Assembly: GCA_037382465.1 (NCBI GenBank)
Contig: JARRPX010000002.1
Coordinates: forward strand, 132,714-196,713
Length of the DNA stretch: 64,000 nt
DNA from: Anaerolineales bacterium
Lineage (GTDB): Bacteria; Chloroflexota; Anaerolineae; Anaerolineales; E44-bin32
Direction of reading: 5' to 3'
In this document: one piece after another, positions 1-64,000 of the stretch
Numbering within the stretch: the first letter of the stretch is position 1
How the letters are laid out: the number at the start of each line of letters is the position of its first letter
Translations under genes and position numbers: made by a program
The notes under the pieces: generated by a model
What the model saw: only the letters and a program-made list of their open reading frames with translations
The model's database searches: none
What the model was told of the DNA's origin: nothing

Positions 1-535
1 TATCGTACAAGCCGCGGACGATGTTGCCGAACTGCTGCCAATATTCCCGCGGCAATTCAATCGATGCCGCCAACTGACGCGCCTGATACTGGCGCATGCC
101 CAATAAGGGATCGACGTGAACACGCACGATTTTTTCGGGCTTCGTTCTCGCCACTTCTTCGATGTCTACGCCGCCTTCAGCAGAGGCGATGATCACCGGA
201 CAACGCCGGCTGCGGTCGTTCGTGACGCTGAGATAGATTTCCGATTGGATGTCCGCTGCCTCGTCGACCAATACTCGCCGCACAGGCAAGCCTTTCACGT
301 GCATCCCCAGCACATGCGTGGCCATCTCTTCCGCTTCTTCCGGCGAATCGACCAGGCGGATTCCGCCTGCCTTACCGCGTCCGCCAACCAGCACTTGCGC
401 CTTGATTACCACGCGGCTCCCCAATTCTTGCGCCACGACCTTCGCTTCCTGGGCCGTCATGGCAACCCTGCCCCGCGGGATCGGGATGCCGTTTTGAGAA
501 AACAATTGCTTGGACCGATACTCATGAAGCTTCAT
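1..535 (-). CDS. sucC: Succinyl-CoA ligase (ADP-forming) beta subunit, N-terminal part
   Basis: This is the first 178 codons of the beta subunit of succinyl-CoA synthetase; the gene runs off the left edge. The enzyme makes succinyl-CoA or, in reverse, ATP in the TCA cycle. The protein begins MKLHEYRSKQLF and then has the ATP-grasp features IPIPRG, VIKAQVLVGGRGKAGG and ASAEGGVDIEEVA, all typical of SucC. The ATG at 533-535 is chosen because the conserved MKLHEYxxK start of the family lies exactly there. It sits 8 bases beyond the rluB stop on the same strand. sucD is not visible in the window. Confidence 0.93.
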   Translation of the reverse strand, partial: MKLHEYRSKQLFSQNGIPIPRGRVAMTAQEAKVVAQELGSRVVIKAQVLVGGRGKAGGIRLVDSPEEAEEMATHVLGMHVKGLPVRRVLVDEAADIQSEIYLSVTNDRSRRCPVIIASAEGGVDIEEVARTKPEKIVRVHVDPLLGMRQYQARQLAASIELPREYWQQFGNIVRGLYD

Positions 536-543
536 CCAAACTC

Positions 544-1338
544 CTATTCCCCTGCCTGTCGATTTTTACGCCCTACGTCAGACCTTCCCGGACTGCGTGT
601 CCGACGGGTGGAAGGCTGCTTATCCCTCAGCAAGCGCTGCAGCATTTTTTGCTCGGATTTCGATAGAAAGCGCCACGTTCCGAGCCGCAGGTTTCCCAGT
701 TGAATTGGGCCAATACGCACGCGAATCAATCTTCGAACTTCCAACCCCAACGTACGCATCATCTCGCGAATCTGCCGCTTGCGGCCCTGGCGTAGGACAA
801 TATGCACCCAGGATGTGTTCGTTGACGAATCTTCCCGCCAGACTCGCGCCGGTAAAGATTTTACCCCTTCTGGAAGCGATACGCCGTGCGCCAGGGCGGA
901 CAATTGGCCGTCATCCGGAGTTCGGTCCAATAAAACGCGATATTCTTTTTCATGCTCGTAACGCGGATGCAGCAGAAGGTTGGCCAGTTCACCATCATTG
1001 GTGAGCAGGATTAACCCCTCACTGTCCAGATCGAGCCTTCCCACAATAAAGGTACGTTGAGGGATTTTTACTAAGTCGAAAATCGTGCTGTTTCCACCCT
1101 GAGAACGATGTGACGAAAGCACGCCCCGGGGTTTGTATACAGCAATGTACACGGGCTTCTCTCTGGCATCGATGCGTTCACCGTCTACCCGAATCACATC
1201 GACATCTGCGTCCGCTTTCATTCCGATCGTGGCAGCACGTCCATTTACCGTCACACGGCCATCACGGATATAAGTTTCACAGGCACGTCGAGAGCCAATC
1301 CCCGTTCTTGCAAGTATCTTTTGCAATCTTTCCGACAT
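544..1338 (-). CDS. rluB: Pseudouridine synthase RluB/RsuA family
   Basis: A 264-residue rRNA pseudouridine synthase that probably modifies 23S rRNA. An S4 RNA-binding domain occupies about residues 1-60 (MSERLQKILARTGIGSRRA). The catalytic motif GRLDLDSEGLILLTNDG follows near residues 100-116, with the presumed catalytic Asp in GRLDLDSEG. The KRQIREMM motif near residue 190 is also typical. The C-terminus is basic and disordered. The start ATG shares one base with the scpB stop (TGATG), indicating translational coupling; scpB-rluB is a common bacterial pair. RluB is preferred over RsuA because of the scpB neighbour. Confidence 0.92.
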   Translation of the reverse strand: MSERLQKILARTGIGSRRACETYIRDGRVTVNGRAATIGMKADADVDVIRVDGERIDAREKPVYIAVYKPRGVLSSHRSQGGNSTIFDLVKIPQRTFIVGRLDLDSEGLILLTNDGELANLLLHPRYEHEKEYRVLLDRTPDDGQLSALAHGVSLPEGVKSLPARVWREDSSTNTSWVHIVLRQGRKRQIREMMRTLGLEVRRLIRVRIGPIQLGNLRLGTWRFLSKSEQKMLQRLLRDKQPSTRRTRSPGRSDVGRKNRQAGE

Positions 1339-1988
1339 CAGACTTCCGATTGGGTTTCCCCTTGATCCTCCGAACCCGTGGTTTCATCCGTCGAAGGAAG
1401 TGTTTCGAGATTCAACGGAGGGAGTTGATCCAGAGATTCGATTCCAAACTGCTGGAGAAACTCCGTTGTCGTAGCGTAGAGGATCGGTCTGCCGGGGCTT
1501 TCACTTCTGCCGGTCTCTTCGATGAGGCCATAACGCAGCAAGGTACGCAGCACGCTGTCCGAATTGACGCCTCGAACGGCATCGATCTGTGGTCGAGTGA
1601 CTGGCTGCTGGTAGGCGATTATGGATATCACCTCCAACGCCGCGGGGGTCAGACGTGAGGTGCTCTCCAATTGAAGGAATCGCTCCACATCCTCGGAAAG
1701 TTCGGGCGCTGTTGTAAGTTGAAAGAGAGATCGGTGGTGCTGCAGCCTCAACCCCCGTCGCTTCAGTTCTTCATCCAACGTATCCAATGCTTTCTGTATC
1801 AAGCGAGGCGAGGCATCGAGAGCGGTCCCTAATTGTGAAATGGAAACTGGTGCAGGCGAAACGAAAAGCAACGCTTCGACGCGCGCGGCCAAATGATTCG
1901 TATTTTCCTCAGAAGCGGATGGACGAACAGCCGTGCTATAATCACCTTCGGATTCTGTTTCTGGAGTGGATGTTTTTGTCGTCACCAA
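1338..1988 (-). CDS. scpB: SMC-ScpAB condensin complex subunit ScpB
   Basis: A 216-residue ScpB, the winged-helix kleisin partner of the SMC complex in chromosome segregation. Diagnostic stretches are VEALLFVSPAPVSISQLG near residues 37-54 and LEVISIIAYQQPVTRPQIDAVRG near residues 118-140, followed by LLRYGLIEETGR. About 35 poorly conserved residues precede the first motif, and an acidic, Ser/Thr-rich tail follows. scpA is not adjacent. The assigned start at 1988 would overlap the divergent lipoprotein gene by 19 bases and cover its promoter, so the true start may be further in; the body of the gene is secure. Confidence 0.92.
   Translation of the reverse strand: MVTTKTSTPETESEGDYSTAVRPSASEENTNHLAARVEALLFVSPAPVSISQLGTALDASPRLIQKALDTLDEELKRRGLRLQHHRSLFQLTTAPELSEDVERFLQLESTSRLTPAALEVISIIAYQQPVTRPQIDAVRGVNSDSVLRTLLRYGLIEETGRSESPGRPILYATTTEFLQQFGIESLDQLPPLNLETLPSTDETTGSEDQGETQSEV
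1934..1942 (+). promoter_or_regulatory. Extended -10 promoter for the 1970-2563 lipoprotein
   Basis: TGCTATAAT is a perfect extended -10 element. It would place the transcription start near 1949, about 20 bases before the ATG at 1970. No good -35 is seen, as expected for extended -10 promoters. It lies inside the 5' end of the divergent scpB frame. The identical nine bases precede the kinase gene at 10490. Confidence 0.55.
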
Positions 1989-2563
1989 ACCTACTCACCA
2001 AGAGTCGAATTTATACGCTTGCGGCTGCGAGCATGATCCTCATCGCGAATCTCGCCTGCCAGTTGAACCTGGGTGGGCCCGAGCCCCCCGGCGAACCGAT
2101 TCCCACACAGGAAAACGCCGCCTTCAATCTCACGGAAATGTGGCAGTCGGCGCTGCAGGATGCCGTTGAATCCGGCCAGGTCACCGTCATACTGAACGAA
2201 ATTCAACTCACGTCGCTTCTCAGCCAGCGGATGGCGCAGAAAGAAAATCCGCTCCTGCTCGATCCCCAAGTCTTTTTACGTGACAAGATGATCCAAATTT
2301 ACGGCACGACGAATAACGGGCCTTTCACCGCCAACGTGCTGATCGGCGTAACGCCGGTCATCAACGCTGATGGTGAACTTACTTTCGATCTCACCCGAGC
2401 AGAGTTTGGTCCAATCCCTGCACCATCAGCACTCAAAGACACCGTTTCCGCCATTCTCACCGAAGCCTTCACGGGCACGATCGGTTCTCTGGCAACGGGG
2501 ATCAGAATCAGTACGATCGCAATCTCCGACGGGGAGATGGGTATTGTCGGTGAATTACGCTAA
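1970..2563 (+). CDS. Putative lipoprotein of unknown function
   Basis: A 197-residue protein with a short N-terminus, a hydrophobic segment (IYTLAAASMILIANLAC) and a Cys that could be lipidated, although the residues before it (NLAC) are not a perfect lipobox. The remaining ~170 residues look like a soluble alpha/beta domain with VTVILNEIQLTSLL and FTANVLIGVTPVINADGELTF; no catalytic motif is recognised. The ATG at 1970 is preferred over upstream in-frame starts because it lies just downstream of the -10 element and starts right before the signal segment. It precedes another lipoprotein by 42 bases and is probably co-transcribed with it. Confidence 0.7.
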   Translation: MFLSSPNLLTKSRIYTLAAASMILIANLACQLNLGGPEPPGEPIPTQENAAFNLTEMWQSALQDAVESGQVTVILNEIQLTSLLSQRMAQKENPLLLDPQVFLRDKMIQIYGTTNNGPFTANVLIGVTPVINADGELTFDLTRAEFGPIPAPSALKDTVSAILTEAFTGTIGSLATGIRISTIAISDGEMGIVGELR

Positions 2564-2605
2564 CCGTCAAGTTTGGAATTATACCAGTGCGAAGATTGAC
2601 CAGCA

Positions 2606-4201
2606 ATGAGACCTGAGCAGAGACTGCAAAAAAACCTACTAATCGCGTTCCTGGCCGCCATCTTGATCGCTTCATGTTCCGGTCCCCGGACGACAGCGGA
2701 GCAGATACAGGTTACGATCGTCGTCGACGGTGAAGAAACCGGGTTGTCGGTCCCATCCGGATCGACGGTCCAATTTGCTATCGATACCAGCGGCATTACG
2801 TTGGGAACGCTCGATCGCCTCGACCCGCCGGGCTATACCCTGCTCGATGCCGGTTCGACGATCACGGTTACGCGCGTCGGCGAACGCTTCGAGATCGAAC
2901 AAATCGAAATCCCTTTCGAACGTCAAACCCTGCGCAACGAATCTCTTCCGATCGGCGAATCTCACTTGCTGCAGCCGGGATCGAACGGGCTGCAAGAGAT
3001 CACTTACCGCATATTGGAAGAAGGCGGCGTGGAAATTTCACGAACACCGGTCAAGAACACGATCCTGGTCGAACCCGTCCCGGAAATTGTCATGGTCGGG
3101 ATTCAATCGGCATACACCCCTGTCTCCATCGAGGGGAAATTGGCTTACATATCGGGACAAAATGCCTGGATCGTCCAGGGCGACACCGGCAATCGCCGGC
3201 CACTCGTGCTGACGGGTGATCTGGACGGATACATATTCAAGCTCTCCGACGACGGGCGCTTCTTACTCTTCACCCGCCAGGTCGAGGACGACGAAGATAC
3301 GATCAATCGTTTGTGGGCCGTTTCCACCACAGACGCAAACGCTGAACTCATCGATCTGAAAGTGGAGAACATCGTCCACTTCGCGGATTGGATGCCCGGC
3401 ATCGATTCCCGCATCGTTGCCTATTCGACCGTCGAACCCAGCCCCGCCGCACCCGGTTGGCAGGCCAACAACGATCTGCTAACGGTTCGATTCACGGAAT
3501 CGGGTGTGGTCTTCCGTCCGGAAACGGTGATCGAACCCAACGCCGGCGGCCAGTATGGATGGTGGGGGACGACGTTCGTCTGGGGCGAGGACCACCTTCA
3601 CCTGGCGTATGCACAGGCAGACAGCATCGGTCTCGTCGATTTCGACACCGCCAGCTTCGTCCCGCTTCAGGAGATTACGCCCTATCGGACGCTGAGTGAT
3701 TGGGCCTGGGTCCCGGGACTCACCTGGGGGCGGGACAATCGGACGCTCTTTTTCATCGATCATGGAGATCCGATTGCACTCGAAAATCCAGACGCATCAC
3801 CTGTTTTCGATCTCGTGGCGCTTACCGGCCAGGGCGGTTTGCGCTTACCGCTTGCGGAAAAAACGGGGATGTTCGCCTACCCGACGGTTTCCCCGGCCAG
3901 CTTGCTGGATACCGGCGAAATCGAATACAAGGTGGCATTTCTGCAAGCAATCTCTCCGCTAGAAAGCGACACGAGCAACTACCGTTTGACCGTCTTGGAT
4001 CGAGACGGCAGCAACCTGCACGGAATCTTTCCCCCACCTGGTGAAAGCGGATTAGAACCGCAGCCCGTCGTATGGTCACCCGGGGCCGATCAAATTGCCG
4101 TCATTTACCGTGGCGATCTCTGGATCGTGGATGTCGCCAGTGAAATGGGGCAAAGGATCACTGCAGAAGGCTTGACCCTCTCGATGGACTGGAGCCCCTG
4201 A
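2606..4201 (+). CDS. Lipoprotein with G5-like domain and TolB-like beta-propeller
   Basis: A 531-residue predicted lipoprotein. The signal peptide ends in the lipobox LIASC near residue 24. Residues ~32-90 resemble the small ubiquitin-like DUF348 fold that often precedes G5 domains. Residues ~90-170 match a G5 domain (ITYRILEEGGVEISRTPVKNT). The rest, from about residue 175, has repeated TolB/WD40-like blades such as FKLSDDGRFLLFTR and VVWSPGADQIAVIY. G5 domains are generally linked to cell-wall or glycan binding, so an envelope-surface role is inferred. Three bases separate it from the following sugar-nucleotide gene. Confidence 0.75.
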   Translation: MRPEQRLQKNLLIAFLAAILIASCSGPRTTAEQIQVTIVVDGEETGLSVPSGSTVQFAIDTSGITLGTLDRLDPPGYTLLDAGSTITVTRVGERFEIEQIEIPFERQTLRNESLPIGESHLLQPGSNGLQEITYRILEEGGVEISRTPVKNTILVEPVPEIVMVGIQSAYTPVSIEGKLAYISGQNAWIVQGDTGNRRPLVLTGDLDGYIFKLSDDGRFLLFTRQVEDDEDTINRLWAVSTTDANAELIDLKVENIVHFADWMPGIDSRIVAYSTVEPSPAAPGWQANNDLLTVRFTESGVVFRPETVIEPNAGGQYGWWGTTFVWGEDHLHLAYAQADSIGLVDFDTASFVPLQEITPYRTLSDWAWVPGLTWGRDNRTLFFIDHGDPIALENPDASPVFDLVALTGQGGLRLPLAEKTGMFAYPTVSPASLLDTGEIEYKVAFLQAISPLESDTSNYRLTVLDRDGSNLHGIFPPPGESGLEPQPVVWSPGADQIAVIYRGDLWIVDVASEMGQRITAEGLTLSMDWSP

Positions 4202-4204
4202 ACA

Positions 4205-5170
4205 ATGCTCAAGGACCAAATGCGAGTCGTGGTGACCGGTGGAGCCGGGTTTATCGGTTCACATCTCTGCGATTACCTGCTTCGAAAAGGTCATCAAGTC
4301 GTCATCATCGACAATCTCCTCACGGGCAGCCTGGAAAATATCGCGCATTTCGAAGGAAATGACGACGTGCTCTTCATCAAGCAAGATGTGTCGGAGCACA
4401 TCTCCGTACCCGGCAGGATCGATGCCGTGATGCATCTCGCATCGCCGGCCAGCCCTAACCAATCCTCACCGTACGGTTATCCGCAATTATCGATACAGAC
4501 CTTGAAGGTCGGTTCGCTGGGCACACACAACGCTCTCGGAGTCGCACGCGCACACGATGCAGCGTTTCTACTCGCCTCGACGTCTGAAATCTACGGCGAT
4601 CCGGAGGTTCATCCGCAGCATGAGGAGTACTTCGGCCACGTGAACCCTGTAGGCATCCGCTCTGTGTACGATGAAGCGAAACGCTTCGCGGAAGCCATAA
4701 CGATGGCCTATCACCGCAAACACGGCTTGCGCACGCACATCGCCCGGATCTTCAACACCTTCGGTCCTCGCATGCGTCTCGACGACGGACGCGTCGTGCC
4801 CAACTTCATCGGCCAGGCCATTCAAAACAAACCGCTTACGATTTACGGCGACGGCAAGCAAACCCGTAGTTTTTGTTACGTAAGCGACACCGTCGAAGGC
4901 CTTTATCGTTTACTTCAAAGCGACTACAATCTACCGGTCAACATCGGGAATCCGGTCGAAATGACGATCATGCAATTGGCCGAGTTGATCAACCGCCTGA
5001 CGAAAAACCAGGCCGGAATTGAAATCCTGCCCGACTCGCGTGCGCCGGCCGACCCACAACGCCGGCAGCCGGACATCTCACGCGCCCGGGAGATTCTCGA
5101 TTGGGCACCGCAGGTAGACATCGAAGCAGGATTGGAACGGACCATAAAGGATTTTCAGAGCCGTATATGA
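4205..5170 (+). CDS. NAD-dependent nucleotide-sugar epimerase/decarboxylase (UXS-like SDR)
   Basis: A 321-residue extended short-chain dehydrogenase. The Rossmann motif [10 protein letters not shown] is near residues 12-21 and the catalytic YDEAK (YxxxK) near residue 156. The signature [13 protein letters not shown] and the stretch [19 protein letters not shown] are characteristic of UDP-glucuronate decarboxylases, which make UDP-xylose, so that activity is favoured over a simple epimerase. An alternative ATG at 4220 would begin directly at MRVVVTGG. The stop overlaps the next start (ATGA), so the gene is coupled to the GtrA gene; both fit envelope glycan synthesis. Confidence 0.85.
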
Positions 5171-5661
5171 ACGCAACCACCAGAAGACGTCGGGAATTCA
5201 TACGCTTCGTCAAATTTTCGGTTGTGGGGACGTTCGGGGCCGTCGTCGATTTCGGCACCTTCAACCTACTGCATTCCGTCATTGGCTTGAACAGCCTGCC
5301 GTCCAGTGTGTGCTCATTCACGGCCGCGATCATCAGCAATTTCATATGGAATCGCTACTGGACCTACCCGGATTCGCGCTCCAAACCCATCCCCCATCAA
5401 GCCACGCAGTTTCTCGGCGTAAATCTGATCGGCCTGCTGATCCGTACTCCGATATTTGCTTTTTCGGAGGCCCCCATGACTCGCTTTGCAGAATGGCTGC
5501 TCGTCAACATCCCTTCCACGTTCCCCCCCGGCGAAGCTTCATTCCTTCCGATCGAGAGCGCAGTTCTGGGTAGCAATCTGGCACTCGCCACGGCGGTCAT
5601 CGTCGTCCTGTTCTGGAATTTCACGGTAAACCGCATTTGGACGTATTCAGACGTCACCTAG
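5167..5661 (+). CDS. GtrA family membrane protein
   Basis: A 164-residue protein with four predicted membrane segments. Hallmarks of the GtrA family are [20 protein letters not shown] near the N-terminus, [11 protein letters not shown] after helix 2 and [12 protein letters not shown] at the C-terminus. GtrA-like proteins are thought to flip or hand over lipid-linked sugars for cell-surface polysaccharide. The ATG at 5167 overlaps the previous stop by 4 bases and begins just before the conserved segment, so it is preferred over an in-frame start at 5101 inside the upstream gene. The loop between helices 3 and 4 is longer than usual. Confidence 0.85.
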
Positions 5662-5782
5662 CGTAGATCAAGCAATCATTCATAATTGAGAACGATTCAG
5701 CGGAATGATTTCAAATTCGACGAAGCACAAGATATAACTTACGATGTAATTACAAAAACTTTCGAACAATTTCGAGGGCTTG

Positions 5783-5788
5783 TATAAT
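5783..5788 (+). promoter_or_regulatory. -10 element (TATAAT) upstream of 5819
   Basis: A perfect TATAAT lies 30 bases before the ATG at 5819, in the 157-base gap after the GtrA gene. The -35 region is poor (TTTCGA/TTCGAA around 5760-5766). A GGAG ribosome-binding site at 5804-5807 lies between it and the start. It would serve the 5819-7870 gene set. Confidence 0.5.
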
Positions 5789-5818
5789 GGATCACACCTC
5801 AACGGAGCCTGACAATCG

Positions 5819-6199
5819 ATGACCAAGAAATTGAGAAAGCCGATCCCGATTTATACTACCCCTGGAGATTGGTCCGCCTTACTCGTTTTCCCTTATATTT
5901 ACAATACGCTGGGTGAATGGATCGGTTGGGTGACATCGGAAAAAGAGGTTTTCGACGTCAACGGGGTATACGTCGGATGGATAACGAAAGATCCCCGCAT
6001 TCTCACCAAACGCATCCCGCAGCGTCCACTCGTTCGAAGAGAGCCTCCCGTGGAGCCCCAACGCATCCGGCCGCCCGCGACCGTCCCGCTGCCACCGATG
6101 ATGTCCGATCTTCCGTTCGAAATCATCGATGTTCTCGACGAAACCCCGGAACGTCTGCATACGACGGATGCCGCAGGACATCGGGAGGACATGGATTAA
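5819..6199 (+). CDS. Small protein with internal Trp-Gly repeat and Pro-rich tail
   Basis: A 126-residue protein of unknown function. Residues ~25-60 contain a twofold repeat, YNTLGEWIGWVTSE then FDVNGVYVGWITKD, resembling small beta-structured modules in which short 'GxxxGW' hairpins repeat. Residues ~65-95 are Pro/Arg-rich, and the last 30 are acidic. No signal peptide or membrane helix is present. A TATAAT box and GGAG site precede it. It is separated from the downstream thioesterase by 4 bases. I recognise no named family with confidence. Confidence 0.65.
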   Translation: MTKKLRKPIPIYTTPGDWSALLVFPYIYNTLGEWIGWVTSEKEVFDVNGVYVGWITKDPRILTKRIPQRPLVRREPPVEPQRIRPPATVPLPPMMSDLPFEIIDVLDETPERLHTTDAAGHREDMD

Positions 6200-6203
6200 C
6201 CGA

Positions 6204-6704
6204 ATGCCGCACGATGAAATCGAAGCCAAACCCGTGCACGCCTCCAGGGTTGTGCTCAGTCAACTCATGCAGCCAGGACAAGCCAACTCTCGAGGGGATG
6301 TACACGGCGGTTGGATCATGAAGTTGGTCGACGAAGCAGGCGCGCTGGCCGCCATGCGTCATGCGCAATGCAGAGTCGTCACCGTTGCCATCGATCAGAT
6401 GCATTTCCTCGAACCCATCCGTATCGGCGATTTGGTCATTCTGGAAGCGGAAGTAACTTATGTCGGTCGTACGTCCATCGAGACGCGCGTGCAGGTACAT
6501 GCGGAAAATCCCGTGACCGGTCAAAGGACTCACACCAACACCGGCTTCCTGGTCTATGTGGCGCTCGACGATGCCCGCATTCCGAAGCGCGTCCCCAAAC
6601 TGATCGCGGAGACGGAAAGTGAAAAGCGACTTCTGGCCGGGGGCAAACAACGCCAAGCTCATCGACTTGCCCAGCGAAAGCAAGATATACGCGAAGACGC
6701 CTGA
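6204..6704 (+). CDS. Hot-dog fold acyl-CoA thioesterase (YciA/BACH-like)
   Basis: A 166-residue acyl-CoA hydrolase. The motif RGDVHGGWIMKLVDEAGALAA (residues ~29-49) with the Asp in the hot-dog helix, and the later VTVAIDQMHFLEPIRIGD, are typical of the YciA/cytosolic thioesterase family. It has a basic C-terminal extension (~25 residues). The ATG at 6204 is used because homology starts soon after and a GGGAGG site lies upstream at 6183-6188; an in-frame start at 6129 would lie inside the preceding gene. Its TGA overlaps the following ATG (TGATG), so it is coupled to the ATPase gene. Confidence 0.85.
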   Translation: MPHDEIEAKPVHASRVVLSQLMQPGQANSRGDVHGGWIMKLVDEAGALAAMRHAQCRVVTVAIDQMHFLEPIRIGDLVILEAEVTYVGRTSIETRVQVHAENPVTGQRTHTNTGFLVYVALDDARIPKRVPKLIAETESEKRLLAGGKQRQAHRLAQRKQDIREDA

Positions 6705-7870
6705 TGACGACCAATCTAAAATCTCTCAACGAATTAATCGAACAAGCTAGTGCAAAACGGTTTCTCGATGTCGAAACCGCGGAGGATAAGGGGCTGGCGG
6801 AGCCGCTTGTCTTTCCATATCTATCCCTCGTGGGACAGCAAGACATGAAAATCGCTTTGCTGCTCGCACTGATCAACCCCCTCATCGGCGGCGTGCTGCT
6901 CATCGGACCCAGAGGTACGGGCAAGACAACGGCCGTGCGAAGTTTGACCGATTTGATGCCAGACATCCTACGCAGCCGCTGCGAATATGGATGCACGCCC
7001 GAAGACGTCGAGACCAGCGGCATCGACTCGGTTTGTCCGAACTGCGCACAACGCTACGCCCATGGGGAACCGCTGACGTACACGGACCGAGTGCGACTCT
7101 TCGAGCTTCCCCTCAATGCCGGCCTGGAGGACGTGGTTGGCGGCATCGACGAACGCGCCGCGGTCCATCAGAGATTACGCTTTCGCCGCGGAATCCTCGC
7201 CCGTGCGGACCAGAACGTGCTCTACGTCGATGAAATCAACTTGCTCGATGACGACATCATCGATGCCATACTCGATGCTGCTGCACAAGGCACCTACTCG
7301 GTCCATCGCGGCGCACTCGTGGCAACATATCGCGCCCGATTCGTGCTCATCGGTTCGATGAATCCGGAGGAGGGCCGGCTGCGCCCTCAGATTCTCGATC
7401 GTTTCGGGCTGCGTGTTATCGTTCGCGGTTTGGAACGCCGCAGCGATCGACTGGAAGCCTATCGACGCACGATCGCATTCCGCAACAATCCGCGAGAAGT
7501 GATCCAGGAATACGCAGAGGCCACGGCGTTGTTCCGGGAAGAGCTGGAACTCGCAAGACAGCGTCTTCCGGACGTGACGCTCACGAAATCAGCCGAAACG
7601 CTAGGCCTGAAATTGGTCCAGGAATTGGGCGTGGATTCCTTGCGTGCGGAGATTACGCTCTTCGAAGCTGCCAGAGCCCATGCAATCGCGGACGGCAGGG
7701 AACGCGCCAATCCGCAGGATATACGCACCGTCGCTCCGGTGAGCCTGCGTCTGCGGCGTTCACAGTTCATGCAAGATTACATCTCCTCCGTCTCCAAGGA
7801 AGAAGCAGAGATTCAAGCGCTTTTGAAAACGAAGAAACGATCCCCAGCAAGAAAATCGAAGAAGAAGTAG
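6704..7870 (+). CDS. Magnesium-chelatase subunit I-like AAA+ ATPase
   Basis: A 388-residue AAA+ ATPase related to ChlI/BchI. Walker A is GPRGTGKT (residues 68-75). A Walker-B region reads VLYVDEINLLDD, and the sensor/arginine-finger region is GSMNPEEGRLRPQILDRFGL. Between Walker A and B there is an insert with C93, C97, C111 and C114 (Cx3C...CxxC) that could bind a metal. The Lys-rich C-terminus is KKRSPARKSKKK. No chlH/chlD subunit or other tetrapyrrole gene is nearby, so a MoxR-like role with a VWA-domain partner elsewhere is as likely as chlorophyll or cobalamin chelation. Confidence 0.82.
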   Translation: MTTNLKSLNELIEQASAKRFLDVETAEDKGLAEPLVFPYLSLVGQQDMKIALLLALINPLIGGVLLIGPRGTGKTTAVRSLTDLMPDILRSRCEYGCTPEDVETSGIDSVCPNCAQRYAHGEPLTYTDRVRLFELPLNAGLEDVVGGIDERAAVHQRLRFRRGILARADQNVLYVDEINLLDDDIIDAILDAAAQGTYSVHRGALVATYRARFVLIGSMNPEEGRLRPQILDRFGLRVIVRGLERRSDRLEAYRRTIAFRNNPREVIQEYAEATALFREELELARQRLPDVTLTKSAETLGLKLVQELGVDSLRAEITLFEAARAHAIADGRERANPQDIRTVAPVSLRLRRSQFMQDYISSVSKEEAEIQALLKTKKRSPARKSKKK

Positions 7871-7911
7871 TTGAGTTCCCCTCAGGGAAGTACAGTATAG
7901 ATAGAAAACGA

Positions 7912-7938
7912 AATAGGCCGGGTTTCCGCCGGCCTATT
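7912..7938. terminator. Bidirectional hairpin terminator
   Basis: A perfect 10-bp stem, AATAGGCCGG (7912-7921) and CCGGCCTATT (7929-7938), with a 7-base loop lies between the convergent ATPase gene and acpP. It is flanked by A-rich and T-containing sequence, so it can serve both strands. Confidence 0.8.
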
Positions 7939-7959
7939 CTTATCGGTATTCCTCAACGG

Positions 7960-8196
7960 TTATTTCAGCTTGGCTTCGATGTAATCCACAGCCTCGCCGA
8001 CAGTCGTGATCTTCTGCGCATCCTCATCAGAAATCTCGCCGCCGAATTTTTCCTCGAACGCCATGATCAATTCGACGAGATCGAGTGAGTCTGCTTCGAG
8101 ATCTTCACGAAATCTCGATTCCTTCTTTACCTTGGATTCATCGATTCCGAGTAACTCTACAATAATTGCTTTTACATCTTCGAAAGTGTCGGACAT
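7960..8196 (-). CDS. acpP: Acyl carrier protein
   Basis: A 78-residue acidic acyl carrier protein that carries growing fatty acids on a 4'-phosphopantetheine arm. The attachment motif is ADSLDLVEL, with the modified Ser at about residue 37. Length and charge match the family. A strong AAGGAGG Shine-Dalgarno sequence lies 7 bases upstream on the minus strand, and a promoter is visible further up (8241-8269). It stands alone, not in a fab operon, and faces the ATPase gene across a shared terminator. Confidence 0.95.
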
Positions 8197-8240
8197 CAGG
8201 AGCCTCCTTGATTATATGCTCACCTATGAGGATAATGGGG

Positions 8241-8269
8241 ATTGTAAAACAGTCACGTCAGGTATACAA
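8241..8269 (-). promoter_or_regulatory. Probable sigma-70-type promoter for acpP
   Basis: On the minus strand the -35-like TTGTAT (8264-8269) and the -10 TACAAT (8241-8246) are separated by exactly 17 bases. They lie about 45 bases upstream of the acpP start, with the AAGGAGG site in between. The -10 is 5 of 6; the -35 is only 3 of 6. Confidence 0.45.
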
Positions 8270-8345
8270 GCCCTTTTTTTCAGATATACTCAGCCTTAAA
8301 ATGCGCTCGATATTCTAAGCGCTCTCAACCTAGGAACACTTTGAT

Positions 8346-9377
8346 ATGACCAAAGTTACGCCGACATCGGACCGTAAAAAAGACCACATCCGCATCAACC
8401 TCGAACAGGATACGAGATCGGGTCTGACTACGAATCTGGAAAACTACCACTTCAAACACAACGCCGTCCCCGAGTTGAATCTCGAAGAGATCGCCACTTC
8501 GACGACGTTTCTCGGAAAGCCTCTGACCTGCCCGCTGCTGATTTCGTCCATGACCGGCGGAACACCACGGGCAGCCGAGATCAACACCGCGCTCGCCGAA
8601 GCGGCGCAAAAAAATGGTATCGCCATCGGCCTGGGATCGCAGCGCGCCGCGATCGAAGATCCCGAACTCGCGGACACCTATCGTATTAGAGAAACTGCAC
8701 CGGACATCGTCATCCTGGCCAACCTCGGCGCAGTGCAGCTCAATTATGGCTACGGAATCGATGCCTGTCGCCGAGCTGTCGAGATGGTGGAAGCCGACGC
8801 ATTGATCCTGCACCTCAACGCGTTGCAAGAGGCCCTGCAGCCGAATGGCGACACCCGTTTTGCCGGATTGTTGAAGCGCATCGAAGAAATCTGCCGGAAT
8901 CTCGAAGTTCCCGTCATCGCCAAAGAAGTCGGCTGGGGGATCTCCGCCGAGGCGGCCAGGCAGCTCGTCGACGCCGGCGTCCACGCCATCGATGTTGCGG
9001 GAGCCGGAGGAACATCCTGGTCTCAAGTGGAGCTGCACCGCGCCGAGACGAAAGCGCAAGAAACACAGGCGGCAATATTCAGGACGTGGGGAATTCCGAC
9101 CGCCGAAGCCGTCATCCAGGTCCATGAAGCGCTGCCCGCTGTGCCCTTGATTGCCTCGGGAGGCTTACGTTCGGGTATCGATATTGCCAAATGCGTCGCA
9201 ATCGGTGCGGATCTTTGTGGTATCGCAGGGCCATTTCTAAAAGCCGCCACTCAATCGGCCGAACGTGTATCCGAACTTATCCTGCAGTATGCCAACGAAC
9301 TGCGAGTCTGCATGTTTGCGGCGGGCGCAGCAAACCTGCATGCCCTTCAGGATAAAATCCTGCGGATCGAGTCATGA
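8346..9377 (+). CDS. fni: Type 2 isopentenyl-diphosphate delta-isomerase
   Basis: A 343-residue FMN-dependent IPP/DMAPP isomerase. The N-terminus RKKDHIRINLEQD, then LLISSMTGG, GLGSQRAAIEDP, LHLNALQEALQPNGD and VAGAGGTSW are the standard signatures of the type 2 enzyme (FMN and diphosphate binding, TIM barrel). It supplies DMAPP to the prenyl synthase encoded next. Its stop overlaps that gene's ATG by 4 bases (ATGA), so the two form a coupled isoprenoid unit. Length is normal for the family. Confidence 0.95.
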   Translation: MTKVTPTSDRKKDHIRINLEQDTRSGLTTNLENYHFKHNAVPELNLEEIATSTTFLGKPLTCPLLISSMTGGTPRAAEINTALAEAAQKNGIAIGLGSQRAAIEDPELADTYRIRETAPDIVILANLGAVQLNYGYGIDACRRAVEMVEADALILHLNALQEALQPNGDTRFAGLLKRIEEICRNLEVPVIAKEVGWGISAEAARQLVDAGVHAIDVAGAGGTSWSQVELHRAETKAQETQAAIFRTWGIPTAEAVIQVHEALPAVPLIASGGLRSGIDIAKCVAIGADLCGIAGPFLKAATQSAERVSELILQYANELRVCMFAAGAANLHALQDKILRIES

Positions 9378-10384
9378 AATCGGCTTACGCTGCCCTTCAA
9401 GAACAGATTCTGGCTGCAATCGAGGAAGATTTGCAGCGATCTGTCGCCTCCCTCGACACTCCGAATTACGCCGAGATGCACCGTATGATCTCCTATCACA
9501 TGGGATGGTTGGACGCACCCCATGCTCGAGGAAAACGCGTGCGCCCACTGTTGACTTTACTATCCTGCGCAAGCGTGGAGGGGATCTGGCAGACAGCTCT
9601 TCCGGCCGCATCAGCAATCGAGCTGCTGCACAACTTCTCTTTGATCCACGATGACATCGAAGACCAAAGTGAGATGCGTCGAGGGCGCCCAACGCTGTGG
9701 TCGAAATGGGGGACAGCACAAGCGATAAACACTGGTGATGCGGTATTCACACTCGCGCATCTTTCAATGCTGCGCTTGAGCGAGAAAGCCACCTCGAGTG
9801 ATCTCATTCAGGATCTCATGTTGCAGTTCGACCGTGCGTGCTTGTCGTTGACGCAGGGTCAACATCTCGACATTGGATTCGAGACTCGATCCACAGTGAG
9901 CAGCAGCGAGTACCTGACCATGATCGAGGGGAAAACGGCTGCGTTATTGGCCGCCTCCACCGCCATCGGTGCACGTATCGGGGAAGCGGAAGAACAACGC
10001 GTAACCCATTTTGGTCAATTCGGCCGGCATCTGGGATTGGCGTTTCAAATTCTCGACGACGTTCTGGGAATCTGGGGAGAACCGGCACGCACCGGCAAGT
10101 CTCATGAAGACGATATCCGCTCCCGGAAAAAGACCTTGCCGGTCCTATTCGCCATGGAAGCCTCATCTGCTGTCGCCGAAATGTGGAATCAGAGCAATGA
10201 ACTGGATCGCACCGGGGACATCGTGGATGCGCTAGAAAAAGTCGGAGCGCGTGAATATTCGTACACGCAAGCAAGAGAGCACACCCGCCTTGCGCTTGCC
10301 GCGCTCGATGCCGCCTCACCCACCGGGCCGCCGGCTGAGGCGTTGCGAAATCTGACCCACGAATTATTATCACGCGACCAGTGA
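9374..10384 (+). CDS. Polyprenyl (geranylgeranyl-type) diphosphate synthase
   Basis: A 336-residue all-helical trans-prenyltransferase. The first Asp-rich motif is in LIHDDIEDQSEMRRGRPT (DDxxD) and the second in FQILDDVLGIWG. K-R-x-R-P appears as GKRVRPLL near residue 55. Homology suggests a geranyl-, farnesyl- or geranylgeranyl-diphosphate synthase; chain length cannot be fixed from sequence alone. Between the two motifs lies SKWGTAQAINTGD, seen in GGPP synthases. Directly coupled to fni. A 105-base gap with a new promoter separates it from the kinase operon. Confidence 0.88.
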   Translation: MKSAYAALQEQILAAIEEDLQRSVASLDTPNYAEMHRMISYHMGWLDAPHARGKRVRPLLTLLSCASVEGIWQTALPAASAIELLHNFSLIHDDIEDQSEMRRGRPTLWSKWGTAQAINTGDAVFTLAHLSMLRLSEKATSSDLIQDLMLQFDRACLSLTQGQHLDIGFETRSTVSSSEYLTMIEGKTAALLAASTAIGARIGEAEEQRVTHFGQFGRHLGLAFQILDDVLGIWGEPARTGKSHEDDIRSRKKTLPVLFAMEASSAVAEMWNQSNELDRTGDIVDALEKVGAREYSYTQAREHTRLALAALDAASPTGPPAEALRNLTHELLSRDQ

Positions 10385-10453
10385 AAAATCAGATCCGCAG
10401 CGGAACTTCACTAGTCCGTTAGTCCTTCAGCACGTTGCGCGTCTAAGGTCTCA

Positions 10454-10462
10454 TGCTATAAT
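10454..10462 (+). promoter_or_regulatory. Extended -10 promoter of the kinase-phosphatase operon
   Basis: TGCTATAAT, a perfect extended -10, lies 28 bases before the ATG at 10490. A weak -35 (TTGCGC at 10435-10440, 16-base spacer) is possible. It would start a transcript covering the kinase, PP2C, J-VWA, FHA and downstream genes. Confidence 0.6.
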
Positions 10463-10489
10463 TTCCGAATAATAAGGGAAGCGAGGTTA

Positions 10490-12364
10490 ATGCGGAAAAG
10501 TACGAAAGCGCTCGAAGGACAAACCGAGCATCTTGAACGCATCCAGCCCGGTACGACTCTTCAAGATCGCTATTTGATTCTTGGATTGCTCGGCGCGGGC
10601 GGTATGAGCAACGTCTATAAAGGTCGAGATCTTCATTTTCCGAACGTCCAAAAGCTGGTGGCCATCAAAGAAATGACCAGCATGGTCTCTGACCAGACCA
10701 TGCATGAGATGATCGTCACGAACTTCGAACGAGAAGCGGATCTCCTGGCCACGCTTTCGCACCCTGCAATTCCCCGAATTTACGACTACTTCATCCATAA
10801 CAACAGCCTATACCTGGTGATGGAGTTCATCGACGGCCTGGATCTGGAAGCCTTACTCGCCGAGAGTGAGGAATTTTTATCGGAACAACAAGTTGTCGAA
10901 TGGGCCATCGAACTGTGTGATGTGCTGAGCTACCTGCACAACCATCAACCGGAACCTGTCGTATTTCGCGACATGAAACCATCCAACATCATGATCGACC
11001 AGCATAGTCACATCCGGCTGATCGATTTCGGCATTGCCAGAGTGTTTCAACCCGGTCAGAAAGGAACCATGATCGGGACCGAAGGATATTCACCGCCCGA
11101 GCAATATCGTGGTGAAGCCTCGCCGCCTGGTGACATCTATGCGCTGGGCGCCACACTTCATCATCTGTTGACCAGGCGTGATCCGCGCATCGAACCTCCG
11201 TTTTCATTTGCAGAACGGCCCATCCGCGAGATCAACGCAGACGTGTCGCCCGAGCTCGAAGCCGTGATCAATGCCTCCCTTGCCTACGATCCCAAGAACC
11301 GTTATCCCAGTGCGGAAAAGATGAAACAGGCGCTGATGGGGGTCGTACAAGAAACCGGTATTCTGGTGAAACCCCGCACGGCTGCTATCGTCAGTACGGG
11401 AGATTCTGTAGAACCGGTCTGGACCTTCGAATGCGAGGATGAAATCCGCGGTACGCCCCTCATCCATGACGGCACGGTGTACATCGGCTGTTACGACAAC
11501 AATTTATATGCGCTGAACGCTGAAACCGGAGAATTCCTCTGGAAGTACGCCACCGAGGGAGGCATCACCGGAAAACCGGCCATCGAAGCAGATATGATCT
11601 TCATCGGTTCAGAAGACAATCGCTTACACGCAATATCTGCGGACCACGGTAAACTCATTTGGATGTACTACGCCGACGGCCCCATCCGCTCATCCCCCGT
11701 CGTATCGGATGGCCACGTATTCTTCGGTGCAGATGACAGCCGCATACACGTGGTCAACATGATTACCGGGCGGAGAGCGTGGAGAGAGAACACAAGCGGA
11801 CCCATTTGGTCCTCTCCCGCCGTACACGATGAGCGTGTGTACTTTGGATGTGAAAGTGGTGATTTTTACTGCTACGATTTTCGCGGTGAGCAGAAATGGC
11901 GCAAGAAAATTAAACGAGCGGTGACCTCATCGCCGGTGATTGCCAACGGAATGGTCTATTTCGGGTCGAAAGACTGGACGCTCTACGCGCTCGAAATCGA
12001 AAACGGTTGGCAGGTATGGCGCTTCAGGATGGGCGGACCTACGATTTCGTCCCCCGCCTACGCTGACGGGAAGATTTTCATCGGCTGCGGCGATAACAAC
12101 ATCTACGCCATTCTGGCCAAACATGCTCGAGAGGCATGGCGTTTTGCAACGGAGCACCAGGTGACGGGATCTCCGATCGCGTATGAAGATTCGATCTACT
12201 GTGGTTCTGTGGATGGCTCACTTTACTGCCTGGAATTTCGTTCCGGACGTTTGCGCTGGCGTTTCGATACCGGCGGTGCGATAACGGGTACCCCGGCCAT
12301 TTCGAACAACAAGGTTTACATCGGATCGACCGATCATAAAATTTACTCATTGTTAATTGTGTAA
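10490..12364 (+). CDS. Ser/Thr protein kinase with C-terminal PQQ-type beta-propeller
   Basis: A 624-residue Hanks-type kinase. The kinase domain is at ~27-285: glycine loop LGAGGMSNVYKG, ATP lysine K60 (VAIK), catalytic loop FRDMKPSN with D161 and DFG at 179-181. The catalytic loop starts with Phe instead of His before Arg-Asp. From residue ~308 there are eight PQQ-like repeats of about 40 residues, each containing a 'W-x-F...SSP...VYxG...LYAL' pattern. No membrane helix or signal is visible, so the propeller would be cytoplasmic and could act as a protein- or ligand-binding platform. It heads an operon with its likely phosphatase. Confidence 0.93.
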   Translation: MRKSTKALEGQTEHLERIQPGTTLQDRYLILGLLGAGGMSNVYKGRDLHFPNVQKLVAIKEMTSMVSDQTMHEMIVTNFEREADLLATLSHPAIPRIYDYFIHNNSLYLVMEFIDGLDLEALLAESEEFLSEQQVVEWAIELCDVLSYLHNHQPEPVVFRDMKPSNIMIDQHSHIRLIDFGIARVFQPGQKGTMIGTEGYSPPEQYRGEASPPGDIYALGATLHHLLTRRDPRIEPPFSFAERPIREINADVSPELEAVINASLAYDPKNRYPSAEKMKQALMGVVQETGILVKPRTAAIVSTGDSVEPVWTFECEDEIRGTPLIHDGTVYIGCYDNNLYALNAETGEFLWKYATEGGITGKPAIEADMIFIGSEDNRLHAISADHGKLIWMYYADGPIRSSPVVSDGHVFFGADDSRIHVVNMITGRRAWRENTSGPIWSSPAVHDERVYFGCESGDFYCYDFRGEQKWRKKIKRAVTSSPVIANGMVYFGSKDWTLYALEIENGWQVWRFRMGGPTISSPAYADGKIFIGCGDNNIYAILAKHAREAWRFATEHQVTGSPIAYEDSIYCGSVDGSLYCLEFRSGRLRWRFDTGGAITGTPAISNNKVYIGSTDHKIYSLLIV

Positions 12365-12396
12365 TTCATTATGGCTAGACAGGACAAACATAGCGA

Positions 12397-13293
12397 ATGC
12401 AATTTCTAAAGAAGACATTCAAGGGGTTATTTGGAAACCTCGGACGATCCGACTCTACCAGGTCTACGCCCGCTGCACGACGCGCACCGTCCACCTCTAC
12501 TGCATGGTCATTGACCTGCGAGCAATCTATTCAAGTCGGTACGGGTCATTCCACGGGTGTCGTTCGTTCACACAACGAAGATGCACTCTTCGTCTTGACG
12601 GGGAATGCATTCGGCGATGATCCGCTCGATGGATTCGGCCTGTTTCTTGTCGCAGACGGCATGGGAGGTCATCGCGCGGGAGAAGTGGCCAGTGCTGTAT
12701 CCGTGCGAACCGTCGCCAGAAGATTGACAGAAGACACGATCATCGATTTACTGGCACAAGAACCTCAAAACGACGCCGATTCCATCCAGGACATCCTGCG
12801 CCTTGCACTTCAGGATGCAAATCAGGCCGTTGTAAACAAAGTGCCCGGCGGCGGTACGACGCTGACGGCGGCACTCGTCCTCGATGGCCAGATGGTTATC
12901 GGTCACGTCGGCGACAGTCGAGCCTACGTCATCGAAAACGATTCGATGAAAGCGATCACACGTGATCATTCGCTCGTAGAGCGTTTGCGGGAACTTGGAC
13001 AACTCACGGAAGAGGAAGCGGCCGTTCATCCGCAGCGCAACGTACTCTACCGTGCGATCGGCCAGGGCGCAAACCTCGAAATCGATACATTGACTCATCC
13101 CGTTCCAAAGGGCGGTTTTTTGCTCCTCTGCTCGGATGGCTTGTGGGGCGAAGTCTCCGAGGATGTGATCTATCGCATCATTTCCGGCTCCAACCATCCG
13201 CAAGAGGCCTGTGAAGCCTTGGTCAGAGCCGCGAATGCCGCAGGCGGGCCGGACAACATCACGGCGGTATTGGTGCAGTTTCCAAAGGGGTAA
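12397..13293 (+). CDS. PP2C-family protein serine/threonine phosphatase
   Basis: A 298-residue metal-dependent phosphatase that should reverse the action of the upstream kinase. Motifs are RSHNEDA (57-63), DGMGGH (87-92), GHVGDSRAY, CSDGLW and GGPDNIT, giving all metal-binding Asp residues. The first ~45 residues are Ser/Thr/Arg-rich with an amphipathic start (MQFLKKTFKGLFG) and no homology, so they may be a membrane-contact or disordered segment, or the true start may lie further in. The ribosome-binding site is weak. 11 bases separate it from the J-VWA gene. Confidence 0.92.
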   Translation: MQFLKKTFKGLFGNLGRSDSTRSTPAARRAPSTSTAWSLTCEQSIQVGTGHSTGVVRSHNEDALFVLTGNAFGDDPLDGFGLFLVADGMGGHRAGEVASAVSVRTVARRLTEDTIIDLLAQEPQNDADSIQDILRLALQDANQAVVNKVPGGGTTLTAALVLDGQMVIGHVGDSRAYVIENDSMKAITRDHSLVERLRELGQLTEEEAAVHPQRNVLYRAIGQGANLEIDTLTHPVPKGGFLLLCSDGLWGEVSEDVIYRIISGSNHPQEACEALVRAANAAGGPDNITAVLVQFPKG

Positions 13294-13304
13294 AGGGCGG
13301 ACAA

Positions 13305-14786
13305 GTGTCTGGTGAGAGCGATTATTACTCAATCCTCGGGGTTCCGAGAAACGCGACGCTAACCCAAATCAAGCATGCGTATCGCCAAGCGGCATCCCGT
13401 CTCCACCCGGACAAGAATGTCGCACCGGGTGAAACGGAGCTTTTCCTCGACGTCAGCCGCGCTTACGAAGTTCTATGCGACGCGGACAAAAGAGCGGCGT
13501 ACGATGAAGAGCTGCAAAGCATGGAAGAAGAACTCGCCGAGGATTCGGTTTTCCGCTGCAGCATAACCCACAGCCGCTCTCAGATTCTGCGATTGGACGA
13601 ACCCCAGGTACATTACGTTTTGATGGACATCGAAGCCACAACCGATCTACCGGCCTCTCGTCCGCCGGTAAACATGGCCATCGTTGTCGACCAATCCACA
13701 TCGATGCGGGGACAACGTTTGGATCGTGTTCGCGCAGCGACTCTCAGCATCCTGGATGACATGCAGCCTGAAGACGATGTTTCCGTCATTTCGTTCAGCG
13801 ATCGCGCCGAAGTCATCATATCCCCGGAACAAGCAAAGGACATCAAAACCGCACGTGCCCGCCTCAGTCTCCTGCAGGCAGGAGGCGGTACGGAAATCGC
13901 CCAGGGTATGGAAGCGGGTCTGGCAGAAATCGAAAACAACCTGCGTAAAGAAGCCGTAAATCAGATGGTGCTGCTCACCGATGGCCGTACGTACGGCGAC
14001 GAAGATCAATGCATCGCACTGGCGACGAAGGCGTCTGCGCAAGGGATTTCGATCAATTGCATCGGGATCGGGTCTGACTGGAGCGACCGCCTGTTGGATG
14101 ATGTGGCAACTCGCAGCGGAGGCAGCGTCGTATTTCTCAACTCCCCCAAGGCCGTTCAGGAGCTGCTCGAAGAGATTTTCACTTCCCTCGGCATGGTCGT
14201 TGCCAGTCGTATGCGTATCGAGGGATCGATCGGACAACAGGTCGATCTGCGCTCAGCCTTTCGCATCCAGCCTAATCCCATGCCGCTGGGCGACGTTCTA
14301 CCGATGTCCTTGGGACACCTCATGCGGGATTCTCAAATCCGCGTGATCCTAGAATTGGTCGTCCATCCGATCGGAGACGTGCAAACGCTGCTGCTTACCC
14401 ACACCAAAATCACCGGAGACATTCTCTCCGGTGAATCGGAAACGGCCTCACTTCCCGTGAACCTGCAGATTCCTGTGTCCCGAGATCCTGACCTGGAACC
14501 CCCTCCCGACACGATCGTGGATGCACTGAATTTGATCGCCCTGTATCGCATGCAGGAAATGGCACGCCACGAATCTGAATTGGGCCAATCGGTGCAGGCT
14601 GCTAAGCGGTTGGAAAACCTGGCCACCCACCTGATCGCCTCGGGTGAACGGGATTTGGCGAAAGCGGCTCTCAGTGAAGCCGTGCGACTTTCCCGTACCG
14701 AACGATTGTCAAGCGAGGGCGAGAAAACCTTGAAGTACGGCACCCGAGCCTTGCTTTTACCGCCTTCCGAGAAGATGAGGCAATGA
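13305..14786 (+). CDS. J-domain (DnaJ-like) fused to von Willebrand A domain protein
   Basis: A 493-residue fusion starting at GTG. Residues ~6-68 form a J domain with the essential HPD at 34-36, so it should stimulate an Hsp70 ATPase. Residues ~122-300 form a VWA domain with an intact MIDAS (DQSTS, 129-133; LLTDGRTYGD). The C-terminal third (~300-490) has a beta-rich part followed by helices (LNLIALYRMQEMAR...) as in bacterial VWA proteins. DnaJ zinc fingers are absent. The neighbours are kinase, phosphatase and FHA genes; its stop overlaps the next ATG. A role recruiting chaperones to a phospho-regulated complex is inferred. Confidence 0.88.
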   Translation: MSGESDYYSILGVPRNATLTQIKHAYRQAASRLHPDKNVAPGETELFLDVSRAYEVLCDADKRAAYDEELQSMEEELAEDSVFRCSITHSRSQILRLDEPQVHYVLMDIEATTDLPASRPPVNMAIVVDQSTSMRGQRLDRVRAATLSILDDMQPEDDVSVISFSDRAEVIISPEQAKDIKTARARLSLLQAGGGTEIAQGMEAGLAEIENNLRKEAVNQMVLLTDGRTYGDEDQCIALATKASAQGISINCIGIGSDWSDRLLDDVATRSGGSVVFLNSPKAVQELLEEIFTSLGMVVASRMRIEGSIGQQVDLRSAFRIQPNPMPLGDVLPMSLGHLMRDSQIRVILELVVHPIGDVQTLLLTHTKITGDILSGESETASLPVNLQIPVSRDPDLEPPPDTIVDALNLIALYRMQEMARHESELGQSVQAAKRLENLATHLIASGERDLAKAALSEAVRLSRTERLSSEGEKTLKYGTRALLLPPSEKMRQ

Positions 14787-15298
14787 TCGAATGCCCCTCT
14801 TGTAAACACCAACATTTTGTCGGCACGCTATACTGCAGCGAATGCGGGACGAGACTCGCCCCTTCAAATCCTGCGCCGACAATGACCGGAGCGAGGCACC
14901 AAGCGAGAGAAGATCCAGCCGCAACCAAGCCGCATATTCCTGAAGGACCGGAACTGCACACCGGTGCCTTGATGGGATTACGGGTTCTATCCACTGGCGA
15001 CGTCGTTTCACTTCTGGGGAGATCCAATTACACACTCGGTCGATCCATAAAAGAGCAGGCTGTCGTCCCCGATATCGATCTGGCGAATTACGAGGCATAC
15101 GAATACGGCGTGTCCCGCTTGCATGCAGAGATGAAAATCGAAACAGACGGCGTGTACGTCATCGATCTCGAAAGCGCAAACGGCACCTTGATCAACGGAC
15201 AACGATTGGAATCGCTAAAACCTTCTCCCTTGCTCCACGGAGACGTTCTCCAACTCGGTCGGATGCAGCTGCAACTCATTTCAAGGTACCACAGATAG
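14783..15298 (+). CDS. Zinc-ribbon and FHA domain protein
   Basis: A 171-residue protein. The N-terminus has a zinc ribbon CPSC...CSEC (C4, C7, C18, C21). A Pro/Ala-rich linker follows, and residues ~75-165 form a forkhead-associated domain (YTLGRS, VSRLHAEM, LESANGTLING), including the Arg, Ser and His that recognise phosphothreonine. It should read phospho-Thr marks placed by the kinase encoded upstream. It overlaps the J-VWA stop by 4 bases (ATGA). FHA proteins beside kinase/PP2C pairs are a recurrent bacterial arrangement. Confidence 0.9.
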   Translation: MIECPSCKHQHFVGTLYCSECGTRLAPSNPAPTMTGARHQAREDPAATKPHIPEGPELHTGALMGLRVLSTGDVVSLLGRSNYTLGRSIKEQAVVPDIDLANYEAYEYGVSRLHAEMKIETDGVYVIDLESANGTLINGQRLESLKPSPLLHGDVLQLGRMQLQLISRYHR

Positions 15299-15307
15299 AG
15301 GTGAAGA

Positions 15308-15550
15308 ATGCCCATTAGTGTTTTGGTTCATTTGAGTGGTGAAGACCCCGTCCTCGGTGAGGTCGAAGATCTTCCCGGTGCTACGGATACAACCATTATC
15401 ATCAATAACCCGCGTAAACGAGACGAGAAAGACCTATCCTACCTGGCGGAAACGGTCGTGAGTGTCATGTGGCCGATGCACCGGATCAACTTCATTGAGA
15501 TCCTGCCCACACGAGAAGAAGAAGAGCTGATCGGCTTCGTGAGAGAATGA
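15308..15550 (+). CDS. Conserved-looking small protein of unknown function
   Basis: An 80-residue protein beginning MPISVLVHLSGEDPVLGEVEDLP. It is acidic with a beta-strand-rich first half and a WPMHRINFIEILPTREEEELIGF second half; no Cys or membrane segment is present. A GAGGTGAAG site at 15299-15307 lies just upstream. It sits in line with the FHA gene (9 bases before) and the response regulator (6 bases after), so it belongs to the operon. I do not recognise a family. Confidence 0.75.
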   Translation: MPISVLVHLSGEDPVLGEVEDLPGATDTTIIINNPRKRDEKDLSYLAETVVSVMWPMHRINFIEILPTREEEELIGFVRE

Positions 15551-15556
15551 GGGATC

Positions 15557-16279
15557 ATGACTCATGATCCCTCCGGACGTCGGCGAATCCTGGTCGTCGA
15601 TGATGAGCCTCGGATGATTCAGGTCATTCGTATGAATCTCGAGCACGATGGCTTCGAGGTATTTGAGGCTCCATCCGGCACGAAGGCGCTCGAGAAATTG
15701 CGCGATCAAATCCCTGACCTCATCATCCTGGACGTGATGATGCCGGATCTGGATGGTTTCGAAACCTTGCGTTTGATTCGTGAAATATCCACAGTCCCCG
15801 TCATCATGCTGACAGCGAAAGGAGAAGAGGACGATCGCGTGCGCGGTCTCGAATTGGGCGCAGATGATTACATCACCAAGCCCTTCAGTCCTCGCGAGTT
15901 GGTCAGCCGGGTTCGCGCTGTGCTGCGTCGAACCGAAATGCCCAGCACGCCGACGCATGAGGTCATCCAGGTCGACGACCGCCTGAAACTGGATTTCGAC
16001 CGGCGGGAAGTGTGGGTGGATGGAAAACTCGTTAATCTCAGGCCGACCGAATATCGGTTGCTTTACCATCTGGTACAAAATGCAGGCTGGGTTGTCCCCC
16101 ACGAGCAACTCCTCGCCAAAGTGTGGGGCTACGAGTACCGGGATGAGACTCATTACCTTCGCCTGTATATCAACTATTTACGCAAGAAGCTGGAAAAAGA
16201 TCCCTCGAATCCAAAATACATCCTCACCGAACGCAGCGTTGGATACCGCTTTGTAGATTACAAGAGAAATAAGAAATAA
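15557..16279 (+). CDS. OmpR/PhoB-type response regulator
   Basis: A 240-residue DNA-binding response regulator. The receiver (~10-125) has the acidic pair in VVDDEP, the phospho-acceptor Asp in [10 protein letters not shown] and the Lys in ITKPFSP. A linker follows, and then a winged-helix DNA-binding domain (~150-235: [17 protein letters not shown]...[22 protein letters not shown]). No histidine kinase is adjacent; the nearest is at 24995. Being the last gene of a Ser/Thr kinase operon suggests either cross-talk or an unlinked kinase. Confidence 0.92.
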
Positions 16280-16392
16280 CGCACCCCCCTCAAGATCCCT
16301 CAACTTGGGCAAAGAACGCCTCGGGAAACGACAACTGCTTGTTATAGTAACTTTACTCGGTTAGAATCCTTTTGAAAGGGGAAAGTAAATTT

Positions 16393-17046
16393 GTGACGCG
16401 TCAAAGAATACTCGTTGTTGATGATCATGAAGTGGTTCGACTCGGGCTGCGTGCACTGCTCGATAAACATCCGAATTTCGAGGTCGTCGCAGAAGCCGCG
16501 ACGGCCCGTGAGGCGATCGAAAAGACCGAATCTTACGAACCAGATGTGGTCGTAATGGACATCCGCCTGAAAGGCGGTTCCGGGATCGAAGCGTGCCAGG
16601 AAATCATCGCCTCCTCCCCGGACACCAAAGTCATCATGCTGACATCGTACGCCGAAGATGAGATGTTGTTTTCCGCCATCCGCGCCGGAGCGGCCGGATA
16701 TGTCCTCAAACAGATCGGTGGAGACGACCTCGTGCGGGCGATTGAAGCGGTAGGCCGTGGAGAGGCGCTGCTGGATCCCACCGTTACCCAAAGGGTCTTT
16801 CAAGAAGTTCGAAAAGCAGCACGTGAAGAAGAAGCTTCCGCGTTCGCCGAGTTGACCCAGCAGGAGATGCACGTTTTGCAGCTCGTATCAGAAGGGCGTA
16901 CAAATCGCCAGATCGCTGAAATGCTATACCTGGGGGAAGGAACGGTTCGCAATTACGTCAGCAGCATCCTATCCAAGCTGAACGTGCGCAACCGGGCGGA
17001 AGCCGCTGCGTACGCCGTAGAACACAATCTGAAAGATTATCTCTGA
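16393..17046 (+). CDS. NarL/LuxR-type response regulator
   Basis: A 217-residue response regulator. The receiver (~1-120) has [16 protein letters not shown], the phospho-Asp in [11 protein letters not shown] and the Lys in VLKQIGG. A LuxR-type helix-turn-helix lies at ~150-215 ([25 protein letters not shown]...[14 protein letters not shown]). The GTG at 16393 is chosen because AAAGGGG lies ~11 bases upstream and homology starts at once; an upstream TTG at 16372 would overlap that site. A possible -10 (TATAGT, 16343-16348) suggests its own promoter. No partner kinase is adjacent. Confidence 0.9.
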
Positions 17047-17108
17047 AGTCCGCCGATCCCACTCCAGCAGGATCGTATTCGGTAGCCGTAGGAAACCTCA
17101 TGGAAGAC

Positions 17109-17663
17109 TCAATGTTCCGGCGTGCCTCGTTCGCCGAGATATATCGCCTCGTAATCGTGCGCGCGTTCGTAAACCAATCCGGAAATCCAGTCTTGAACTG
17201 CGTGCTCCAATTCATCAACCAGAACGAGCCTTCCGGTTAACGCAGAGACTTTGTCACCGGTCTCAACACAAATTTCTTCGACCAATACAGCCCGGTTCTG
17301 CCCCAATTCCAGGGCAGCAGCCTGCGCTTCACGAGCAAGATCTTGATCCCGCCACCAGGATTGTAGATTGCTGGTGAATATCACGTCCGGCAGCCGGACG
17401 CCGAAATCCGAAAGCGCTTGCTTGAAATCCTGGCGAACATCCAGACTCTCCTGATTCAATTTCGACTTCACGATACGGATGATTTGCTGTAAGTCCCGGA
17501 GAACAAACAGGGACGCCGGTCCGGCCGTGACCAGTTCGTGAATTAATTCGTTGATCGGGGACAGATCGCCGTCGTAGACGCAGGAAGTGATCAGCAATTC
17601 CGCTTCCATACGAATGTACGATTGCTCTGCCAGCCGGAGAAGATTGTCCAGCTTTCGACTCAT
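17109..17663 (-). CDS. Uncharacterised protein
   Basis: A 184-residue, mostly helical acidic protein starting MSRKLDNLLRLAEQSYIRMEAELLITSC. No signal peptide, membrane helix or catalytic motif is seen. A central stretch LFVLRDLQQIIRIVKSKLNQE and a C-terminal LVLVDELEHAVQDWISGLVYE look like regulatory helices. The start overlaps the stop of the DUF971 gene (ATGA), so the two are translated together. I do not recognise the family. Confidence 0.7.
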   Translation of the reverse strand: MSRKLDNLLRLAEQSYIRMEAELLITSCVYDGDLSPINELIHELVTAGPASLFVLRDLQQIIRIVKSKLNQESLDVRQDFKQALSDFGVRLPDVIFTSNLQSWWRDQDLAREAQAAALELGQNRAVLVEEICVETGDKVSALTGRLVLVDELEHAVQDWISGLVYERAHDYEAIYLGERGTPEH

Positions 17664-18004
17664 CGCCGTTTATCCTCTGCCGGTACACCGGGAGATAAAG
17701 CCTTCAGGTAGTCCCACGAGTAGATCCCATACGCATGCCCATCATCCCAGATCAAACGAAGGGCGTAATTGCCCACCTTCTCGACGCTGCGAAGGTCCGC
17801 CGACGCATCGGGTGGAAGCGGCAACTCGAGAGAAAACGGCGAAGCCGCGGCATCATCCTCTTCGCGCTTCAATCGACACTCGGCACACGGGCATGCTGCC
17901 CTTAAACCCGCGAGCGGATACGCCGCCCGCTGCCCATCATCCCACTCGATAACAAGTACGGCTTCGGAGCGCCGCACGATGATACTTATTGGTTTAGATC
18001 CCAT
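17660..18004 (-). CDS. DUF971 domain protein (gamma-butyrobetaine hydroxylase N-terminal-like)
   Basis: A 114-residue protein matching DUF971: LVIEWDDGQRAAYPLAGLRAACPCAECR in the first half and VGNYALRLIWDDGHAYGIYSWDYLK in the second. The CPCAEC Cys cluster is conserved in the family and may bind metal. DUF971 proteins occur alone or fused to dioxygenases and are linked in some organisms to iron-sulfur cluster assembly; the role here is unknown. Overlaps the next minus-strand gene by 4 bases. Confidence 0.85.
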   Translation of the reverse strand: MGSKPISIIVRRSEAVLVIEWDDGQRAAYPLAGLRAACPCAECRLKREEDDAAASPFSLELPLPPDASADLRSVEKVGNYALRLIWDDGHAYGIYSWDYLKALSPGVPAEDKRR

Positions 18005-18061
18005 CCAGACCCACCAGAAATAAAGACGGACGACCGCTCCTGTTCATCAGTAGTTTTCCGC

Positions 18062-18574
18062 TCAAGGATTTTCCATCCTGCGCAGATAGTTCTCCACCGC
18101 CCATCCGGAGATCGAGCTGTCATATGGATTGACGAGGAACCACCAGACATAGCCGTCCCGATCCTCAGGACCACCTTCGACCTGAAAGACATCGTTCTCG
18201 TAAGCCAGAAATTCGACTCCACTCGACAGGCCCGGCTGTGTTCGTATTCTGAGCCTGTCCCCCTCCGTACCGGCAACGATGACCCATTCGCCAACCTCGA
18301 TCTCCCCGCCCGTCGAAGGAGGCAAAGTAGGAGATTGCGTGGCTGTCGAAGCCTGAGTCGCCTGTGAGGTCGGATCGGGCGGCGTATCGGTCGGAATAGC
18401 CACAACGGTCAGGCCCGGCAATACGGACACCTGACCCATGTTTGAAATCCGTGAGACGTAGCCCTGGATCAACGCAGCGATGAACACGAGTACGCCCAAA
18501 CCTATCCCCAAAACAAACCAGCGCCAATTTCGCAGGAGATACCGCTTGAATTCGAGGAGATAACGATTTCGCAT
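18062..18574 (-). CDS. Membrane-anchored SH3-like domain protein
   Basis: A 170-residue protein starting MRNRYLLEFKRYLLRN, with a basic cytoplasmic N-terminus and one membrane helix (WFVLGIGLGVLVFIAALI, ~20-37). A Thr/Pro/Ser-rich linker (~65-95) follows, and then a bacterial SH3-like domain (LRIRTQPGLSSGVEFLAYENDVFQV...WWFLVNP...SGWAVENYL). The extracellular SH3 module probably binds peptidoglycan or another surface ligand. The ATG at 18574 is chosen over an upstream start because the longer N-terminus would overlap the promoter of the divergent kinase and lacks homology. Confidence 0.78.
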   Translation of the reverse strand: MRNRYLLEFKRYLLRNWRWFVLGIGLGVLVFIAALIQGYVSRISNMGQVSVLPGLTVVAIPTDTPPDPTSQATQASTATQSPTLPPSTGGEIEVGEWVIVAGTEGDRLRIRTQPGLSSGVEFLAYENDVFQVEGGPEDRDGYVWWFLVNPYDSSISGWAVENYLRRMENP

Positions 18575-18677
18575 CGGGACTAACGCCTCACCAGTGTTCG
18601 ACACGCTTTGGGTAAAGTGACAATCCGTCCAAGGGTGAGCACGATTATAACCTGAACGTAGTGGTTCGCGATGATGG

Positions 18678-18706
18678 TTGCCGAAAGTGAGCGGCATGGT
18701 TAGAAT
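18678..18706 (+). promoter_or_regulatory. Probable promoter of the second Ser/Thr kinase
   Basis: TTGCCG (18678-18683) and TAGAAT (18701-18706) are separated by 17 bases and end 17 bases before the ATG at 18724. A GGGAGAG site lies between the -10 and the start, so the leader would be very short. Confidence 0.45.
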
Positions 18707-18723
18707 TCCCAGCGGGAGAGACG

Positions 18724-19767
18724 ATGAACAACAGCTATGGTGCACCGTTGGGAGGAAGATACGAAATCATTGGCTCGCTCGGCCGTGGTGGCATGGCCGA
18801 AGTCTACCGCGCGCGTGATTTGAGTCTCCAACGCGAGGTCGCCATCAAGCTGCTGCGCGACGATCTCACTTCCGACCCCGCCTTCCAGGCAAGCTTCCTT
18901 CATGAGGCGCGAGCTGCAGCCAACCTGGCCCATCCCAACATTGTCACGATATTCGATTTTGGTATCGACTCGGGTCGATACTTCATCGTTTTGGAATTGG
19001 TTCCCGGCACCGACCTTAAAACCCTCATCCGGCGGCGAGGCGCCCTGCCCATCCCGGAAGCGGTGGACTTGATGATCCAAATCTGCGCCGGAGTTGGCTA
19101 TGCGCACCGAGCCGGCCTCATCCATTGCGATCTCAAACCGCAAAACGTGCTGGTGGGCAACGACGGCGTGGCCAAAATTACCGATTTCGGCATCGCCCGG
19201 GCATTCGCATCCATTCAGCCGGATGAGCACAGCGAGGTCGTTTGGGGTAGTCCTCTGTATTTTGCCCCGGAGCAGGCTGCCGGCCGTCCCCCGACGTTCG
19301 CCTCCGATGTGTATGCACTCGGCGTCACGTTCTTCGAAATCCTGACCGGCCGTACTCCCTTCCAGGCGAACGATGCCGACGAACTCGCTCTTCTACACCA
19401 GACCGCAAAGCCGCCGCGCTTGAGCCAGTTTCGTCCGGAAATCCCCGAAGTACTCGAGCAAATAACTGCGAAAGTGCTTTCAAAGGAACCCGCTGCGCGC
19501 TATCGTACTGCAGACCAATTCGGCCGTGTTTTAATGACCTATGCTGAACAATTGCAATCGCTGCCCGTTCGATCCTACCAGATGCCGCCTCCGGCCGAAA
19601 ACGACCCCGATGCATCCACTTCGGCCATGGCGTTTCCCTCGCCGGTACGTATCGATTGGGCCGCCGTCATCCTCGCCCTTCTTGCCTTTATCGCCGTCGG
19701 CGGCTTGATACCGCTTTGGTTGTGGGTATGTTTGCTCTATCCTTCCTGTCCGCTCAATACTCCATAG
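18724..19767 (+). CDS. Membrane-anchored Ser/Thr protein kinase
   Basis: A 347-residue Hanks-type kinase. Glycine loop GRGGMAEVYRA, VAIK lysine near residue 40, DFG in ITDFGIAR and APE-like YFAPEQ are intact. The catalytic loop is HCDLKPQN, so the Arg before the catalytic Asp is replaced by Cys: a non-RD kinase that may not need activation-loop phosphorylation. A C-terminal membrane helix (WAAVILALLAFIAVGGLIPLWLW, ~315-337) is followed by only a few residues, so there is no extracellular sensor. Its stop is ~160 bases before ftsH. Confidence 0.9.
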   Translation: MNNSYGAPLGGRYEIIGSLGRGGMAEVYRARDLSLQREVAIKLLRDDLTSDPAFQASFLHEARAAANLAHPNIVTIFDFGIDSGRYFIVLELVPGTDLKTLIRRRGALPIPEAVDLMIQICAGVGYAHRAGLIHCDLKPQNVLVGNDGVAKITDFGIARAFASIQPDEHSEVVWGSPLYFAPEQAAGRPPTFASDVYALGVTFFEILTGRTPFQANDADELALLHQTAKPPRLSQFRPEIPEVLEQITAKVLSKEPAARYRTADQFGRVLMTYAEQLQSLPVRSYQMPPPAENDPDASTSAMAFPSPVRIDWAAVILALLAFIAVGGLIPLWLWVCLLYPSCPLNTP

Positions 19768-19863
19768 TGCCGAGTAATTCTTCCTCACCCTGAGAAAGCA
19801 ATCGATTGCGATAATTTCTGCTCCAAGCGTCCCGCACGCATCCACGCACGAATCGATAGATGA

Positions 19864-19869
19864 TATAAT
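19864..19869 (+). promoter_or_regulatory. -10 element (TATAAT) upstream of ftsH
   Basis: A perfect TATAAT 56 bases before the ATG at 19925. No clear -35 is seen. A transcript from here would start near 19876 and could not encode an additional N-terminal membrane helix upstream of 19925. Confidence 0.5.
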
Positions 19870-19924
19870 TCGGGAGAACTGGGTTTGTACAAGTTCGTGT
19901 CGTTTTTTTAGGAGGTTGATGTGA

Positions 19925-21694
19925 ATGTCGTTCAATGAACTGGTCGATAAGATCAAAGCCGGTGAAGTCTCCAAGATCGTCGTCAACGACAACGATCTCG
20001 AGGTGGAATACAACCAACCGGGAATGACGGCCGTTAGCCGTAAAGAGCCCACGAAGACTTTCGTGGGACAATTGATCGATTTCGGACTCACGCCTGAATA
20101 TTTGGCCGAAAATCCATTCGAACTCGAGATTAAAGAACCGAGTGATTGGAACACGGTCCTTAGTCTGATAACGTACATCCTGCCAGCGCTGCTCGTCGTC
20201 GGGCTGATCTGGTTCATGCTGCGCCAGGCGCAAGGCAGCAACAATCAAGCGCTGTCGTTTGGCAAGAGTCGGGCGCGCATGTTCACCGGTGATCAACCAA
20301 CGATCACCTTCGAAGACGTTGCCGGCGTCGAGGAAGCCAAGGAAGAGCTGCAGGAGGTCGTAGAATTTCTCAAGGAACCCGAAAAATTCATAACTCTCGG
20401 CGCGCGTATCCCCAAAGGCGTTCTTCTGATTGGCGCCCCGGGCACCGGAAAAACCATGATGGCGAAAGCGGTATCCGGCGAAGCGGGCGTACCATTCTTT
20501 TCGATCTCGGGTTCAGAATTCGTCGAGATGTTTGTCGGCGTCGGCGCAAGCCGTGTGCGCGATCTTTTCGATCAAGCCAAGCGTCACTCACCATGCATCG
20601 TCTTCGTCGATGAAATCGATGCCGTCGGGCGCCACCGCGGTGCAGGACTCGGCGGCAGTCACGATGAGCGTGAACAAACGCTGAATCAAATGTTGGTCGA
20701 AATGGATGGTTTCGACACCGACACCAACGTGATTATCATGGCGGCGACCAACCGGCCCGATATTTTGGACCCCGCCTTGCTGCGTCCGGGAAGATTCGAC
20801 AGGCGTGTCGTTCTCGACCGTCCGGACATGCGCGGGCGCGAGGCGATCCTCAAGGTCCACACGAAGGGAAAACCATTGGAAGTCGATGTGGATCTCAGCA
20901 TCATCGCCAAATCCACTCCCGGGTTCGTCGGCGCCGATCTCGAGAATCTGGTCAACGAGGCCGCGATCCTGGCTGCTCGACGAGACAAGCGCACGATTGG
21001 TCAACCGGAGTTCGAAGAGTCGATCGAACGCGTCATCGCCGGCCCCGAAAGAAAGAGCCGCATCATCAGCGAGGAAGAGAAACGTATCGTCGCCTACCAC
21101 GAAGCGGGTCACGCCATCATCGCACACGTCATCCCGGAAGCGGATCCGGTGCACAAGGTGAGCATCATTGCTCGAGGCATGATGGGCGGATATACAATGG
21201 CCTTGCCGGAAGACGACCGTACGCTGACGTCGAAAAACAAGATGAAGGCGGACCTCGCCTTCGGACTCGGTGGGCGTGCCGCTGAGGAGATCGTCTTCAA
21301 CGACATCACGTCCGGAGCGTCCAACGATCTCGAGCGAGTCACCAAACTGGCCCGCTCGATGGTCACCCGTCTGGGGATGAGCGATTCGCTTGGCCCGATG
21401 GTCTATGGGCAGAAAGAGGAATTGGTATTCCTCGGACGTGAGATCGGCGAACAAAGAGATTACTCCGAAAACATCGCTGAATTGATCGATGATGAAGTGC
21501 GGCAATTGGTCCAGGAAGCGCACCTGCGGGCGCGTGACATTCTTACGAAATACCGGGATCAGCTCGAAACCATAGCGCAGCGACTCATCGAGGTGGAAAC
21601 ACTCGACCGCGATGAGTTTGCGCGAATGTTCGCGGAACCGGTTCAACCGAAGAACAGCGGAACCCCCGTGCCGATTCCTTCTGCCGGCGATTAA
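19925..21694 (+). CDS. ftsH: ATP-dependent zinc metalloprotease FtsH, lacking the first membrane helix
   Basis: A 589-residue FtsH that degrades membrane and short-lived proteins. A small N-terminal domain (1-75) is followed by one membrane helix (~77-99), AAA+ module with Walker A GAPGTGKT (170-177), Walker [10 protein letters not shown], second region of homology, and the zinc-protease motif HEAGH (392-396). FtsH normally has a membrane helix before the N-terminal domain; here the protein begins directly with [15 protein letters not shown]. The codon before the ATG is TGA, and AGGAGG (19910-19915) is well spaced for 19925, so no longer form is available. The enzyme would have to insert with its N-terminus outside. 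Confidence 0.93.
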
Positions 21695-21720
21695 CGAGTC
21701 AACAGCAGTTTTTGTAAACG

Positions 21721-21754
21721 AAGGGCTGTCCGATGATCCAGACGGACAGCCCTT
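21721..21754. terminator. Hairpin between convergent ftsH and acyl-CoA ligase genes
   Basis: A perfect 12-bp stem, AAGGGCTGTCCG (21721-21732) and CGGACAGCCCTT (21743-21754), with a 10-base loop. Only modest T content follows on either strand, but the position between two convergent stops supports a shared terminator. Confidence 0.75.
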
Positions 21755-21796
21755 ATCATTTATCGTTGCGGGTCGAAGAGGAAAACGTCGGTTTAC

Positions 21797-23488
21797 CTAA
21801 GCTTCTTTATCACTCTCCCGATGCTGCCGTACCAATTCACGGCGCAGAATTTTACCCACCGTCGTTTTGGGCAGCTCGTCTCGAAATTCTACCTGTGTCG
21901 GCACCTTGTAGGCCGCCATCCTCTCCTTGCACCAGGCCCGAATGTCATCAACTGAAGCCGTCGCGCCGGGCTTGAGAACGACCCAGGCCTTGACGGTTTC
22001 TCCCCGATAGGCGTCCGGAATGCCTGCTACGCCTACTTCCAGGACGCCCGGATGCTCGGAAATGACTTCTTCGACCTCACGCGGCCACACCTGGTAGCCA
22101 CTCGGTTTTATCAACTCCTTCTTGCGGTCGACGATGAAGAAATATCCATCCTCATCCATGCGGGCGATGTCGCCGGTATACAACCAACCATCCCGCAGCG
22201 CATTCGCCGTCTCCGTGGGCATGTTGTGATAGCCCTTCATGACCTGTGGCCCCTGAATCACCAACTCGCCAACCTCGCCGGGTCCAAGCACCGTCGTTTC
22301 ATCGTCGAGGGAAATGATGCGTGCATCGACATCGGGCAGCGGCAAGCCAATCGAACCTTCTTTATTCAGTCCGTAAAGCGGATTACAATGCGTTGCCGTC
22401 GGCGCCTCCGAGAGTCCATAGCCCTCTACCAGTTTCCCGCCGGTCTGTTTTTCGAAAAGCGTCTTGGTCTCGCGCATCAAAGGCGCCGATCCCGAGATAC
22501 AAGCCTGGATCGAACTCACGTCCGTCTTCCCTGCCTGCACGTCGGGATGGTTGTTGATGGCGTTGTACATTGCGGGTACACCCGGGTAGATTGTGGGTCT
22601 GTATTTGGATATCAAAGCGAGAATTTCATCGGTTTGACGTGGATCAGGCTGGATCACCAACGTGGCGCCCGATGAAATGCCGAACGTCATGCCCGCCACC
22701 AATCCGTAGACGTGGAACATCGGGATGGCCATCAGTACGATCTCTTCTCCCATCCTCAAGTGGGGATTGAAAGCCCGAATCTGGAGCGTGTTTGCGACGA
22801 GGTTGCGGTGCAAGGCAACGGCCGCTTTTGAAAGACCGGTGGTCCCTCCACTGTATTGAAACAAGGCAATGTCATCCGGACCAACATCCACCTTTGGGGC
22901 ATCTTCAGGAGAATGCTTATCGATCAGGTCGCGCATCCACACATCTTGCTCGTCGAGAGTGACCCGATGTCCACCCTTCTTTTCCATGGTTAGGGTAAAC
23001 AGGAAGCGTATCAATCCGGGCAGCGCTTCTTTCAAATTGGTCACCACGAGGGTTTTCAAGGTCGTCTGCTCTCGGACGGCCTTGATTTTCTCGTAGAACA
23101 TACTCGCGGCGATCATGATCTCGATCCTGGAATCGTTGACCTGATGCACGATCTCACGCGCTTTATACAACGGGTTAAACGCGACGACTATGCCGCCCGC
23201 TTTCAGAATGGCGTAGAAGGCAAGCACGAACTGCGGAATGTTCACCATGAACATACCGACCGGTGTACCTTTCCTGACGCCAAGATCGGCCAGGCCGGCA
23301 GCGAGTCGATCCGAAAGCTCGTCCATCTCAGCGTAAGTGATTTCCGCACCTTTGAAAATAGTGCAGGCGCGTTGCGGGTACGCTTGCGCCGATTCCGTTA
23401 GTATGTGGTGGAGACTGATCTTTGGGTAATCGATATGTTTTGGGACCCCCTCATCGTAGAATTTATACCAAGGATGTTCTTTCATCAT
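21797..23488 (-). CDS. Long-chain fatty acid--CoA ligase
   Basis: A 563-residue AMP-forming acyl-CoA synthetase that activates fatty acids for beta-oxidation or lipid synthesis. The AMP-binding signature is LFQYSGGTTGLSKAAV; others are GYGLSEAPTATH, DGWLYTGDIARMDEDGY, DRKKELIKPSGYQVWPREVE, and the C-terminal catalytic Lys in PKTTVGKILRREL. The ATG at 23488 lies 7 bases from a GGAG site; two GTG codons just upstream in frame are less well placed. It is divergent from the aminotransferase gene. Confidence 0.92.
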   Translation of the reverse strand: MMKEHPWYKFYDEGVPKHIDYPKISLHHILTESAQAYPQRACTIFKGAEITYAEMDELSDRLAAGLADLGVRKGTPVGMFMVNIPQFVLAFYAILKAGGIVVAFNPLYKAREIVHQVNDSRIEIMIAASMFYEKIKAVREQTTLKTLVVTNLKEALPGLIRFLFTLTMEKKGGHRVTLDEQDVWMRDLIDKHSPEDAPKVDVGPDDIALFQYSGGTTGLSKAAVALHRNLVANTLQIRAFNPHLRMGEEIVLMAIPMFHVYGLVAGMTFGISSGATLVIQPDPRQTDEILALISKYRPTIYPGVPAMYNAINNHPDVQAGKTDVSSIQACISGSAPLMRETKTLFEKQTGGKLVEGYGLSEAPTATHCNPLYGLNKEGSIGLPLPDVDARIISLDDETTVLGPGEVGELVIQGPQVMKGYHNMPTETANALRDGWLYTGDIARMDEDGYFFIVDRKKELIKPSGYQVWPREVEEVISEHPGVLEVGVAGIPDAYRGETVKAWVVLKPGATASVDDIRAWCKERMAAYKVPTQVEFRDELPKTTVGKILRRELVRQHRESDKEA

Positions 23489-23553
23489 CACCACTCTCCT
23501 TTAGGCACTCACACTTGAAGAGACGGCTCCTCTATACTCTTTATACATCGGAA

Positions 23554-23584
23554 TTGAACGGACGCAAAATCCGAATGATATAAT
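23554..23584 (+). promoter_or_regulatory. Probable promoter of the aminotransferase gene
   Basis: TTGAAC (23554-23559) and TATAAT (23579-23584) are separated by 19 bases, slightly longer than the optimum. They lie in the 183-base divergent region, ~80 bases before the ATG at 23672, which has its own GGAGGT site at 23658-23663. Confidence 0.5.
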
Positions 23585-23671
23585 TACGAAAGCGAGCTCT
23601 TTACCTTTCTGGAGAAACCATCCGTACTACATAAATCGTTTGAGCATAATTCCACCCGGAGGTGAACAAGG

Positions 23672-24994
23672 ATGCGAAATCTTTCTGTGCCAGGAAAGAA
23701 TGCAAAACGATATCTTGAACGCGACAAGAACGTGATTTCTCCCTCCTATCCACGTGTTTACCCGTTCATGATGGATCACGGTGCGGGCTCCGAAGTCTGG
23801 GACGTAGACGGCAATCGTTACGTAGACTTTACCTCTGGTATTGCCGTCTGCTCGACCGGGCACAGCCATCCGAAAGTGGTCGAGGCGATCCAAAAACAAG
23901 CGGAACGGTACATCCATATCTCTTCCGACTTCTACCACCCAATCTGGATTGAGTTTTCGGAAAAACTCGCCTCTACCGCCCCTTTCAAAGAAAACGCAAA
24001 AATCTTTCTGGGAAATTCCGGAACGGAAGCGGTTGAAGCAGCCATTAAATTGGCCCGGTTTCACACCGGTCGACAACAGTTTATCGGCTTCTTGGGCGGC
24101 TTTCACGGTCGGACGTTGGGTTCATTGGCCTTCACGGCCAGCAAACCCGTTTACCGCCATGGATTCTTCCCGATCTTGAACGGTGTGACGCATGTACCTT
24201 ATCCGGATCCCTATCGACCGCTGCTTGTATCGAAACACGAAGATCTTGGCGAGAGCGTGGTTCAATACATCCGCGACGTTATCTTTCAAAAGGTACTGCC
24301 GGCGGAGGATTGCGCCGGCATCCTCGTTGAGCCGATCCAAGGCGAAGGCGGCTATGTCGTACCGACCGACGGATTCTTCCCGGCATTGCGCGAATTATGC
24401 GATCAACACGGCATCTTGCTCATCGTGGATGAAATCCAATCGGGTGTCGGTCGAACGGGTAAATGGTGGGCGATCGAGCATTGGAACGTCGAGCCGGACA
24501 TTGTCTGTACGGCGAAAGGTATCGCCTCTGGTGTTCCGCTCGGCGGGATCATCGCCAGGGAAAGCGTCATGGATTGGCCCAGCGGAGCCCACGGAAACAC
24601 CTATGGGGGCAACCCAATTGCATGCGCCGCCGCGCTGACGACGTTGGAATTGATCGAGAACGGCATGATGCAGAACGCTGCGGAAGTCGGCCAGTATACA
24701 CTGGACGCGCTTGCTGAACTGCAAGCCCACCATCCGAGTATCGGACAGATTCGGGGCAAAGGCTTGATGATCGGCGTCGAGTTCGTTAAGGATCGTGAGA
24801 CTCGCGCACCGGCGAAATCCCTGCGCAAACGCGTCGAGCAGCACGCCTTCCACAAAGGCCTACTGACGTTGGGATGCGGCGAAAGCACGCTGCGCGTAGC
24901 GCCCGCGCTCAACATCACGACCCAATTGATCGACGAGGGCCTGGAGATTCTCGATCGCGCCATTAATGAAGCCGAGCAGGAAGAGCTAGACTGA
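23672..24994 (+). CDS. Class III PLP-dependent aminotransferase (4-aminobutyrate/acetylornithine type)
   Basis: A 440-residue fold-type I aminotransferase. Landmarks are GNSGTEAVEAAIKLAR, GGFHGRTLGSLAFT, the PLP-Asp in LLIVDEIQSGVGRTGKWW and the Schiff-base Lys in DIVCTAKGIASGVPLGG. The N-terminal sequence SPSYPRVYPFMMDHGAGSEVWDVDGNRYVDF resembles the subgroup often annotated as acetyl-ornithine or GABA aminotransferase; exact substrate is not determinable. No arginine-biosynthesis gene is nearby. The ATG of the sensor kinase follows its TGA directly with no gap. Confidence 0.88.
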   Translation: MRNLSVPGKNAKRYLERDKNVISPSYPRVYPFMMDHGAGSEVWDVDGNRYVDFTSGIAVCSTGHSHPKVVEAIQKQAERYIHISSDFYHPIWIEFSEKLASTAPFKENAKIFLGNSGTEAVEAAIKLARFHTGRQQFIGFLGGFHGRTLGSLAFTASKPVYRHGFFPILNGVTHVPYPDPYRPLLVSKHEDLGESVVQYIRDVIFQKVLPAEDCAGILVEPIQGEGGYVVPTDGFFPALRELCDQHGILLIVDEIQSGVGRTGKWWAIEHWNVEPDIVCTAKGIASGVPLGGIIARESVMDWPSGAHGNTYGGNPIACAAALTTLELIENGMMQNAAEVGQYTLDALAELQAHHPSIGQIRGKGLMIGVEFVKDRETRAPAKSLRKRVEQHAFHKGLLTLGCGESTLRVAPALNITTQLIDEGLEILDRAINEAEQEELD

Positions 24995-26557
24995 ATGCTG
25001 CCCGATTTTCGTGTTCGCCAGCGCGATTACCTGCTCGAGATTTCACGTGTCATTACAGAAGAACTCGAGCTCAATCTCGTGCTTACGCGAATCGTACGCG
25101 TTTCGGCCGAGCTTCTCGCGGGCCATGCCGGCATCATTGCGCTGCGCGACGAAGGGGGTTGGCGAATCGCCTCCTCATACGGCATCAATGCGGAATTCCT
25201 GAAGAATCTCGAACCCTTACTCGCAGATATCCCCGATCAAGGTGATCCCGCGCGTTTCGCACTCCCGGAAATTAACCGCCGGCTGCAGCGCATCACTGCC
25301 GCGACGAGCATGGGTCTATTGACCGGCGTTGGTTTACCGATGATCGCCCATTCGGAGATCGTAGGCGTTATTTTCGTCTTCCGTTCCTACCCGGGTCGTT
25401 TTTCAAACGAGGATCGGAAGCTGCTGCAGGCATTCGCCTCGCAAGCCGCGATTGCGGTCCACAATGCAAGGCTTTATACGGAACTCTCGCAGCAAAAACA
25501 GCACATCGATGCGGTCCTCGAATCCTCCGCGGATGGTATCTTTATTCTCGACCCGAGTTTCTGTTTCGTTCGTTTCAATCGTGCCTGCGCGCGTCTCACA
25601 GGATACGAACCCGAGGAAACAATCGGGAAACCCCACGCGAAGATCATCCGCTGGCTGCGGCGCGAGCCTGGTCTATCCCTGGAAGAGGCTGAAGCCGGCG
25701 GCTGGCCGCTTTCGGCCCAAGCCGTGCTTTACGTCGAAGGGGATTTAATCAAGAAAAACGAAGAGGCAATAAGCGTTGGCATCCGTTATGCACCTACGAT
25801 CTCCCCGGAAGGGAAATTGAGAAGCATCGTCGCCAACGTGCGTGACATCACCAAATTTCGGGAAGCCGAAGAACTGAAGGACACTTTCATCTCCATCATC
25901 AGCCACGAACTACGAACGCCCGTGGCCTTGATCAAAGGATACGTGGGCACGCTGCGGAGAGAGGACGCGGAGTGGGATCCAGACACCGTACGCGATAGTT
26001 TGGCGGTGATCGAAGAAGAATCCGATCGGCTCGCAGACTTGATCGACGACCTGCTCGATGCCTCACGGCTTGCAGCCGGTGCACTCTCCTTGAACTTTTC
26101 CGAGGTGGGGCTTAAGGAGTTGGCCGAGAGATTGGCGAAGCGTTTTAAAACCCAATCTGCTGCGCACACGTTCGTCGTCGAATTCCCCGACGACTTTCCA
26201 ACCGTACTCGCGGATGAAGACCGATTGACTCAAGTTCTTACCAATCTACTATCGAACGCCGTCAAATACTCGCCCGATGGCGGCCAGGTGACGATCCGTG
26301 GACAGGCACTCAAGGACGAAATCGTGGTCTGTGTGCAGGATGAAGGTTCGGGCATCGCACTGGAAGACGTACCGCGTGTATTCGATCGTTTCTACCGGTC
26401 GAACGAAGCATCGCGGAAGACAAAGGGAGCGGGATTGGGACTCTTCCTGGCCAAAGCTGTAATCGAAGCCCATGAAGGGCGGATATGGGTAGACGAAGAA
26501 GTCAAGCACGGCACGAGAATCTGTTTCGCACTTCCTCGGCATCACACACGAGAATAA
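24995..26557 (+). CDS. GAF-PAS sensor histidine kinase (soluble)
   Basis: A 520-residue histidine kinase without membrane helices. Residues ~15-160 form a GAF domain, ~165-290 a PAS domain (VLESSADGIFILDPSF...NRACARLTGYEPEETIG). The HisKA domain carries the phospho-His H304 in FISIISHELRTPVALIKGY. The ATPase domain (~405-515) has the N box NLLSNAVKYSPDGG and the G boxes QDEGSGIALEDV and GAGLGLFLAKAVIE. No receiver is attached and no regulator is adjacent, so the OmpR- or NarL-type regulators at 15.6-17 kb are candidate partners. The start is immediate after the aminotransferase stop. Confidence 0.92.
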   Translation: MLPDFRVRQRDYLLEISRVITEELELNLVLTRIVRVSAELLAGHAGIIALRDEGGWRIASSYGINAEFLKNLEPLLADIPDQGDPARFALPEINRRLQRITAATSMGLLTGVGLPMIAHSEIVGVIFVFRSYPGRFSNEDRKLLQAFASQAAIAVHNARLYTELSQQKQHIDAVLESSADGIFILDPSFCFVRFNRACARLTGYEPEETIGKPHAKIIRWLRREPGLSLEEAEAGGWPLSAQAVLYVEGDLIKKNEEAISVGIRYAPTISPEGKLRSIVANVRDITKFREAEELKDTFISIISHELRTPVALIKGYVGTLRREDAEWDPDTVRDSLAVIEEESDRLADLIDDLLDASRLAAGALSLNFSEVGLKELAERLAKRFKTQSAAHTFVVEFPDDFPTVLADEDRLTQVLTNLLSNAVKYSPDGGQVTIRGQALKDEIVVCVQDEGSGIALEDVPRVFDRFYRSNEASRKTKGAGLGLFLAKAVIEAHEGRIWVDEEVKHGTRICFALPRHHTRE

Positions 26558-26579
26558 CTGCAAAGGATAACAATTTTCC

Positions 26580-27947
26580 ATGACCCAAGCGATGACTCAA
26601 ATTCAATGCCCCAACTGCAAAGCACCGATCATGGCCTCCATCGAACAACTCATCGATGTCGGCCAGGACCCCGGCGCAAAAGCCAGGCTGCTTTCCGGAA
26701 GCATAAACCGTATCAAGTGCCCTTCTTGTGGCTTCGAAGGCCAGATCGCGACGCCCCTCGTGTACCACGACCCCGAAAAGGAGTTGTTGCTGACGTACAT
26801 GCCCGTCGAACTCAGCATTCCCAAAGACGAACAAGAACGCGTGATTGGCAAGATGATCAATAAAATCACGGAGAGCCTGCCGCCGGAACAACGAAAAGCC
26901 TACCTGTTTCAACCTCAGACTACGCTCACAATGCAGGGAATGTTGGAACGGATATTAGAGGAAGACGGAATATCCAAAGAAGAGATCGAAGAACAGCGCG
27001 CCAGAATGCGTCTCTTTGAAGATTTGATTCAAAGCCGCGAAGAGGATCTCGACGATTTCATCAAGGAACACGACGAAGAAATGGACTCCGCTTTCTTCCA
27101 GATCGCGGCAATGGCGATAGGCTCGATAACGGATGCGGACACGAAACAAGCCGTTACCCAACGCTACGAAAAAGCCGTTCAACAAAGCAAGTTTGGCCGC
27201 CGAATCCAGGCCCAAGAGAATGAATTCAAGCAGGCCATCGAAAGCATCAACGAGCTCGGGAAGGACATGACCCGTGAAAACATCCTGGATTTACTGATTC
27301 AGGCTCCGAACGACGACCGCGTACTCGCCATCGTCAATCTCCTGCGGCCAGCGTTGGATTACAGCTTTTTCCAACTGCTGACGGATCGCATGGAGTCGAG
27401 CGATACAGAACAACAAGAGAAGCTTTCTGCACTCCGCGAGCGCATACTTGAAATTTCCCAGGAAATCGACAAAGTCCAGGAAGCTCGCGCAGCGCAAGCC
27501 GCTTCTTTGCTGCAATCACTGATCCGAGCGGAGGACCTCGATCAGGCCATTAGAAACGCTCTTCCCATCGTTGACGACTATTTTCTAGGGATTCTACAGG
27601 CAAACATCCAGGCGGCAGAAGAACGGAACAATGCTGAAACCCTGAAGAAACTCAACGAGATTCGGGACAAATTGCAGTCCATTGCCGAAGAATCTGTCCC
27701 GGAAGAACTCCGTTTTGCTCAACAACTCATTAATATCGAAGACGACGAGGAGGCGCTTCGGTTCCTGGAAACGTCAATTGATCAGATCAACGACCAGGTA
27801 TTGTCTGCATTGATGGCCACCGCAGACCGCCTTGCAGAAAACGGCGATCAAGAAAACGCCGATCGGGTACGTAATCGGTATCGTCAGGCACTGCGATTGG
27901 CGATGAAGGCAAAGATGAGCGCCGAAGATAATGGTGAGGAAACCTAA
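26580..27947 (+). CDS. CpXC domain protein with long helical region
   Basis: A 455-residue protein. The N-terminus has two CPxC pairs (CPNC at ~10-13 and CPSC at ~48-51), matching the CpXC domain, presumably zinc binding. The rest is strongly acidic and helical, with repeated segments such as LRERILEISQEIDKVQEARAAQAASLLQSLI that could form coiled coils. No membrane segment is present. An AAAGGA site lies 12 bases before the ATG at 26580; a second ATG at 26592 would also keep the whole CpXC domain. Function unknown. Confidence 0.82.
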   Translation: MTQAMTQIQCPNCKAPIMASIEQLIDVGQDPGAKARLLSGSINRIKCPSCGFEGQIATPLVYHDPEKELLLTYMPVELSIPKDEQERVIGKMINKITESLPPEQRKAYLFQPQTTLTMQGMLERILEEDGISKEEIEEQRARMRLFEDLIQSREEDLDDFIKEHDEEMDSAFFQIAAMAIGSITDADTKQAVTQRYEKAVQQSKFGRRIQAQENEFKQAIESINELGKDMTRENILDLLIQAPNDDRVLAIVNLLRPALDYSFFQLLTDRMESSDTEQQEKLSALRERILEISQEIDKVQEARAAQAASLLQSLIRAEDLDQAIRNALPIVDDYFLGILQANIQAAEERNNAETLKKLNEIRDKLQSIAEESVPEELRFAQQLINIEDDEEALRFLETSIDQINDQVLSALMATADRLAENGDQENADRVRNRYRQALRLAMKAKMSAEDNGEET

Positions 27948-27999
27948 TCAAAACAGAGTTCGAGCGCAGCGTAGTTCATCGTCAGCAATTGGAACTCGA

Positions 28000-28032
28000 A
28001 CCCTGTGTCTATAATGGCACAGGGTCCTTTCT
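28000..28032 (+). terminator. Rho-independent terminator after the CpXC gene
   Basis: ACCCTGTG (28000-28007) pairs with CACAGGGT (28018-28025) across a 10-base loop and is followed by CCTTTCTT. It lies between the convergent CpXC and small membrane-protein genes. Confidence 0.7.
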
Positions 28033-28047
28033 TGACCCATAACGGAA

Positions 28048-28404
28048 TTATTCGATCCATTCCTTGATACTATCCCGCGCATCCATAGCCTGGCCGAGCA
28101 TGAACCCCAGAATCGCGAGAAAAATGATCGCTGCGAATCCGATGACATCCCCCCACGGAGGCTCGACGAAGTCGGGCACGATGATTAATACCACGATCCC
28201 GATCGTCAACCCCAGGACCAATCCCAAGAACTTGTTCGGCGTCTCATCGATCATCGTACGCAAAGAGAAGCTCGTAAGGGACTTTTTCCGACGCCGTGCA
28301 ATCGAATGTTGGAGATTGTTGACTTTCGTTTGAGGGTCACGAAGCTGGATTTGCCGGTCGCGAATCCTCTTTAACCGCTCTTGCTCCGAATTTCGTGAAC
28401 TCAT
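28048..28404 (-). CDS. Small membrane protein with two helices
   Basis: A 118-residue protein. The first ~55 residues are strongly basic and hydrophilic (SIARRRKKSL), followed by two membrane helices (FLGLVLGLTIGIVVLIIV and VIGFAAIIFLAILGFMLG) joined by a short loop, and a short acidic tail. A GGAGG site precedes the ATG. The basic N-terminus should be cytoplasmic. No family recognised. Confidence 0.75.
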   Translation of the reverse strand: MSSRNSEQERLKRIRDRQIQLRDPQTKVNNLQHSIARRRKKSLTSFSLRTMIDETPNKFLGLVLGLTIGIVVLIIVPDFVEPPWGDVIGFAAIIFLAILGFMLGQAMDARDSIKEWIE

Positions 28405-28460
28405 CTCATACCTCCAAGCCTTGGGAATCTTACGAGCCGAGATCGTTCGATGGTCGAATT

Positions 28461-28985
28461 CTAATTATCGAAATCCAGCCATAGATCGTGGACAAAATCC
28501 GGGCAGTGATCGTCTACACTGCGTTCGTTTGCCCACTTGATGACGTCGGGCCTCTTCGCTGCAGGCGTACACAGCCGCTGCGGATCGACACGAATACCCG
28601 CTCGTGCCAGATCCAGCCGATCTGCGTCATAACACGTTTGAATGGTAACGTTGCTGTGATTGCGTTCATCGGTATGATTGGCGCACGCGGCGTAAAGTAA
28701 TCCACATTCCTCATCCGAAATCTCGAAATAGGATCCCCACAAAGTCCGCATGAATTCCGCAGCACGTTTGCCGTGGCCCGGGTCAATGGTTTCGTTAACC
28801 CGCCGTGAGTCGTGGAACACTGCAAATAAGCCTACGACCGTTAAGTTGGCCTCGTTTTGCTTCCCCAGTTTCATGCCGTTTTCATATACACGCGCCCAAT
28901 GCCGGATCCCGTGGATGCCAAACCGTGGTAGCGTGTAGTCTTCGAGGATTTTCTCCAACAATGCCGGCTTGATGCTGTCGATCAT
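28461..28985 (-). CDS. HD-domain-like hydrolase
   Basis: A 174-residue protein with the spaced His/Asp pattern of HD-superfamily phosphohydrolases: GIHGIRHWARVYENG, FAVFHDSRR, HGKRAAEF, ANHTDERNH and CYDADRLDLARAGI. The family cleaves phosphomonoesters or nucleotides; the substrate is unknown. The ATG at 28985 has a GAGGG site 5 bases away; a TTG 12 bases upstream would cover that site. The upstream gene's stop overlaps this ribosome-binding region, so the two are probably coupled. Confidence 0.8.
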   Translation of the reverse strand: MIDSIKPALLEKILEDYTLPRFGIHGIRHWARVYENGMKLGKQNEANLTVVGLFAVFHDSRRVNETIDPGHGKRAAEFMRTLWGSYFEISDEECGLLYAACANHTDERNHSNVTIQTCYDADRLDLARAGIRVDPQRLCTPAAKRPDVIKWANERSVDDHCPDFVHDLWLDFDN

Positions 28986-28993
28986 GCTTTCCC

Positions 28994-29281
28994 TCAATAC
29001 ATAACTCCGGGTTTCTCATTTCGCAGTGTATCGAGAACGGACACGATTTCATCTGTAGATAAATGACACACAAGGGTCGGTTTGGTGCTCGACGGCGTAC
29101 GCAAAGAATCCTTTTTCGTCCATAACTTTTGCGGCTGGTAAAAACGCAATTCTGCCGCAATGCCCTTGACGTCTTCACTGAAGAGCATGATCCGAGCACG
29201 CAAATCCTGATCCTCTGCGGATTCGCTGTTCCCAAAGAATTCAATGACGTAGTTGATTACTTTATAGCCGATCTCTTCCAT
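28994..29281 (-). CDS. Uncharacterised small protein
   Basis: A 95-residue protein starting MEEIGYKVINYVIEFFGNSES. It is mixed helix/strand and slightly acidic, with one Cys and no membrane helix. The ATG at 29281 is preferred over a GTG directly before it, because GAGGTG lies 5 bases upstream. It ends 9 bases before the HD-protein start and is likely in the same transcript. Not recognised. Confidence 0.65.
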   Translation of the reverse strand: MEEIGYKVINYVIEFFGNSESAEDQDLRARIMLFSEDVKGIAAELRFYQPQKLWTKKDSLRTPSSTKPTLVCHLSTDEIVSVLDTLRNEKPGVMY

Positions 29282-29454
29282 CACTGCACCTCGATCGTTT
29301 GGGGTGGTGTTTCGTCAGGCAGCGCATGAGGGTAGTGTATATGTGAAATCGCAAATTCACAACGAGGTTCTTTCTGCGAAGTATTCTTGATTAATTGACG
29401 ACCAAATGGGTATTGCTGCCCGAAATGCGGATTCTCTGATTGGCGGAACAAACG

Positions 29455-29769
29455 TCAATACGAAGCGCGGACTGCGAGGCGGAAAGGAAACAATTCCGGA
29501 ACCATGACCCCTTCCGCGACAGCAGGATCCGAATGTACGATTTTAAGTGCATCTTTTTCCGATCGGGCGTTAAACACGACGATGCCGAAAGTTCGCTCGT
29601 CGTCGGTATCCGTGCGGCCTGCGAATTCTACAATCCCCTGAGCCGCCAATTCAGATAGATGATCAAAATGCAGGGAGATAACTTCAGTTTCCCGAGCTGT
29701 GGGGCCTTCGGTCAGCATCTCGATCCGGACCGGTCGAATTGTGTACAGAAATTGCTGGTCGTCTTTCAT
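29455..29769 (-). CDS. YciI-like (YCII-related) domain protein
   Basis: A 104-residue protein resembling the YCII-related ferredoxin-like family: FLYTIRPVRIEML at the start, HFDHLSELAAQGIVEFAGRT in the middle and IVHSDPAVAEGVMVPELFPF at the end. The conserved His (in HFDHL) and Asp (in SDPAV) of the family are present. The function of the family is largely unknown; some members are small dehydrochlorinase-like or muconolactone-like enzymes. It lies 12 bases beyond the ABC pseudogene on the same strand. Confidence 0.78.
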   Translation of the reverse strand: MKDDQQFLYTIRPVRIEMLTEGPTARETEVISLHFDHLSELAAQGIVEFAGRTDTDDERTFGIVVFNARSEKDALKIVHSDPAVAEGVMVPELFPFRLAVRASY

Positions 29770-29781
29770 GGGATTCCGCTT

Positions 29782-30925
29782 TCACCTGAGCTTTGGTTGA
29801 ATCGACCTTACGCGTTTCTTCGTGTTTCGAGAGAAAAGGTGTATTTCTGTTGGCACCATTTGTAGTTCCGAACCGATACGCAGGATTCGGGTATCAGGAA
29901 TTCTGGCAACGATTTGATCCTCACCGACACGCAGCGAAACGATGTTCACCCCCTTGACCGGCATCTCGAGAATGTCGCTCACCGTGGCTTTGAGTGTATA
30001 TTCCGGAATCCCTGCGTCAACCGGTAAGAGTGCCTCCGGCCGAATGCCGACCAGATAATTGTCGAAAGGCGGTGAAATCAAGGAACCATCGATAAAGTTG
30101 ATCGCTGGCGTGTCCATATCAATGTTCAGGAAATTCGCCACAAAGACGTTTGCCGGATTCCGGTAAATACGGTCGTAGGTTGCCACCTGTTCCACACTTC
30201 CGATATTCATGATCGCCACCAAATCGGCCATCATCATCGCTTCTTGTTGATCGTGCGTCACATACACAGCCGTGACCCCGTAACGTTGCAGCAACTTTTT
30301 CAATTCGACTCGATAGCGTAGACGAAGCTGTTGGTCGAGATTCGATATCGGCTCATCCAGAAGAATGACTCTGGGATCCCTGGTTATGCAGCGCCCCAAC
30401 GCCACTCTTTGTTTCTCTCCTTGAGAAAGGCTGTCCGGTTTGCGATCCAACAGATATTCAATTTCCACACCTAGAAGCTGACTCGTTTGCTCGAATTTCT
30501 ACTGTGCGATTTTGTTCAATTCGGGGGTCTTTTTCTTGAAAAAGAAATACGGTGAGCGGCGGATAGAGTGCGAACTGCTGGAAAACGATCCCAATATGTC
30601 GCTCTCCCGGTGACGTGCCTTGCATGTCGACTCCGTCATAGCGAACGCTGCCCGAATCCGGCTTCGTCAAACCGGCGATAATTCGAAGCAGCGTTGTCTT
30701 TCCGCATCCGCTCGGTCCAAGCAATACGACGGTTTTCTTGTCCGGAATGATCAGATTCAGGTTCTTCATCTCGAAATCAATTTTTCGCGATCTTTTCTCG
30801 GGTGAAGTCTTACTCCCCTCCCCTTTTTCATCGCCCGACCCCTCAAACGTAAAAGCGTCCCTGGAACCTTTCCGGCGGCGATTCCTGAATGTCTTTGATA
30901 TTTCTGTCAACTCAATGGTTGCCAT
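29782..30925 (-). pseudogene. ABC transporter ATP-binding protein (UgpC/MalK type), disrupted
   Basis: Two reading frames together encode a sugar-type ABC ATPase. The N-terminal part (30925-30458) has Walker A GPSGCGKT and the Q-loop VFQQFALYPPLTV. The C-terminal part (29782-30468) has the signature LSQGEKQRVALGR, Walker B VILLDEPISNLD, the H-loop VTHDQQEA and a TOBE-like tail. After PLTV the correct frame is lost: the other frame reads SPYFFFKKKTPELNKIAQ, then a TAG stop (30499-30501), then KFEQTSQLLGVEIEYLLDRKP, which rejoins the family sequence. So there is a frameshift, probably with a small deletion near 30545-30555, plus a nonsense codon. No permease or binding protein is nearby. Confidence 0.82.
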
Positions 30926-31030
30926 CCAACGCTCTCCAAGCTTGAATGAAATGGATTCGAGAGAGTCACACCAACTTCAATATACGCAACGTTCGAACGT
31001 CAACTCGAAGCGAGCGCTTCACACGTACCC

Positions 31031-31915
31031 TCAAGTCGATAACATCATGCAATCGGTATCACCATATTCGATGTCGATCGTGATGTGCGAGATGTCCAAT
31101 TCTTTTACAAGTTCGCGAATATCCTGCTTGACACATTTCACGCTTTCTCTTGGCGTATCCTCGCTCACGACGACGTGGGTTGTCAAAACGTGATGGACGC
31201 CATCCAACGACCATATGTGCGTGTGATGAACCGACTCGACGTTCTCGATCTTTAGCAAGCGTTCGTTGATTTTTTCAATTTCATACCGTGCGGGAACGGC
31301 TTGAAGAAAGAGACCGAGGGTCTGCCTCAAGTTTCTTATCACGTTATACAGCACGTATATGGAAATCAATATCGACAGTAGCGGATCGAGAAAATAGAGA
31401 TCTGCGAACAAGAGAATGATGCTGACGACAAGTACGGCAATCCAACCGAGTACATCTTCGATAAAATGCCAGCCGATCGTTCGGGCGTTGAAGGTTCCAT
31501 CTCTCCGAAGCCGAAAAGCTGCAATGCCATTCACGAGAATGCCACCCAGGGCCAGGATTGCCATACCTTGTGCATTCGGCCGTTCCGGAGCAAACAGCCT
31601 TGGAATCGCCTCGAGTGCAATGTAGAGAGCACCTATGATGAGAATGACCGTGTTGATCAGTGCACCAAGAAGTGAGAACCTCCGATACCCGTAGGTATAT
31701 CGTCGATCGCTTTCTTTTTGGGAGAAGTGCTCCAAATACCACCCCAACCCAAGAGAGACGGCGTCCCCAAGATCGTGCATGGCGTCCGACAAGATCGCCA
31801 GGCTGTTGGTCAAGAAGCCGCCGACGATTTCGACGACGGTAAACACCAGATTCAGAAAAAAAGCCGTCCGCAAGCCGGCAGTCGTACTGTGATGATGTCC
31901 TTGCCGATTCCCCAT
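31031..31915 (-). CDS. Cation diffusion facilitator (CzcD-like zinc/cadmium efflux)
   Basis: A 294-residue metal/proton antiporter with six predicted membrane helices. Transport-site residues appear in LSDAMHDLGDAVSLG (helix 2) and in WHFIEDVLGWIAVL (helix 5). The C-terminal cytoplasmic domain has VHHTHIWSLDGVHHVLTTHVVV, typical of CDF regulatory metal-binding domains. The ATG at 31915 follows a GAAGG site by 6 bases; an in-frame start at 31942 is less likely. A His-rich N-terminus (GHHHS) may bind metal. Confidence 0.9.
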   Translation of the reverse strand: MGNRQGHHHSTTAGLRTAFFLNLVFTVVEIVGGFLTNSLAILSDAMHDLGDAVSLGLGWYLEHFSQKESDRRYTYGYRRFSLLGALINTVILIIGALYIALEAIPRLFAPERPNAQGMAILALGGILVNGIAAFRLRRDGTFNARTIGWHFIEDVLGWIAVLVVSIILLFADLYFLDPLLSILISIYVLYNVIRNLRQTLGLFLQAVPARYEIEKINERLLKIENVESVHHTHIWSLDGVHHVLTTHVVVSEDTPRESVKCVKQDIRELVKELDISHITIDIEYGDTDCMMLST

Positions 31916-32022
31916 TGAAACCTTCTTCCATCCCAGAGTCACATTATCTATTATATTCGCTACCTCATTGCTTCTCGACTAACTGCACCTGGTGATAAGG
32001 AGTTAACATCGGCCGCACAGCT

Positions 32023-32805
32023 TCATCCCGCCACCTTTCTTTGCGTGAAGCGTAAACCAGACCAGACTGCGTCGACCGAGCAAATCTTGTAATCGACCAT
32101 TCCGGATGCCAGGCCAACTTCGCGGACGACATTCTGTGAAAGGTCGCTTTTTACGCCGGAGGACTTCTTGGGCCAGATAATCCAAAGCCCTCCGTTGAGA
32201 GAATACGGAATCATCTCTCCCACACTTCGTTCGAGCCGATCTCTAGAGCGAACAAACCAAAGCGTGATATCCACCGAATGGACTTTGCCTCGCTGAATTC
32301 GCACGCCTTCCGGCAGCTTCCCCAATGTACGTTCGAATTCCTCCGGTGCGTCGATCAGAAGCACGCTTGAATTGGCCTCGATCCCTAGTTTCTTGGGCAA
32401 CGGCGTTCCTTTATACGCTTCGAACACACTTTCAGGAACGACCGGCGACTCAGGTTGATTGACAACAGCCCGTTCGATCGCTGCTCGAACCGTATCCCAC
32501 GAAGAGAACACTGCATCCGGGAAATGATCTCGAATTTTCGCGACCTTCTCCGGTGAACCCGCGCAGAACACGAGCGGCACGTGTCTCGTCGCTATTGACT
32601 TGCGCAGTGTAAACCCCACATCGCGACCTTGTGAGGGCAAACGACTCAGATCGATCACGATCACGTCCGGGATATTAGCCTGGATCTTGCGCAACGTATT
32701 ACGAGAGAATTTCTCGAATTCAGGTTCGAATCCTTCCTCCCGTATCCGATCCAGGCATGCACGTGCTTCCACATCGTTCCAATGGATCAACCGCACACGT
32801 TGCAT
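32023..32805 (-). CDS. Receiver-like N-terminus fused to DUF3052-type domain
   Basis: A 260-residue protein. Residues ~1-115 look like a degenerate receiver: VRLIHWNDVEARACLDRI, then IPDVIVIDLSRLPSQGRDV with an Asp at the usual phospho-acceptor position, but no paired acidic residues after strand 1. Residues ~135-255 match the DUF3052 pattern, ending GGLWIIWPKKSSGVKSDL and SVDAVWSGLRFTQRK. The two parts are usually separate. Function unknown; a regulatory or ligand-sensing role is inferred. Confidence 0.72.
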   Translation of the reverse strand: MQRVRLIHWNDVEARACLDRIREEGFEPEFEKFSRNTLRKIQANIPDVIVIDLSRLPSQGRDVGFTLRKSIATRHVPLVFCAGSPEKVAKIRDHFPDAVFSSWDTVRAAIERAVVNQPESPVVPESVFEAYKGTPLPKKLGIEANSSVLLIDAPEEFERTLGKLPEGVRIQRGKVHSVDITLWFVRSRDRLERSVGEMIPYSLNGGLWIIWPKKSSGVKSDLSQNVVREVGLASGMVDYKICSVDAVWSGLRFTQRKVAG

Positions 32806-32859
32806 ACCCTATTCCTTTGAAGTTCAAACTGCCGCATATCATAATGTCTATGCGCAATG

Positions 32860-33846
32860 TTAGATGCGAAGCTCGACAACGTCACCATCCTGCAATATAT
32901 AATCACGCCCGACCATGATGCCGTCGTGTTCGGCGCTGCCCCACACGCGGGCGCTTTTGAGCTGCTTATAGAAATCCTGATGCACTTTACCTGCGAATTC
33001 CTCCACCGTGCACCCGCGATCGAGGATGAACGGTGATTGATAATCGGGTTCCCTTCCAGGCGCCTTCGAATAAACGCGAATGATATCCAATTGCTCGAAA
33101 AGGATCTCCTTCAAACGATCCAGATTCCTCCCTGTCTTCGCAGAGATGGGCAAAAGCGGCCAATCCTGCTCGAGCAAGGTTTTAAAGATCTCGAAGTTTT
33201 CATCTATGGCCTCATCGTCGTTCTTATTGGCCAGGACGAGCACGGGCTTTACTGAGAGGGTTTGATTGGCGGCATCCTCTTGGGCAATATGCGCCGGGAC
33301 GATTCTGTTTTCCCGCAGCAGATCAACAACGGAATGTAATTGTGAAAGTGGATCGGCGCGAATATCCACTACGATGAGAATAATATCTGCCCGGCGGATG
33401 AGTTCGATCAATTCCGGCTCGATGAATTCACGATTGGTCGGTGGAGTGTCGATAAGTTGAAATTGAACGTTTTCGTAGCGCATCATCCCAGGAGTCGGTT
33501 TCCACGTGGTAAAAGGATAATCGGCGACCTCGGGTTTGGCGTTGGTGAGTGTAGACACGAGCATGGACTTGCCAACGTTGGCATGCCCGATCACTGCGAT
33601 TTGTCCCGCGCCTTCCTTATCGATGTGAAACGCAGATTCCTGTCGGCTTACAGCCTTTCGGGCTTGTGCAGTGGATTTCAATTTGGATAGTTTCTTGCGC
33701 AAATCACCGCGTAGTTTGTCGGTTCCCTTATGTTTGGGAATTTTGGTTAGCATTTCCTCGAGGCAAGCAACCTTTTCCTCCGGTGTGCTCGCCGAACGAT
33801 AGCGCGCTTCGACCTCAAAATAGTCTGGGGGAAGATTTGTAGGCAT
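32860..33846 (-). CDS. DRG/Obg-like GTPase with TGS domain
   Basis: A 328-residue GTPase. A helical N-terminal region (~1-75) includes the Lys-rich LRGDLRKKLSKLKSTAQARK. The G domain has G1 GHANVGKS, G3 LIDTPP and G4 LANKND. A C-terminal TGS domain (~255-328) includes VEEFAGKVHQDFYKQLKSARVWG and ends in DGDVVELRI. This domain order (helical N-terminus, G domain, TGS) resembles the DRG family known from archaea and eukaryotes rather than Obg or YchF. DRG-type proteins are linked to ribosomes; here the role is inferred. Confidence 0.85.
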   Translation of the reverse strand: MPTNLPPDYFEVEARYRSASTPEEKVACLEEMLTKIPKHKGTDKLRGDLRKKLSKLKSTAQARKAVSRQESAFHIDKEGAGQIAVIGHANVGKSMLVSTLTNAKPEVADYPFTTWKPTPGMMRYENVQFQLIDTPPTNREFIEPELIELIRRADIILIVVDIRADPLSQLHSVVDLLRENRIVPAHIAQEDAANQTLSVKPVLVLANKNDDEAIDENFEIFKTLLEQDWPLLPISAKTGRNLDRLKEILFEQLDIIRVYSKAPGREPDYQSPFILDRGCTVEEFAGKVHQDFYKQLKSARVWGSAEHDGIMVGRDYILQDGDVVELRI

Positions 33847-34082
33847 CGCTATTCAATCAATTCATCACGACCGCAATGGAAGTGTATAAAACCTCGAAGC
33901 CAATTTACACACCCATTCAGACCGGCTTCGCCTAATGATTATATACGCGATCAACCCGGGGAAAAAAAGCGTTGCTTCATTTGTGCCGATCCGCATTTAT
34001 TACGATCCCTCCCGGAAAAGCAACTACACAATAGACGAAGTGAGGCTTTTCAAGATAGAATTATAAATAAGGAGACGAGTGA

Positions 34083-34829
34083 ATGACACCTGGTTTTAAG
34101 GAACAAGTAACTCAACTGCGCGATCAAGTTATCAATGAATCCCTGAGGTTCCTGCATCTTTCCCAAGACACCGTATCCGGGAAAATCATCGGCGGTATGC
34201 TTGCGTCGCCCGCAATGCGGCTCGCCGAGCTGGTGCAGTCATTCGATCAACTCGTTGCCGGTTCAGGACTACACGAAGCATCCCGGCGAATGCTCGATCG
34301 CTTCGTCCGCTATTTCGAGGTCGAGCTGTTCGCCAACCTGAAGTCGATGCGAGACCATTTCATTCTCGTCTCGCGCAACACCTTCGAGCGCCTGGCCGTT
34401 GTGCGTGAAGTGATTCGACACCTGCAAGAGGGTGGTGCCGTATTGATATTTCCACGCGGTTTGATCGAACCCGACCCGCAGGTATTGACTGGTGCGACCG
34501 AATCCCTGTCACGCTGGTCCCCCAGCCTCGAAGTCATGTTGCGGCGTGTTCCACAAGCGCACCTCTCGGTTACCATCATTCGAGGCGTGTTGTCATCCTG
34601 GTCGATCAAAAACCCACTTACCCGCCTTCGCAGGAGCATACATGACAAGCAGGTGATTGCCGAGATCAGTCAGGCCGTTCAACACCTGTTCCTTCCCCGC
34701 ACGCTTGCAATTGCACCGAGACTCAATTACGCACCTCCGATGACTTTCAATGACATCGTCGAAAGATATCATGGTTCGAATCCGATGGACGTCATCCGCC
34801 AGACTGCAGCTCAATTAATCGACAATTAA
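34083..34829 (+). CDS. Acyltransferase-like protein lacking the catalytic H-x4-D region
   Basis: A 248-residue protein related to PlsC-type lysophospholipid acyltransferases. The middle part, VVREVIRHLQEGGAVLIFPRGLIEPDP, and SPSLEVMLRRVPQAHLSVTIIRGVL match family regions following the active site (FPRG corresponds to the FPEG-like motif). The NHxxxxD catalytic motif expected before this is absent: the sequence passes from FVRYFEVE (~73-81) almost directly to NLKSMRDHFILVSRN, as if the active-site segment had been deleted in frame. A good AAGGAG site precedes the start. Probably inactive as an acyltransferase. Confidence 0.7.
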   Translation: MTPGFKEQVTQLRDQVINESLRFLHLSQDTVSGKIIGGMLASPAMRLAELVQSFDQLVAGSGLHEASRRMLDRFVRYFEVELFANLKSMRDHFILVSRNTFERLAVVREVIRHLQEGGAVLIFPRGLIEPDPQVLTGATESLSRWSPSLEVMLRRVPQAHLSVTIIRGVLSSWSIKNPLTRLRRSIHDKQVIAEISQAVQHLFLPRTLAIAPRLNYAPPMTFNDIVERYHGSNPMDVIRQTAAQLIDN

Positions 34830-34876
34830 TCGAGAAACGATCGCGCAGATAACTCGCTGCGCATCCATCAACAAGA

Positions 34877-34912
34877 AAAGATCCATCCGAACTTGCGGTG
34901 GATCTTTTTTTA
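34877..34912 (+). terminator. Rho-independent terminator
   Basis: AAAAGATCCATCC pairs with GGTGGATCTTTT (one G-T wobble) and is followed by a run of T, ending the acyltransferase-like gene. The A-rich left arm lets it work on the minus strand as well, where it follows the CDP-alcohol transferase gene. Confidence 0.85.
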
Positions 34913-34935
34913 TACTTGATGGCAACAAGAATAGG

Positions 34936-35607
34936 TCAGCGTGAATCGACACCAACGAGTTCGCGCCCGTATTGAATGGAAGTGCTTACGAAGAGTGTGA
35001 ACAACAGAAGCGCAATAACGAGAATCAGCGTATCGAAAGCCGTGATTGTTATGCCGAGAAACTCATATCCCGGATTGCCGAAGAAAAAGATCAGCGCGTT
35101 GGCGATGATAGCGATCAACCGCACTTCAGTGGGTCCAATCTTTGCATACGATATACGGAAGACGCCGGTGACAAATGCATAGACGTACGCCAGGATCGAA
35201 AGCAGCAAGTAACCACTCAGTGCGAGGCAGGCAATGTCCAGGCGAACATAAGCCGATACACCGAGTCCGGTGAAAACCACCACCTGACTGAAAGCATCGA
35301 CGATGTGATCGATGTAGAAGCCAAATTTCGGCCGCTCGATCTTGCGATAGCGTGCCAGCGTCCCGTCCAGGCTGTCCCCGTACCAATTGATGACGAAACC
35401 GAGGCTCGCCAACCATAAGAAAGCCGGTGACGCTTTCGTGAGCGCGTATCCCACAAAAATAACCAACGATCCGATGATCCCGATGATCGTCAGGGTATCC
35501 GGTGTAAACCGCTGCGGAGTCCGCTCTGCGAACCAGTGCAAAACGCGTCGTTCAATGGGATCCAAGATGCTGTTTTGTATGCGAGTCTGTGATTTAACGT
35601 CTGGCAT
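34936..35607 (-). CDS. CDP-alcohol phosphatidyltransferase family protein
   Basis: A 223-residue membrane enzyme with about six helices. The full signature is seen: GDSLDGTLAR, then GFYIDHIVDAF, which fits D-x2-D-G-x2-A-R-x8-G-x3-D-x3-D. It should transfer a phosphoalcohol from CDP-diacylglycerol or a CDP-alcohol to make a phospholipid or osmolyte such as di-myo-inositol phosphate; the acceptor is not evident. A strong AGGAGG site precedes the ATG at 35607. Confidence 0.88.
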   Translation of the reverse strand: MPDVKSQTRIQNSILDPIERRVLHWFAERTPQRFTPDTLTIIGIIGSLVIFVGYALTKASPAFLWLASLGFVINWYGDSLDGTLARYRKIERPKFGFYIDHIVDAFSQVVVFTGLGVSAYVRLDIACLALSGYLLLSILAYVYAFVTGVFRISYAKIGPTEVRLIAIIANALIFFFGNPGYEFLGITITAFDTLILVIALLLFTLFVSTSIQYGRELVGVDSR

Positions 35608-35676
35608 ATCATTCCTCCTATTTCATCCTTGAAAACCCAAAACCGAGGACTTCGATGTGCCACATCTATCGAGCAT

Positions 35677-36270
35677 TCATACGAGCTGATCGAGCTGCGG
35701 ACTTTTTATCCAGCCTTTCGGAAACGGTCGATCGGGATTCATAAGCAGATCCAGCGCCTGACGAACCTTCGTTCGGATGGCAATACTTTCGCTTTGCTTG
35801 AGGTGCTCGACCTTTGCCAGAATCTCACTACAGAACCGGGGATAGATACGGGCCACGATACACAGACTGACGATCGACCAGGCTTGCACGAAGGCGCTAT
35901 CATCACCGAGTAGATGGTACAACGTATTCGTTACTTTCTCGAGCTTGGGCGAAAAAATCGACAGATAACCAAGGATCATCGCCAGGTGCCACCGTACCAT
36001 GGCGACTTCATCTTGCATCGCTATGTCCACAATCGAATCGACGTGATCGACAATCAACTCTGGCGAAGACCGCGCAACTTTTTCAAGGGCGTCCGCCGCA
36101 TGGCCGCGTACGACTTTATCGTCGTGACGCAATCCCGCCAACAAATCCGCGGTCAATTCGGGGTTCTGCAGCACGAGGTTGACGACCTCGTTCGCAGCGC
36201 CATCGGAACGTAAATCGCCGTCCGAAAGCCACTCTGCAATTGAACTCACGATCCACTTGCCTTCATGCAA
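35677..36270 (-). CDS. HEAT-repeat protein
   Basis: A 197-residue all-helical protein with about four HEAT-like repeats (LLAGLRHDDKVVRGHAADALEKVAR; IAMQDEVAMVRWHLAMILGYLS; LLGDDSAFVQAWSIVSLCIVAR). Such proteins are binding scaffolds. No signal peptide or enzyme motif is visible. The ribosome-binding site is weak. It follows msrA on the same strand after 50 bases. Confidence 0.75.
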   Translation of the reverse strand: MHEGKWIVSSIAEWLSDGDLRSDGAANEVVNLVLQNPELTADLLAGLRHDDKVVRGHAADALEKVARSSPELIVDHVDSIVDIAMQDEVAMVRWHLAMILGYLSIFSPKLEKVTNTLYHLLGDDSAFVQAWSIVSLCIVARIYPRFCSEILAKVEHLKQSESIAIRTKVRQALDLLMNPDRPFPKGWIKSPQLDQLV

Positions 36271-36320
36271 CCTGACACGCCGACCGGATTCATGATATCT
36301 TGCTCAATACCAGATATCAA

Positions 36321-36893
36321 CTATTGCTTTAGTCTTTCGGCGAACTTTGCGCGGAATTTAACCACCTTGGGAGATATCACGGCGCGGCAGTACCCCGCAA
36401 AAGGGTTCTTTTTGAAGTAATTCTGATGATAGTCCTCAGCCGGATAAAAATGCTTCAACGGCTTTAATTGTGTCACAACCGGGCGTTCCCAAATTCCCTC
36501 TTTTCCAATTTCTTGAATCTTTCGCCTGGCGGTCTCTTCCTGCTGCTCGTTTTGATAGAAAATCACCGAGCGGTATTGCGTACCGACGTCTGCTCCCTGA
36601 CGATTCAACGTCGTCGGATCGTGGATGCTGAAGAAAACGTCCAACAGGAACTCGTAACTGACCTGTAGCGGATCGTATGTTATTTGAACGACCTCGGCGT
36701 GACCCGTGGACCCCGTACAAACCTGCTCGTAGGTCGGATCGACGACATCCCCTCCCGCATACCCTGAAATGACCTGCTTCACGCCCTCCAGGTTTTGAAA
36801 CACAGCTTCCAAACACCAAAAACACCCGCCGCCAAACGTGGCGACTTCATCATCCTTCGACTCACCCTGCACACCAGAACGATTCTTATCCAT
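36321..36893 (-). CDS. msrA: Peptide-methionine (S)-S-oxide reductase
   Basis: A 190-residue MsrA that repairs oxidised methionine. The active-site motif GGGCFWCLEA near residues 21-30 carries the catalytic Cys (GCFW); GYAGG, GHAEVVQI, DPTTLNRQGADVGTQYRS and AEDYHQNYF are all conserved. The ATG at 36893 has GGAAAGG 7 bases upstream; a TTG at 36908 would overlap it. No msrB is seen nearby. Confidence 0.95.
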   Translation of the reverse strand: MDKNRSGVQGESKDDEVATFGGGCFWCLEAVFQNLEGVKQVISGYAGGDVVDPTYEQVCTGSTGHAEVVQITYDPLQVSYEFLLDVFFSIHDPTTLNRQGADVGTQYRSVIFYQNEQQEETARRKIQEIGKEGIWERPVVTQLKPLKHFYPAEDYHQNYFKKNPFAGYCRAVISPKVVKFRAKFAERLKQ

Positions 36894-36971
36894 TGCATAC
36901 CTTTCCAATCTCTAATTAACTCGAAAGCCTCTCTATTATCATAATACCGCCATACGTCGATAAACGTTCGC

Positions 36972-37490
36972 TCACAAGTCCTCGTCGAATCTTACGGGAG
37001 TAAGCAACGCAAATTCCGGATTGGGCGTGTGCGGCTCGTCCATCTGCAGGCAAGGATTGCGACCCGCATTCGTAGTAAATTCATCTTGCAGATGCTCTTT
37101 TACAGCCGCCTCGAGTGTGTATGCCGTCGCCTCGATATCGATCTCCGTCCCGTAGCCATGCCGGATAAATCCCCAGAGGTATTTGGCATAGAACTTTACA
37201 AGTTTGTATCTTTCGTACTGTTCGACGTGTTTTAGTTCGTGTGCGATCAGCGCCAGGCCTTTCGCAGTATGCGGTTGAAACTGTTCCGCACCGCAGAAGT
37301 GAATGGTTTTCCCAAGCGTGATCGCCTTTGTCTTACCCTTCGAAAATCGATCACTGCTCAGAAATGCCGCCAGTCCACTCGCCAACTTGAGCTTCGCCCG
37401 GCTTACGACTCCGGGATCCGCATACCACTCAGCACGGGCGAGAAGGCGTTCCGCGCAATCCGGGATTCTCTCTGGGATCAAGTCACTCAT
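36972..37490 (-). CDS. Predicted HExxH metallopeptidase-like protein
   Basis: A 172-residue protein with a zinc-peptidase-type motif in LALIAHELKHVEQY (HELKH) near residues 81-85, resembling DUF4157-type domains found in toxins and housekeeping proteins. A glutamate that could complete the site is present downstream (TEIDIEATAYTLE). No signal peptide is seen. The ATG at 37490 has a GGGAGGA site 7 bases upstream; a longer frame to 37571 would overlap the preceding lipoprotein gene. Activity and substrate are unknown. Confidence 0.72.
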   Translation of the reverse strand: MSDLIPERIPDCAERLLARAEWYADPGVVSRAKLKLASGLAAFLSSDRFSKGKTKAITLGKTIHFCGAEQFQPHTAKGLALIAHELKHVEQYERYKLVKFYAKYLWGFIRHGYGTEIDIEATAYTLEAAVKEHLQDEFTTNAGRNPCLQMDEPHTPNPEFALLTPVRFDEDL

Positions 37491-37545
37491 CGCATCCTCC
37501 CTCAACATCCAATCTTGCTTCGACGCACGAACCGCGGAATCTATA

Positions 37546-38610
37546 TTATGGCAACGCGATTTGCTTGACACCTCTCCCGGAGGTCAGGACCCAAACGGAA
37601 CGCCCGGGTACTGCCCAACCGATCATCGTATCCACTTCATCGAGCAGCACGCCTTCCGTGAGTTCCAGCGAATCACGATCGAGACGATAGTACACGAGTG
37701 GATTTGGTCCACCCAGATCCCTCGATGCAACTGCGGAGAGAGTCAGCAAATGCGATCCATCGATGTCCCAGATGACGTCGGTTAGCGCGATCGTGGACCA
37801 CCATTCATCCGCCAATGCTCCGTCTAATCCCAGATCGAAGGCGCCGCTGCCGTCTGCCATTGCCAGGATCAAGCGGGGATCGTCCGGTCCTCCCCAATGT
37901 GAGAAGATCAGTTCCCTGCTGTTGGGAGACCAGTAAGGTCGATCGGTTACGCTGCCCGTTCCGGAATTATCCACGTCGGCGATCAACCTTTCTTCCAGAG
38001 ACTCAACGTCGACGACATACAACCCCGGCTCAATATCGAGCCCATATCCGGATTCTCGAGTAAAAGCAACAGCCGTTCCAGACGGCGCGATACTCCAGGT
38101 GAAAGTCACATCGTACGCCAGAACACGGTCGACATCGTCAGGCGTACGCCAATGCAGTTCATACGTTCGTTCTCCAGCCAGGATGTAGGCGATGGCAGCT
38201 CCATCCGGAGACCACAACGCCTTTACGACGTCATCCTCGAGTAATACTTCCACGGTACCGCTCTCGAGATTTAAGACCGATAAATCGCTGACGGACACGC
38301 CGGCAGGGCCGGCTCCTCGGTCCGGGAAATCTAGCGCCATAAGGATCTGATCCGTTTGCGGGTTGTACCCGTAATACTCGCCCATGCTTACCGGGAGATC
38401 GAGTGTAAATGCTTGCGTTTCTCCCAGCTCAAAGACTTGGTCGCCCGAGGACAGATAGACAGCCCAGAGGATTTTGGAATGAGGCCGAGATGCACCTGTG
38501 GCAGACGTGTCCTCCATGGTCGCAGCAACCAAGCCGACCTTGCAACTCGCCATGTTCAGCGTCACGAACAACAAGACAAGGCCGGACCACTTCCGACACC
38601 CATGTCTCAT
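37546..38610 (-). CDS. Lipoprotein with TolB/WD40-like beta-propeller
   Basis: A 354-residue predicted lipoprotein: signal segment GLVLLFVTLNMASC with the lipidated Cys near residue 23, then propeller-like blades ('WSPDGAAIAYI', 'IAPSGTAVAFTRE', 'WSPNSRELIFSHW'). It is related in plan to the lipoprotein at 2606-4201 but lacks the G5 domain. It starts 3 bases after the aldo/keto reductase stop, so the two are co-transcribed. Function unknown; likely surface-exposed. Confidence 0.78.
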   Translation of the reverse strand: MRHGCRKWSGLVLLFVTLNMASCKVGLVAATMEDTSATGASRPHSKILWAVYLSSGDQVFELGETQAFTLDLPVSMGEYYGYNPQTDQILMALDFPDRGAGPAGVSVSDLSVLNLESGTVEVLLEDDVVKALWSPDGAAIAYILAGERTYELHWRTPDDVDRVLAYDVTFTWSIAPSGTAVAFTRESGYGLDIEPGLYVVDVESLEERLIADVDNSGTGSVTDRPYWSPNSRELIFSHWGGPDDPRLILAMADGSGAFDLGLDGALADEWWSTIALTDVIWDIDGSHLLTLSAVASRDLGGPNPLVYYRLDRDSLELTEGVLLDEVDTMIGWAVPGRSVWVLTSGRGVKQIALP

Positions 38611-38613
38611 GAC

Positions 38614-39597
38614 TCACCACAACTGATGGACGAGGTCACGAATATCTCTTTGGTAGATTTCGTCCACCTTGCGCATCACGTCGTCCGAGAGTTCAGGCAG
38701 GTCGGCGGCGGCCATGTTCTCCTCGACTTGCGAGATTCGTTTTGCCCCGGGAATGGTGCACGTCACCGCGTCGAACATCAGTATCCAGCGCAAGGCCATC
38801 TGGACCAGGCTCATCCCTTCGGGGATGATTTCCTTCAATTCCTCGACGGCTTTCAGCCCGGTTTGAAAATCGACGCCGGAAAATGTCTCGCCGCGATCGA
38901 ACGCCTCTCCATGACGGTTGAATGCGCGATGATCGTCGTTCTCGAATGTCGTGTTGGCAGTCATCTTGCCGGTCAACAAGCCTGACGCCAGAGGTACGCG
39001 GGCGATGATGCCCACCTGCCGTTTCTGCGCCTGCTCGAAAAACAGCTCCGCGGGACGATGACGAAACATGTTGAAAATGATCTGGACGCTCTGCACATTC
39101 GGATATTCGATGGCTTTCAGAGCTTCTTCCACTTTTTCCACACTCACTCCGTAATACTGGAGCTTGCCGGCCGCGACCATATCGTCGAGAATACCAAATA
39201 CCTCCGGTATGTAGAAAACTTCCGTAGGCGGACAATGGAGTTGAAGCAAGTCGATCGTATCTGCCTGGAGGTTCTTCAGACTCCGGTCCACAAAGTCGGT
39301 TAAATTCTTGCGGTTGTATCCGCTGGCTGTATGGGGATCCAGACGACGACCTGCTTTGGTGGCGATGTAAATCGTCTCGTCGCGCTGCTTGCGTAATTCT
39401 GCGAGCAAACTCTCACTGTGCCCATCCCCATAAACGTCGGCGGTGTCGAAGAAGTTCACACCCAAGTCGACGGCTCGATGCAATGCGGCCAATGAATCCT
39501 GATCATTCACATGCCCCCAGGTCCCTCCGATCGCCCATGCGCCAAAGCTAATTGCCGACACCTGCCATCCAGTACGACCCAAATTACGATATTGCAC
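38614..39597 (-). CDS. Aldo/keto reductase
   Basis: A 327-residue NADPH-dependent oxidoreductase with TIM-barrel signatures: FGAWAIGGTWG, FFDTADVYGDGHSE (catalytic Asp and Tyr), ATKAGRR (Lys), LLQLHCPP (His) and the C-terminal NADP site TIPGAKRISQVEEN. It is closest in style to the YajO/YhdN-type group. The GTG at 39597 is preferred because a strong GGAGGAGG lies just upstream; a TTG at 39618 would include that site in the coding region. First gene of the leftward set at 35.7-39.6 kb. Confidence 0.9.
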   Translation of the reverse strand: MQYRNLGRTGWQVSAISFGAWAIGGTWGHVNDQDSLAALHRAVDLGVNFFDTADVYGDGHSESLLAELRKQRDETIYIATKAGRRLDPHTASGYNRKNLTDFVDRSLKNLQADTIDLLQLHCPPTEVFYIPEVFGILDDMVAAGKLQYYGVSVEKVEEALKAIEYPNVQSVQIIFNMFRHRPAELFFEQAQKRQVGIIARVPLASGLLTGKMTANTTFENDDHRAFNRHGEAFDRGETFSGVDFQTGLKAVEELKEIIPEGMSLVQMALRWILMFDAVTCTIPGAKRISQVEENMAAADLPELSDDVMRKVDEIYQRDIRDLVHQLW

Positions 39598-39628
39598 GGC
39601 AACACCTCCTCCATCCAATTTTGTTCTT

Positions 39629-39642
39629 CACCAAAAATGGTG
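39629..39642. repeat. Short inverted repeat in the intergenic region
   Basis: CACCAAAAATGGTG has 5-base arms (CACCA/TGGTG) around AAAA. It lies ~32 bases upstream of the aldo/keto reductase start, so it could be an operator for that gene. Part of its right arm resembles the AAATGG half-site of the palindrome at 39732. Confidence 0.35.
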
Positions 39643-39731
39643 AAATGGACTACCCGTTTAATCTACACCACAATGGAAAAACAGTAAATTCCACGAGTTT
39701 GTAGTAGATCAGATCCAAATGGCCTGGCCCG

Positions 39732-39749
39732 AAATGGTCTAGACCATTT
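39732..39749. promoter_or_regulatory. Perfect 18-base palindrome, probable operator
   Basis: AAATGGTCTAGACCATTT is fully self-complementary. It overlaps the first two bases of the -35 element at 39748 and so is well placed for a repressor controlling the signalling cluster to the right. The size and lack of a spacer suit a dimeric regulator; which one is unknown. Confidence 0.6.
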
Positions 39750-39776
39750 TACACAAATCGTGAAGCAGAATATAAT
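39748..39776 (+). promoter_or_regulatory. Strong promoter of the signalling cluster
   Basis: TTTACA (39748-39753, 5 of 6) and TATAAT (39771-39776, 6 of 6) are 17 bases apart. Transcription would start near 39783 and leave a ~200-base leader before the first start codon at 39983. In that leader (39783-39982) I see no recognised riboswitch or hairpin terminator. The whole gap 39598-39982 holds no convincing gene. Confidence 0.65.
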
Positions 39777-39982
39777 GGTGGTTCACTCGCGTCGCATTAG
39801 AAACCATTGGAATGTGAAGTCGAGCACGTTTCCCGGGATGCCATCAGGTGATTTATCCATACCAGGGCAGATATTGAGGTGACTTTGCAAGCCAAATGAA
39901 AGGTCTACTTTCTCACTTATGATGTACCCTTAGCTTAGATTCAGCGGAAATACAGGAAGGCCTACACTTTGGGAGAATCGAC

Positions 39983-40948
39983 TTGACGAATCAAGGTGCA
40001 GACACCAGGCATATGCTCATCGTTGACGATGAGCATGAAATCTTGAAAGCCTTGACCAATTACCTGAGCACGTTGTGCGATGCGTATTCTGTCGATACGG
40101 CAAATAGCGGCGCGGCTGCCCTTGAAAAGATCAAAGAAGGCTCTTACGAACTGATCATAACCGATTACATGATGCCGACCATGAACGGCCTGGAATTAGC
40201 AAAAGCCGCTCGTGAAATATCTCCTGACACGAAAGTAGTCCTTATTACAGCATACGGGAATAAGGAGCTGCGTTCATCCGTCGAGGATTTAAAACTCGAG
40301 GGCTTTATCGACAAACCCTTCAGCATGGCGCAGATTCGGGAGATTGTGGAAAAAGCAATCGGCTCGATGAACAGCGATGACCAACCCAACATGCAAGGTC
40401 TTAGCGAACCACTGCGGGACAAATTAAATAAATTACAGGCCGATTCCGGAGCTTCATGCGTTTTACTGCTGAGCGCAAACGGTTACATGGTCGAAACCGC
40501 AGGCGTTACAAGCGGCATGGACACTTCAAACATCAGTGCACTCGTGGCAGCGAATTTCGCAGCTTCGTCCGAATTGGCCAGAATCCTGAAGAGCAATTCC
40601 GTTTTCAAATCCAGTTTCCATGAAGGCCCGGAATACAACATATATGCTCACGACGTAGACGGCGACTTCCTCCTGGCGGTTATCTTCGGTTCGGAAACCA
40701 AACCTGGTGCGGTTTGGCATTACACCAAACAAACGGCCGTCGAACTGGCGCCGCTGATCGCCGATCAGAAGGAAGCGGAAATCGATTCCGACAACCTGGC
40801 GGAAGCGATGAATGCCGAACTCGATAATTTGCTGGATGATGAGATCCTGCTGGACGTCGGCACAGGAGAATTGATCACCTTCGAAGACGCCATGAACGCC
40901 GGACTCGTTCCATCCGAGTTGAAGGAATCAAAAAAGGCGAAATCATGA
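39983..40948 (+). CDS. Response regulator with roadblock/LC7 domain
   Basis: A 321-residue protein. Residues ~10-130 are a receiver (LIVDDEHEILKAL; phospho-Asp in LIITDYMMPTMNG; Lys in FIDKPFSM). Residues ~155-260 form a roadblock/LC7 domain (SCVLLLSANGYMVETAG...FHEGPEYNIYAHDVDGDFLLAVIFG), the fold of MglB and other GTPase partners. An acidic linker leads to a C-terminal motif TFEDAMNAGLVPSEL. TTG start with GGGAG 7 bases upstream. First gene of the cluster; the MglA-like GTPase follows. A phosphorylation-controlled effect on the GTPase is inferred. Confidence 0.85.
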   Translation: MTNQGADTRHMLIVDDEHEILKALTNYLSTLCDAYSVDTANSGAAALEKIKEGSYELIITDYMMPTMNGLELAKAAREISPDTKVVLITAYGNKELRSSVEDLKLEGFIDKPFSMAQIREIVEKAIGSMNSDDQPNMQGLSEPLRDKLNKLQADSGASCVLLLSANGYMVETAGVTSGMDTSNISALVAANFAASSELARILKSNSVFKSSFHEGPEYNIYAHDVDGDFLLAVIFGSETKPGAVWHYTKQTAVELAPLIADQKEAEIDSDNLAEAMNAELDNLLDDEILLDVGTGELITFEDAMNAGLVPSELKESKKAKS

Positions 40949-41042
40949 AGTTCTCGAAGTATGAAGTTGGTGATTATTGGTCGAGTTTGAAATGGCGGTG
41001 AGTTGACGTTATTTTTAGCCTTTTGATGGAGGAACTACCAAG

Positions 41043-41615
41043 ATGTATATAAACCAGAAGCTGGGCGAGTTACACATCAAAATTGTATACTACGGCCCTG
41101 CTCGCAGTGGAAAAACGACAAACCTGCAATTCATCCACGGCCACATCAACCCAAAATCGCGTGGTGAATTGGTTTCCTTAAAAACACGTGAAGACCGGAC
41201 GATTTTTTTCGATTTCATGCAATTAGAACTCGGGAAAATCAATGGCCTGAAACCTAAATTCAGCCTGTATACCGTGCCTGGGCAGGTGTATTACGAAGCA
41301 AGCAGAAAACTCGTCCTTCAGGGTTCCGATGGAGTCGTATTCGTTGCCGATTCGCAGCGCGATCGTTTATCTGCTAACATCAGCGACCTCAAGGCACTGG
41401 AGCAATACTTGATGCAGCTAGGGACACCGATAGATTCATTTCCGTGCGTCATTCAATTCAACAAGCAGGATCTTCCCGACGTGATCAAGCCCGATGATCT
41501 AAAGACGCAGATGAATATCAACGGCGTTCCTTGCATGGGCTCGTCCGCGATCAAGGGACACGGCGTATTCGACACTTTGAAAACCATCATCAATCTTGTG
41601 GTTAGACAACTATAA
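41043..41615 (+). CDS. mglA: MglA-like small GTPase
   Basis: A 190-residue Ras-like GTPase. G1 is GPARSGKTT (~19-27); switch I contains TREDRTIFFDF; the G3 region is TVPGQ, the MglA-specific form lacking the usual Asp; G4 is FNKQDL. MglA proteins set cell polarity and drive motility with roadblock-domain GAPs (MglB). Here several roadblock genes follow. A GGAGG site lies 10 bases before the ATG. The C-terminus ends shortly after the last helix, with no lipid-anchor motif. Confidence 0.92.
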   Translation: MYINQKLGELHIKIVYYGPARSGKTTNLQFIHGHINPKSRGELVSLKTREDRTIFFDFMQLELGKINGLKPKFSLYTVPGQVYYEASRKLVLQGSDGVVFVADSQRDRLSANISDLKALEQYLMQLGTPIDSFPCVIQFNKQDLPDVIKPDDLKTQMNINGVPCMGSSAIKGHGVFDTLKTIINLVVRQL

Positions 41616-41641
41616 ATCTTAAGAAACAAAGGCATTAACCT

Positions 41642-42352
41642 ATGGCAGTTCAGGGGAATCTAATTGACATCAGTTTATCCAGTCTGATCAGCATCAATTG
41701 CAATGAGATGAATCAAGCACGCCTGCTTGTGAAACATCGGAATCAGGAAGGAACCTTGTTTTTCGATGAAGGGGACATCGTCCACATGACCCTGGGTTCG
41801 CAAGAAGGAGAAGACGTGATCTTCGAACTTCTAACCTGGGAAGACGGATCGTTCGAATTAACGAAAGACGTACGCGCACCGAAACGCAGCGTCGAGACAA
41901 ACTGGTCCCATTTGCTGTTGGAGGGACTGCGGCGCATCGACGAGCAAACCCTCACGAAAAGCGGTGACGAAGACGCTGCCAATCGTGAAAAACAGAAAGC
42001 GGAGCATGAAGCCGCCGAACGCATGGCAAAAGATTTCACGCGGATCAATGGCATCGAAAGTGCACTCGTTACTTCGAAATACGGTGATGTTATAGCGTTC
42101 GAGGCAACGAACAATCCCAAGGCAGCGGCGGCTCTCGCAGCTTTCACAAGCCGACGCGCAGAAGAATTGGGCATCCTTTTGAACACCGGGACGCTCCAGC
42201 AGATCACCATGTCTGGCGATGGCTGGAGGATGATCGTCTTTCCGTCTGAAAAACACTTGACGGCATTGTCCATGGATCCCAAAATTTCAGTGAGTGCCAC
42301 AGCCAATGCAATACAAGTCACGAAGAGAAGGCATCGAAAGGAAAAAGTCTGA
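41642..42352 (+). CDS. DUF4388 (PATAN-like) and roadblock domain protein
   Basis: A 236-residue protein. Residues ~1-95 match DUF4388: GNLIDISLSSLISINCNEMNQARLLVK, GTLFFDEGDIVHMTLG and LLTWEDGSFEL. After a charged linker, residues ~130-215 look like a roadblock/LC7 domain (ESALVTSKYGDVIAFEA...AEELGILLNTGTLQQITMSGDGWRMIVFP). DUF4388 domains are common in bacterial signalling proteins that accompany MglA-type GTPases. 26 bases after the GTPase gene. Confidence 0.82.
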   Translation: MAVQGNLIDISLSSLISINCNEMNQARLLVKHRNQEGTLFFDEGDIVHMTLGSQEGEDVIFELLTWEDGSFELTKDVRAPKRSVETNWSHLLLEGLRRIDEQTLTKSGDEDAANREKQKAEHEAAERMAKDFTRINGIESALVTSKYGDVIAFEATNNPKAAAALAAFTSRRAEELGILLNTGTLQQITMSGDGWRMIVFPSEKHLTALSMDPKISVSATANAIQVTKRRHRKEKV

Positions 42353-42444
42353 TGCATTGAGGATAACCCCGGAAATTTCTATTCGAGCGATCGTCGAGAA
42401 CGGAATTCGTTTCGACAAAGATTAGCTCTCATAGGAGAATTGAG

Positions 42445-43455
42445 ATGTTATTACCAAAGGGAAAACCAATCTACGAAAATCTGAACACATCCTTTACGAG
42501 TTTCGGCAAGTTGCTGCTGGATCTGAAGTCCAACGGTTTCACCGGATATGTCTTTATCAGTTTCTGGGATTACGAAGCCGCACTGTTCATGGACAACGGC
42601 AACATCATCAACGCCATCGAAGAAACCGGCGGAAACAGGAAAACCAGTCACGATGCCGTCGGCAGCATCACTGCAAAAGTCAACCAGAAGGATGGTTCCA
42701 TCAGCGTATACAGTCTCTCACCGAAGAAGGTGACCATGCTCGCCAGCACAGTGAGAAGCGAAGTACGCTACAAGGATCTCAACACGGATTTCACCAGCCT
42801 CGAAAAACTCATTGCAAAACTGAAGAGCGAGGGACACACTGGTTACATCGAGGTCAGGATGACCGGGGGCGATGGCGTAGCGATTGTCTTCCTCGAGAAT
42901 GGTGAAGTCGTCGAGAGCATCCTCTCGATGCAGGATGAGGCGATATCCGGTGACGCGATTTTGCCTCACATTATCGAGAACGCTTCGGCACTGGGCGCAG
43001 ATTTCAACGTGTACAACGCCGCTATTGAGGCCTCGTTCGCCGAAAGCGAAGAAATCGAAGCCGGCTTCGACCTGCCTCGACTACTGGCCGTGTGGGGCGA
43101 AACGATTGGCGCGATCGAAAGAATGGCAGACAGCACGATCGGCAGAGGTCAATTCCTCGAAGCCTTCAAATACGTCATGATCGAAAAGGCCAATGAATAC
43201 CCGTTTCTGGATCCTTTCGCCGGCTTGTTCCAATACAAGGACGGCAGAATCCAGTACAGTGGTGATGCGAAGAATCTGAGCAAAGGTCTCAGTGATTGCT
43301 TGAGTACGACTATCGAGCAGTTGTCCTCCCAACCGGCAGCCGCCGATCTGGAACACAGGATCCAGACCGAGATGAAGGCGGTCAAGGACAAGTACGACGA
43401 CACGATCAAGCGCTTGGGCTTGGGGCCATTCATCCTTGGTGTCACGGCCGACTAA
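42445..43455 (+). CDS. Protein with two tandem DUF4388-like domains
   Basis: A 336-residue protein with an internal repeat. Copy 1 (~10-60) includes LNTSFTSFGKLLLDLKSNGFTGYV and LFMDNGNIINAIEE; copy 2 (~110-165) includes LNTDFTSLEKLIAKLKSEGHTGYI and VFLENGEVVESIL. The C-terminal ~130 residues are helical (FDLPRLLAVWGETIGAIERMAD... TEMKAVKDKYDDTIKRLGLG) and not recognised. A GGAG site precedes the ATG. Cytoplasmic. It lies between DUF4388 and roadblock genes, so a scaffold for GTPase regulation is likely. Confidence 0.75.
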   Translation: MLLPKGKPIYENLNTSFTSFGKLLLDLKSNGFTGYVFISFWDYEAALFMDNGNIINAIEETGGNRKTSHDAVGSITAKVNQKDGSISVYSLSPKKVTMLASTVRSEVRYKDLNTDFTSLEKLIAKLKSEGHTGYIEVRMTGGDGVAIVFLENGEVVESILSMQDEAISGDAILPHIIENASALGADFNVYNAAIEASFAESEEIEAGFDLPRLLAVWGETIGAIERMADSTIGRGQFLEAFKYVMIEKANEYPFLDPFAGLFQYKDGRIQYSGDAKNLSKGLSDCLSTTIEQLSSQPAAADLEHRIQTEMKAVKDKYDDTIKRLGLGPFILGVTAD

Positions 43456-43464
43456 GAGCAGAAC

Positions 43465-43902
43465 ATGGATCAGGTACTCGCAGAAATCAACGCGTTGGAC
43501 GGTGTACTCGGATCGTTCATCTGCGATAATCGCGGCAATGTGATCGTGAATGCTGTTCCCGCAAATCTGAACATCGCTGTACTGCGGGGAATCAGCCGTC
43601 AAGTGACGCACGCAATCGCTGCCAGGATACAAAACGGTATTCAAGAGATTGATCTGACCTATGAAGGAATCCGGGTGCTGATACGCGACCTCAAACAGGC
43701 CGCACTCGTGGTAATCTGCGAATCGAATGTAGACATCGCCCTTCTTCGACTGACGTTGAACGTCAGTTTATCCAAGCCGGAATTCGAATCCCAACTGAGC
43801 AACATCGCACCCAAAGAGCAGGTAATCCGGATCGTGCAGGAAGACGATGTCGATGAAATATCCTGGCGCCTATATCGATCCATTAATGAGGGAGTCATGT
43901 GA
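43465..43902 (+). CDS. Roadblock/LC7 domain protein
   Basis: A 145-residue protein with one roadblock/LC7 fold at ~1-100: INALDGVLGSFICDNRGNVIVNAVP, then RQVTHAIAARIQNGIQEIDLTYEGIRVLIRDLKQAALVVICES. The C-terminal 40 residues are an extra helical tail with an acidic patch (IVQEDDVDEISW). Roadblock proteins dimerise and act as GAPs or adaptors for MglA. Ten bases follow the previous stop; its own stop overlaps the next start (TGATG). Confidence 0.85.
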   Translation: MDQVLAEINALDGVLGSFICDNRGNVIVNAVPANLNIAVLRGISRQVTHAIAARIQNGIQEIDLTYEGIRVLIRDLKQAALVVICESNVDIALLRLTLNVSLSKPEFESQLSNIAPKEQVIRIVQEDDVDEISWRLYRSINEGVM

Positions 43903-44690
43903 TGGCAGAAGCTTTACGGGGTGATCTTAACCAATTATCACTCCCGAACATCATCCAGTTGTTAAAATCGGGGGGTCAAACGGGAAAACTTGATCTGTCA
44001 GACGGAAGTAACTCCGGTGAGATTTTCCTGGAGAACGGCAACATTGTTCACGCGATTGCCGGTGTTCTGATTGGGGAAGATGCCTTCTATTCCCTCTTGT
44101 CATGGTTGCACGGAGACTTCAATTTCGTCAGCGGTATTGAAACCCCAGAGGAAACAATTTCAACTTCCACCGATTTACTCCTCGCCGAGGGAGAAAAACG
44201 CATCCAGGGATGGTCAGAGATCAAAAACGTGATACCTTCGATGCAGGCGATCTTCAATCTTGCCGAAGGGACAACGGGAGCGATCAACCTCGATCCGAAC
44301 GAATGGAAAGTCCTTGCGCAGGTAAACGGCGTTCGCACGATCACCGATATCGCTGCGTCTCTCGGATGGGACGAATTCGAAGCTGCAAGCGTGCTGGCTG
44401 GACTGGTAAAAACGAGACTGCTTGAAATCGTCGAGGAATCCAAGTCGCCTCCCGTCACGGCCATCGACAATGAGTTTTTCGACCGGCTCAATGATGAATT
44501 TATTGAAGTAATCGGACCTGTTGGACCGGTGATCATCGACGAGAAGATCGCTTCGCTGAACGAAACAAGGGAGTCTTTCCCGCGCAACAAAGTCGCGGAC
44601 CTGGTGGAACAAGTAAGTACGGAAATTGAAGACGCGGATCAACGCATGCATTTCCAGCAGATCATGTTGGATCTGTTGCGAGGCATCTAA
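43902..44690 (+). CDS. DUF4388 protein with C-terminal winged-helix-like region
   Basis: A 262-residue protein. Residues ~1-95 are a clear DUF4388: LRGDLNQLSLPNIIQLLKSGGQTGKLDL, GEIFLENGNIVHAIAG, LLSWLHGDFNFVSG. Residues ~125-180 (WKVLAQVNGVRTITDIAASLGWDEFEAASVLAGLVKTRLLEIV) look like the winged-helix often found behind DUF4388. A helical tail of ~70 residues ends in MHFQQIMLDLLRGI. The ATG at 43902 is preferred over the GTG at 43899, because GAGGGAG lies 7 bases upstream. Confidence 0.85.
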   Translation: MAEALRGDLNQLSLPNIIQLLKSGGQTGKLDLSDGSNSGEIFLENGNIVHAIAGVLIGEDAFYSLLSWLHGDFNFVSGIETPEETISTSTDLLLAEGEKRIQGWSEIKNVIPSMQAIFNLAEGTTGAINLDPNEWKVLAQVNGVRTITDIAASLGWDEFEAASVLAGLVKTRLLEIVEESKSPPVTAIDNEFFDRLNDEFIEVIGPVGPVIIDEKIASLNETRESFPRNKVADLVEQVSTEIEDADQRMHFQQIMLDLLRGI

Positions 44691-44774
44691 CCCGACGATC
44701 AAGGAGTACTTACCGCTGCAGCTGTCTACGGCATACCGAACTTTGCAATGACGAGTAAGGAGATCTGAACTAAG

Positions 44775-45557
44775 ATGAGATTGACCATCGGCAGAAAATT
44801 GGGACTTGGCTTCGGAATTCCTTTGGTCTTGTTGGCTCTGATTGGGATCGCGGTTTTCATCGGATTCAACACACTGACCAATGCAGCGCGAGATTCAATC
44901 GAAGCCCAGCAAACCATTGAATTCATGGAAAGAGGCATGAAGCTCCTGTTGACCGAACGGATCTTGTTGAGTCATCAATTCGCGACCGGTGAGGAGACGA
45001 CGGCGGCTGAAACTCGAGATGACTACATGCAGGAATGGGCGCTCGTCGTCGAAAATACAAGCGCTCGATATTCGGATATGGTGATGGAAATCCAACGGGC
45101 AGTCACGATTTACCACCAATATCTGGATAAGGCACAATCAACCTACGAGACCAATCCAAATGATGCGGCCGGTGCAATACGCGAACTCGATGAAGCCGAC
45201 ATATTCTTCATCCAAATCGTTAGACCTACCATGGACGATTTACTTTCTACTGCTGTAGCAGAGAAGTCACAACTCGTCGATGTTCTTGAAAATCAGATCA
45301 TCGGCATTACGAGAATCGCGATTCTCGTCGTCATCATCGGGATCATCATTTCCGTATTCAGCGCTCTCACCATCCGGCGTGGTCTGACGAATGCGGCTTT
45401 ATATCTGAGCTCTGCAGCCGAGAGCATCAGCCGCGGCGATTTGGACACTCCCATTATCGCTGAGACGGGTGACGAAATGGAAGATCTCGCCCGATCGATT
45501 GAGCGGATGAGAGTCAGCCTGAAAGCTGCGATCGAACGATTGCGGAGAAGAAGCTAA
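44775..45557 (+). CDS. Membrane protein with HAMP domain and no output domain
   Basis: A 260-residue protein. Membrane helix 1 (GIPLVLLALIGIAVFIGF, ~14-31), an extracellular helical region (~35-175) like four-helix chemoreceptor sensors, helix 2 (IAILVVIIGIIISVFSAL, ~182-199), then a HAMP domain (~200-255: LYLSSAAESISRGDLDTPI...DEMEDLARSIERMRVSLKAAI). The protein stops right after HAMP, with no methyl-accepting, kinase or cyclase module. It could transmit a signal to a separate protein, or be the truncated remainder of a chemoreceptor. Confidence 0.82.
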   Translation: MRLTIGRKLGLGFGIPLVLLALIGIAVFIGFNTLTNAARDSIEAQQTIEFMERGMKLLLTERILLSHQFATGEETTAAETRDDYMQEWALVVENTSARYSDMVMEIQRAVTIYHQYLDKAQSTYETNPNDAAGAIRELDEADIFFIQIVRPTMDDLLSTAVAEKSQLVDVLENQIIGITRIAILVVIIGIIISVFSALTIRRGLTNAALYLSSAAESISRGDLDTPIIAETGDEMEDLARSIERMRVSLKAAIERLRRRS

Positions 45558-45559
45558 CC

Positions 45560-45748
45560 ATGTTGGTTACGCAAATTAACCGAGAAATCAGCACGACCTT
45601 TCACATAATTGACGATGGGACGATCTCCAGATCCACCCAAAATATGTCGTTCCAGCGTAAATTCGGCGGGACTTCCAAATACGTTTGCATGATTTCGGAC
45701 TTGAAAGTCAACGCCAACCAATTTCGGGAGGTACCCAATGTCAGATAA
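45560..45748 (+). CDS. Possible small protein, doubtful
   Basis: An open frame of 62 codons begins 2 bases after the HAMP gene stop and runs 11 bases into the next gene. It begins MLVTQINREISTTFHII and has no recognised domain. It fills an otherwise empty 180-base gap, but the ribosome-binding site is poor, and its composition gives no support either way. Confidence 0.25.
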   Translation: MLVTQINREISTTFHIIDDGTISRSTQNMSFQRKFGGTSKYVCMISDLKVNANQFREVPNVR

Positions 45749-46229
45749 AGTGGTCATACCCCCAGCTCTGATGACGAAGATCATCAAGATCATGTCGCAA
45801 TTGCTGGAGAAAACCCAGGCATGCTGTGTCTTGCTTGCGGACATCAGCGGTCAGTTGATCTGCCAACAAGGGTTTACCAAAACCTTTGATCCGGTCATCT
45901 TGTCTGCTTTAACCGCCAGCAACATGGCCGCAACGGCAGAGATTGCCCGCCAGATCGGTGAGGAAAATCCCTTCAAACTCATGTTCCACGAAGGGGACGA
46001 TCAAAATATCTATCTTTCGAACGTTGCCGGCAGTTTCCTGCTCGTCGTCCTGTTCAGCACAAAAGTTCAGATCGGTCTTGTACGCCTTTTCACCGGACAA
46101 GCCGTGAAGAACCTCGTTCCGCTTGCCGCGGAGTTCGAACGAGTACAAAAGGAACAGGGGCGCATTGTCGATGATGAATTTGGTCAAGCATTGACCACAG
46201 AGATAGAGAGTCTGTTTGGCGAAAATTAG
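45738..46229 (+). CDS. Roadblock/LC7 domain protein
   Basis: A 163-residue protein with one roadblock/LC7 domain, closely similar to the roadblock part of the first cluster gene (39983): ACCVLLADISGQLICQQG, FHEGDDQNIYLSNVAGSFLLVVLF. The tail has DDEFGQALTTEIESLFGEN, also resembling the region behind the roadblock domain in that protein. GGGAGG lies 6 bases before the ATG. It lacks a receiver, so it is probably a constitutive partner of the GTPase or of the receiver-roadblock proteins. Confidence 0.85.
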   Translation: MSDKVVIPPALMTKIIKIMSQLLEKTQACCVLLADISGQLICQQGFTKTFDPVILSALTASNMAATAEIARQIGEENPFKLMFHEGDDQNIYLSNVAGSFLLVVLFSTKVQIGLVRLFTGQAVKNLVPLAAEFERVQKEQGRIVDDEFGQALTTEIESLFGEN

Positions 46230-46262
46230 CATTCGACACTTAGTGGCTGAAGGAAGGTTACA

Positions 46263-46655
46263 ATGAATTATCAACAAGTTGATTTAGCCACGTACCAACC
46301 GGTAACGCTCGATGAACTGCTGTTCACCTTGCACGAGCAAGGTCAATTCGAGACTGCCGTTCTCGCCAGCGTTGAAGGATTGCCAATCGCAACCGTACCT
46401 GCAAACTTCGATACGGATAAAGCGGCAGCCATGATCGCGATGTTGAAGAGAGTGAGTAAAGAAGCGCGCGATCAATTTCCGCTGGCAGAGATTGATGAAT
46501 TTTCCATTCTTGATTCCAATCGGATGCGCTTGGTTTGCCGATATTTGAAGGCCGGCGGCGAGGAAATGATTCTTGCGGTTATCGCGCCGCCAGACCACAG
46601 TTACCGCCGCATGACGAACCAGGCCATCAAACAAATCGTTGAATTCCTAGCTTGA
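46263..46655 (+). CDS. Roadblock/LC7-like protein
   Basis: A 130-residue protein with a roadblock-type layout: LHEQGQFETAVLASVEGLPIATVPANF, an amphipathic helix (AAAMIAMLKRVSKEARDQF), a strand pair (EIDEFSILDSNRMRLVCRYL) and EEMILAVIAPPDHSYRRMTNQAIKQIVEFL. It is more distant from the others in the cluster. A GGAAGG site precedes the ATG. It is the last roadblock gene before the transposase-like gene. Confidence 0.78.
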   Translation: MNYQQVDLATYQPVTLDELLFTLHEQGQFETAVLASVEGLPIATVPANFDTDKAAAMIAMLKRVSKEARDQFPLAEIDEFSILDSNRMRLVCRYLKAGGEEMILAVIAPPDHSYRRMTNQAIKQIVEFLA

Positions 46656-46700
46656 TTTCGAAAGTAGATCTATCCGTGATTTGTGAAATGTATTCAGGTG

Positions 46701-47912
46701 ATGAACGGAACAGGCGGAAGTATTTCAGAGGTTGGTATCAAATCTCTTTCAACGGTCGACCGATCGTGTGAAAGGAAAGAGTTCGAAGAATTTTTCCACG
46801 ATCAATTCGATCAATATTTCGCGCGTAGCGAGACGCGACAACAAGCCTTGCACTACGTCCAATCCCTGCTTGTCGAGTCAGATCCCAAATCCAACGGAAA
46901 GAAGCCCCCTGCCTACAGGAAATTCTCAAAGTCCGCCCAGAGATTGTTTTTTGGCGCGCAATGGGACGATGAAGCCGTCCACCATAGTCTACAAGATTTC
47001 ATTGTTGCCGAATTGGGCCATGAGAAAGGCGTATGCCTCATTGGCGTGACGTATTTCTCTAAAAAGGGAGAAAAAACGGTCGGAGTACAAGCGCAATTCA
47101 ATCGCGAACTCAAGAAGGACCAGAATTGTCAGGTTTGCCTTTTCCTGGGTTATGCATCCCCGAAAGGTTGTACATTTCTCGACCGCCGCCTTTACCTTCC
47201 CGTGGAATGGACGGACGACCAAATCCGTAGAGCCGAAGCGAAAATCCCCGAGGACATCGAATTTCGAAGCAAATCCGATCTCGCCTTGGACATGCTTCAT
47301 TCAGTCCATGCCATCGGAACACCCATTCACTGGGTGGTTGGCGGCGAACCATTCTGCAGCGATACGAACTTACGCAACGTCATACAAGCGGCCGGCATGA
47401 ATTACATTCTCTCCGGACGGGATACCGATTCGAGCTTCCGAAACTTGAATCACAGACAAACGCCGTCAGACCCGACCAACCAGGAAGACGAAGCCTGTGG
47501 TTCTTCCATTTACAAGATCGTATCCGGTTGGAATGAGAAGAAATGGAAACGCGTCATCGACCATTCCAATGGTGACGAAATCTGCGTCTTCGATTGGGCC
47601 TCGGACCGTGTTCTCGAACTCCAGAACGAAATCGAACCCCAGGAAGTCTGGCTGTTGTCCCGTCGATCGGTAAGCCAACGATGCGAAACTGCCTATTTCA
47701 TCTCCAACGCTGCGCAGGACGCGACACTCGCCGAACTCGCCGAGAGAATTAACGACTTGGGGATACTCGATCAGATGGTATCTGAAGCATGCACGATGTT
47801 TAAGATGGACGAGTACGGCGTGCGCCACTGGAACAGCTGGCATCGTCACATTACTTTGTCGATGATCGCCCATGCCTGGTGGGTTTATAAAGGGAAAAGG
47901 ACGTTACGATGA
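46701..47912 (+). CDS. IS701-type transposase homologue with lost catalytic residues
   Basis: A ~403-residue protein aligned by eye with IS701/DDE_5 transposases: GVTYFSKKGEKTVGVQAQFN, NCQVCLFLGYASPKGC, LDRRLYLPVEWTDD, PIHWVVGGEPFCSD and GVRHWNSWHRHITLSMIAHAWW. The family acidic triad seems gone: the DD before TGF is Gly-Val (47043-47048), the Asp of GDE is Gly (47343-47345), and the Glu in YEVR is Gly (47817-47819). The reading frame is otherwise intact and overlaps the following receiver gene by 4 bases. No terminal inverted repeats are seen. A GTG at 46683 is an alternative start. Probably a domesticated, non-transposing protein. Confidence 0.75.
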   Translation: MNGTGGSISEVGIKSLSTVDRSCERKEFEEFFHDQFDQYFARSETRQQALHYVQSLLVESDPKSNGKKPPAYRKFSKSAQRLFFGAQWDDEAVHHSLQDFIVAELGHEKGVCLIGVTYFSKKGEKTVGVQAQFNRELKKDQNCQVCLFLGYASPKGCTFLDRRLYLPVEWTDDQIRRAEAKIPEDIEFRSKSDLALDMLHSVHAIGTPIHWVVGGEPFCSDTNLRNVIQAAGMNYILSGRDTDSSFRNLNHRQTPSDPTNQEDEACGSSIYKIVSGWNEKKWKRVIDHSNGDEICVFDWASDRVLELQNEIEPQEVWLLSRRSVSQRCETAYFISNAAQDATLAELAERINDLGILDQMVSEACTMFKMDEYGVRHWNSWHRHITLSMIAHAWWVYKGKRTLR

Positions 47913-48349
47913 ATCATCCTCCATTATCGATAGAAGGATGTGATCAGACGCTGCAGGAAGAGCAGCCCAGCCTTTGCGGACGGGCGAAAACCATCCTGTT
48001 TGTTGAAGATAATGACTTGATGCGAGAAATCGGCGCGCAGATATTGGAGGATCTAGGGTATCTGGTCATCTGCGCTGCGAACGGGCAAGAAGCGTACGAC
48101 ATCTTCATGAAGACAGACCATATCGATCTGGTTTTCACCGACGTAGTGATGCCTGAGATCAGCGGCGCAGCCTTGCTTCAGAAAATTCGGGCTACAGGCT
48201 CACTCGTTAAAGCCGTTGCTGTAACGGGCCACGTCCTGGCCGAGGACCTGGATCGATTACGGGAAGTGGGCGTGAAATCGATTATTCGGAAACCTTACGA
48301 CGTTGACATCCTGGCCGATGCAGTCCGTGACGCGTTGGAAAATTCATAA
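47909..48349 (+). CDS. Single-domain response regulator (receiver only)
   Basis: A 146-residue receiver with an N-terminal extension of ~27 residues. TILFVEDNDLMREIG, phospho-Asp in [13 protein letters not shown], Thr in AVTGH and Lys in IIRKPYD are intact. It is very similar to the receiver at the C-terminus of the hybrid kinase at 52730 (both share DVVMPEI, KAVAVTGH and KPYDVDILA). It overlaps the transposase-like gene by 4 bases and precedes the first hybrid kinase by 27 bases. It could be a shuttle in a phosphorelay, or a remnant of a fourth hybrid kinase. Confidence 0.88.
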   Translation: MNHPPLSIEGCDQTLQEEQPSLCGRAKTILFVEDNDLMREIGAQILEDLGYLVICAANGQEAYDIFMKTDHIDLVFTDVVMPEISGAALLQKIRATGSLVKAVAVTGHVLAEDLDRLREVGVKSIIRKPYDVDILADAVRDALENS

Positions 48350-48376
48350 TCGCAGTTGACTGGATCGAGGAAAATC

Positions 48377-51300
48377 ATGGCGACAGAGAAGAACAAGAAA
48401 GCGCATTCATCGCAAGAGGACGGAATTCCGGCTGCCCGTCCGACACTCGCCTTCCTCACCGTAGCCATGGAAGATCACTTCAGCCTGGCCATGTGGACCG
48501 CGATCGTTGAAGCCGCCCACGAGCGGAATGCAAACGTGATTAGCATCGCAGGTGGAAACTTAAATGATGCAGCCGAATATAGCAGCTTAAAGAATTCAAT
48601 CTACCGAGCCGCAAACGAGGACCTTATCGATGGCATCATCATCTATGGATCGAGATTAGGAACCTACGTATCCGAGAAGACGTTTCGTGATTTCTGCAAT
48701 CGATTCGCATCCAAGCCATCTGTCAGCATCGGCCAGCATGTCGAGGGCATTCCCGCAGTTCTTTCCGATAACTACATCGGAATGCATCTTCTGGTCCGGC
48801 ATCTCATCGACGACCACGGGTATCAACGCATCGCCTTCGTTCGGGGACCGGAAGGACAGATCGAGGCGGAAACCCGATTCAAGGCATACAAAAACGCACT
48901 CATCGAATCTGGCATTGATATAGATCCCAATTTGATTTCAGAACCCGGTATTTGGGAGGCGATATCCGGCGAGGAGGCCGTTCGATTGTTCGTCGACGAG
49001 CGGGATTTACCACTCGATGCAATCGTTTGTGCTAACGATACCATGGCCCTGGCAGCGATGTGGGCTTTGAAAAATCGAGGCCTGATAATTCCGGATGATG
49101 TTGCCGTCGTCGGCTTCGATAGCCAGGTCATTGCAAAAGCAGCTACACCACCCCTCTCCACGGTCCGACAGCAATTGAAAGAACAATGCCGGTATGCCGT
49201 CGACATCGTGTTGACCCAATTGGAGGGCGGCGACGTCCCTGATCGGATCGAAATTCCCACAAAACTCTGCATCCGTCAATCTTGCGGCTGCGCATCGTCT
49301 GCGGTAGGACGTGCGATCACGAAGACAAGTCTCAAGAGCAGCAACAAGAAAATATCGAGCATAAATCGAGACGACACTCTTTCGGAGATCGCGCAAATCG
49401 TTGATACGACCATCGAAGGATTGGAAGCCTATAGAAGCAGCAGATTGTTCGATGCTTTCATCGCAGACATTGAAAAAAGCCATTCGAACAATTTCCTGCG
49501 AGAACTCAAACAATGTATCGAAGACACAATTACTCTGGAAACTGAAATAAACGAATGGCAGAGAGTGATATCTTCACTTCGACATTTTACACGGAGTCAA
49601 TATACCGACGAGTCGGCTACGGAGCGGATCGAGGAACTGAGTAATCAAGCACGTGTTCTGATCGGCGAGAAAGTTCAGCAAATCGAAACGCATCAATCGC
49701 TGATCTACGATCAACAATATGCCAACTTGCGAGACATGACCAGGGCCATATCGACGGCTCTCGAACTCGACGATTTACTCGAAACCCTGCATCATAATTT
49801 GCTTCGTTTCGGAATACGAAGCTGCTACCTATCTCTGTACGAAGAAACCGTACCAACTGCTGAGGACGAATCGCGAATCGACTCTCGTCCTTTGAAAATG
49901 ATTCTCGCCTTCGACGATAAAGGTAGACTGCCGTTTGAATCCGAAGAACCGGTCATTTCGACAAACATCCTTCCTCGGCGAAGAATAGCAGCCATGTCCG
50001 GAAATTGGTCTTTCGTAGTCAAAGAACTTGAACGTGCAGATGAACCACTAGGGACAGTTCTTTTTGAAGTCTACCCTCCGGATGGAAGAGCCTGTGACAT
50101 GCTGCAAGAACAAATCAGCAGCTCACTCACCTACGGATTGCTCCTCCAGGAGCGACAGCAGGAACATGAAGTACTCCAACAGGCCTACACGGAAGCGGAG
50201 CAACAAGCCAGGGAAAAGGAAATCGAGCTGGAGTTTGAGATCGTAGACCGTGAGCAGGCCCAACAAGCACTCATGCGAGAGCAGCACCTGCTGCGTATTT
50301 TGATGGAAAACTCCCCGGATGCCATTTATTTCAAAGACAAGGAAAGCCGTTTTATTAAGGTCAACACGGCGTTTGCCAGATTACACGACAAGGATTCTCC
50401 AGACGAACTTCTGGGATTATCCGATTTCGATCTGTTCACCGAGGAACATGCAAGCGAAGCATTCGAAGACGAGATGCGTGTGCTCAAGACGGGTGAACCG
50501 ATCGTCGGGAAAGAAGAGAAGGAGACCTGGCCAGACGGCCACGAAACATGGGTCTCGACGACCAAGTTGCCCATGCGGGATGAAAAGGGGAACGTTACGG
50601 GGACATTCGGTATTTCCCGAGATATTACCGAATCCAAACGAGTGGAGCAGGAACTTCGACGCCACGCCGCCCATCTCGAGGCGATCAACACCATCATAAG
50701 TTCCACTTCGACGGCCGTCGATTTTCAAGACCTGCTGAAAATTTCCCTGGATTTATCCCTCTACGCGGTTGAAATGAACATGGGAATCATCTGGCTTCCG
50801 CCTCATACAGTTTCTCGAAAACTGCTACCGCCAGAAAACGAATTCCCACACTACGATTTCAATCCCGAAAGTAACGGATTGCCGGAGATCCTCGTTGTCG
50901 ATGATTGGCAAAAAGTGACGCAGGAAGATCCGCGCATTGACTTCTACGAGACATTTCTCAAGACGCATGGCATTCGAGCTTCGATCACGGTTCCGATAAA
51001 AGCCGAGGAAGGGAATCGGCTTGGCGGGCTATGTATCGCCTCTCCCCAGCCATTCAAATGGACCACAGAAGAAACTAGACTTCTTGAAGCGGTCGGGTAC
51101 CAGATCGGAATTGCTGCCGAACGGCTGCGGCTTGTCGATCAGATCCGCGAACAGATGCAGCAGGTACAGCAAATCACGGATACCGTACCGGATGGTGTAC
51201 TCCTGCTTGATTCGAATCACTGTGTCATTCTCGCAAACCCGGCAGGAACTCGAGATTTACAGGCACTGGCGAAAGCTTCTGTCGGGGATGAGATTTCCCA

Positions 51301-52636
51301 TCTCGGTGGTTGTTCCATTTCCGATATTCTTCAAGCCGATACCGATGTCCCTTGGCATGAAGTTCTTACAAACAACCGGATTTTCGAGGTCGTTGCACGA
51401 CCCATTGACGCCTACAGATCTACCGAGAATTGGATTATCGTGATCCGGGATGTGACACAAGAACGGGAGATTCAACGCCAGGTGCAGCAGCAGGAACGCC
51501 TTGCGGCGGTCGGCCAACTCGCCGGCGGAATCGCCCACGATTTTAATAATCTGCTCACGACCATCATGCTTTATGCGCAAATGCCGTTACGCAAACAACA
51601 GCTGCCCGACGATCTGAAAAAGCCCCTCGAGACGATCCTCAGCGAGTCGCGCAAGGCGGCGAGTTTGGTTCAGCAGATCCTCGATTTCAGCCGGCATGCC
51701 CCGATCGAACGACACCCCATCGATCTCGGACCGTTCGTAAAGGAAGCCGTACGAGTTCTGCAACGAACGATCCCCGAAAACATCTCTTTGTATATCGAGA
51801 TCGACCCGGATGAATACCTCGTCGAAGCCGATCCGACTCGGATTCAACAGGTCCTGATGAATCTGGTCGTAAACGCGCGTGATGCTATGACGGAAGGCGG
51901 AGTGCTGCGAGTCGGAGTGTCAAGCGCGATCGTTCATGAAGAAGATAGCGACGAGGATGTTCCAATTTCCGGCATGAAACCAGGCAGATGGTTCTGCCTA
52001 TCCGTCAAGGATACGGGAACGGGCATCCCGGAAGATATCCTGCCCCATATTTTCGAGCCGTTCTTCACCACAAAAGCCGCCGGTAAAGGTACAGGATTGG
52101 GCTTATCCCAGGTTTGGGGCATTGTCAAACAGCACGAGGGATTCATCAAAGTAGATTCGACGGTCGGTGAGGGAACTGAATTTCTCGTATATCTGCCGAT
52201 CCATCAATCTGCAGAAAAAGTAGAAAGTTTACCTCCCGAAGACGTCAGCTTTCCCAAGGGCACAGGCGAACGCATTCTCCTCGTAGAGGACAGCCAACAC
52301 GTCCGTGACGTGAGTGAAGAACTTCTTCTCGACTTGGGCTATCAGGTTGTGACGGCAAAAAATGGCCGTGAAGCCCTGGACTTGTTCAAACATAATGGAA
52401 ATTTCGACCTCGTCTTCACCGACGTCGTCATGCCGGAAGTTGGCGGTGTTGAATTATTGCACTCACTGCGCGATATGGGGTCCACAGTAAAAACAATTGC
52501 CGTAACGGGACATATGCTCGCAAAAGACCTTCAAGAACTGCGAAAAAACGGTGTTTCGGGAATCATATTCAAGCCCTTGGAAGTGAAAGAAGTAGCCGAG
52601 GAAATTCGGAGGATTTTGGACGGCAAGCCGCAATAG
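48377..52636 (+). CDS. Hybrid histidine kinase with LacI-type ligand-binding domain (1)
   Basis: A ~1419-residue soluble hybrid kinase. Order: LacI/ribose-binding-like domain (~22-310; [20 protein letters not shown]...[11 protein letters not shown]) ending in a Cys motif (SCGCAS); helical and GAF-like region (~320-620); PAS (~634-755, [11 protein letters not shown]); GAF (~762-920); PAS (~928-1030, [10 protein letters not shown]); HisKA with H1054 (GIAHDFNN); ATPase (N box [10 protein letters not shown]); receiver with D1349. There is no helix-turn-helix, signal peptide or membrane helix, so ligand is sensed in the cytoplasm. The ATG at 48377 has GAGG 6 bases upstream; a TTG at 48356 is possible. 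Confidence 0.9.
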
Positions 52637-52729
52637 CAAAAAGACTACATCCGCATCCCTTATGATCGCAGTGCCGAAAGGATTTCCCAAGAATTACCAA
52701 AGGTGTAGCTTGCTCTAGAAAGTGTATCG

Positions 52730-55700
52730 ATGCCAATACCAAATGGAAATCTCAACTATACGCACTATCCCCAAAATGTAGGCGCGCGTCCAACAATTGC
52801 ATTTCTCGTCGATCGAATTCTCGGCACCAGCGGATACCAGTCACAAGTATGGCGAGGCATTATCGAGGCCTCGCACAACCATGATTTGAATGTGATCTGC
52901 TACACCGGTGGCTGTTTGAATGCCACGATGAATTTCGACGAATACGAATACCAACGCAACGTAATTTATGAATTAATTCCAGAAAAACATGTCGATGGAC
53001 TGATTATTGGGGCAGGCGTTATCGGTCAATACGTCAATTTTGAAGAGTTATCGACATTTTGCCGTCGATATCTTCCACTTCCGACCGTCAGCATTGGCTT
53101 CGAAGTCACGGGAGTTCCCAGTCTGTTAGCTGACGATACCACGGGGATGCAAGAAGCCATCACGCATCTAATTAAAAGACATGATCGACGGAAAATCGCT
53201 TTCATTCGCGGGCCGGATGGAAGCGCCGAAGCGCAAAGGCGGTATCAAGCATACCTGAACACACTTGAAAAGTACGGCATTCCAGAGGATTCCAGCCTGG
53301 TCACCCAGGGAGATTTTTACCGGGGTTCTGGAAAGGAGGCAGCGCGCATCCTTTTGGATGAGCGCAAGGTGGATTTTGACGCGCTGGTTGGCGCAAATGA
53401 CAGCATGGCGCTTGCAGCCATGGAAGTTATACAAGCACACGGCATAGACGTGCCGGATGACGTCGCCGTAATCGGCTACGACGATGTCATCGATGCAAAC
53501 ATTTCCAATCCTCCACTGACCACGGTGAGGCAGCCGATGTACGAGATCGGAAAACGCGCTGTTGAATTCCTCATCACAATATTGGAAGGTGGGGAAGTAC
53601 CGAATCGAGAAATGATGCCCACGACTCTGGTTCAACGCCTGAGTTGTGCCTGTGAGCCGGAACCTAAATCCGACACCTCCCTTCTCGAAGAAGGGTTTAC
53701 GCTAAGTTCCGACGATCTTGCTGCACAGCGAGATTATGTTGTGAGAAAGGTCGTCGAAGCATATAACCCGCCCTATTCACAAGAAGATCTGATCACCAGA
53801 AACACGACGGATTTGGTTGACACCCTCTTCAAGGCACTAACCAATCAGAGTGATCCCGATGAATTCATAATCTTGCTCGAGAAGATTTTACGTCACGGTT
53901 TGATGCATGGGGCCGACTCATATCAATGGCAATATGCGATGTCGAGTCTCAATCAGCTTACTGCTTCGCTCGTCAAGGATGTTGAATCCTCTCGACGGAT
54001 GGCGGACCTCTGGCGGCGGACGAATATGCTGTTAGGAAGGATTGGGTCCTTATCCATTTCTTATACAAAGCTGCAAGAGGAGCACCTCGCTGAGCCTTTG
54101 CGCTACACGAACCAGGCGCTGTTGACCACATACGACATGTCGAGTTTGATGGAGACGATCTGGGATCGTTTTCCAGATATCGGGATTCATACTTGTGTAA
54201 TTTCCCTTTTCGATGACCCAGAAGATTGCAGGAAAAAAGCCAGATTCATGCTTTCTTACAACACGGAAGGAAGAATCGATACAGCCGATGAAGCCAACCA
54301 GCCGTACCCGGCCGTCGATCTATTTCCAGAAGGATTCTTAGAAGTCGACCGGAGACAAGAACTCGTGGTCAACTCCCTCTATTTCCGCGACAAAATCTTT
54401 GGGTACTTGGTTCTTGGCATGTACAACCTCGATACGGAAATGTGCGAAACGCTGGCAACGCAGATCAGTGCAGCAATCCAAGGCGCAAATGCATTTCAGG
54501 AACTTAAGGAAGCGGATGAGGTAATCCGCCGCCGTTCAGTCCAGGTTGAAGCGTTGAATACGATCATCTCTGCCGCAGCGACCGAGGCAGATCTCAGACA
54601 GTTACTGGAAACCGCCCTCGACCATACACTCCAAGCCATCGATCTGGAGATCGGGAGCATCTGGATCCCACCCAACATTGTCACGCGCGGCATTCCGGAA
54701 GGAATCGTCGACAGCATCACACGCGACATCCTGACCCACGAAGAAGTACAAATTACGAACCCGATCGCCATTGAGGATTGGTCACGAGAATCCGAGAACG
54801 AGACCCTCGCACCGATATCCCACATCATGACTCGTCAGGGCGTCGGCGCATCACTCGTCGCGCCCATCATGGCCGAGAATGGGACCTTCATCGGCGGATT
54901 GATTCTCTCGGCCATGCAGCCACGCTCATGGTCGAAAGATGAAATCGATCTCGTGATCGCCGTCGGTCAACAACTGGGAACGGCTACCGAGCGCCTGCGT
55001 CTGCTGGAACGTATTCGGGAACAAATGCGCCGGGTACAACAGATTATCGACACCGTTCCCGAAGGAGTTATTCTGCTCGATAACGATGGGTTGATCCTGC
55101 TTGCCAATCCGGCAGGAGAACGAGATCTCGAACTTCTCGCCGATAAGGGAATTGGTGATACTCTCTCACAGCTCGGCAATCGCCCTGTCGGAGACGTATT
55201 GGATCGTGATCCGAAGAATCCCTGGTGCCGGATTTCGTGCGGTGAGCGGTTTTTTGAAGCCATCGCGAAAAAATTGGAAAAGGGGACCGAATCCGAGGGT
55301 TGGGTTCTGGTACTGCGAGATGTGACCAAAGATCGTGAAACGCAAAAACGCATTCATCAGCAAGAGCGACTAGCTGCCGTTGGGCAGATGGCCGGCGGGA
55401 TCGCGCACGATTTCAACAACATGTTGACCACGATCATGCTTTACGCCCAGAGACCTCTGCGTAAACATGAAGTGAATGCGGACATCAAGAAATCGCTGGA
55501 AACGATCCTCAAAGAATCGAAACACGCCGCCAACCTGGTACAGCAAATCTTGGATTTCAGTCGTCGATCGCCTATCGAAACAAGCCCTGTGGATCTGGGT
55601 CCGTTTGTGAAAGAAACAGTGCGGGTTCTGAAACGCACAATCCCGGAAAGCATCTCGCTCTCTCTGGAGACCGACCCGGAAGAATACATCGTCGATTGTG

Positions 55701-56491
55701 ACCCTACTCGCATTCAACAAGTTCTCATGAATCTGGTGGTCAATGCACGTGACGCAATGCCGAAAGGCGGGACGCTGTGGATCAAGTTGTCCAGCCTGCA
55801 GGTCGAAGAAGGTGAAGATCCACCGGCCGTGGGCATGACGCCGGGAAACTGGCTGCGCATTTCCGTTTCCGATACCGGCACCGGCATTCCACAAGAAGTG
55901 CTTCCGCACATATTTGAACCTTTCTTTACGACCAAAGCCACCGGCAAGGGAACCGGATTGGGATTGGCGCAGGTATATGGCATCGTAAAACAACATAATG
56001 GACAGGTAAGTGTGGACACAGAGATCGGTAAGGGCACGAAATTTTACGTCTACTTGCCGCTGTGTACACTTGAAAATAATCTATCCTCGCAGGACGGTGT
56101 GTTTTCATCCATCCCAAAGGGGAAAGGGGAAACCATCCTCCTGGTGGAGGACAACGAAAAGATGCGCGAGGTTGGTCAACAGATACTGGAAGACCTTGGG
56201 TACCATGTTCTTTCTGCATCGAACGGCAGGGAGGCGTTGGAAGTCTTCAAAACCAATGGTGATATTGATCTACTCTTTACCGACGTCGTAATGCCGGAGA
56301 TCGGAGGGGCAGTCTTGCTGGATGAACTGCGTCAATTGGGTTCCAACGTTAAGGCGGTTGCGGTTACGGGCCACATCATCGCCGAAGACCTGGATCATCT
56401 GCGACAAGCCGGAGTGGCTTCCGTGATCCATAAGCCTTACGATGTGGACATCCTGGCCGAAGTGATCCGTGAAGCACTAGATGAGGAATGA
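52730..56491 (+). CDS. Hybrid histidine kinase with LacI-type ligand-binding domain (2)
   Basis: A 1253-residue paralogue of the previous kinase. Order: LacI-type binding domain (~20-305; PTIAFLVDRILG...DDVAVIGYDDV) ending in LSCACEPE; helical/GAF-like region; GAF (~601-765); PAS (~770-870, DTVPEGVILLDNDG); HisKA with H893; ATPase ([29 protein letters not shown]); receiver with D1185 and KPYD. It lacks the first PAS domain found in kinases 1 and 3, which explains its shorter length. No membrane helix. 93 bases separate it from kinase 1. Confidence 0.9.
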   Translation: MPIPNGNLNYTHYPQNVGARPTIAFLVDRILGTSGYQSQVWRGIIEASHNHDLNVICYTGGCLNATMNFDEYEYQRNVIYELIPEKHVDGLIIGAGVIGQYVNFEELSTFCRRYLPLPTVSIGFEVTGVPSLLADDTTGMQEAITHLIKRHDRRKIAFIRGPDGSAEAQRRYQAYLNTLEKYGIPEDSSLVTQGDFYRGSGKEAARILLDERKVDFDALVGANDSMALAAMEVIQAHGIDVPDDVAVIGYDDVIDANISNPPLTTVRQPMYEIGKRAVEFLITILEGGEVPNREMMPTTLVQRLSCACEPEPKSDTSLLEEGFTLSSDDLAAQRDYVVRKVVEAYNPPYSQEDLITRNTTDLVDTLFKALTNQSDPDEFIILLEKILRHGLMHGADSYQWQYAMSSLNQLTASLVKDVESSRRMADLWRRTNMLLGRIGSLSISYTKLQEEHLAEPLRYTNQALLTTYDMSSLMETIWDRFPDIGIHTCVISLFDDPEDCRKKARFMLSYNTEGRIDTADEANQPYPAVDLFPEGFLEVDRRQELVVNSLYFRDKIFGYLVLGMYNLDTEMCETLATQISAAIQGANAFQELKEADEVIRRRSVQVEALNTIISAAATEADLRQLLETALDHTLQAIDLEIGSIWIPPNIVTRGIPEGIVDSITRDILTHEEVQITNPIAIEDWSRESENETLAPISHIMTRQGVGASLVAPIMAENGTFIGGLILSAMQPRSWSKDEIDLVIAVGQQLGTATERLRLLERIREQMRRVQQIIDTVPEGVILLDNDGLILLANPAGERDLELLADKGIGDTLSQLGNRPVGDVLDRDPKNPWCRISCGERFFEAIAKKLEKGTESEGWVLVLRDVTKDRETQKRIHQQERLAAVGQMAGGIAHDFNNMLTTIMLYAQRPLRKHEVNADIKKSLETILKESKHAANLVQQILDFSRRSPIETSPVDLGPFVKETVRVLKRTIPESISLSLETDPEEYIVDCDPTRIQQVLMNLVVNARDAMPKGGTLWIKLSSLQVEEGEDPPAVGMTPGNWLRISVSDTGTGIPQEVLPHIFEPFFTTKATGKGTGLGLAQVYGIVKQHNGQVSVDTEIGKGTKFYVYLPLCTLENNLSSQDGVFSSIPKGKGETILLVEDNEKMREVGQQILEDLGYHVLSASNGREALEVFKTNGDIDLLFTDVVMPEIGGAVLLDELRQLGSNVKAVAVTGHIIAEDLDHLRQAGVASVIHKPYDVDILAEVIREALDEE

Positions 56492-56628
56492 GGCGGGTTC
56501 ACTGATAGAAGTCCTCTAGCCAAGGGACATCGGTCAATCGCCAACAACTGACAATACAACCTCCCTTGCGGAGTATGGCGATTTCTGCTGCATAAGTAAA
56601 GAAATATAAGAATCAAGAGAATGTAACC

Positions 56629-59600
56629 GTGAGTGCATCTCGAAAACGACCCACCATAGGTTTCTTGACGTCTGGCGTAGCTGAGCCGCTTCGTCTGGTG
56701 ATGTGGACATCCGTCGCAGAAGCTGCTCAGGAACAAAACGCAAACGTCATTTGTATCGCAGGGGGTGAATTGGAGAATGCGGGTGAAAATCCATCTCCGT
56801 ACAACGATATTTTCAAAATAGGAAATGACGACATCATCGACGCCCTGGTGATGTGGGGCGCTTCGATCAGCAACTACGTTCCACAAGAAACCTACATCGA
56901 ATTCTGCAAGCAGTTCGATTCGAAACCTATGGTCAACATCGGTCATGAGGTCGCCGGAATACCCACCGTTACGACCGACGATTACATCGGTATGCGCAAC
57001 ATGATCCTTCATCTGGTTCAAGACCACAATTTCCGGCGCATTGCCTTCATTCGAGGTCCGGAAGCGCAGATTGGCGCGGAAGAACGGCTCAAAGCGTATA
57101 AAGACGTCCTGCAAGAGACGGGGATTGAAATCGATCCCAATCTGATTTCACCACCAGGCGTATGGGACGGATACACGGGTGGAAACGCCATCCGCATGTT
57201 CATCGATGAGCGCAGCCAACGCTTCGATGCTGTGGTAGGCGCCAACGACAGCATGTCGCTCGATGCGATATGGACCTTGAAGGAATATGGCCAAGCCGTC
57301 CCGGAGGACGTCGCCGTCGTAGGTTTCGACGATCAAATTACAGCCAAAGCCGCACTGCCGCCTCTCACGACGGTGCATCAACCTTTTCGGGAACAGTGTC
57401 GAAGAGCGGTAAACATGGCACTTCAAATGCTTCAGGGCGTAGAAGTGCCCGAGCGCGTGATCATTCCAACCACGCTCTTCATCCGCGAATCGTGTGGGTG
57501 TTCATCCCCGGCGGTCAAACGCGCAGCTGCAATACACCACCTCGAGAAGGAAGTTACGAGAAAATCGAACACTCAACGCGACAGCACGGTTTTGGAGCTT
57601 GTTGAAATTGCAAATGTTGCTATCGAAGGCTCTGGGGATGAAAACCTGGAAGCACTATTCAATTATTTCCTCACCGAGATCAAGGATGGCGCCACAGGAG
57701 AGTTCCTGCAGTCCCTCGACCGACTCATTAAGGAAACAATCGCAGAAGATGGTGAAATCGGCATCTGGCAAAATGCGGTGTCATCGCTGCGTCGCTATGC
57801 GCGCAGCCAATTCAGCGACGAGTCGACTTTGATGCGTTCGGAAGATCTCTGTGGGCAAGCCCGTGTGCTGATCAGCGAGAAGCTTCAACAAGCCGAACTG
57901 TATCAGAAGATGCTTGCCGAACGACAGTACGTGGAATTTCGTGAAATCACAAAAGCATTGTACTCGGCTTTTGACCTCGATGAGTTGGCGAACGCCCTGT
58001 TTCTCGGATTGCCCCGATTGGGCATAAGAAGCTGCTACATTTCCCTATACGAACGGATCGCGGATCTCGCAGATGGCGAATTTCGAGTCAATAAAGACCT
58101 GTCGCAAATGATCCTGGCGTTCGATGGAAAGGGTCGCGCAAAACCAAAGGAACCAAATACGTTCCCCACGACTGATCTTCTAAACCATGTGAAACTCGCT
58201 TCAAGGAAAAATCGTTTTTCGTTCGTCGTCGAAGCACTGTTTCGCGGAAGGAAGCAATTAGGCACAGCTTTATTCGAAGTCGATCCTCCGGAAGGACGTG
58301 TGTGCGACATCCTCCAGGAACAAATCAGCAGCGCCATTGAGGCGGCTCTGCTGCTTCAGGACCGAGAAAAGGAGGAAGAGGCACTCAGGAATGCCTATTC
58401 AGCGATCGAGAAACAAGTCGTAGAGAGAACCGCAGAATTGCAGCAAGAGATCGTTGAAAGAAAGCAAGCCAAAGAAGCGTTGTCTCGGGAACAGCATCTC
58501 CTGCGTTCTCTCATGGACTACTCTCCGGATTATATTTACTTCAAAGACCTCGACAGTCGGTTTATCAAAATCAACGCGGCGCTCGCGGAAAAATTCGGAT
58601 TGTCCGATCCGGATCAGGCGATTGGAAAGACAGACTTTGATTTTTTCGCCGAGGATCATGCAAAAGTTGCTTTTGAGGACGAAAAGCGAATGATCGAAAC
58701 CGGCGAAACAATTTCGGGAAAGGAAGAGCGGGAAATTTGGCGCGATGGTCGAGAGGCCTGGGTTTCGACGACCAAACTACCGTTACTCGACAAAGATGGC
58801 AATATGGCCGGTACTTTGGGCATCTCAAGAGACATCGACAAGCGTAAAGAAGCAGAAAGAGAAATTACACGCCGTGCAACCCACTTTGAGGCGTTGAATA
58901 CGATCATCGCCGCTGCTAATGCGGCAACCGACCTTCCCCAGCTTCTTAAAATCGCCTTGGAACATGCACTTCACGCCCTCGGCCTAGAAACCGGAAGTAT
59001 CTGGATCCATCCATATGTGGCAATGCAGGGAATGTCTTCCGACACACAGGAGCGTATCACCGAAGCCATGCGGGCCAGCCGCGAATTGGAGATTCCTGGG
59101 ACTCTGGTTGTCGAAGACTGGCAAGCGGCGGCCAAGTCGGGGAATCCACCTTTACCCTTCCCCGATCTTCTGATCCAGCATGGTATGCGTTCCTCACTGA
59201 CCGTACCGATTGTGGCCGAGGAAAACCGTCGGATCGGGGGCATCAGTCTCACCGCCCAGAGTCCGCGTACGTGGTCGGAAGAGGAGATCGCGTTGGCCGA
59301 AGCCGTCGGAAAGCAATTGGGTACAACAGCACAGCGGCTGCGGCTTTTGGAACGGATCCAAGAACAGGTGCGTCAGGTTCAACAAATCATCGACACTGTA
59401 CCGGAAGGTGTCCTGCTTCTCGACCAGAACGGTCACGTGATACTTGCCAATCCTGCGGGAAAGAATGACTTAGGCACATTGGCCAATGCGCAGTTGGGCG
59501 ATACGCTGACACATCTCGGGGATGTATCGATACAGCAAATTTTCGACGCGCCCAGTCAAGACCCCTGGCAACAGATTGGAATAGGGAATCAAATTTTCGA

Positions 59601-60831
59601 AGTCATCGCACGCCCGTTGGATACCGGAGTCCAATCCGAAGGATGGGTTCTAGTCATTCGAGACGTTACCCAGGAGCGTGAAACTCAGAGACGAGTCTAC
59701 CTGCAAGAACGCCTTGCTGCGGTGGGTCAAATGGCTGCGGGAATTGCACACGACTTCAACAACATCCTGGTTCCCGTCACACTGTATAGTGAAATGCTGC
59801 TGGAAGAGCCCACGCTGCGGGCAGAAGCACAGGAATGGGTAAAAACCATTCTTAACCTCTCACAACGAGCCTCTTCTGTAACGCAGCAGTTCCTGGATTT
59901 CAGCCGTAAAGGAGTCATGTCTCCCGTGGAAATCAGCCTGCGTGACTTCTTTGAGGATTTCATCACCCTCATCAACCGAATGCTTCCTGAAAATATACAC
60001 GTCGTTCACAAACCTTGCGAGGAACAGATCGTGATTCGTGCGGACCCCGGTCGACTTCAACAAGTACTGATCAATCTGGCGATCAACGCCAGAGATGCCA
60101 TGCGTGATGGCGGAAAGTTGATTTTCGAGATTTCGACGCTGACCGTTCAACCAAACAGGAGACCCCCCTATCGCGACATGAATCCCGGAGCCTGGCTGCG
60201 CCTGCGAATCATCGACAACGGAATTGGCATCCCATCCGATGTCCTGCCGCATATCTTCGAGCCCTTCTTTACGACCAAACCCGTCGGCCAGGGCACCGGG
60301 CTTGGCCTCTCGCAAGTGTACGGCATCATAAAACAGCACGACGGATATATCGACGTAGAAAGCAGCCTGGGCACAGGAACGATTTTCACAATCTACCTGC
60401 CCGTTTTGAACACACAGGCTTCCCTCATTCTCGATTCCGACGATTTCGATGCACTGGAAGGAAATCTAGAAACACTTCTGCTGGTCGAAGATGAATCTGA
60501 AGTACGCGATGCACTGAGCCGCGTTTTGGAGTCGTTGAATTATCGAGTAATCACGGCTTCGGATGGAAACGAGGCGCTTCGCCACTTTGATAACAATTGC
60601 GAAAAAGTGGACCTCGTGCTGAGCGATGTCATAATGCCGGGACTGAGTGGACCCACGCTTTTCCGCACCTTGAATGAAAAACAACCTGGAATCAAAATGC
60701 TGCTGATCACCGGCTATCCGTTGGATGAAGGAACACGAAAGCTGCTTGAGAGCAATTTCGTTTCGTGGGTACAAAAACCTGTCGATAAGAAAACGCTCGC
60801 CGACTCGATCCAAAAAATCATCAACGCCTGA
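56629..60831 (+). CDS. Hybrid histidine kinase with LacI-type ligand-binding domain (3)
   Basis: A 1400-residue paralogue starting at GTG. Order: LacI-type binding domain (~8-295; RPTIGFLTSGVAEPLRLVMW...[11 protein letters not shown]) ending in ESCGCSSP; helical/GAF-like region; coiled coil and PAS (~621-745); GAF (~748-910); PAS (~918-1015); HisKA with H1041 ([13 protein letters not shown]); ATPase (NLAINARDAM); receiver with D1333 (LVLSDVIMPGLSG). The kinase core and receiver are more divergent than in kinases 1 and 2, while the binding domain is closest to kinase 1. 137 bases lie between it and kinase 2. Confidence 0.9.
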   Translation: MSASRKRPTIGFLTSGVAEPLRLVMWTSVAEAAQEQNANVICIAGGELENAGENPSPYNDIFKIGNDDIIDALVMWGASISNYVPQETYIEFCKQFDSKPMVNIGHEVAGIPTVTTDDYIGMRNMILHLVQDHNFRRIAFIRGPEAQIGAEERLKAYKDVLQETGIEIDPNLISPPGVWDGYTGGNAIRMFIDERSQRFDAVVGANDSMSLDAIWTLKEYGQAVPEDVAVVGFDDQITAKAALPPLTTVHQPFREQCRRAVNMALQMLQGVEVPERVIIPTTLFIRESCGCSSPAVKRAAAIHHLEKEVTRKSNTQRDSTVLELVEIANVAIEGSGDENLEALFNYFLTEIKDGATGEFLQSLDRLIKETIAEDGEIGIWQNAVSSLRRYARSQFSDESTLMRSEDLCGQARVLISEKLQQAELYQKMLAERQYVEFREITKALYSAFDLDELANALFLGLPRLGIRSCYISLYERIADLADGEFRVNKDLSQMILAFDGKGRAKPKEPNTFPTTDLLNHVKLASRKNRFSFVVEALFRGRKQLGTALFEVDPPEGRVCDILQEQISSAIEAALLLQDREKEEEALRNAYSAIEKQVVERTAELQQEIVERKQAKEALSREQHLLRSLMDYSPDYIYFKDLDSRFIKINAALAEKFGLSDPDQAIGKTDFDFFAEDHAKVAFEDEKRMIETGETISGKEEREIWRDGREAWVSTTKLPLLDKDGNMAGTLGISRDIDKRKEAEREITRRATHFEALNTIIAAANAATDLPQLLKIALEHALHALGLETGSIWIHPYVAMQGMSSDTQERITEAMRASRELEIPGTLVVEDWQAAAKSGNPPLPFPDLLIQHGMRSSLTVPIVAEENRRIGGISLTAQSPRTWSEEEIALAEAVGKQLGTTAQRLRLLERIQEQVRQVQQIIDTVPEGVLLLDQNGHVILANPAGKNDLGTLANAQLGDTLTHLGDVSIQQIFDAPSQDPWQQIGIGNQIFEVIARPLDTGVQSEGWVLVIRDVTQERETQRRVYLQERLAAVGQMAAGIAHDFNNILVPVTLYSEMLLEEPTLRAEAQEWVKTILNLSQRASSVTQQFLDFSRKGVMSPVEISLRDFFEDFITLINRMLPENIHVVHKPCEEQIVIRADPGRLQQVLINLAINARDAMRDGGKLIFEISTLTVQPNRRPPYRDMNPGAWLRLRIIDNGIGIPSDVLPHIFEPFFTTKPVGQGTGLGLSQVYGIIKQHDGYIDVESSLGTGTIFTIYLPVLNTQASLILDSDDFDALEGNLETLLLVEDESEVRDALSRVLESLNYRVITASDGNEALRHFDNNCEKVDLVLSDVIMPGLSGPTLFRTLNEKQPGIKMLLITGYPLDEGTRKLLESNFVSWVQKPVDKKTLADSIQKIINA

Positions 60832-61075
60832 TCCCGGTATGATCGTTCCTCGCTAGCCGCGATGTTGCCGGTTTAAATTCGATGCCCTCTTACGGCGAAA
60901 TCCGAAATGAAGATCCGATTTCAAACAGGGTTCCATCGCTCGTTTCGCTAATACGTCGCCTCCCACGATTGGATAGACTGTAAGGTAATTGAAAGTCGAA
61001 ACAGGGTCGAACATTTGATACGATGATAAGAACTCATGTGCGATTTTCGCCCTGTAGATAATGGAGGGTAATACT

Positions 61076-62107
61076 ATGGGTGAACGCCAGGACCAACCTC
61101 CACGCGTATTGGTGGTCGATGACGAATTGACATTTAGTACTGCGATCGCCGATACACTTCAGAGCCTCGGCGAGGGATACGTTGTCGACACAGCCGACAA
61201 CGGTTCCATTGCCTGGAATAAAATCCAGAAGGTCGTTTATGAATTGGTGATTACCGACCTCCGTATGCCACAGGTTGATGGCCTCGAGTTGATGGAAAAA
61301 ATTCGTTCTAACGGCATCAATACCCGCATGATTCTCATGACCGCATACGGCTCTGAAGATGTAAAAGCCAAAGCCAAACAGCTAAACGTTGCCCGCTATA
61401 TGGCGAAACCGATCGACATCGATGATTTGATCGACGCCACTCGGGAAGTACTCAGCTCGAGCAGAGAAGCCCGTGAACCCATTGGGGGTGACGTCCGGGG
61501 AAAAATCCAAAATATCACCCTCAAATTGGATGCTCTTCGGCAAGAGATATCCGCACACTGTATTATCCTATCGAACGCAGAGGGACAACCAATAACCTAT
61601 TCGGGGTACGTAGAAGAATTCGATGTCCCCATCACTACGGCACTTATCGGCGCAGGACACGCATCGTTTTTCGAGCTGGCTCGCAACATGTCGGAAGATT
61701 GTGTTTTTAACCTGATGTACAACGAAGGCTCGAAGTGGAACACATTCTCAACAAGTTTGTGCAAGGATTTATTCCTGGTCATTGTATTTGAGCGCGATCG
61801 TGCACAAACACCAATCGGAATGGTGTGGTTCAGCGCAAAACGAACGATTGCAGAATTACTCGACATCATGATGGGCCTGGATATCTCAGAAGATCAAACG
61901 GAAATCCTTGCCCAACTTCGGAATTCGATATCCGATGAGTTGGAAGAGATGTTATCAAAGGACTGCCAGGATTCACCATCCGATGAGATGGAAGTAAAAA
62001 AGTCACACACAACGATATCGTTTGAGGAAGCAATGAAGAACGGTATCGTCCCCACAAGTTTCACCGGGGAGGATGGCAAAGAAGAATCGAAAAGGAAAGT
62101 AGCCTGA
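61076..62107 (+). CDS. Response regulator with roadblock/LC7 domain
   Basis: A 343-residue protein with the same plan as the first cluster gene: receiver (VLVVDDELTFSTA; phospho-Asp in LVITDLRMPQVDG; Lys in YMAKPID), roadblock/LC7 domain (~160-265; HCIILSNAEGQPITYSG...DLFLVIVFERD) and a C-terminal motif SFEEAMKNGIVPTSF. The ATG at 61076 has GGAGGG 7 bases upstream; an ATG at 61061 would overlap that site. The 244-base gap before it contains no convincing gene; a TTGAAA at 60989 could belong to a weak promoter. Confidence 0.87.
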   Translation: MGERQDQPPRVLVVDDELTFSTAIADTLQSLGEGYVVDTADNGSIAWNKIQKVVYELVITDLRMPQVDGLELMEKIRSNGINTRMILMTAYGSEDVKAKAKQLNVARYMAKPIDIDDLIDATREVLSSSREAREPIGGDVRGKIQNITLKLDALRQEISAHCIILSNAEGQPITYSGYVEEFDVPITTALIGAGHASFFELARNMSEDCVFNLMYNEGSKWNTFSTSLCKDLFLVIVFERDRAQTPIGMVWFSAKRTIAELLDIMMGLDISEDQTEILAQLRNSISDELEEMLSKDCQDSPSDEMEVKKSHTTISFEEAMKNGIVPTSFTGEDGKEESKRKVA

Positions 62108-62152
62108 CCATAAAAACGGCAGGGATCACTTATCAGCTTACCCATGCATAAG

Positions 62153-62179
62153 AATCGAGAGCGGATACCGCTCTCGATT
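62153..62179. terminator. Terminator at the end of the signalling cluster
   Basis: A perfect 12-bp stem AATCGAGAGCGG (62153-62164) and CCGCTCTCGATT (62168-62179) with a 3-base loop, followed by TTCG on the plus strand. It lies between the convergent receiver-roadblock and GNAT genes and can serve both. Confidence 0.85.
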
Positions 62180-62218
62180 TTCGTAATCTCTCTCGTGCAG
62201 ACCAACTTGCGCAGTGTA

Positions 62219-62680
62219 TCACGAACCCTGTTGGGTCGTGCGAAATGAATAGCGAAACAGGTTTGTGTTCCACTTCACGAAGCCCAGCTTGGAATACAAT
62301 CGGATGGCCGCAACGCGGTCAGGATTGGAGGTGAGATCGACGGACTTTGTTCCCGCCTCCTTTGCGAGTCCCAACGCATGCCGCAAGAGCAGTTCCGCTA
62401 TTCCCTGTCTGCGCACATCGTGATCGACAACCAGGTCTTCGATGCGCGCCACCTTCCTTGTGGGAATGCGATAGAGGACCAGGGTCAAAACGCCAACGAT
62501 ACTCCGGGTAGTTCGAGAATCATCGATCGCCAGAAGTACTTTCGTTGCTTCCGCCTCGATGATGGCTTGAAGTTCATCACGAGCAGGCACTTCGGACGTT
62601 GTGGTAAGCTGCGGAATGAGAGAACGGAAAGCTGCACAAAGCTCGTCGCTTGCCTGCTTCGCCTCTACGATTTCTATCAT
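62219..62680 (-). CDS. GNAT family N-acetyltransferase
   Basis: A 153-residue acetyltransferase. The acetyl-CoA motif is VDHDVRRQGIAELLLRHAL (RRQGIA), followed by VDLTSNPDRVAAIRLYSKLGF, which is typical of GNAT enzymes that have the 'RxxxxxLYxxxGF' ending. Substrate unknown. Its ATG overlaps the stop of the upstream MaoC-like gene (ATGA), so they are coupled. Confidence 0.88.
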   Translation of the reverse strand: MIEIVEAKQASDELCAAFRSLIPQLTTTSEVPARDELQAIIEAEATKVLLAIDDSRTTRSIVGVLTLVLYRIPTRKVARIEDLVVDHDVRRQGIAELLLRHALGLAKEAGTKSVDLTSNPDRVAAIRLYSKLGFVKWNTNLFRYSFRTTQQGS

Positions 62681-63162
62681 TCAAGAATGCTCTCCTGCTT
62701 ACTCATCACCAGTAAGGCCCATTTACCTTGCTGCACGACGCGATTTGCCTGGTTCAACAGATCCACTTTGAAATAGACCAACCCTCCTCCCAACTGACGC
62801 ACGAATTTGGTGTCGGTCACTTTGGCGCGCATCGAAATGGTATCCCCGAGGTAGATCGGCAATCGGAATTTCCAGTCTTCGATTTCACGAAATGCCAGCA
62901 CCGTTCCCTCGATGAATCCCGTGCGGGTGGCGAGGGACACGGCGATGGATAGTCCGAGTAATCCATGCGCCACCCGCTGACCGAGCGGATGCTGCGAGGC
63001 GAAAATCGCATCCGTATGTATTCTCGTCCAATCCCCGGTCACACTCGCAAATCCCACCACGTCTGCTTCTGTGACCGTTCGAGCTACACTTTGAATTTCC
63101 TGACCTATTTCAAATTCATCGAAATACAAACCTCTTTGATACGGATGTATTAATTCAACCAT
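62677..63162 (-). CDS. MaoC-like dehydratase (hot-dog fold)
   Basis: A 161-residue protein with a MaoC-type hot-dog fold: YFDEFEIGQEIQSVARTVTEADVVGFASVTGDWTRIHTD, followed by AHGLLGLSIAVSLATRTGF. The Asp and His of the hydratase motif (D-x4-H in DWTRIH) are present, so (R)-specific enoyl-CoA hydratase activity is plausible. The ATG at 63162 follows an AAAGG site; a frame to 63249 adds residues without homology. Confidence 0.88.
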   Translation of the reverse strand: MVELIHPYQRGLYFDEFEIGQEIQSVARTVTEADVVGFASVTGDWTRIHTDAIFASQHPLGQRVAHGLLGLSIAVSLATRTGFIEGTVLAFREIEDWKFRLPIYLGDTISMRAKVTDTKFVRQLGGGLVYFKVDLLNQANRVVQQGKWALLVMSKQESILE

Positions 63163-63462
63163 GTCATTCTTTACCTTTCTCGGCGAATTTGGCGTCGTCA
63201 AACCCAATATATAACCTGTAAACACCGAAATCGACCGCGAGTACCGCATTACACCGATCTGATCGGTTTAACCCCGATTTCGTCCAAACGTCTTCTGGAA
63301 ATATGATCAGTGTAAAATTGCCAGGGGGTGCCGCCGGCAAATACGGTAATCGATCACGAATTGAGGGTGAAGAACCACTTCGGGGGTTCCTGAGAAGGAC
63401 CGGTACGCCTGTGGCATCTTTCCGCCAACGCAGCGGCCATAGCCTCACGGCAGTTCGTTGCC
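63163..63462. other. Non-coding gap of 300 bases
   Basis: Nothing convincing is seen between the MaoC-like and PaaI-like genes. Short open frames exist on both strands but show no domain, ribosome-binding site or plausible composition. A weak GAACC/GGTTC hairpin near 63373-63391 could end the PaaI-like gene. Confidence 0.5.
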
Positions 63463-63900
63463 TTAAGCGACGATCCAATGGGTCGCACGCGCACGTGCCA
63501 GCAGACTCCCCTCAAGATCACGAACCCGCGCCGTAAAATACAGCTTCTTTTCATCTGCTTCGACGAATTGCGCTTCGATGGTGATATGACCCATCGCAGG
63601 TGAAACGGATCGATTGTAGGTAATTTCTAAACTGCGTGTGACGTTTGGTGGGGCAACCAGCATACTCAGCGGGCCGAGCGTGTTGTCGATGGCAGCCGCC
63701 AGCATACCTCCCTGCATCGTGCCGTAAGGATTGCAGTAGCGTTCGAGAACCGGGAAACAGGTTACCAGGCAGCCTTCTGTAGCATCGAAATGCACGAATT
63801 CACCCTGCATGTCTACAAATACAGGCGGTGGAATCTGATAGTTTTCAAACTTATCGCCAAGTCTGGATTTCAGCAGTTCCAACAATGATGAAGAGACCAT
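63463..63900 (-). CDS. PaaI-type hot-dog thioesterase
   Basis: A 145-residue thioesterase-like protein. NPYGTMQGGMLAAAIDNTLGPLS matches the PaaI active-site region (the usual HGG is QGG here, with Asp in AAAIDNT), and LEITYNRSVSPAMGHITIEAQFVE matches the following strands. Members hydrolyse acyl- or aryl-CoA. The 100 bases from 63901 to the window end hold no recognised feature. Replacement of the usual His by Gln in the HGG-like motif leaves the activity uncertain. Confidence 0.85.
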   Translation of the reverse strand: MVSSSLLELLKSRLGDKFENYQIPPPVFVDMQGEFVHFDATEGCLVTCFPVLERYCNPYGTMQGGMLAAAIDNTLGPLSMLVAPPNVTRSLEITYNRSVSPAMGHITIEAQFVEADEKKLYFTARVRDLEGSLLARARATHWIVA

Positions 63901-64000
63901 ACGATTTTTCCCCTACTGGCTGTTTATTTGCTACGATCTACATCGATATACTGGCTACACGCAATCTACTCTTCGTCCGGAATCTCAAAATCAATACTTT

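Follow-up and report, generated by a model that had tools for sequence, protein, structure and literature searches.

The gene tnp is an intact frame of the IS701 transposase family that sits inside a signalling operon with a dead active site, no element ends around it, an empty counterpart site in a syntenic operon, a long branch in the family tree and not a single stop codon. The explanation we favour, at a little below an even chance, is that its product is a non-catalytic protein of Tn5 fold, whose frame is selectively maintained because it partners the response regulator translated with it. The window, i.e., the whole stretch of DNA analysed here, spans 64,000 nucleotides of an Anaerolineales bacterium. 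Elsewhere in the Chloroflexota, a receiver domain and an IS701 domain are joined in one polypeptide, and this fusion is a stronger case of recruitment than tnp.

The gene and its operon

The features of the operon that bear on tnp are as follows.

41043..41615, + strand: small Arf/MglA-type GTPase of the same operon (PF00025), with a 67% identical orthologue in genome G023
45738..46229, + strand: roadblock/LC7 gene A (PF03259)
46263..46655, + strand: roadblock/LC7 gene B (PF03259), left border of the inserted unit
46701..47912, + strand: tnp, IS701-family transposase gene of 403 aa (NF033540, 250 bits; DDE_5, 114 bits)
47895..47901, + strand: Shine-Dalgarno-like AAAAGGA of the response regulator, within the 3' end of tnp (sequence, duplex scan)
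47909..48349, + strand: stand-alone receiver-domain response regulator (PF00072, 2.4e-21), with an ATGA overlap with tnp
47988..48333, + strand: segment duplicated from, or shared with, the second-kinase receiver at 56130-56475 (67% nucleotide identity over 346 bp, 64% at the amino acid level)
48377..52636, + strand: first of three tandem hybrid histidine kinases (LacI-type sensor, PAS, GAF, HisKA, receiver; Pfam)
52730..56491, + strand: second hybrid histidine kinase (Pfam), donor or sister of the stand-alone receiver

The frame of tnp runs through 403 codons without a stop, as the original prediction had stated, and a GTG at 46683 offers an alternative start. Its assignment to the IS701 type was equally sound: the match to NCBIfam NF033540 covers profile positions 4-359 of 363 with 250.1 bits against a curated cut-off of 150, and Pfam DDE_5 adds a match of 114 bits. 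The structure prediction that had been proposed as a check was obtained from AlphaFold with a deep alignment (pLDDT 88.6), superseding a model built from 9 sequences only (pLDDT 59). The model has the predicted IS4/Tn5-type RNase H fold, with a Z score of 25.1 over 329 residues against Tn5 transposase 1mm8. Tn5 transposase and its inhibitor (PDB 1muh and 1b7e) are the best fold matches, with Z of 25 and 18, despite only about 8% identity. Because intact relatives made up the guiding alignment, the model shows the fold of the family.

The gene is the only full IS701 copy in its genome, a genome-wide search having found no second full element, and no match to anti-phage defence models was obtained. 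Codon usage of tnp is host-like (z of 5.5-8.9 above random synonymous codons, with the window genes as reference) and agrees with the operon, as does its composition; this does not discriminate strongly between the readings of its retention.

All genes of the operon share one orientation, with DUF4388 and HAMP proteins further upstream of tnp and, downstream, the stand-alone response regulator followed by three paralogous hybrid kinases. The overlap of 4 bases with the next gene, claimed from the sequence at the outset, is the ATGA shared with the response regulator at 47909. In the duplex scan, the Shine-Dalgarno sequence of tnp itself is weak. The three tandem kinases (48377-60831) carry LacI/Peripla_BP_3-type ligand domains, and no full-length orthologues of them are listed among the relatives searched. 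Upstream of the operon lies a perfect palindrome of 18 bp, AAATGGTCTAGACCATTT, at 39732-39749, overlapped by an imperfect second inverted repeat.

Active site, element ends and insertion

The following segments of tnp were compared with 79 intact-frame IS701 relatives, the alignment of which served as the conservation reference.

46881..46955, + strand: degenerate N-terminal RKN.WQ.AE segment (residues 61-85), a putative DNA-contacting motif, with 16% median identity to relatives
47043..47048, + strand: codons of G115 and V116, replacing catalytic D1 and the next Glu (D in 79/79 relatives)
47343..47345, + strand: codon of G215, replacing catalytic D2 (D in 78/79 relatives)
47757..47792, + strand: C1 region, where L353, D357 and C364 replace R-(3)-E-(6)-K (R in 77/79, E in 79/79 and K in 77/79 relatives)
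47824..47886, + strand: C-terminal helix around SWHRHITLSMIAHAW (about residues 375-395), with near-complete retention

Aligning tnp with IS701 transposases, as had been suggested, upheld one part of the claim that all three catalytic acidic residues are replaced and corrected another. The first motif changed from IDE to IGV (D115G/E116V) and the second from GDE to GGE (D215G), both as claimed. The third residue is not glycine: the ungapped alignment sets Asp357 on the catalytic Glu (E357D), and Gly354 lies one residue after the lost Arg353. In place of the DDE triad, tnp has G115, G215 and D357. The R-(3)-E-(6)-K signature described for the C1 region of the family (PMC2266710) has lost both its Arg and its Lys (R353L, K364C), and Y218 and G219 are also gone.

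Thirteen of the 39 columns conserved at 97% or above are lost in tnp, against a maximum of six in any relative. These losses include all five of D, D, E, R and K (hypergeometric p = 0.002); for the triad alone, p = 0.03. The active site is almost certainly dead, judging by these replacements, despite the Asp at the Glu position. Catalytic losses that appeared in loci L179 and L180 were an artefact of gapped pairwise alignment, and were excluded. In comparison with the IS701 family of IS4-related DDE transposases (NF033540; PMC2266710), tnp keeps homology over its full length, the predicted Tn5-like fold, the spacing of the signature (with no Tyr in the family) and the conserved flanks of C1, but it lacks the catalytic residues, the DNA-contact motif and the terminal inverted repeats (TIRs).

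The TIR of the clade, TACTACARYCGCA, was derived from multicopy relatives of tnp, where it adjoins CTAG/CTAA-like targets; both are consistent with the published description of IS701 (PMC2266710). Around tnp, a repeat search found no inverted repeats and a scan for TACTACARYCGCA found it only with 3 mismatches, which is at chance level, so that the absence of repeats noted originally was confirmed and the mark of a mobile element of this clade is missing. Both ends of the element are lost, leaving no place at which to define a target duplication of 4 bp. A candidate for an eroded left TIR behind the stop of roadblock gene B was tested and rejected (p about 0.6).

The position of the insertion can be read from distances. 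The codon of residue 32 follows the left end by 118-132 bp in intact relatives, and in the window the stop of roadblock gene B lies 138 bp before the same codon; the element was therefore inserted just behind roadblock gene B. On the other side, the relatives mostly have 170-193 bp of DNA after the transposase stop (16 bp in one whose frame is longer), whereas homology to the kinase receiver domain begins 75 bp after the stop of tnp. The right end was therefore probably removed in the rearrangement behind the stand-alone receiver.

Genome G023, of the same family, has a syntenic operon in the order response regulator-roadblock protein, Arf GTPase, DUF4388, roadblock A, roadblock B and hybrid kinase. 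Its roadblock gene B is followed directly by the histidine kinase, with neither transposase nor stand-alone regulator between them. Hence, as far as sampled, the insertion is specific to the lineage of the window.

The proposed search for an orthologue of tnp at the same position gave no hit in the collection of species contigs, nor in the genomes of the same family and order that were covered. Searches with peptide patterns in contigs, and in 400 genomes of the phylum, 396 of the class and 400 of the order, which are samples rather than exhaustive sets, returned no orthologue above about 40% identity. Conserved orthologues at one locus under purifying selection, which characterise a domesticated transposase, were accordingly not found for tnp; the separate fusion described below does have an orthologue. 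Another mark of domestication, lost mobility combined with a frame that stays open longer than neutral drift would allow, is seen in tnp. The nearest relatives are elements 34-40% identical to tnp from other Chloroflexota, Sorangium and others, and plasmid records contain ordinary IS701 elements only, at about 31%. One Dehalococcoidia genome carries many near-identical IS701 copies (loci L078, L080, L081 and L084-L086), three of them within about 5 kb in L078.

These observations may be arranged in the following course. An IS701 element of the clade with the TACTACARYCGCA TIR would have entered a conserved operon of Arf GTPase, roadblock and histidine kinase genes just behind the second roadblock gene. 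Its right end would have gone, apparently when a rearrangement introduced the duplicated kinase receiver domain. The two TIRs and every catalytic and metal-binding residue would have been lost as well, while the frame would have persisted as a gene of the operon, with its translation coupled to that of the stand-alone response regulator. Its product may act with the co-translated receiver by protein-protein contact.

Retention of the frame

The gene is nested within an intact clade (node support of 99), and its terminal branch of 1.56-1.77 substitutions per site is several times longer than those of its sisters, the median of the other tips being about 0.2. A two-component fit divides this branch into about 1.0 family-like and 0.4 unconstrained amino acid changes per site, against 0-0.1 unconstrained in the intact sisters. 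Values of about 0.2-0.5 are supported for the unconstrained part, and these predict about 5-12 nonsense mutations where none is observed, although the method is rough, with BLOSUM-derived rates and FastTree lengths. In a neutral simulation of the losses at conserved sites, about 7-8 stops are expected and the probability of finding none is at most 0.002, or 0.006 from the non-catalytic losses alone. With about 8 stops expected under neutrality and none present, we conclude that selection preserved the frame once catalysis had gone.

The type and the distribution of the extra changes are also informative. A mutation-only amino acid spectrum fits them better than a selected one (lnL +10), and they are spread unevenly across regions of the protein (permutation p = 0.033). 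Few fall in residues 20-60, residues 166-205 or the C-terminal helix, and residues 61-85 and the region of the catalytic Glu are hit hardest, the former having the highest unconstrained component (y=1.3). The family-conserved blocks SWHRHITLSM and FLDRRLYLP are unbroken.

We infer a function at the level of the protein, with the receiver as partner. Several points weaken this reading: no orthologue was found in the genomes sampled; the extra changes match the mutation-only spectrum, as if only the frame mattered; tnp lacks a good Shine-Dalgarno sequence of its own; and the regional heterogeneity reaches only p = 0.033.

A close rival, to which we give a lesser though substantial share of belief, is that the protein is useless and the passage of ribosomes is what counts, as it starts the coupled response regulator and avoids polarity on the kinases, so that stops and frameshifts are purged while the amino acids drift. 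It would explain the ATGA overlap and the position of the response regulator's Shine-Dalgarno sequence within tnp, and the response regulator has no other plausible start codon; the mutation-only spectrum and the weak ribosome site of tnp suit it as well. However, it predicts neither the uneven retention of regions nor the excess of catalytic losses (p = 0.002), and it leaves the two intact blocks aside. The response regulator could, moreover, acquire an upstream start of its own.

That tnp is a recently inactivated copy heading for decay, with its frame under no selection, is unlikely. A single copy without orthologue that encodes a typical IS protein is what such a case would look like, but losses at 13 of 39 near-invariant positions imply about 8 stops, the TIRs are already gone, and composition and codon usage match the operon. 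The original claim that this is not a simply decaying insertion sequence is thus supported by the count of stops, and the two-component fit agrees with it.

It is similarly improbable that the product binds DNA, either as a regulator of the operon or as an inhibitor of transposition in the manner of the Tn5 inhibitor. The predicted Tn5-like fold includes the N-terminal domain, and the perfect palindrome at 39732-39749 upstream of the operon might provide a site. Nonetheless, the likely DNA-binding motif, residues 61-85, is destroyed and is poorly predicted in the model, which makes such a role unlikely; with this N-terminal motif gone, the product is probably not a sequence-specific DNA binder. 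No link connects the palindrome with the protein, and binding there is unlikely. The Tn5 inhibitor acts on a resident active transposon, whereas the genome of the window has no other full IS701 element to inhibit. The proposal that tnp is kept for DNA or protein binding therefore survives in part: the frame is retained and the fusions give a precedent, but the motif 61-85 is the most degraded part and selection on coupling alone would also explain the open frame.

Finally, a still active transposase relying on displaced acidic residues is barely credible, given that a full-length protein with acidic D357 and E216 would have to move without either Asp, the signature Arg and Lys, Y218/G219 or TIRs, and only one copy exists.

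Response regulator fusions in other Chloroflexota

Fusions of a response regulator with an IS701 domain were found at two loci in different genera of one family.

L181, 5907-7475, - strand: fusion of a receiver and an IS701 domain in genome G343 (also present in L010)
L192, 5654-7228, + strand: orthologue of the G343 fusion in genome G1107

The G343 protein has 522 residues, with a complete receiver domain ahead of the IS701 domain, and its full-length orthologue in G1107 is 47% identical. Both adjoin a bacteriochlorophyll synthase gene, and downstream of each come genes for a phytochrome kinase and a further receiver protein. Among the five genomes of their order that were searched, two carry the fusion. 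In both proteins D2 is replaced by Asn and the signature Arg by Tyr, which suggests that their ancestor was already impaired; in the G1107 protein, D1 is also changed to Glu and the catalytic Glu to Lys.

The segment that matches tnp residues 61-85 is 88% identical between the two fusions, with pN of 0.05; across 794 intact pairs of comparable overall identity, this segment has a median of 48% and reaches at most 76%. For NG86 dN/dS of the fusion pair the synonymous sites are saturated, and the low pN of the motif is the informative figure. This identity indicates that the fusion is under purifying selection together with its putative DNA-contact part. Contact with DNA by this segment is suggested by its location within the Tn5-like N-terminal domain, and its conservation points to a DNA-binding output domain in the IS701 part.

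The fusion lies in another part of the family tree, and its origin is therefore independent of tnp. Both share altered catalytic residues and a coupling to a receiver domain and a histidine kinase, but the fusion is one polypeptide with the receiver first and a hyperconserved motif, while tnp is a separate gene that has lost the motif. Given the different lineage and the different region retained, the fusions are a precedent for tnp rather than a proof. On at least two occasions, it appears, two-component systems have taken up an IS701 transposase, and the fusion lends the idea of such recruitment real support. We tentatively propose, short of an even chance, that IS701 proteins with dead sites were recruited more than once into two-component systems of Chloroflexota, the fusion apparently being a DNA-contacting regulator controlled by the phytochrome kinase and tnp an unfused second case.

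Eukaryotes offer well-known examples of domesticated DDE transposases that act as regulators; in bacteria, to our knowledge, such cases are rare. Nuclease-dead TnpB-like repressors and RAYTs are bacterial insertion-sequence proteins turned host factors, but they are neither DDE/RNase-H transposases of the IS4/IS701 kind nor parts of two-component systems. In the literature searched, no bacterial domesticated DDE transposase tied to two-component signalling was found. The FHY3/FAR1 transcription factors of plants, derived from MULE transposases, act in phytochrome signalling (PMC13306707, PMC4761848). The fusion, rather than tnp, resembles them in that a DDE-type transposase was recruited into light signalling, although FHY3/FAR1 are eukaryotic, belong to the MULE family and have an unrelated origin.

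The conserved fusion would be a new output domain of response regulators and a bacterial counterpart of FHY3/FAR1. It is also the better object for experiments, and its host is probably a cultivated phototroph, which makes it open to testing. Together, the cases suggest that bacteria reuse dead transposases as signalling parts, and automatic annotation as plain IS701 transposase hides such genes.
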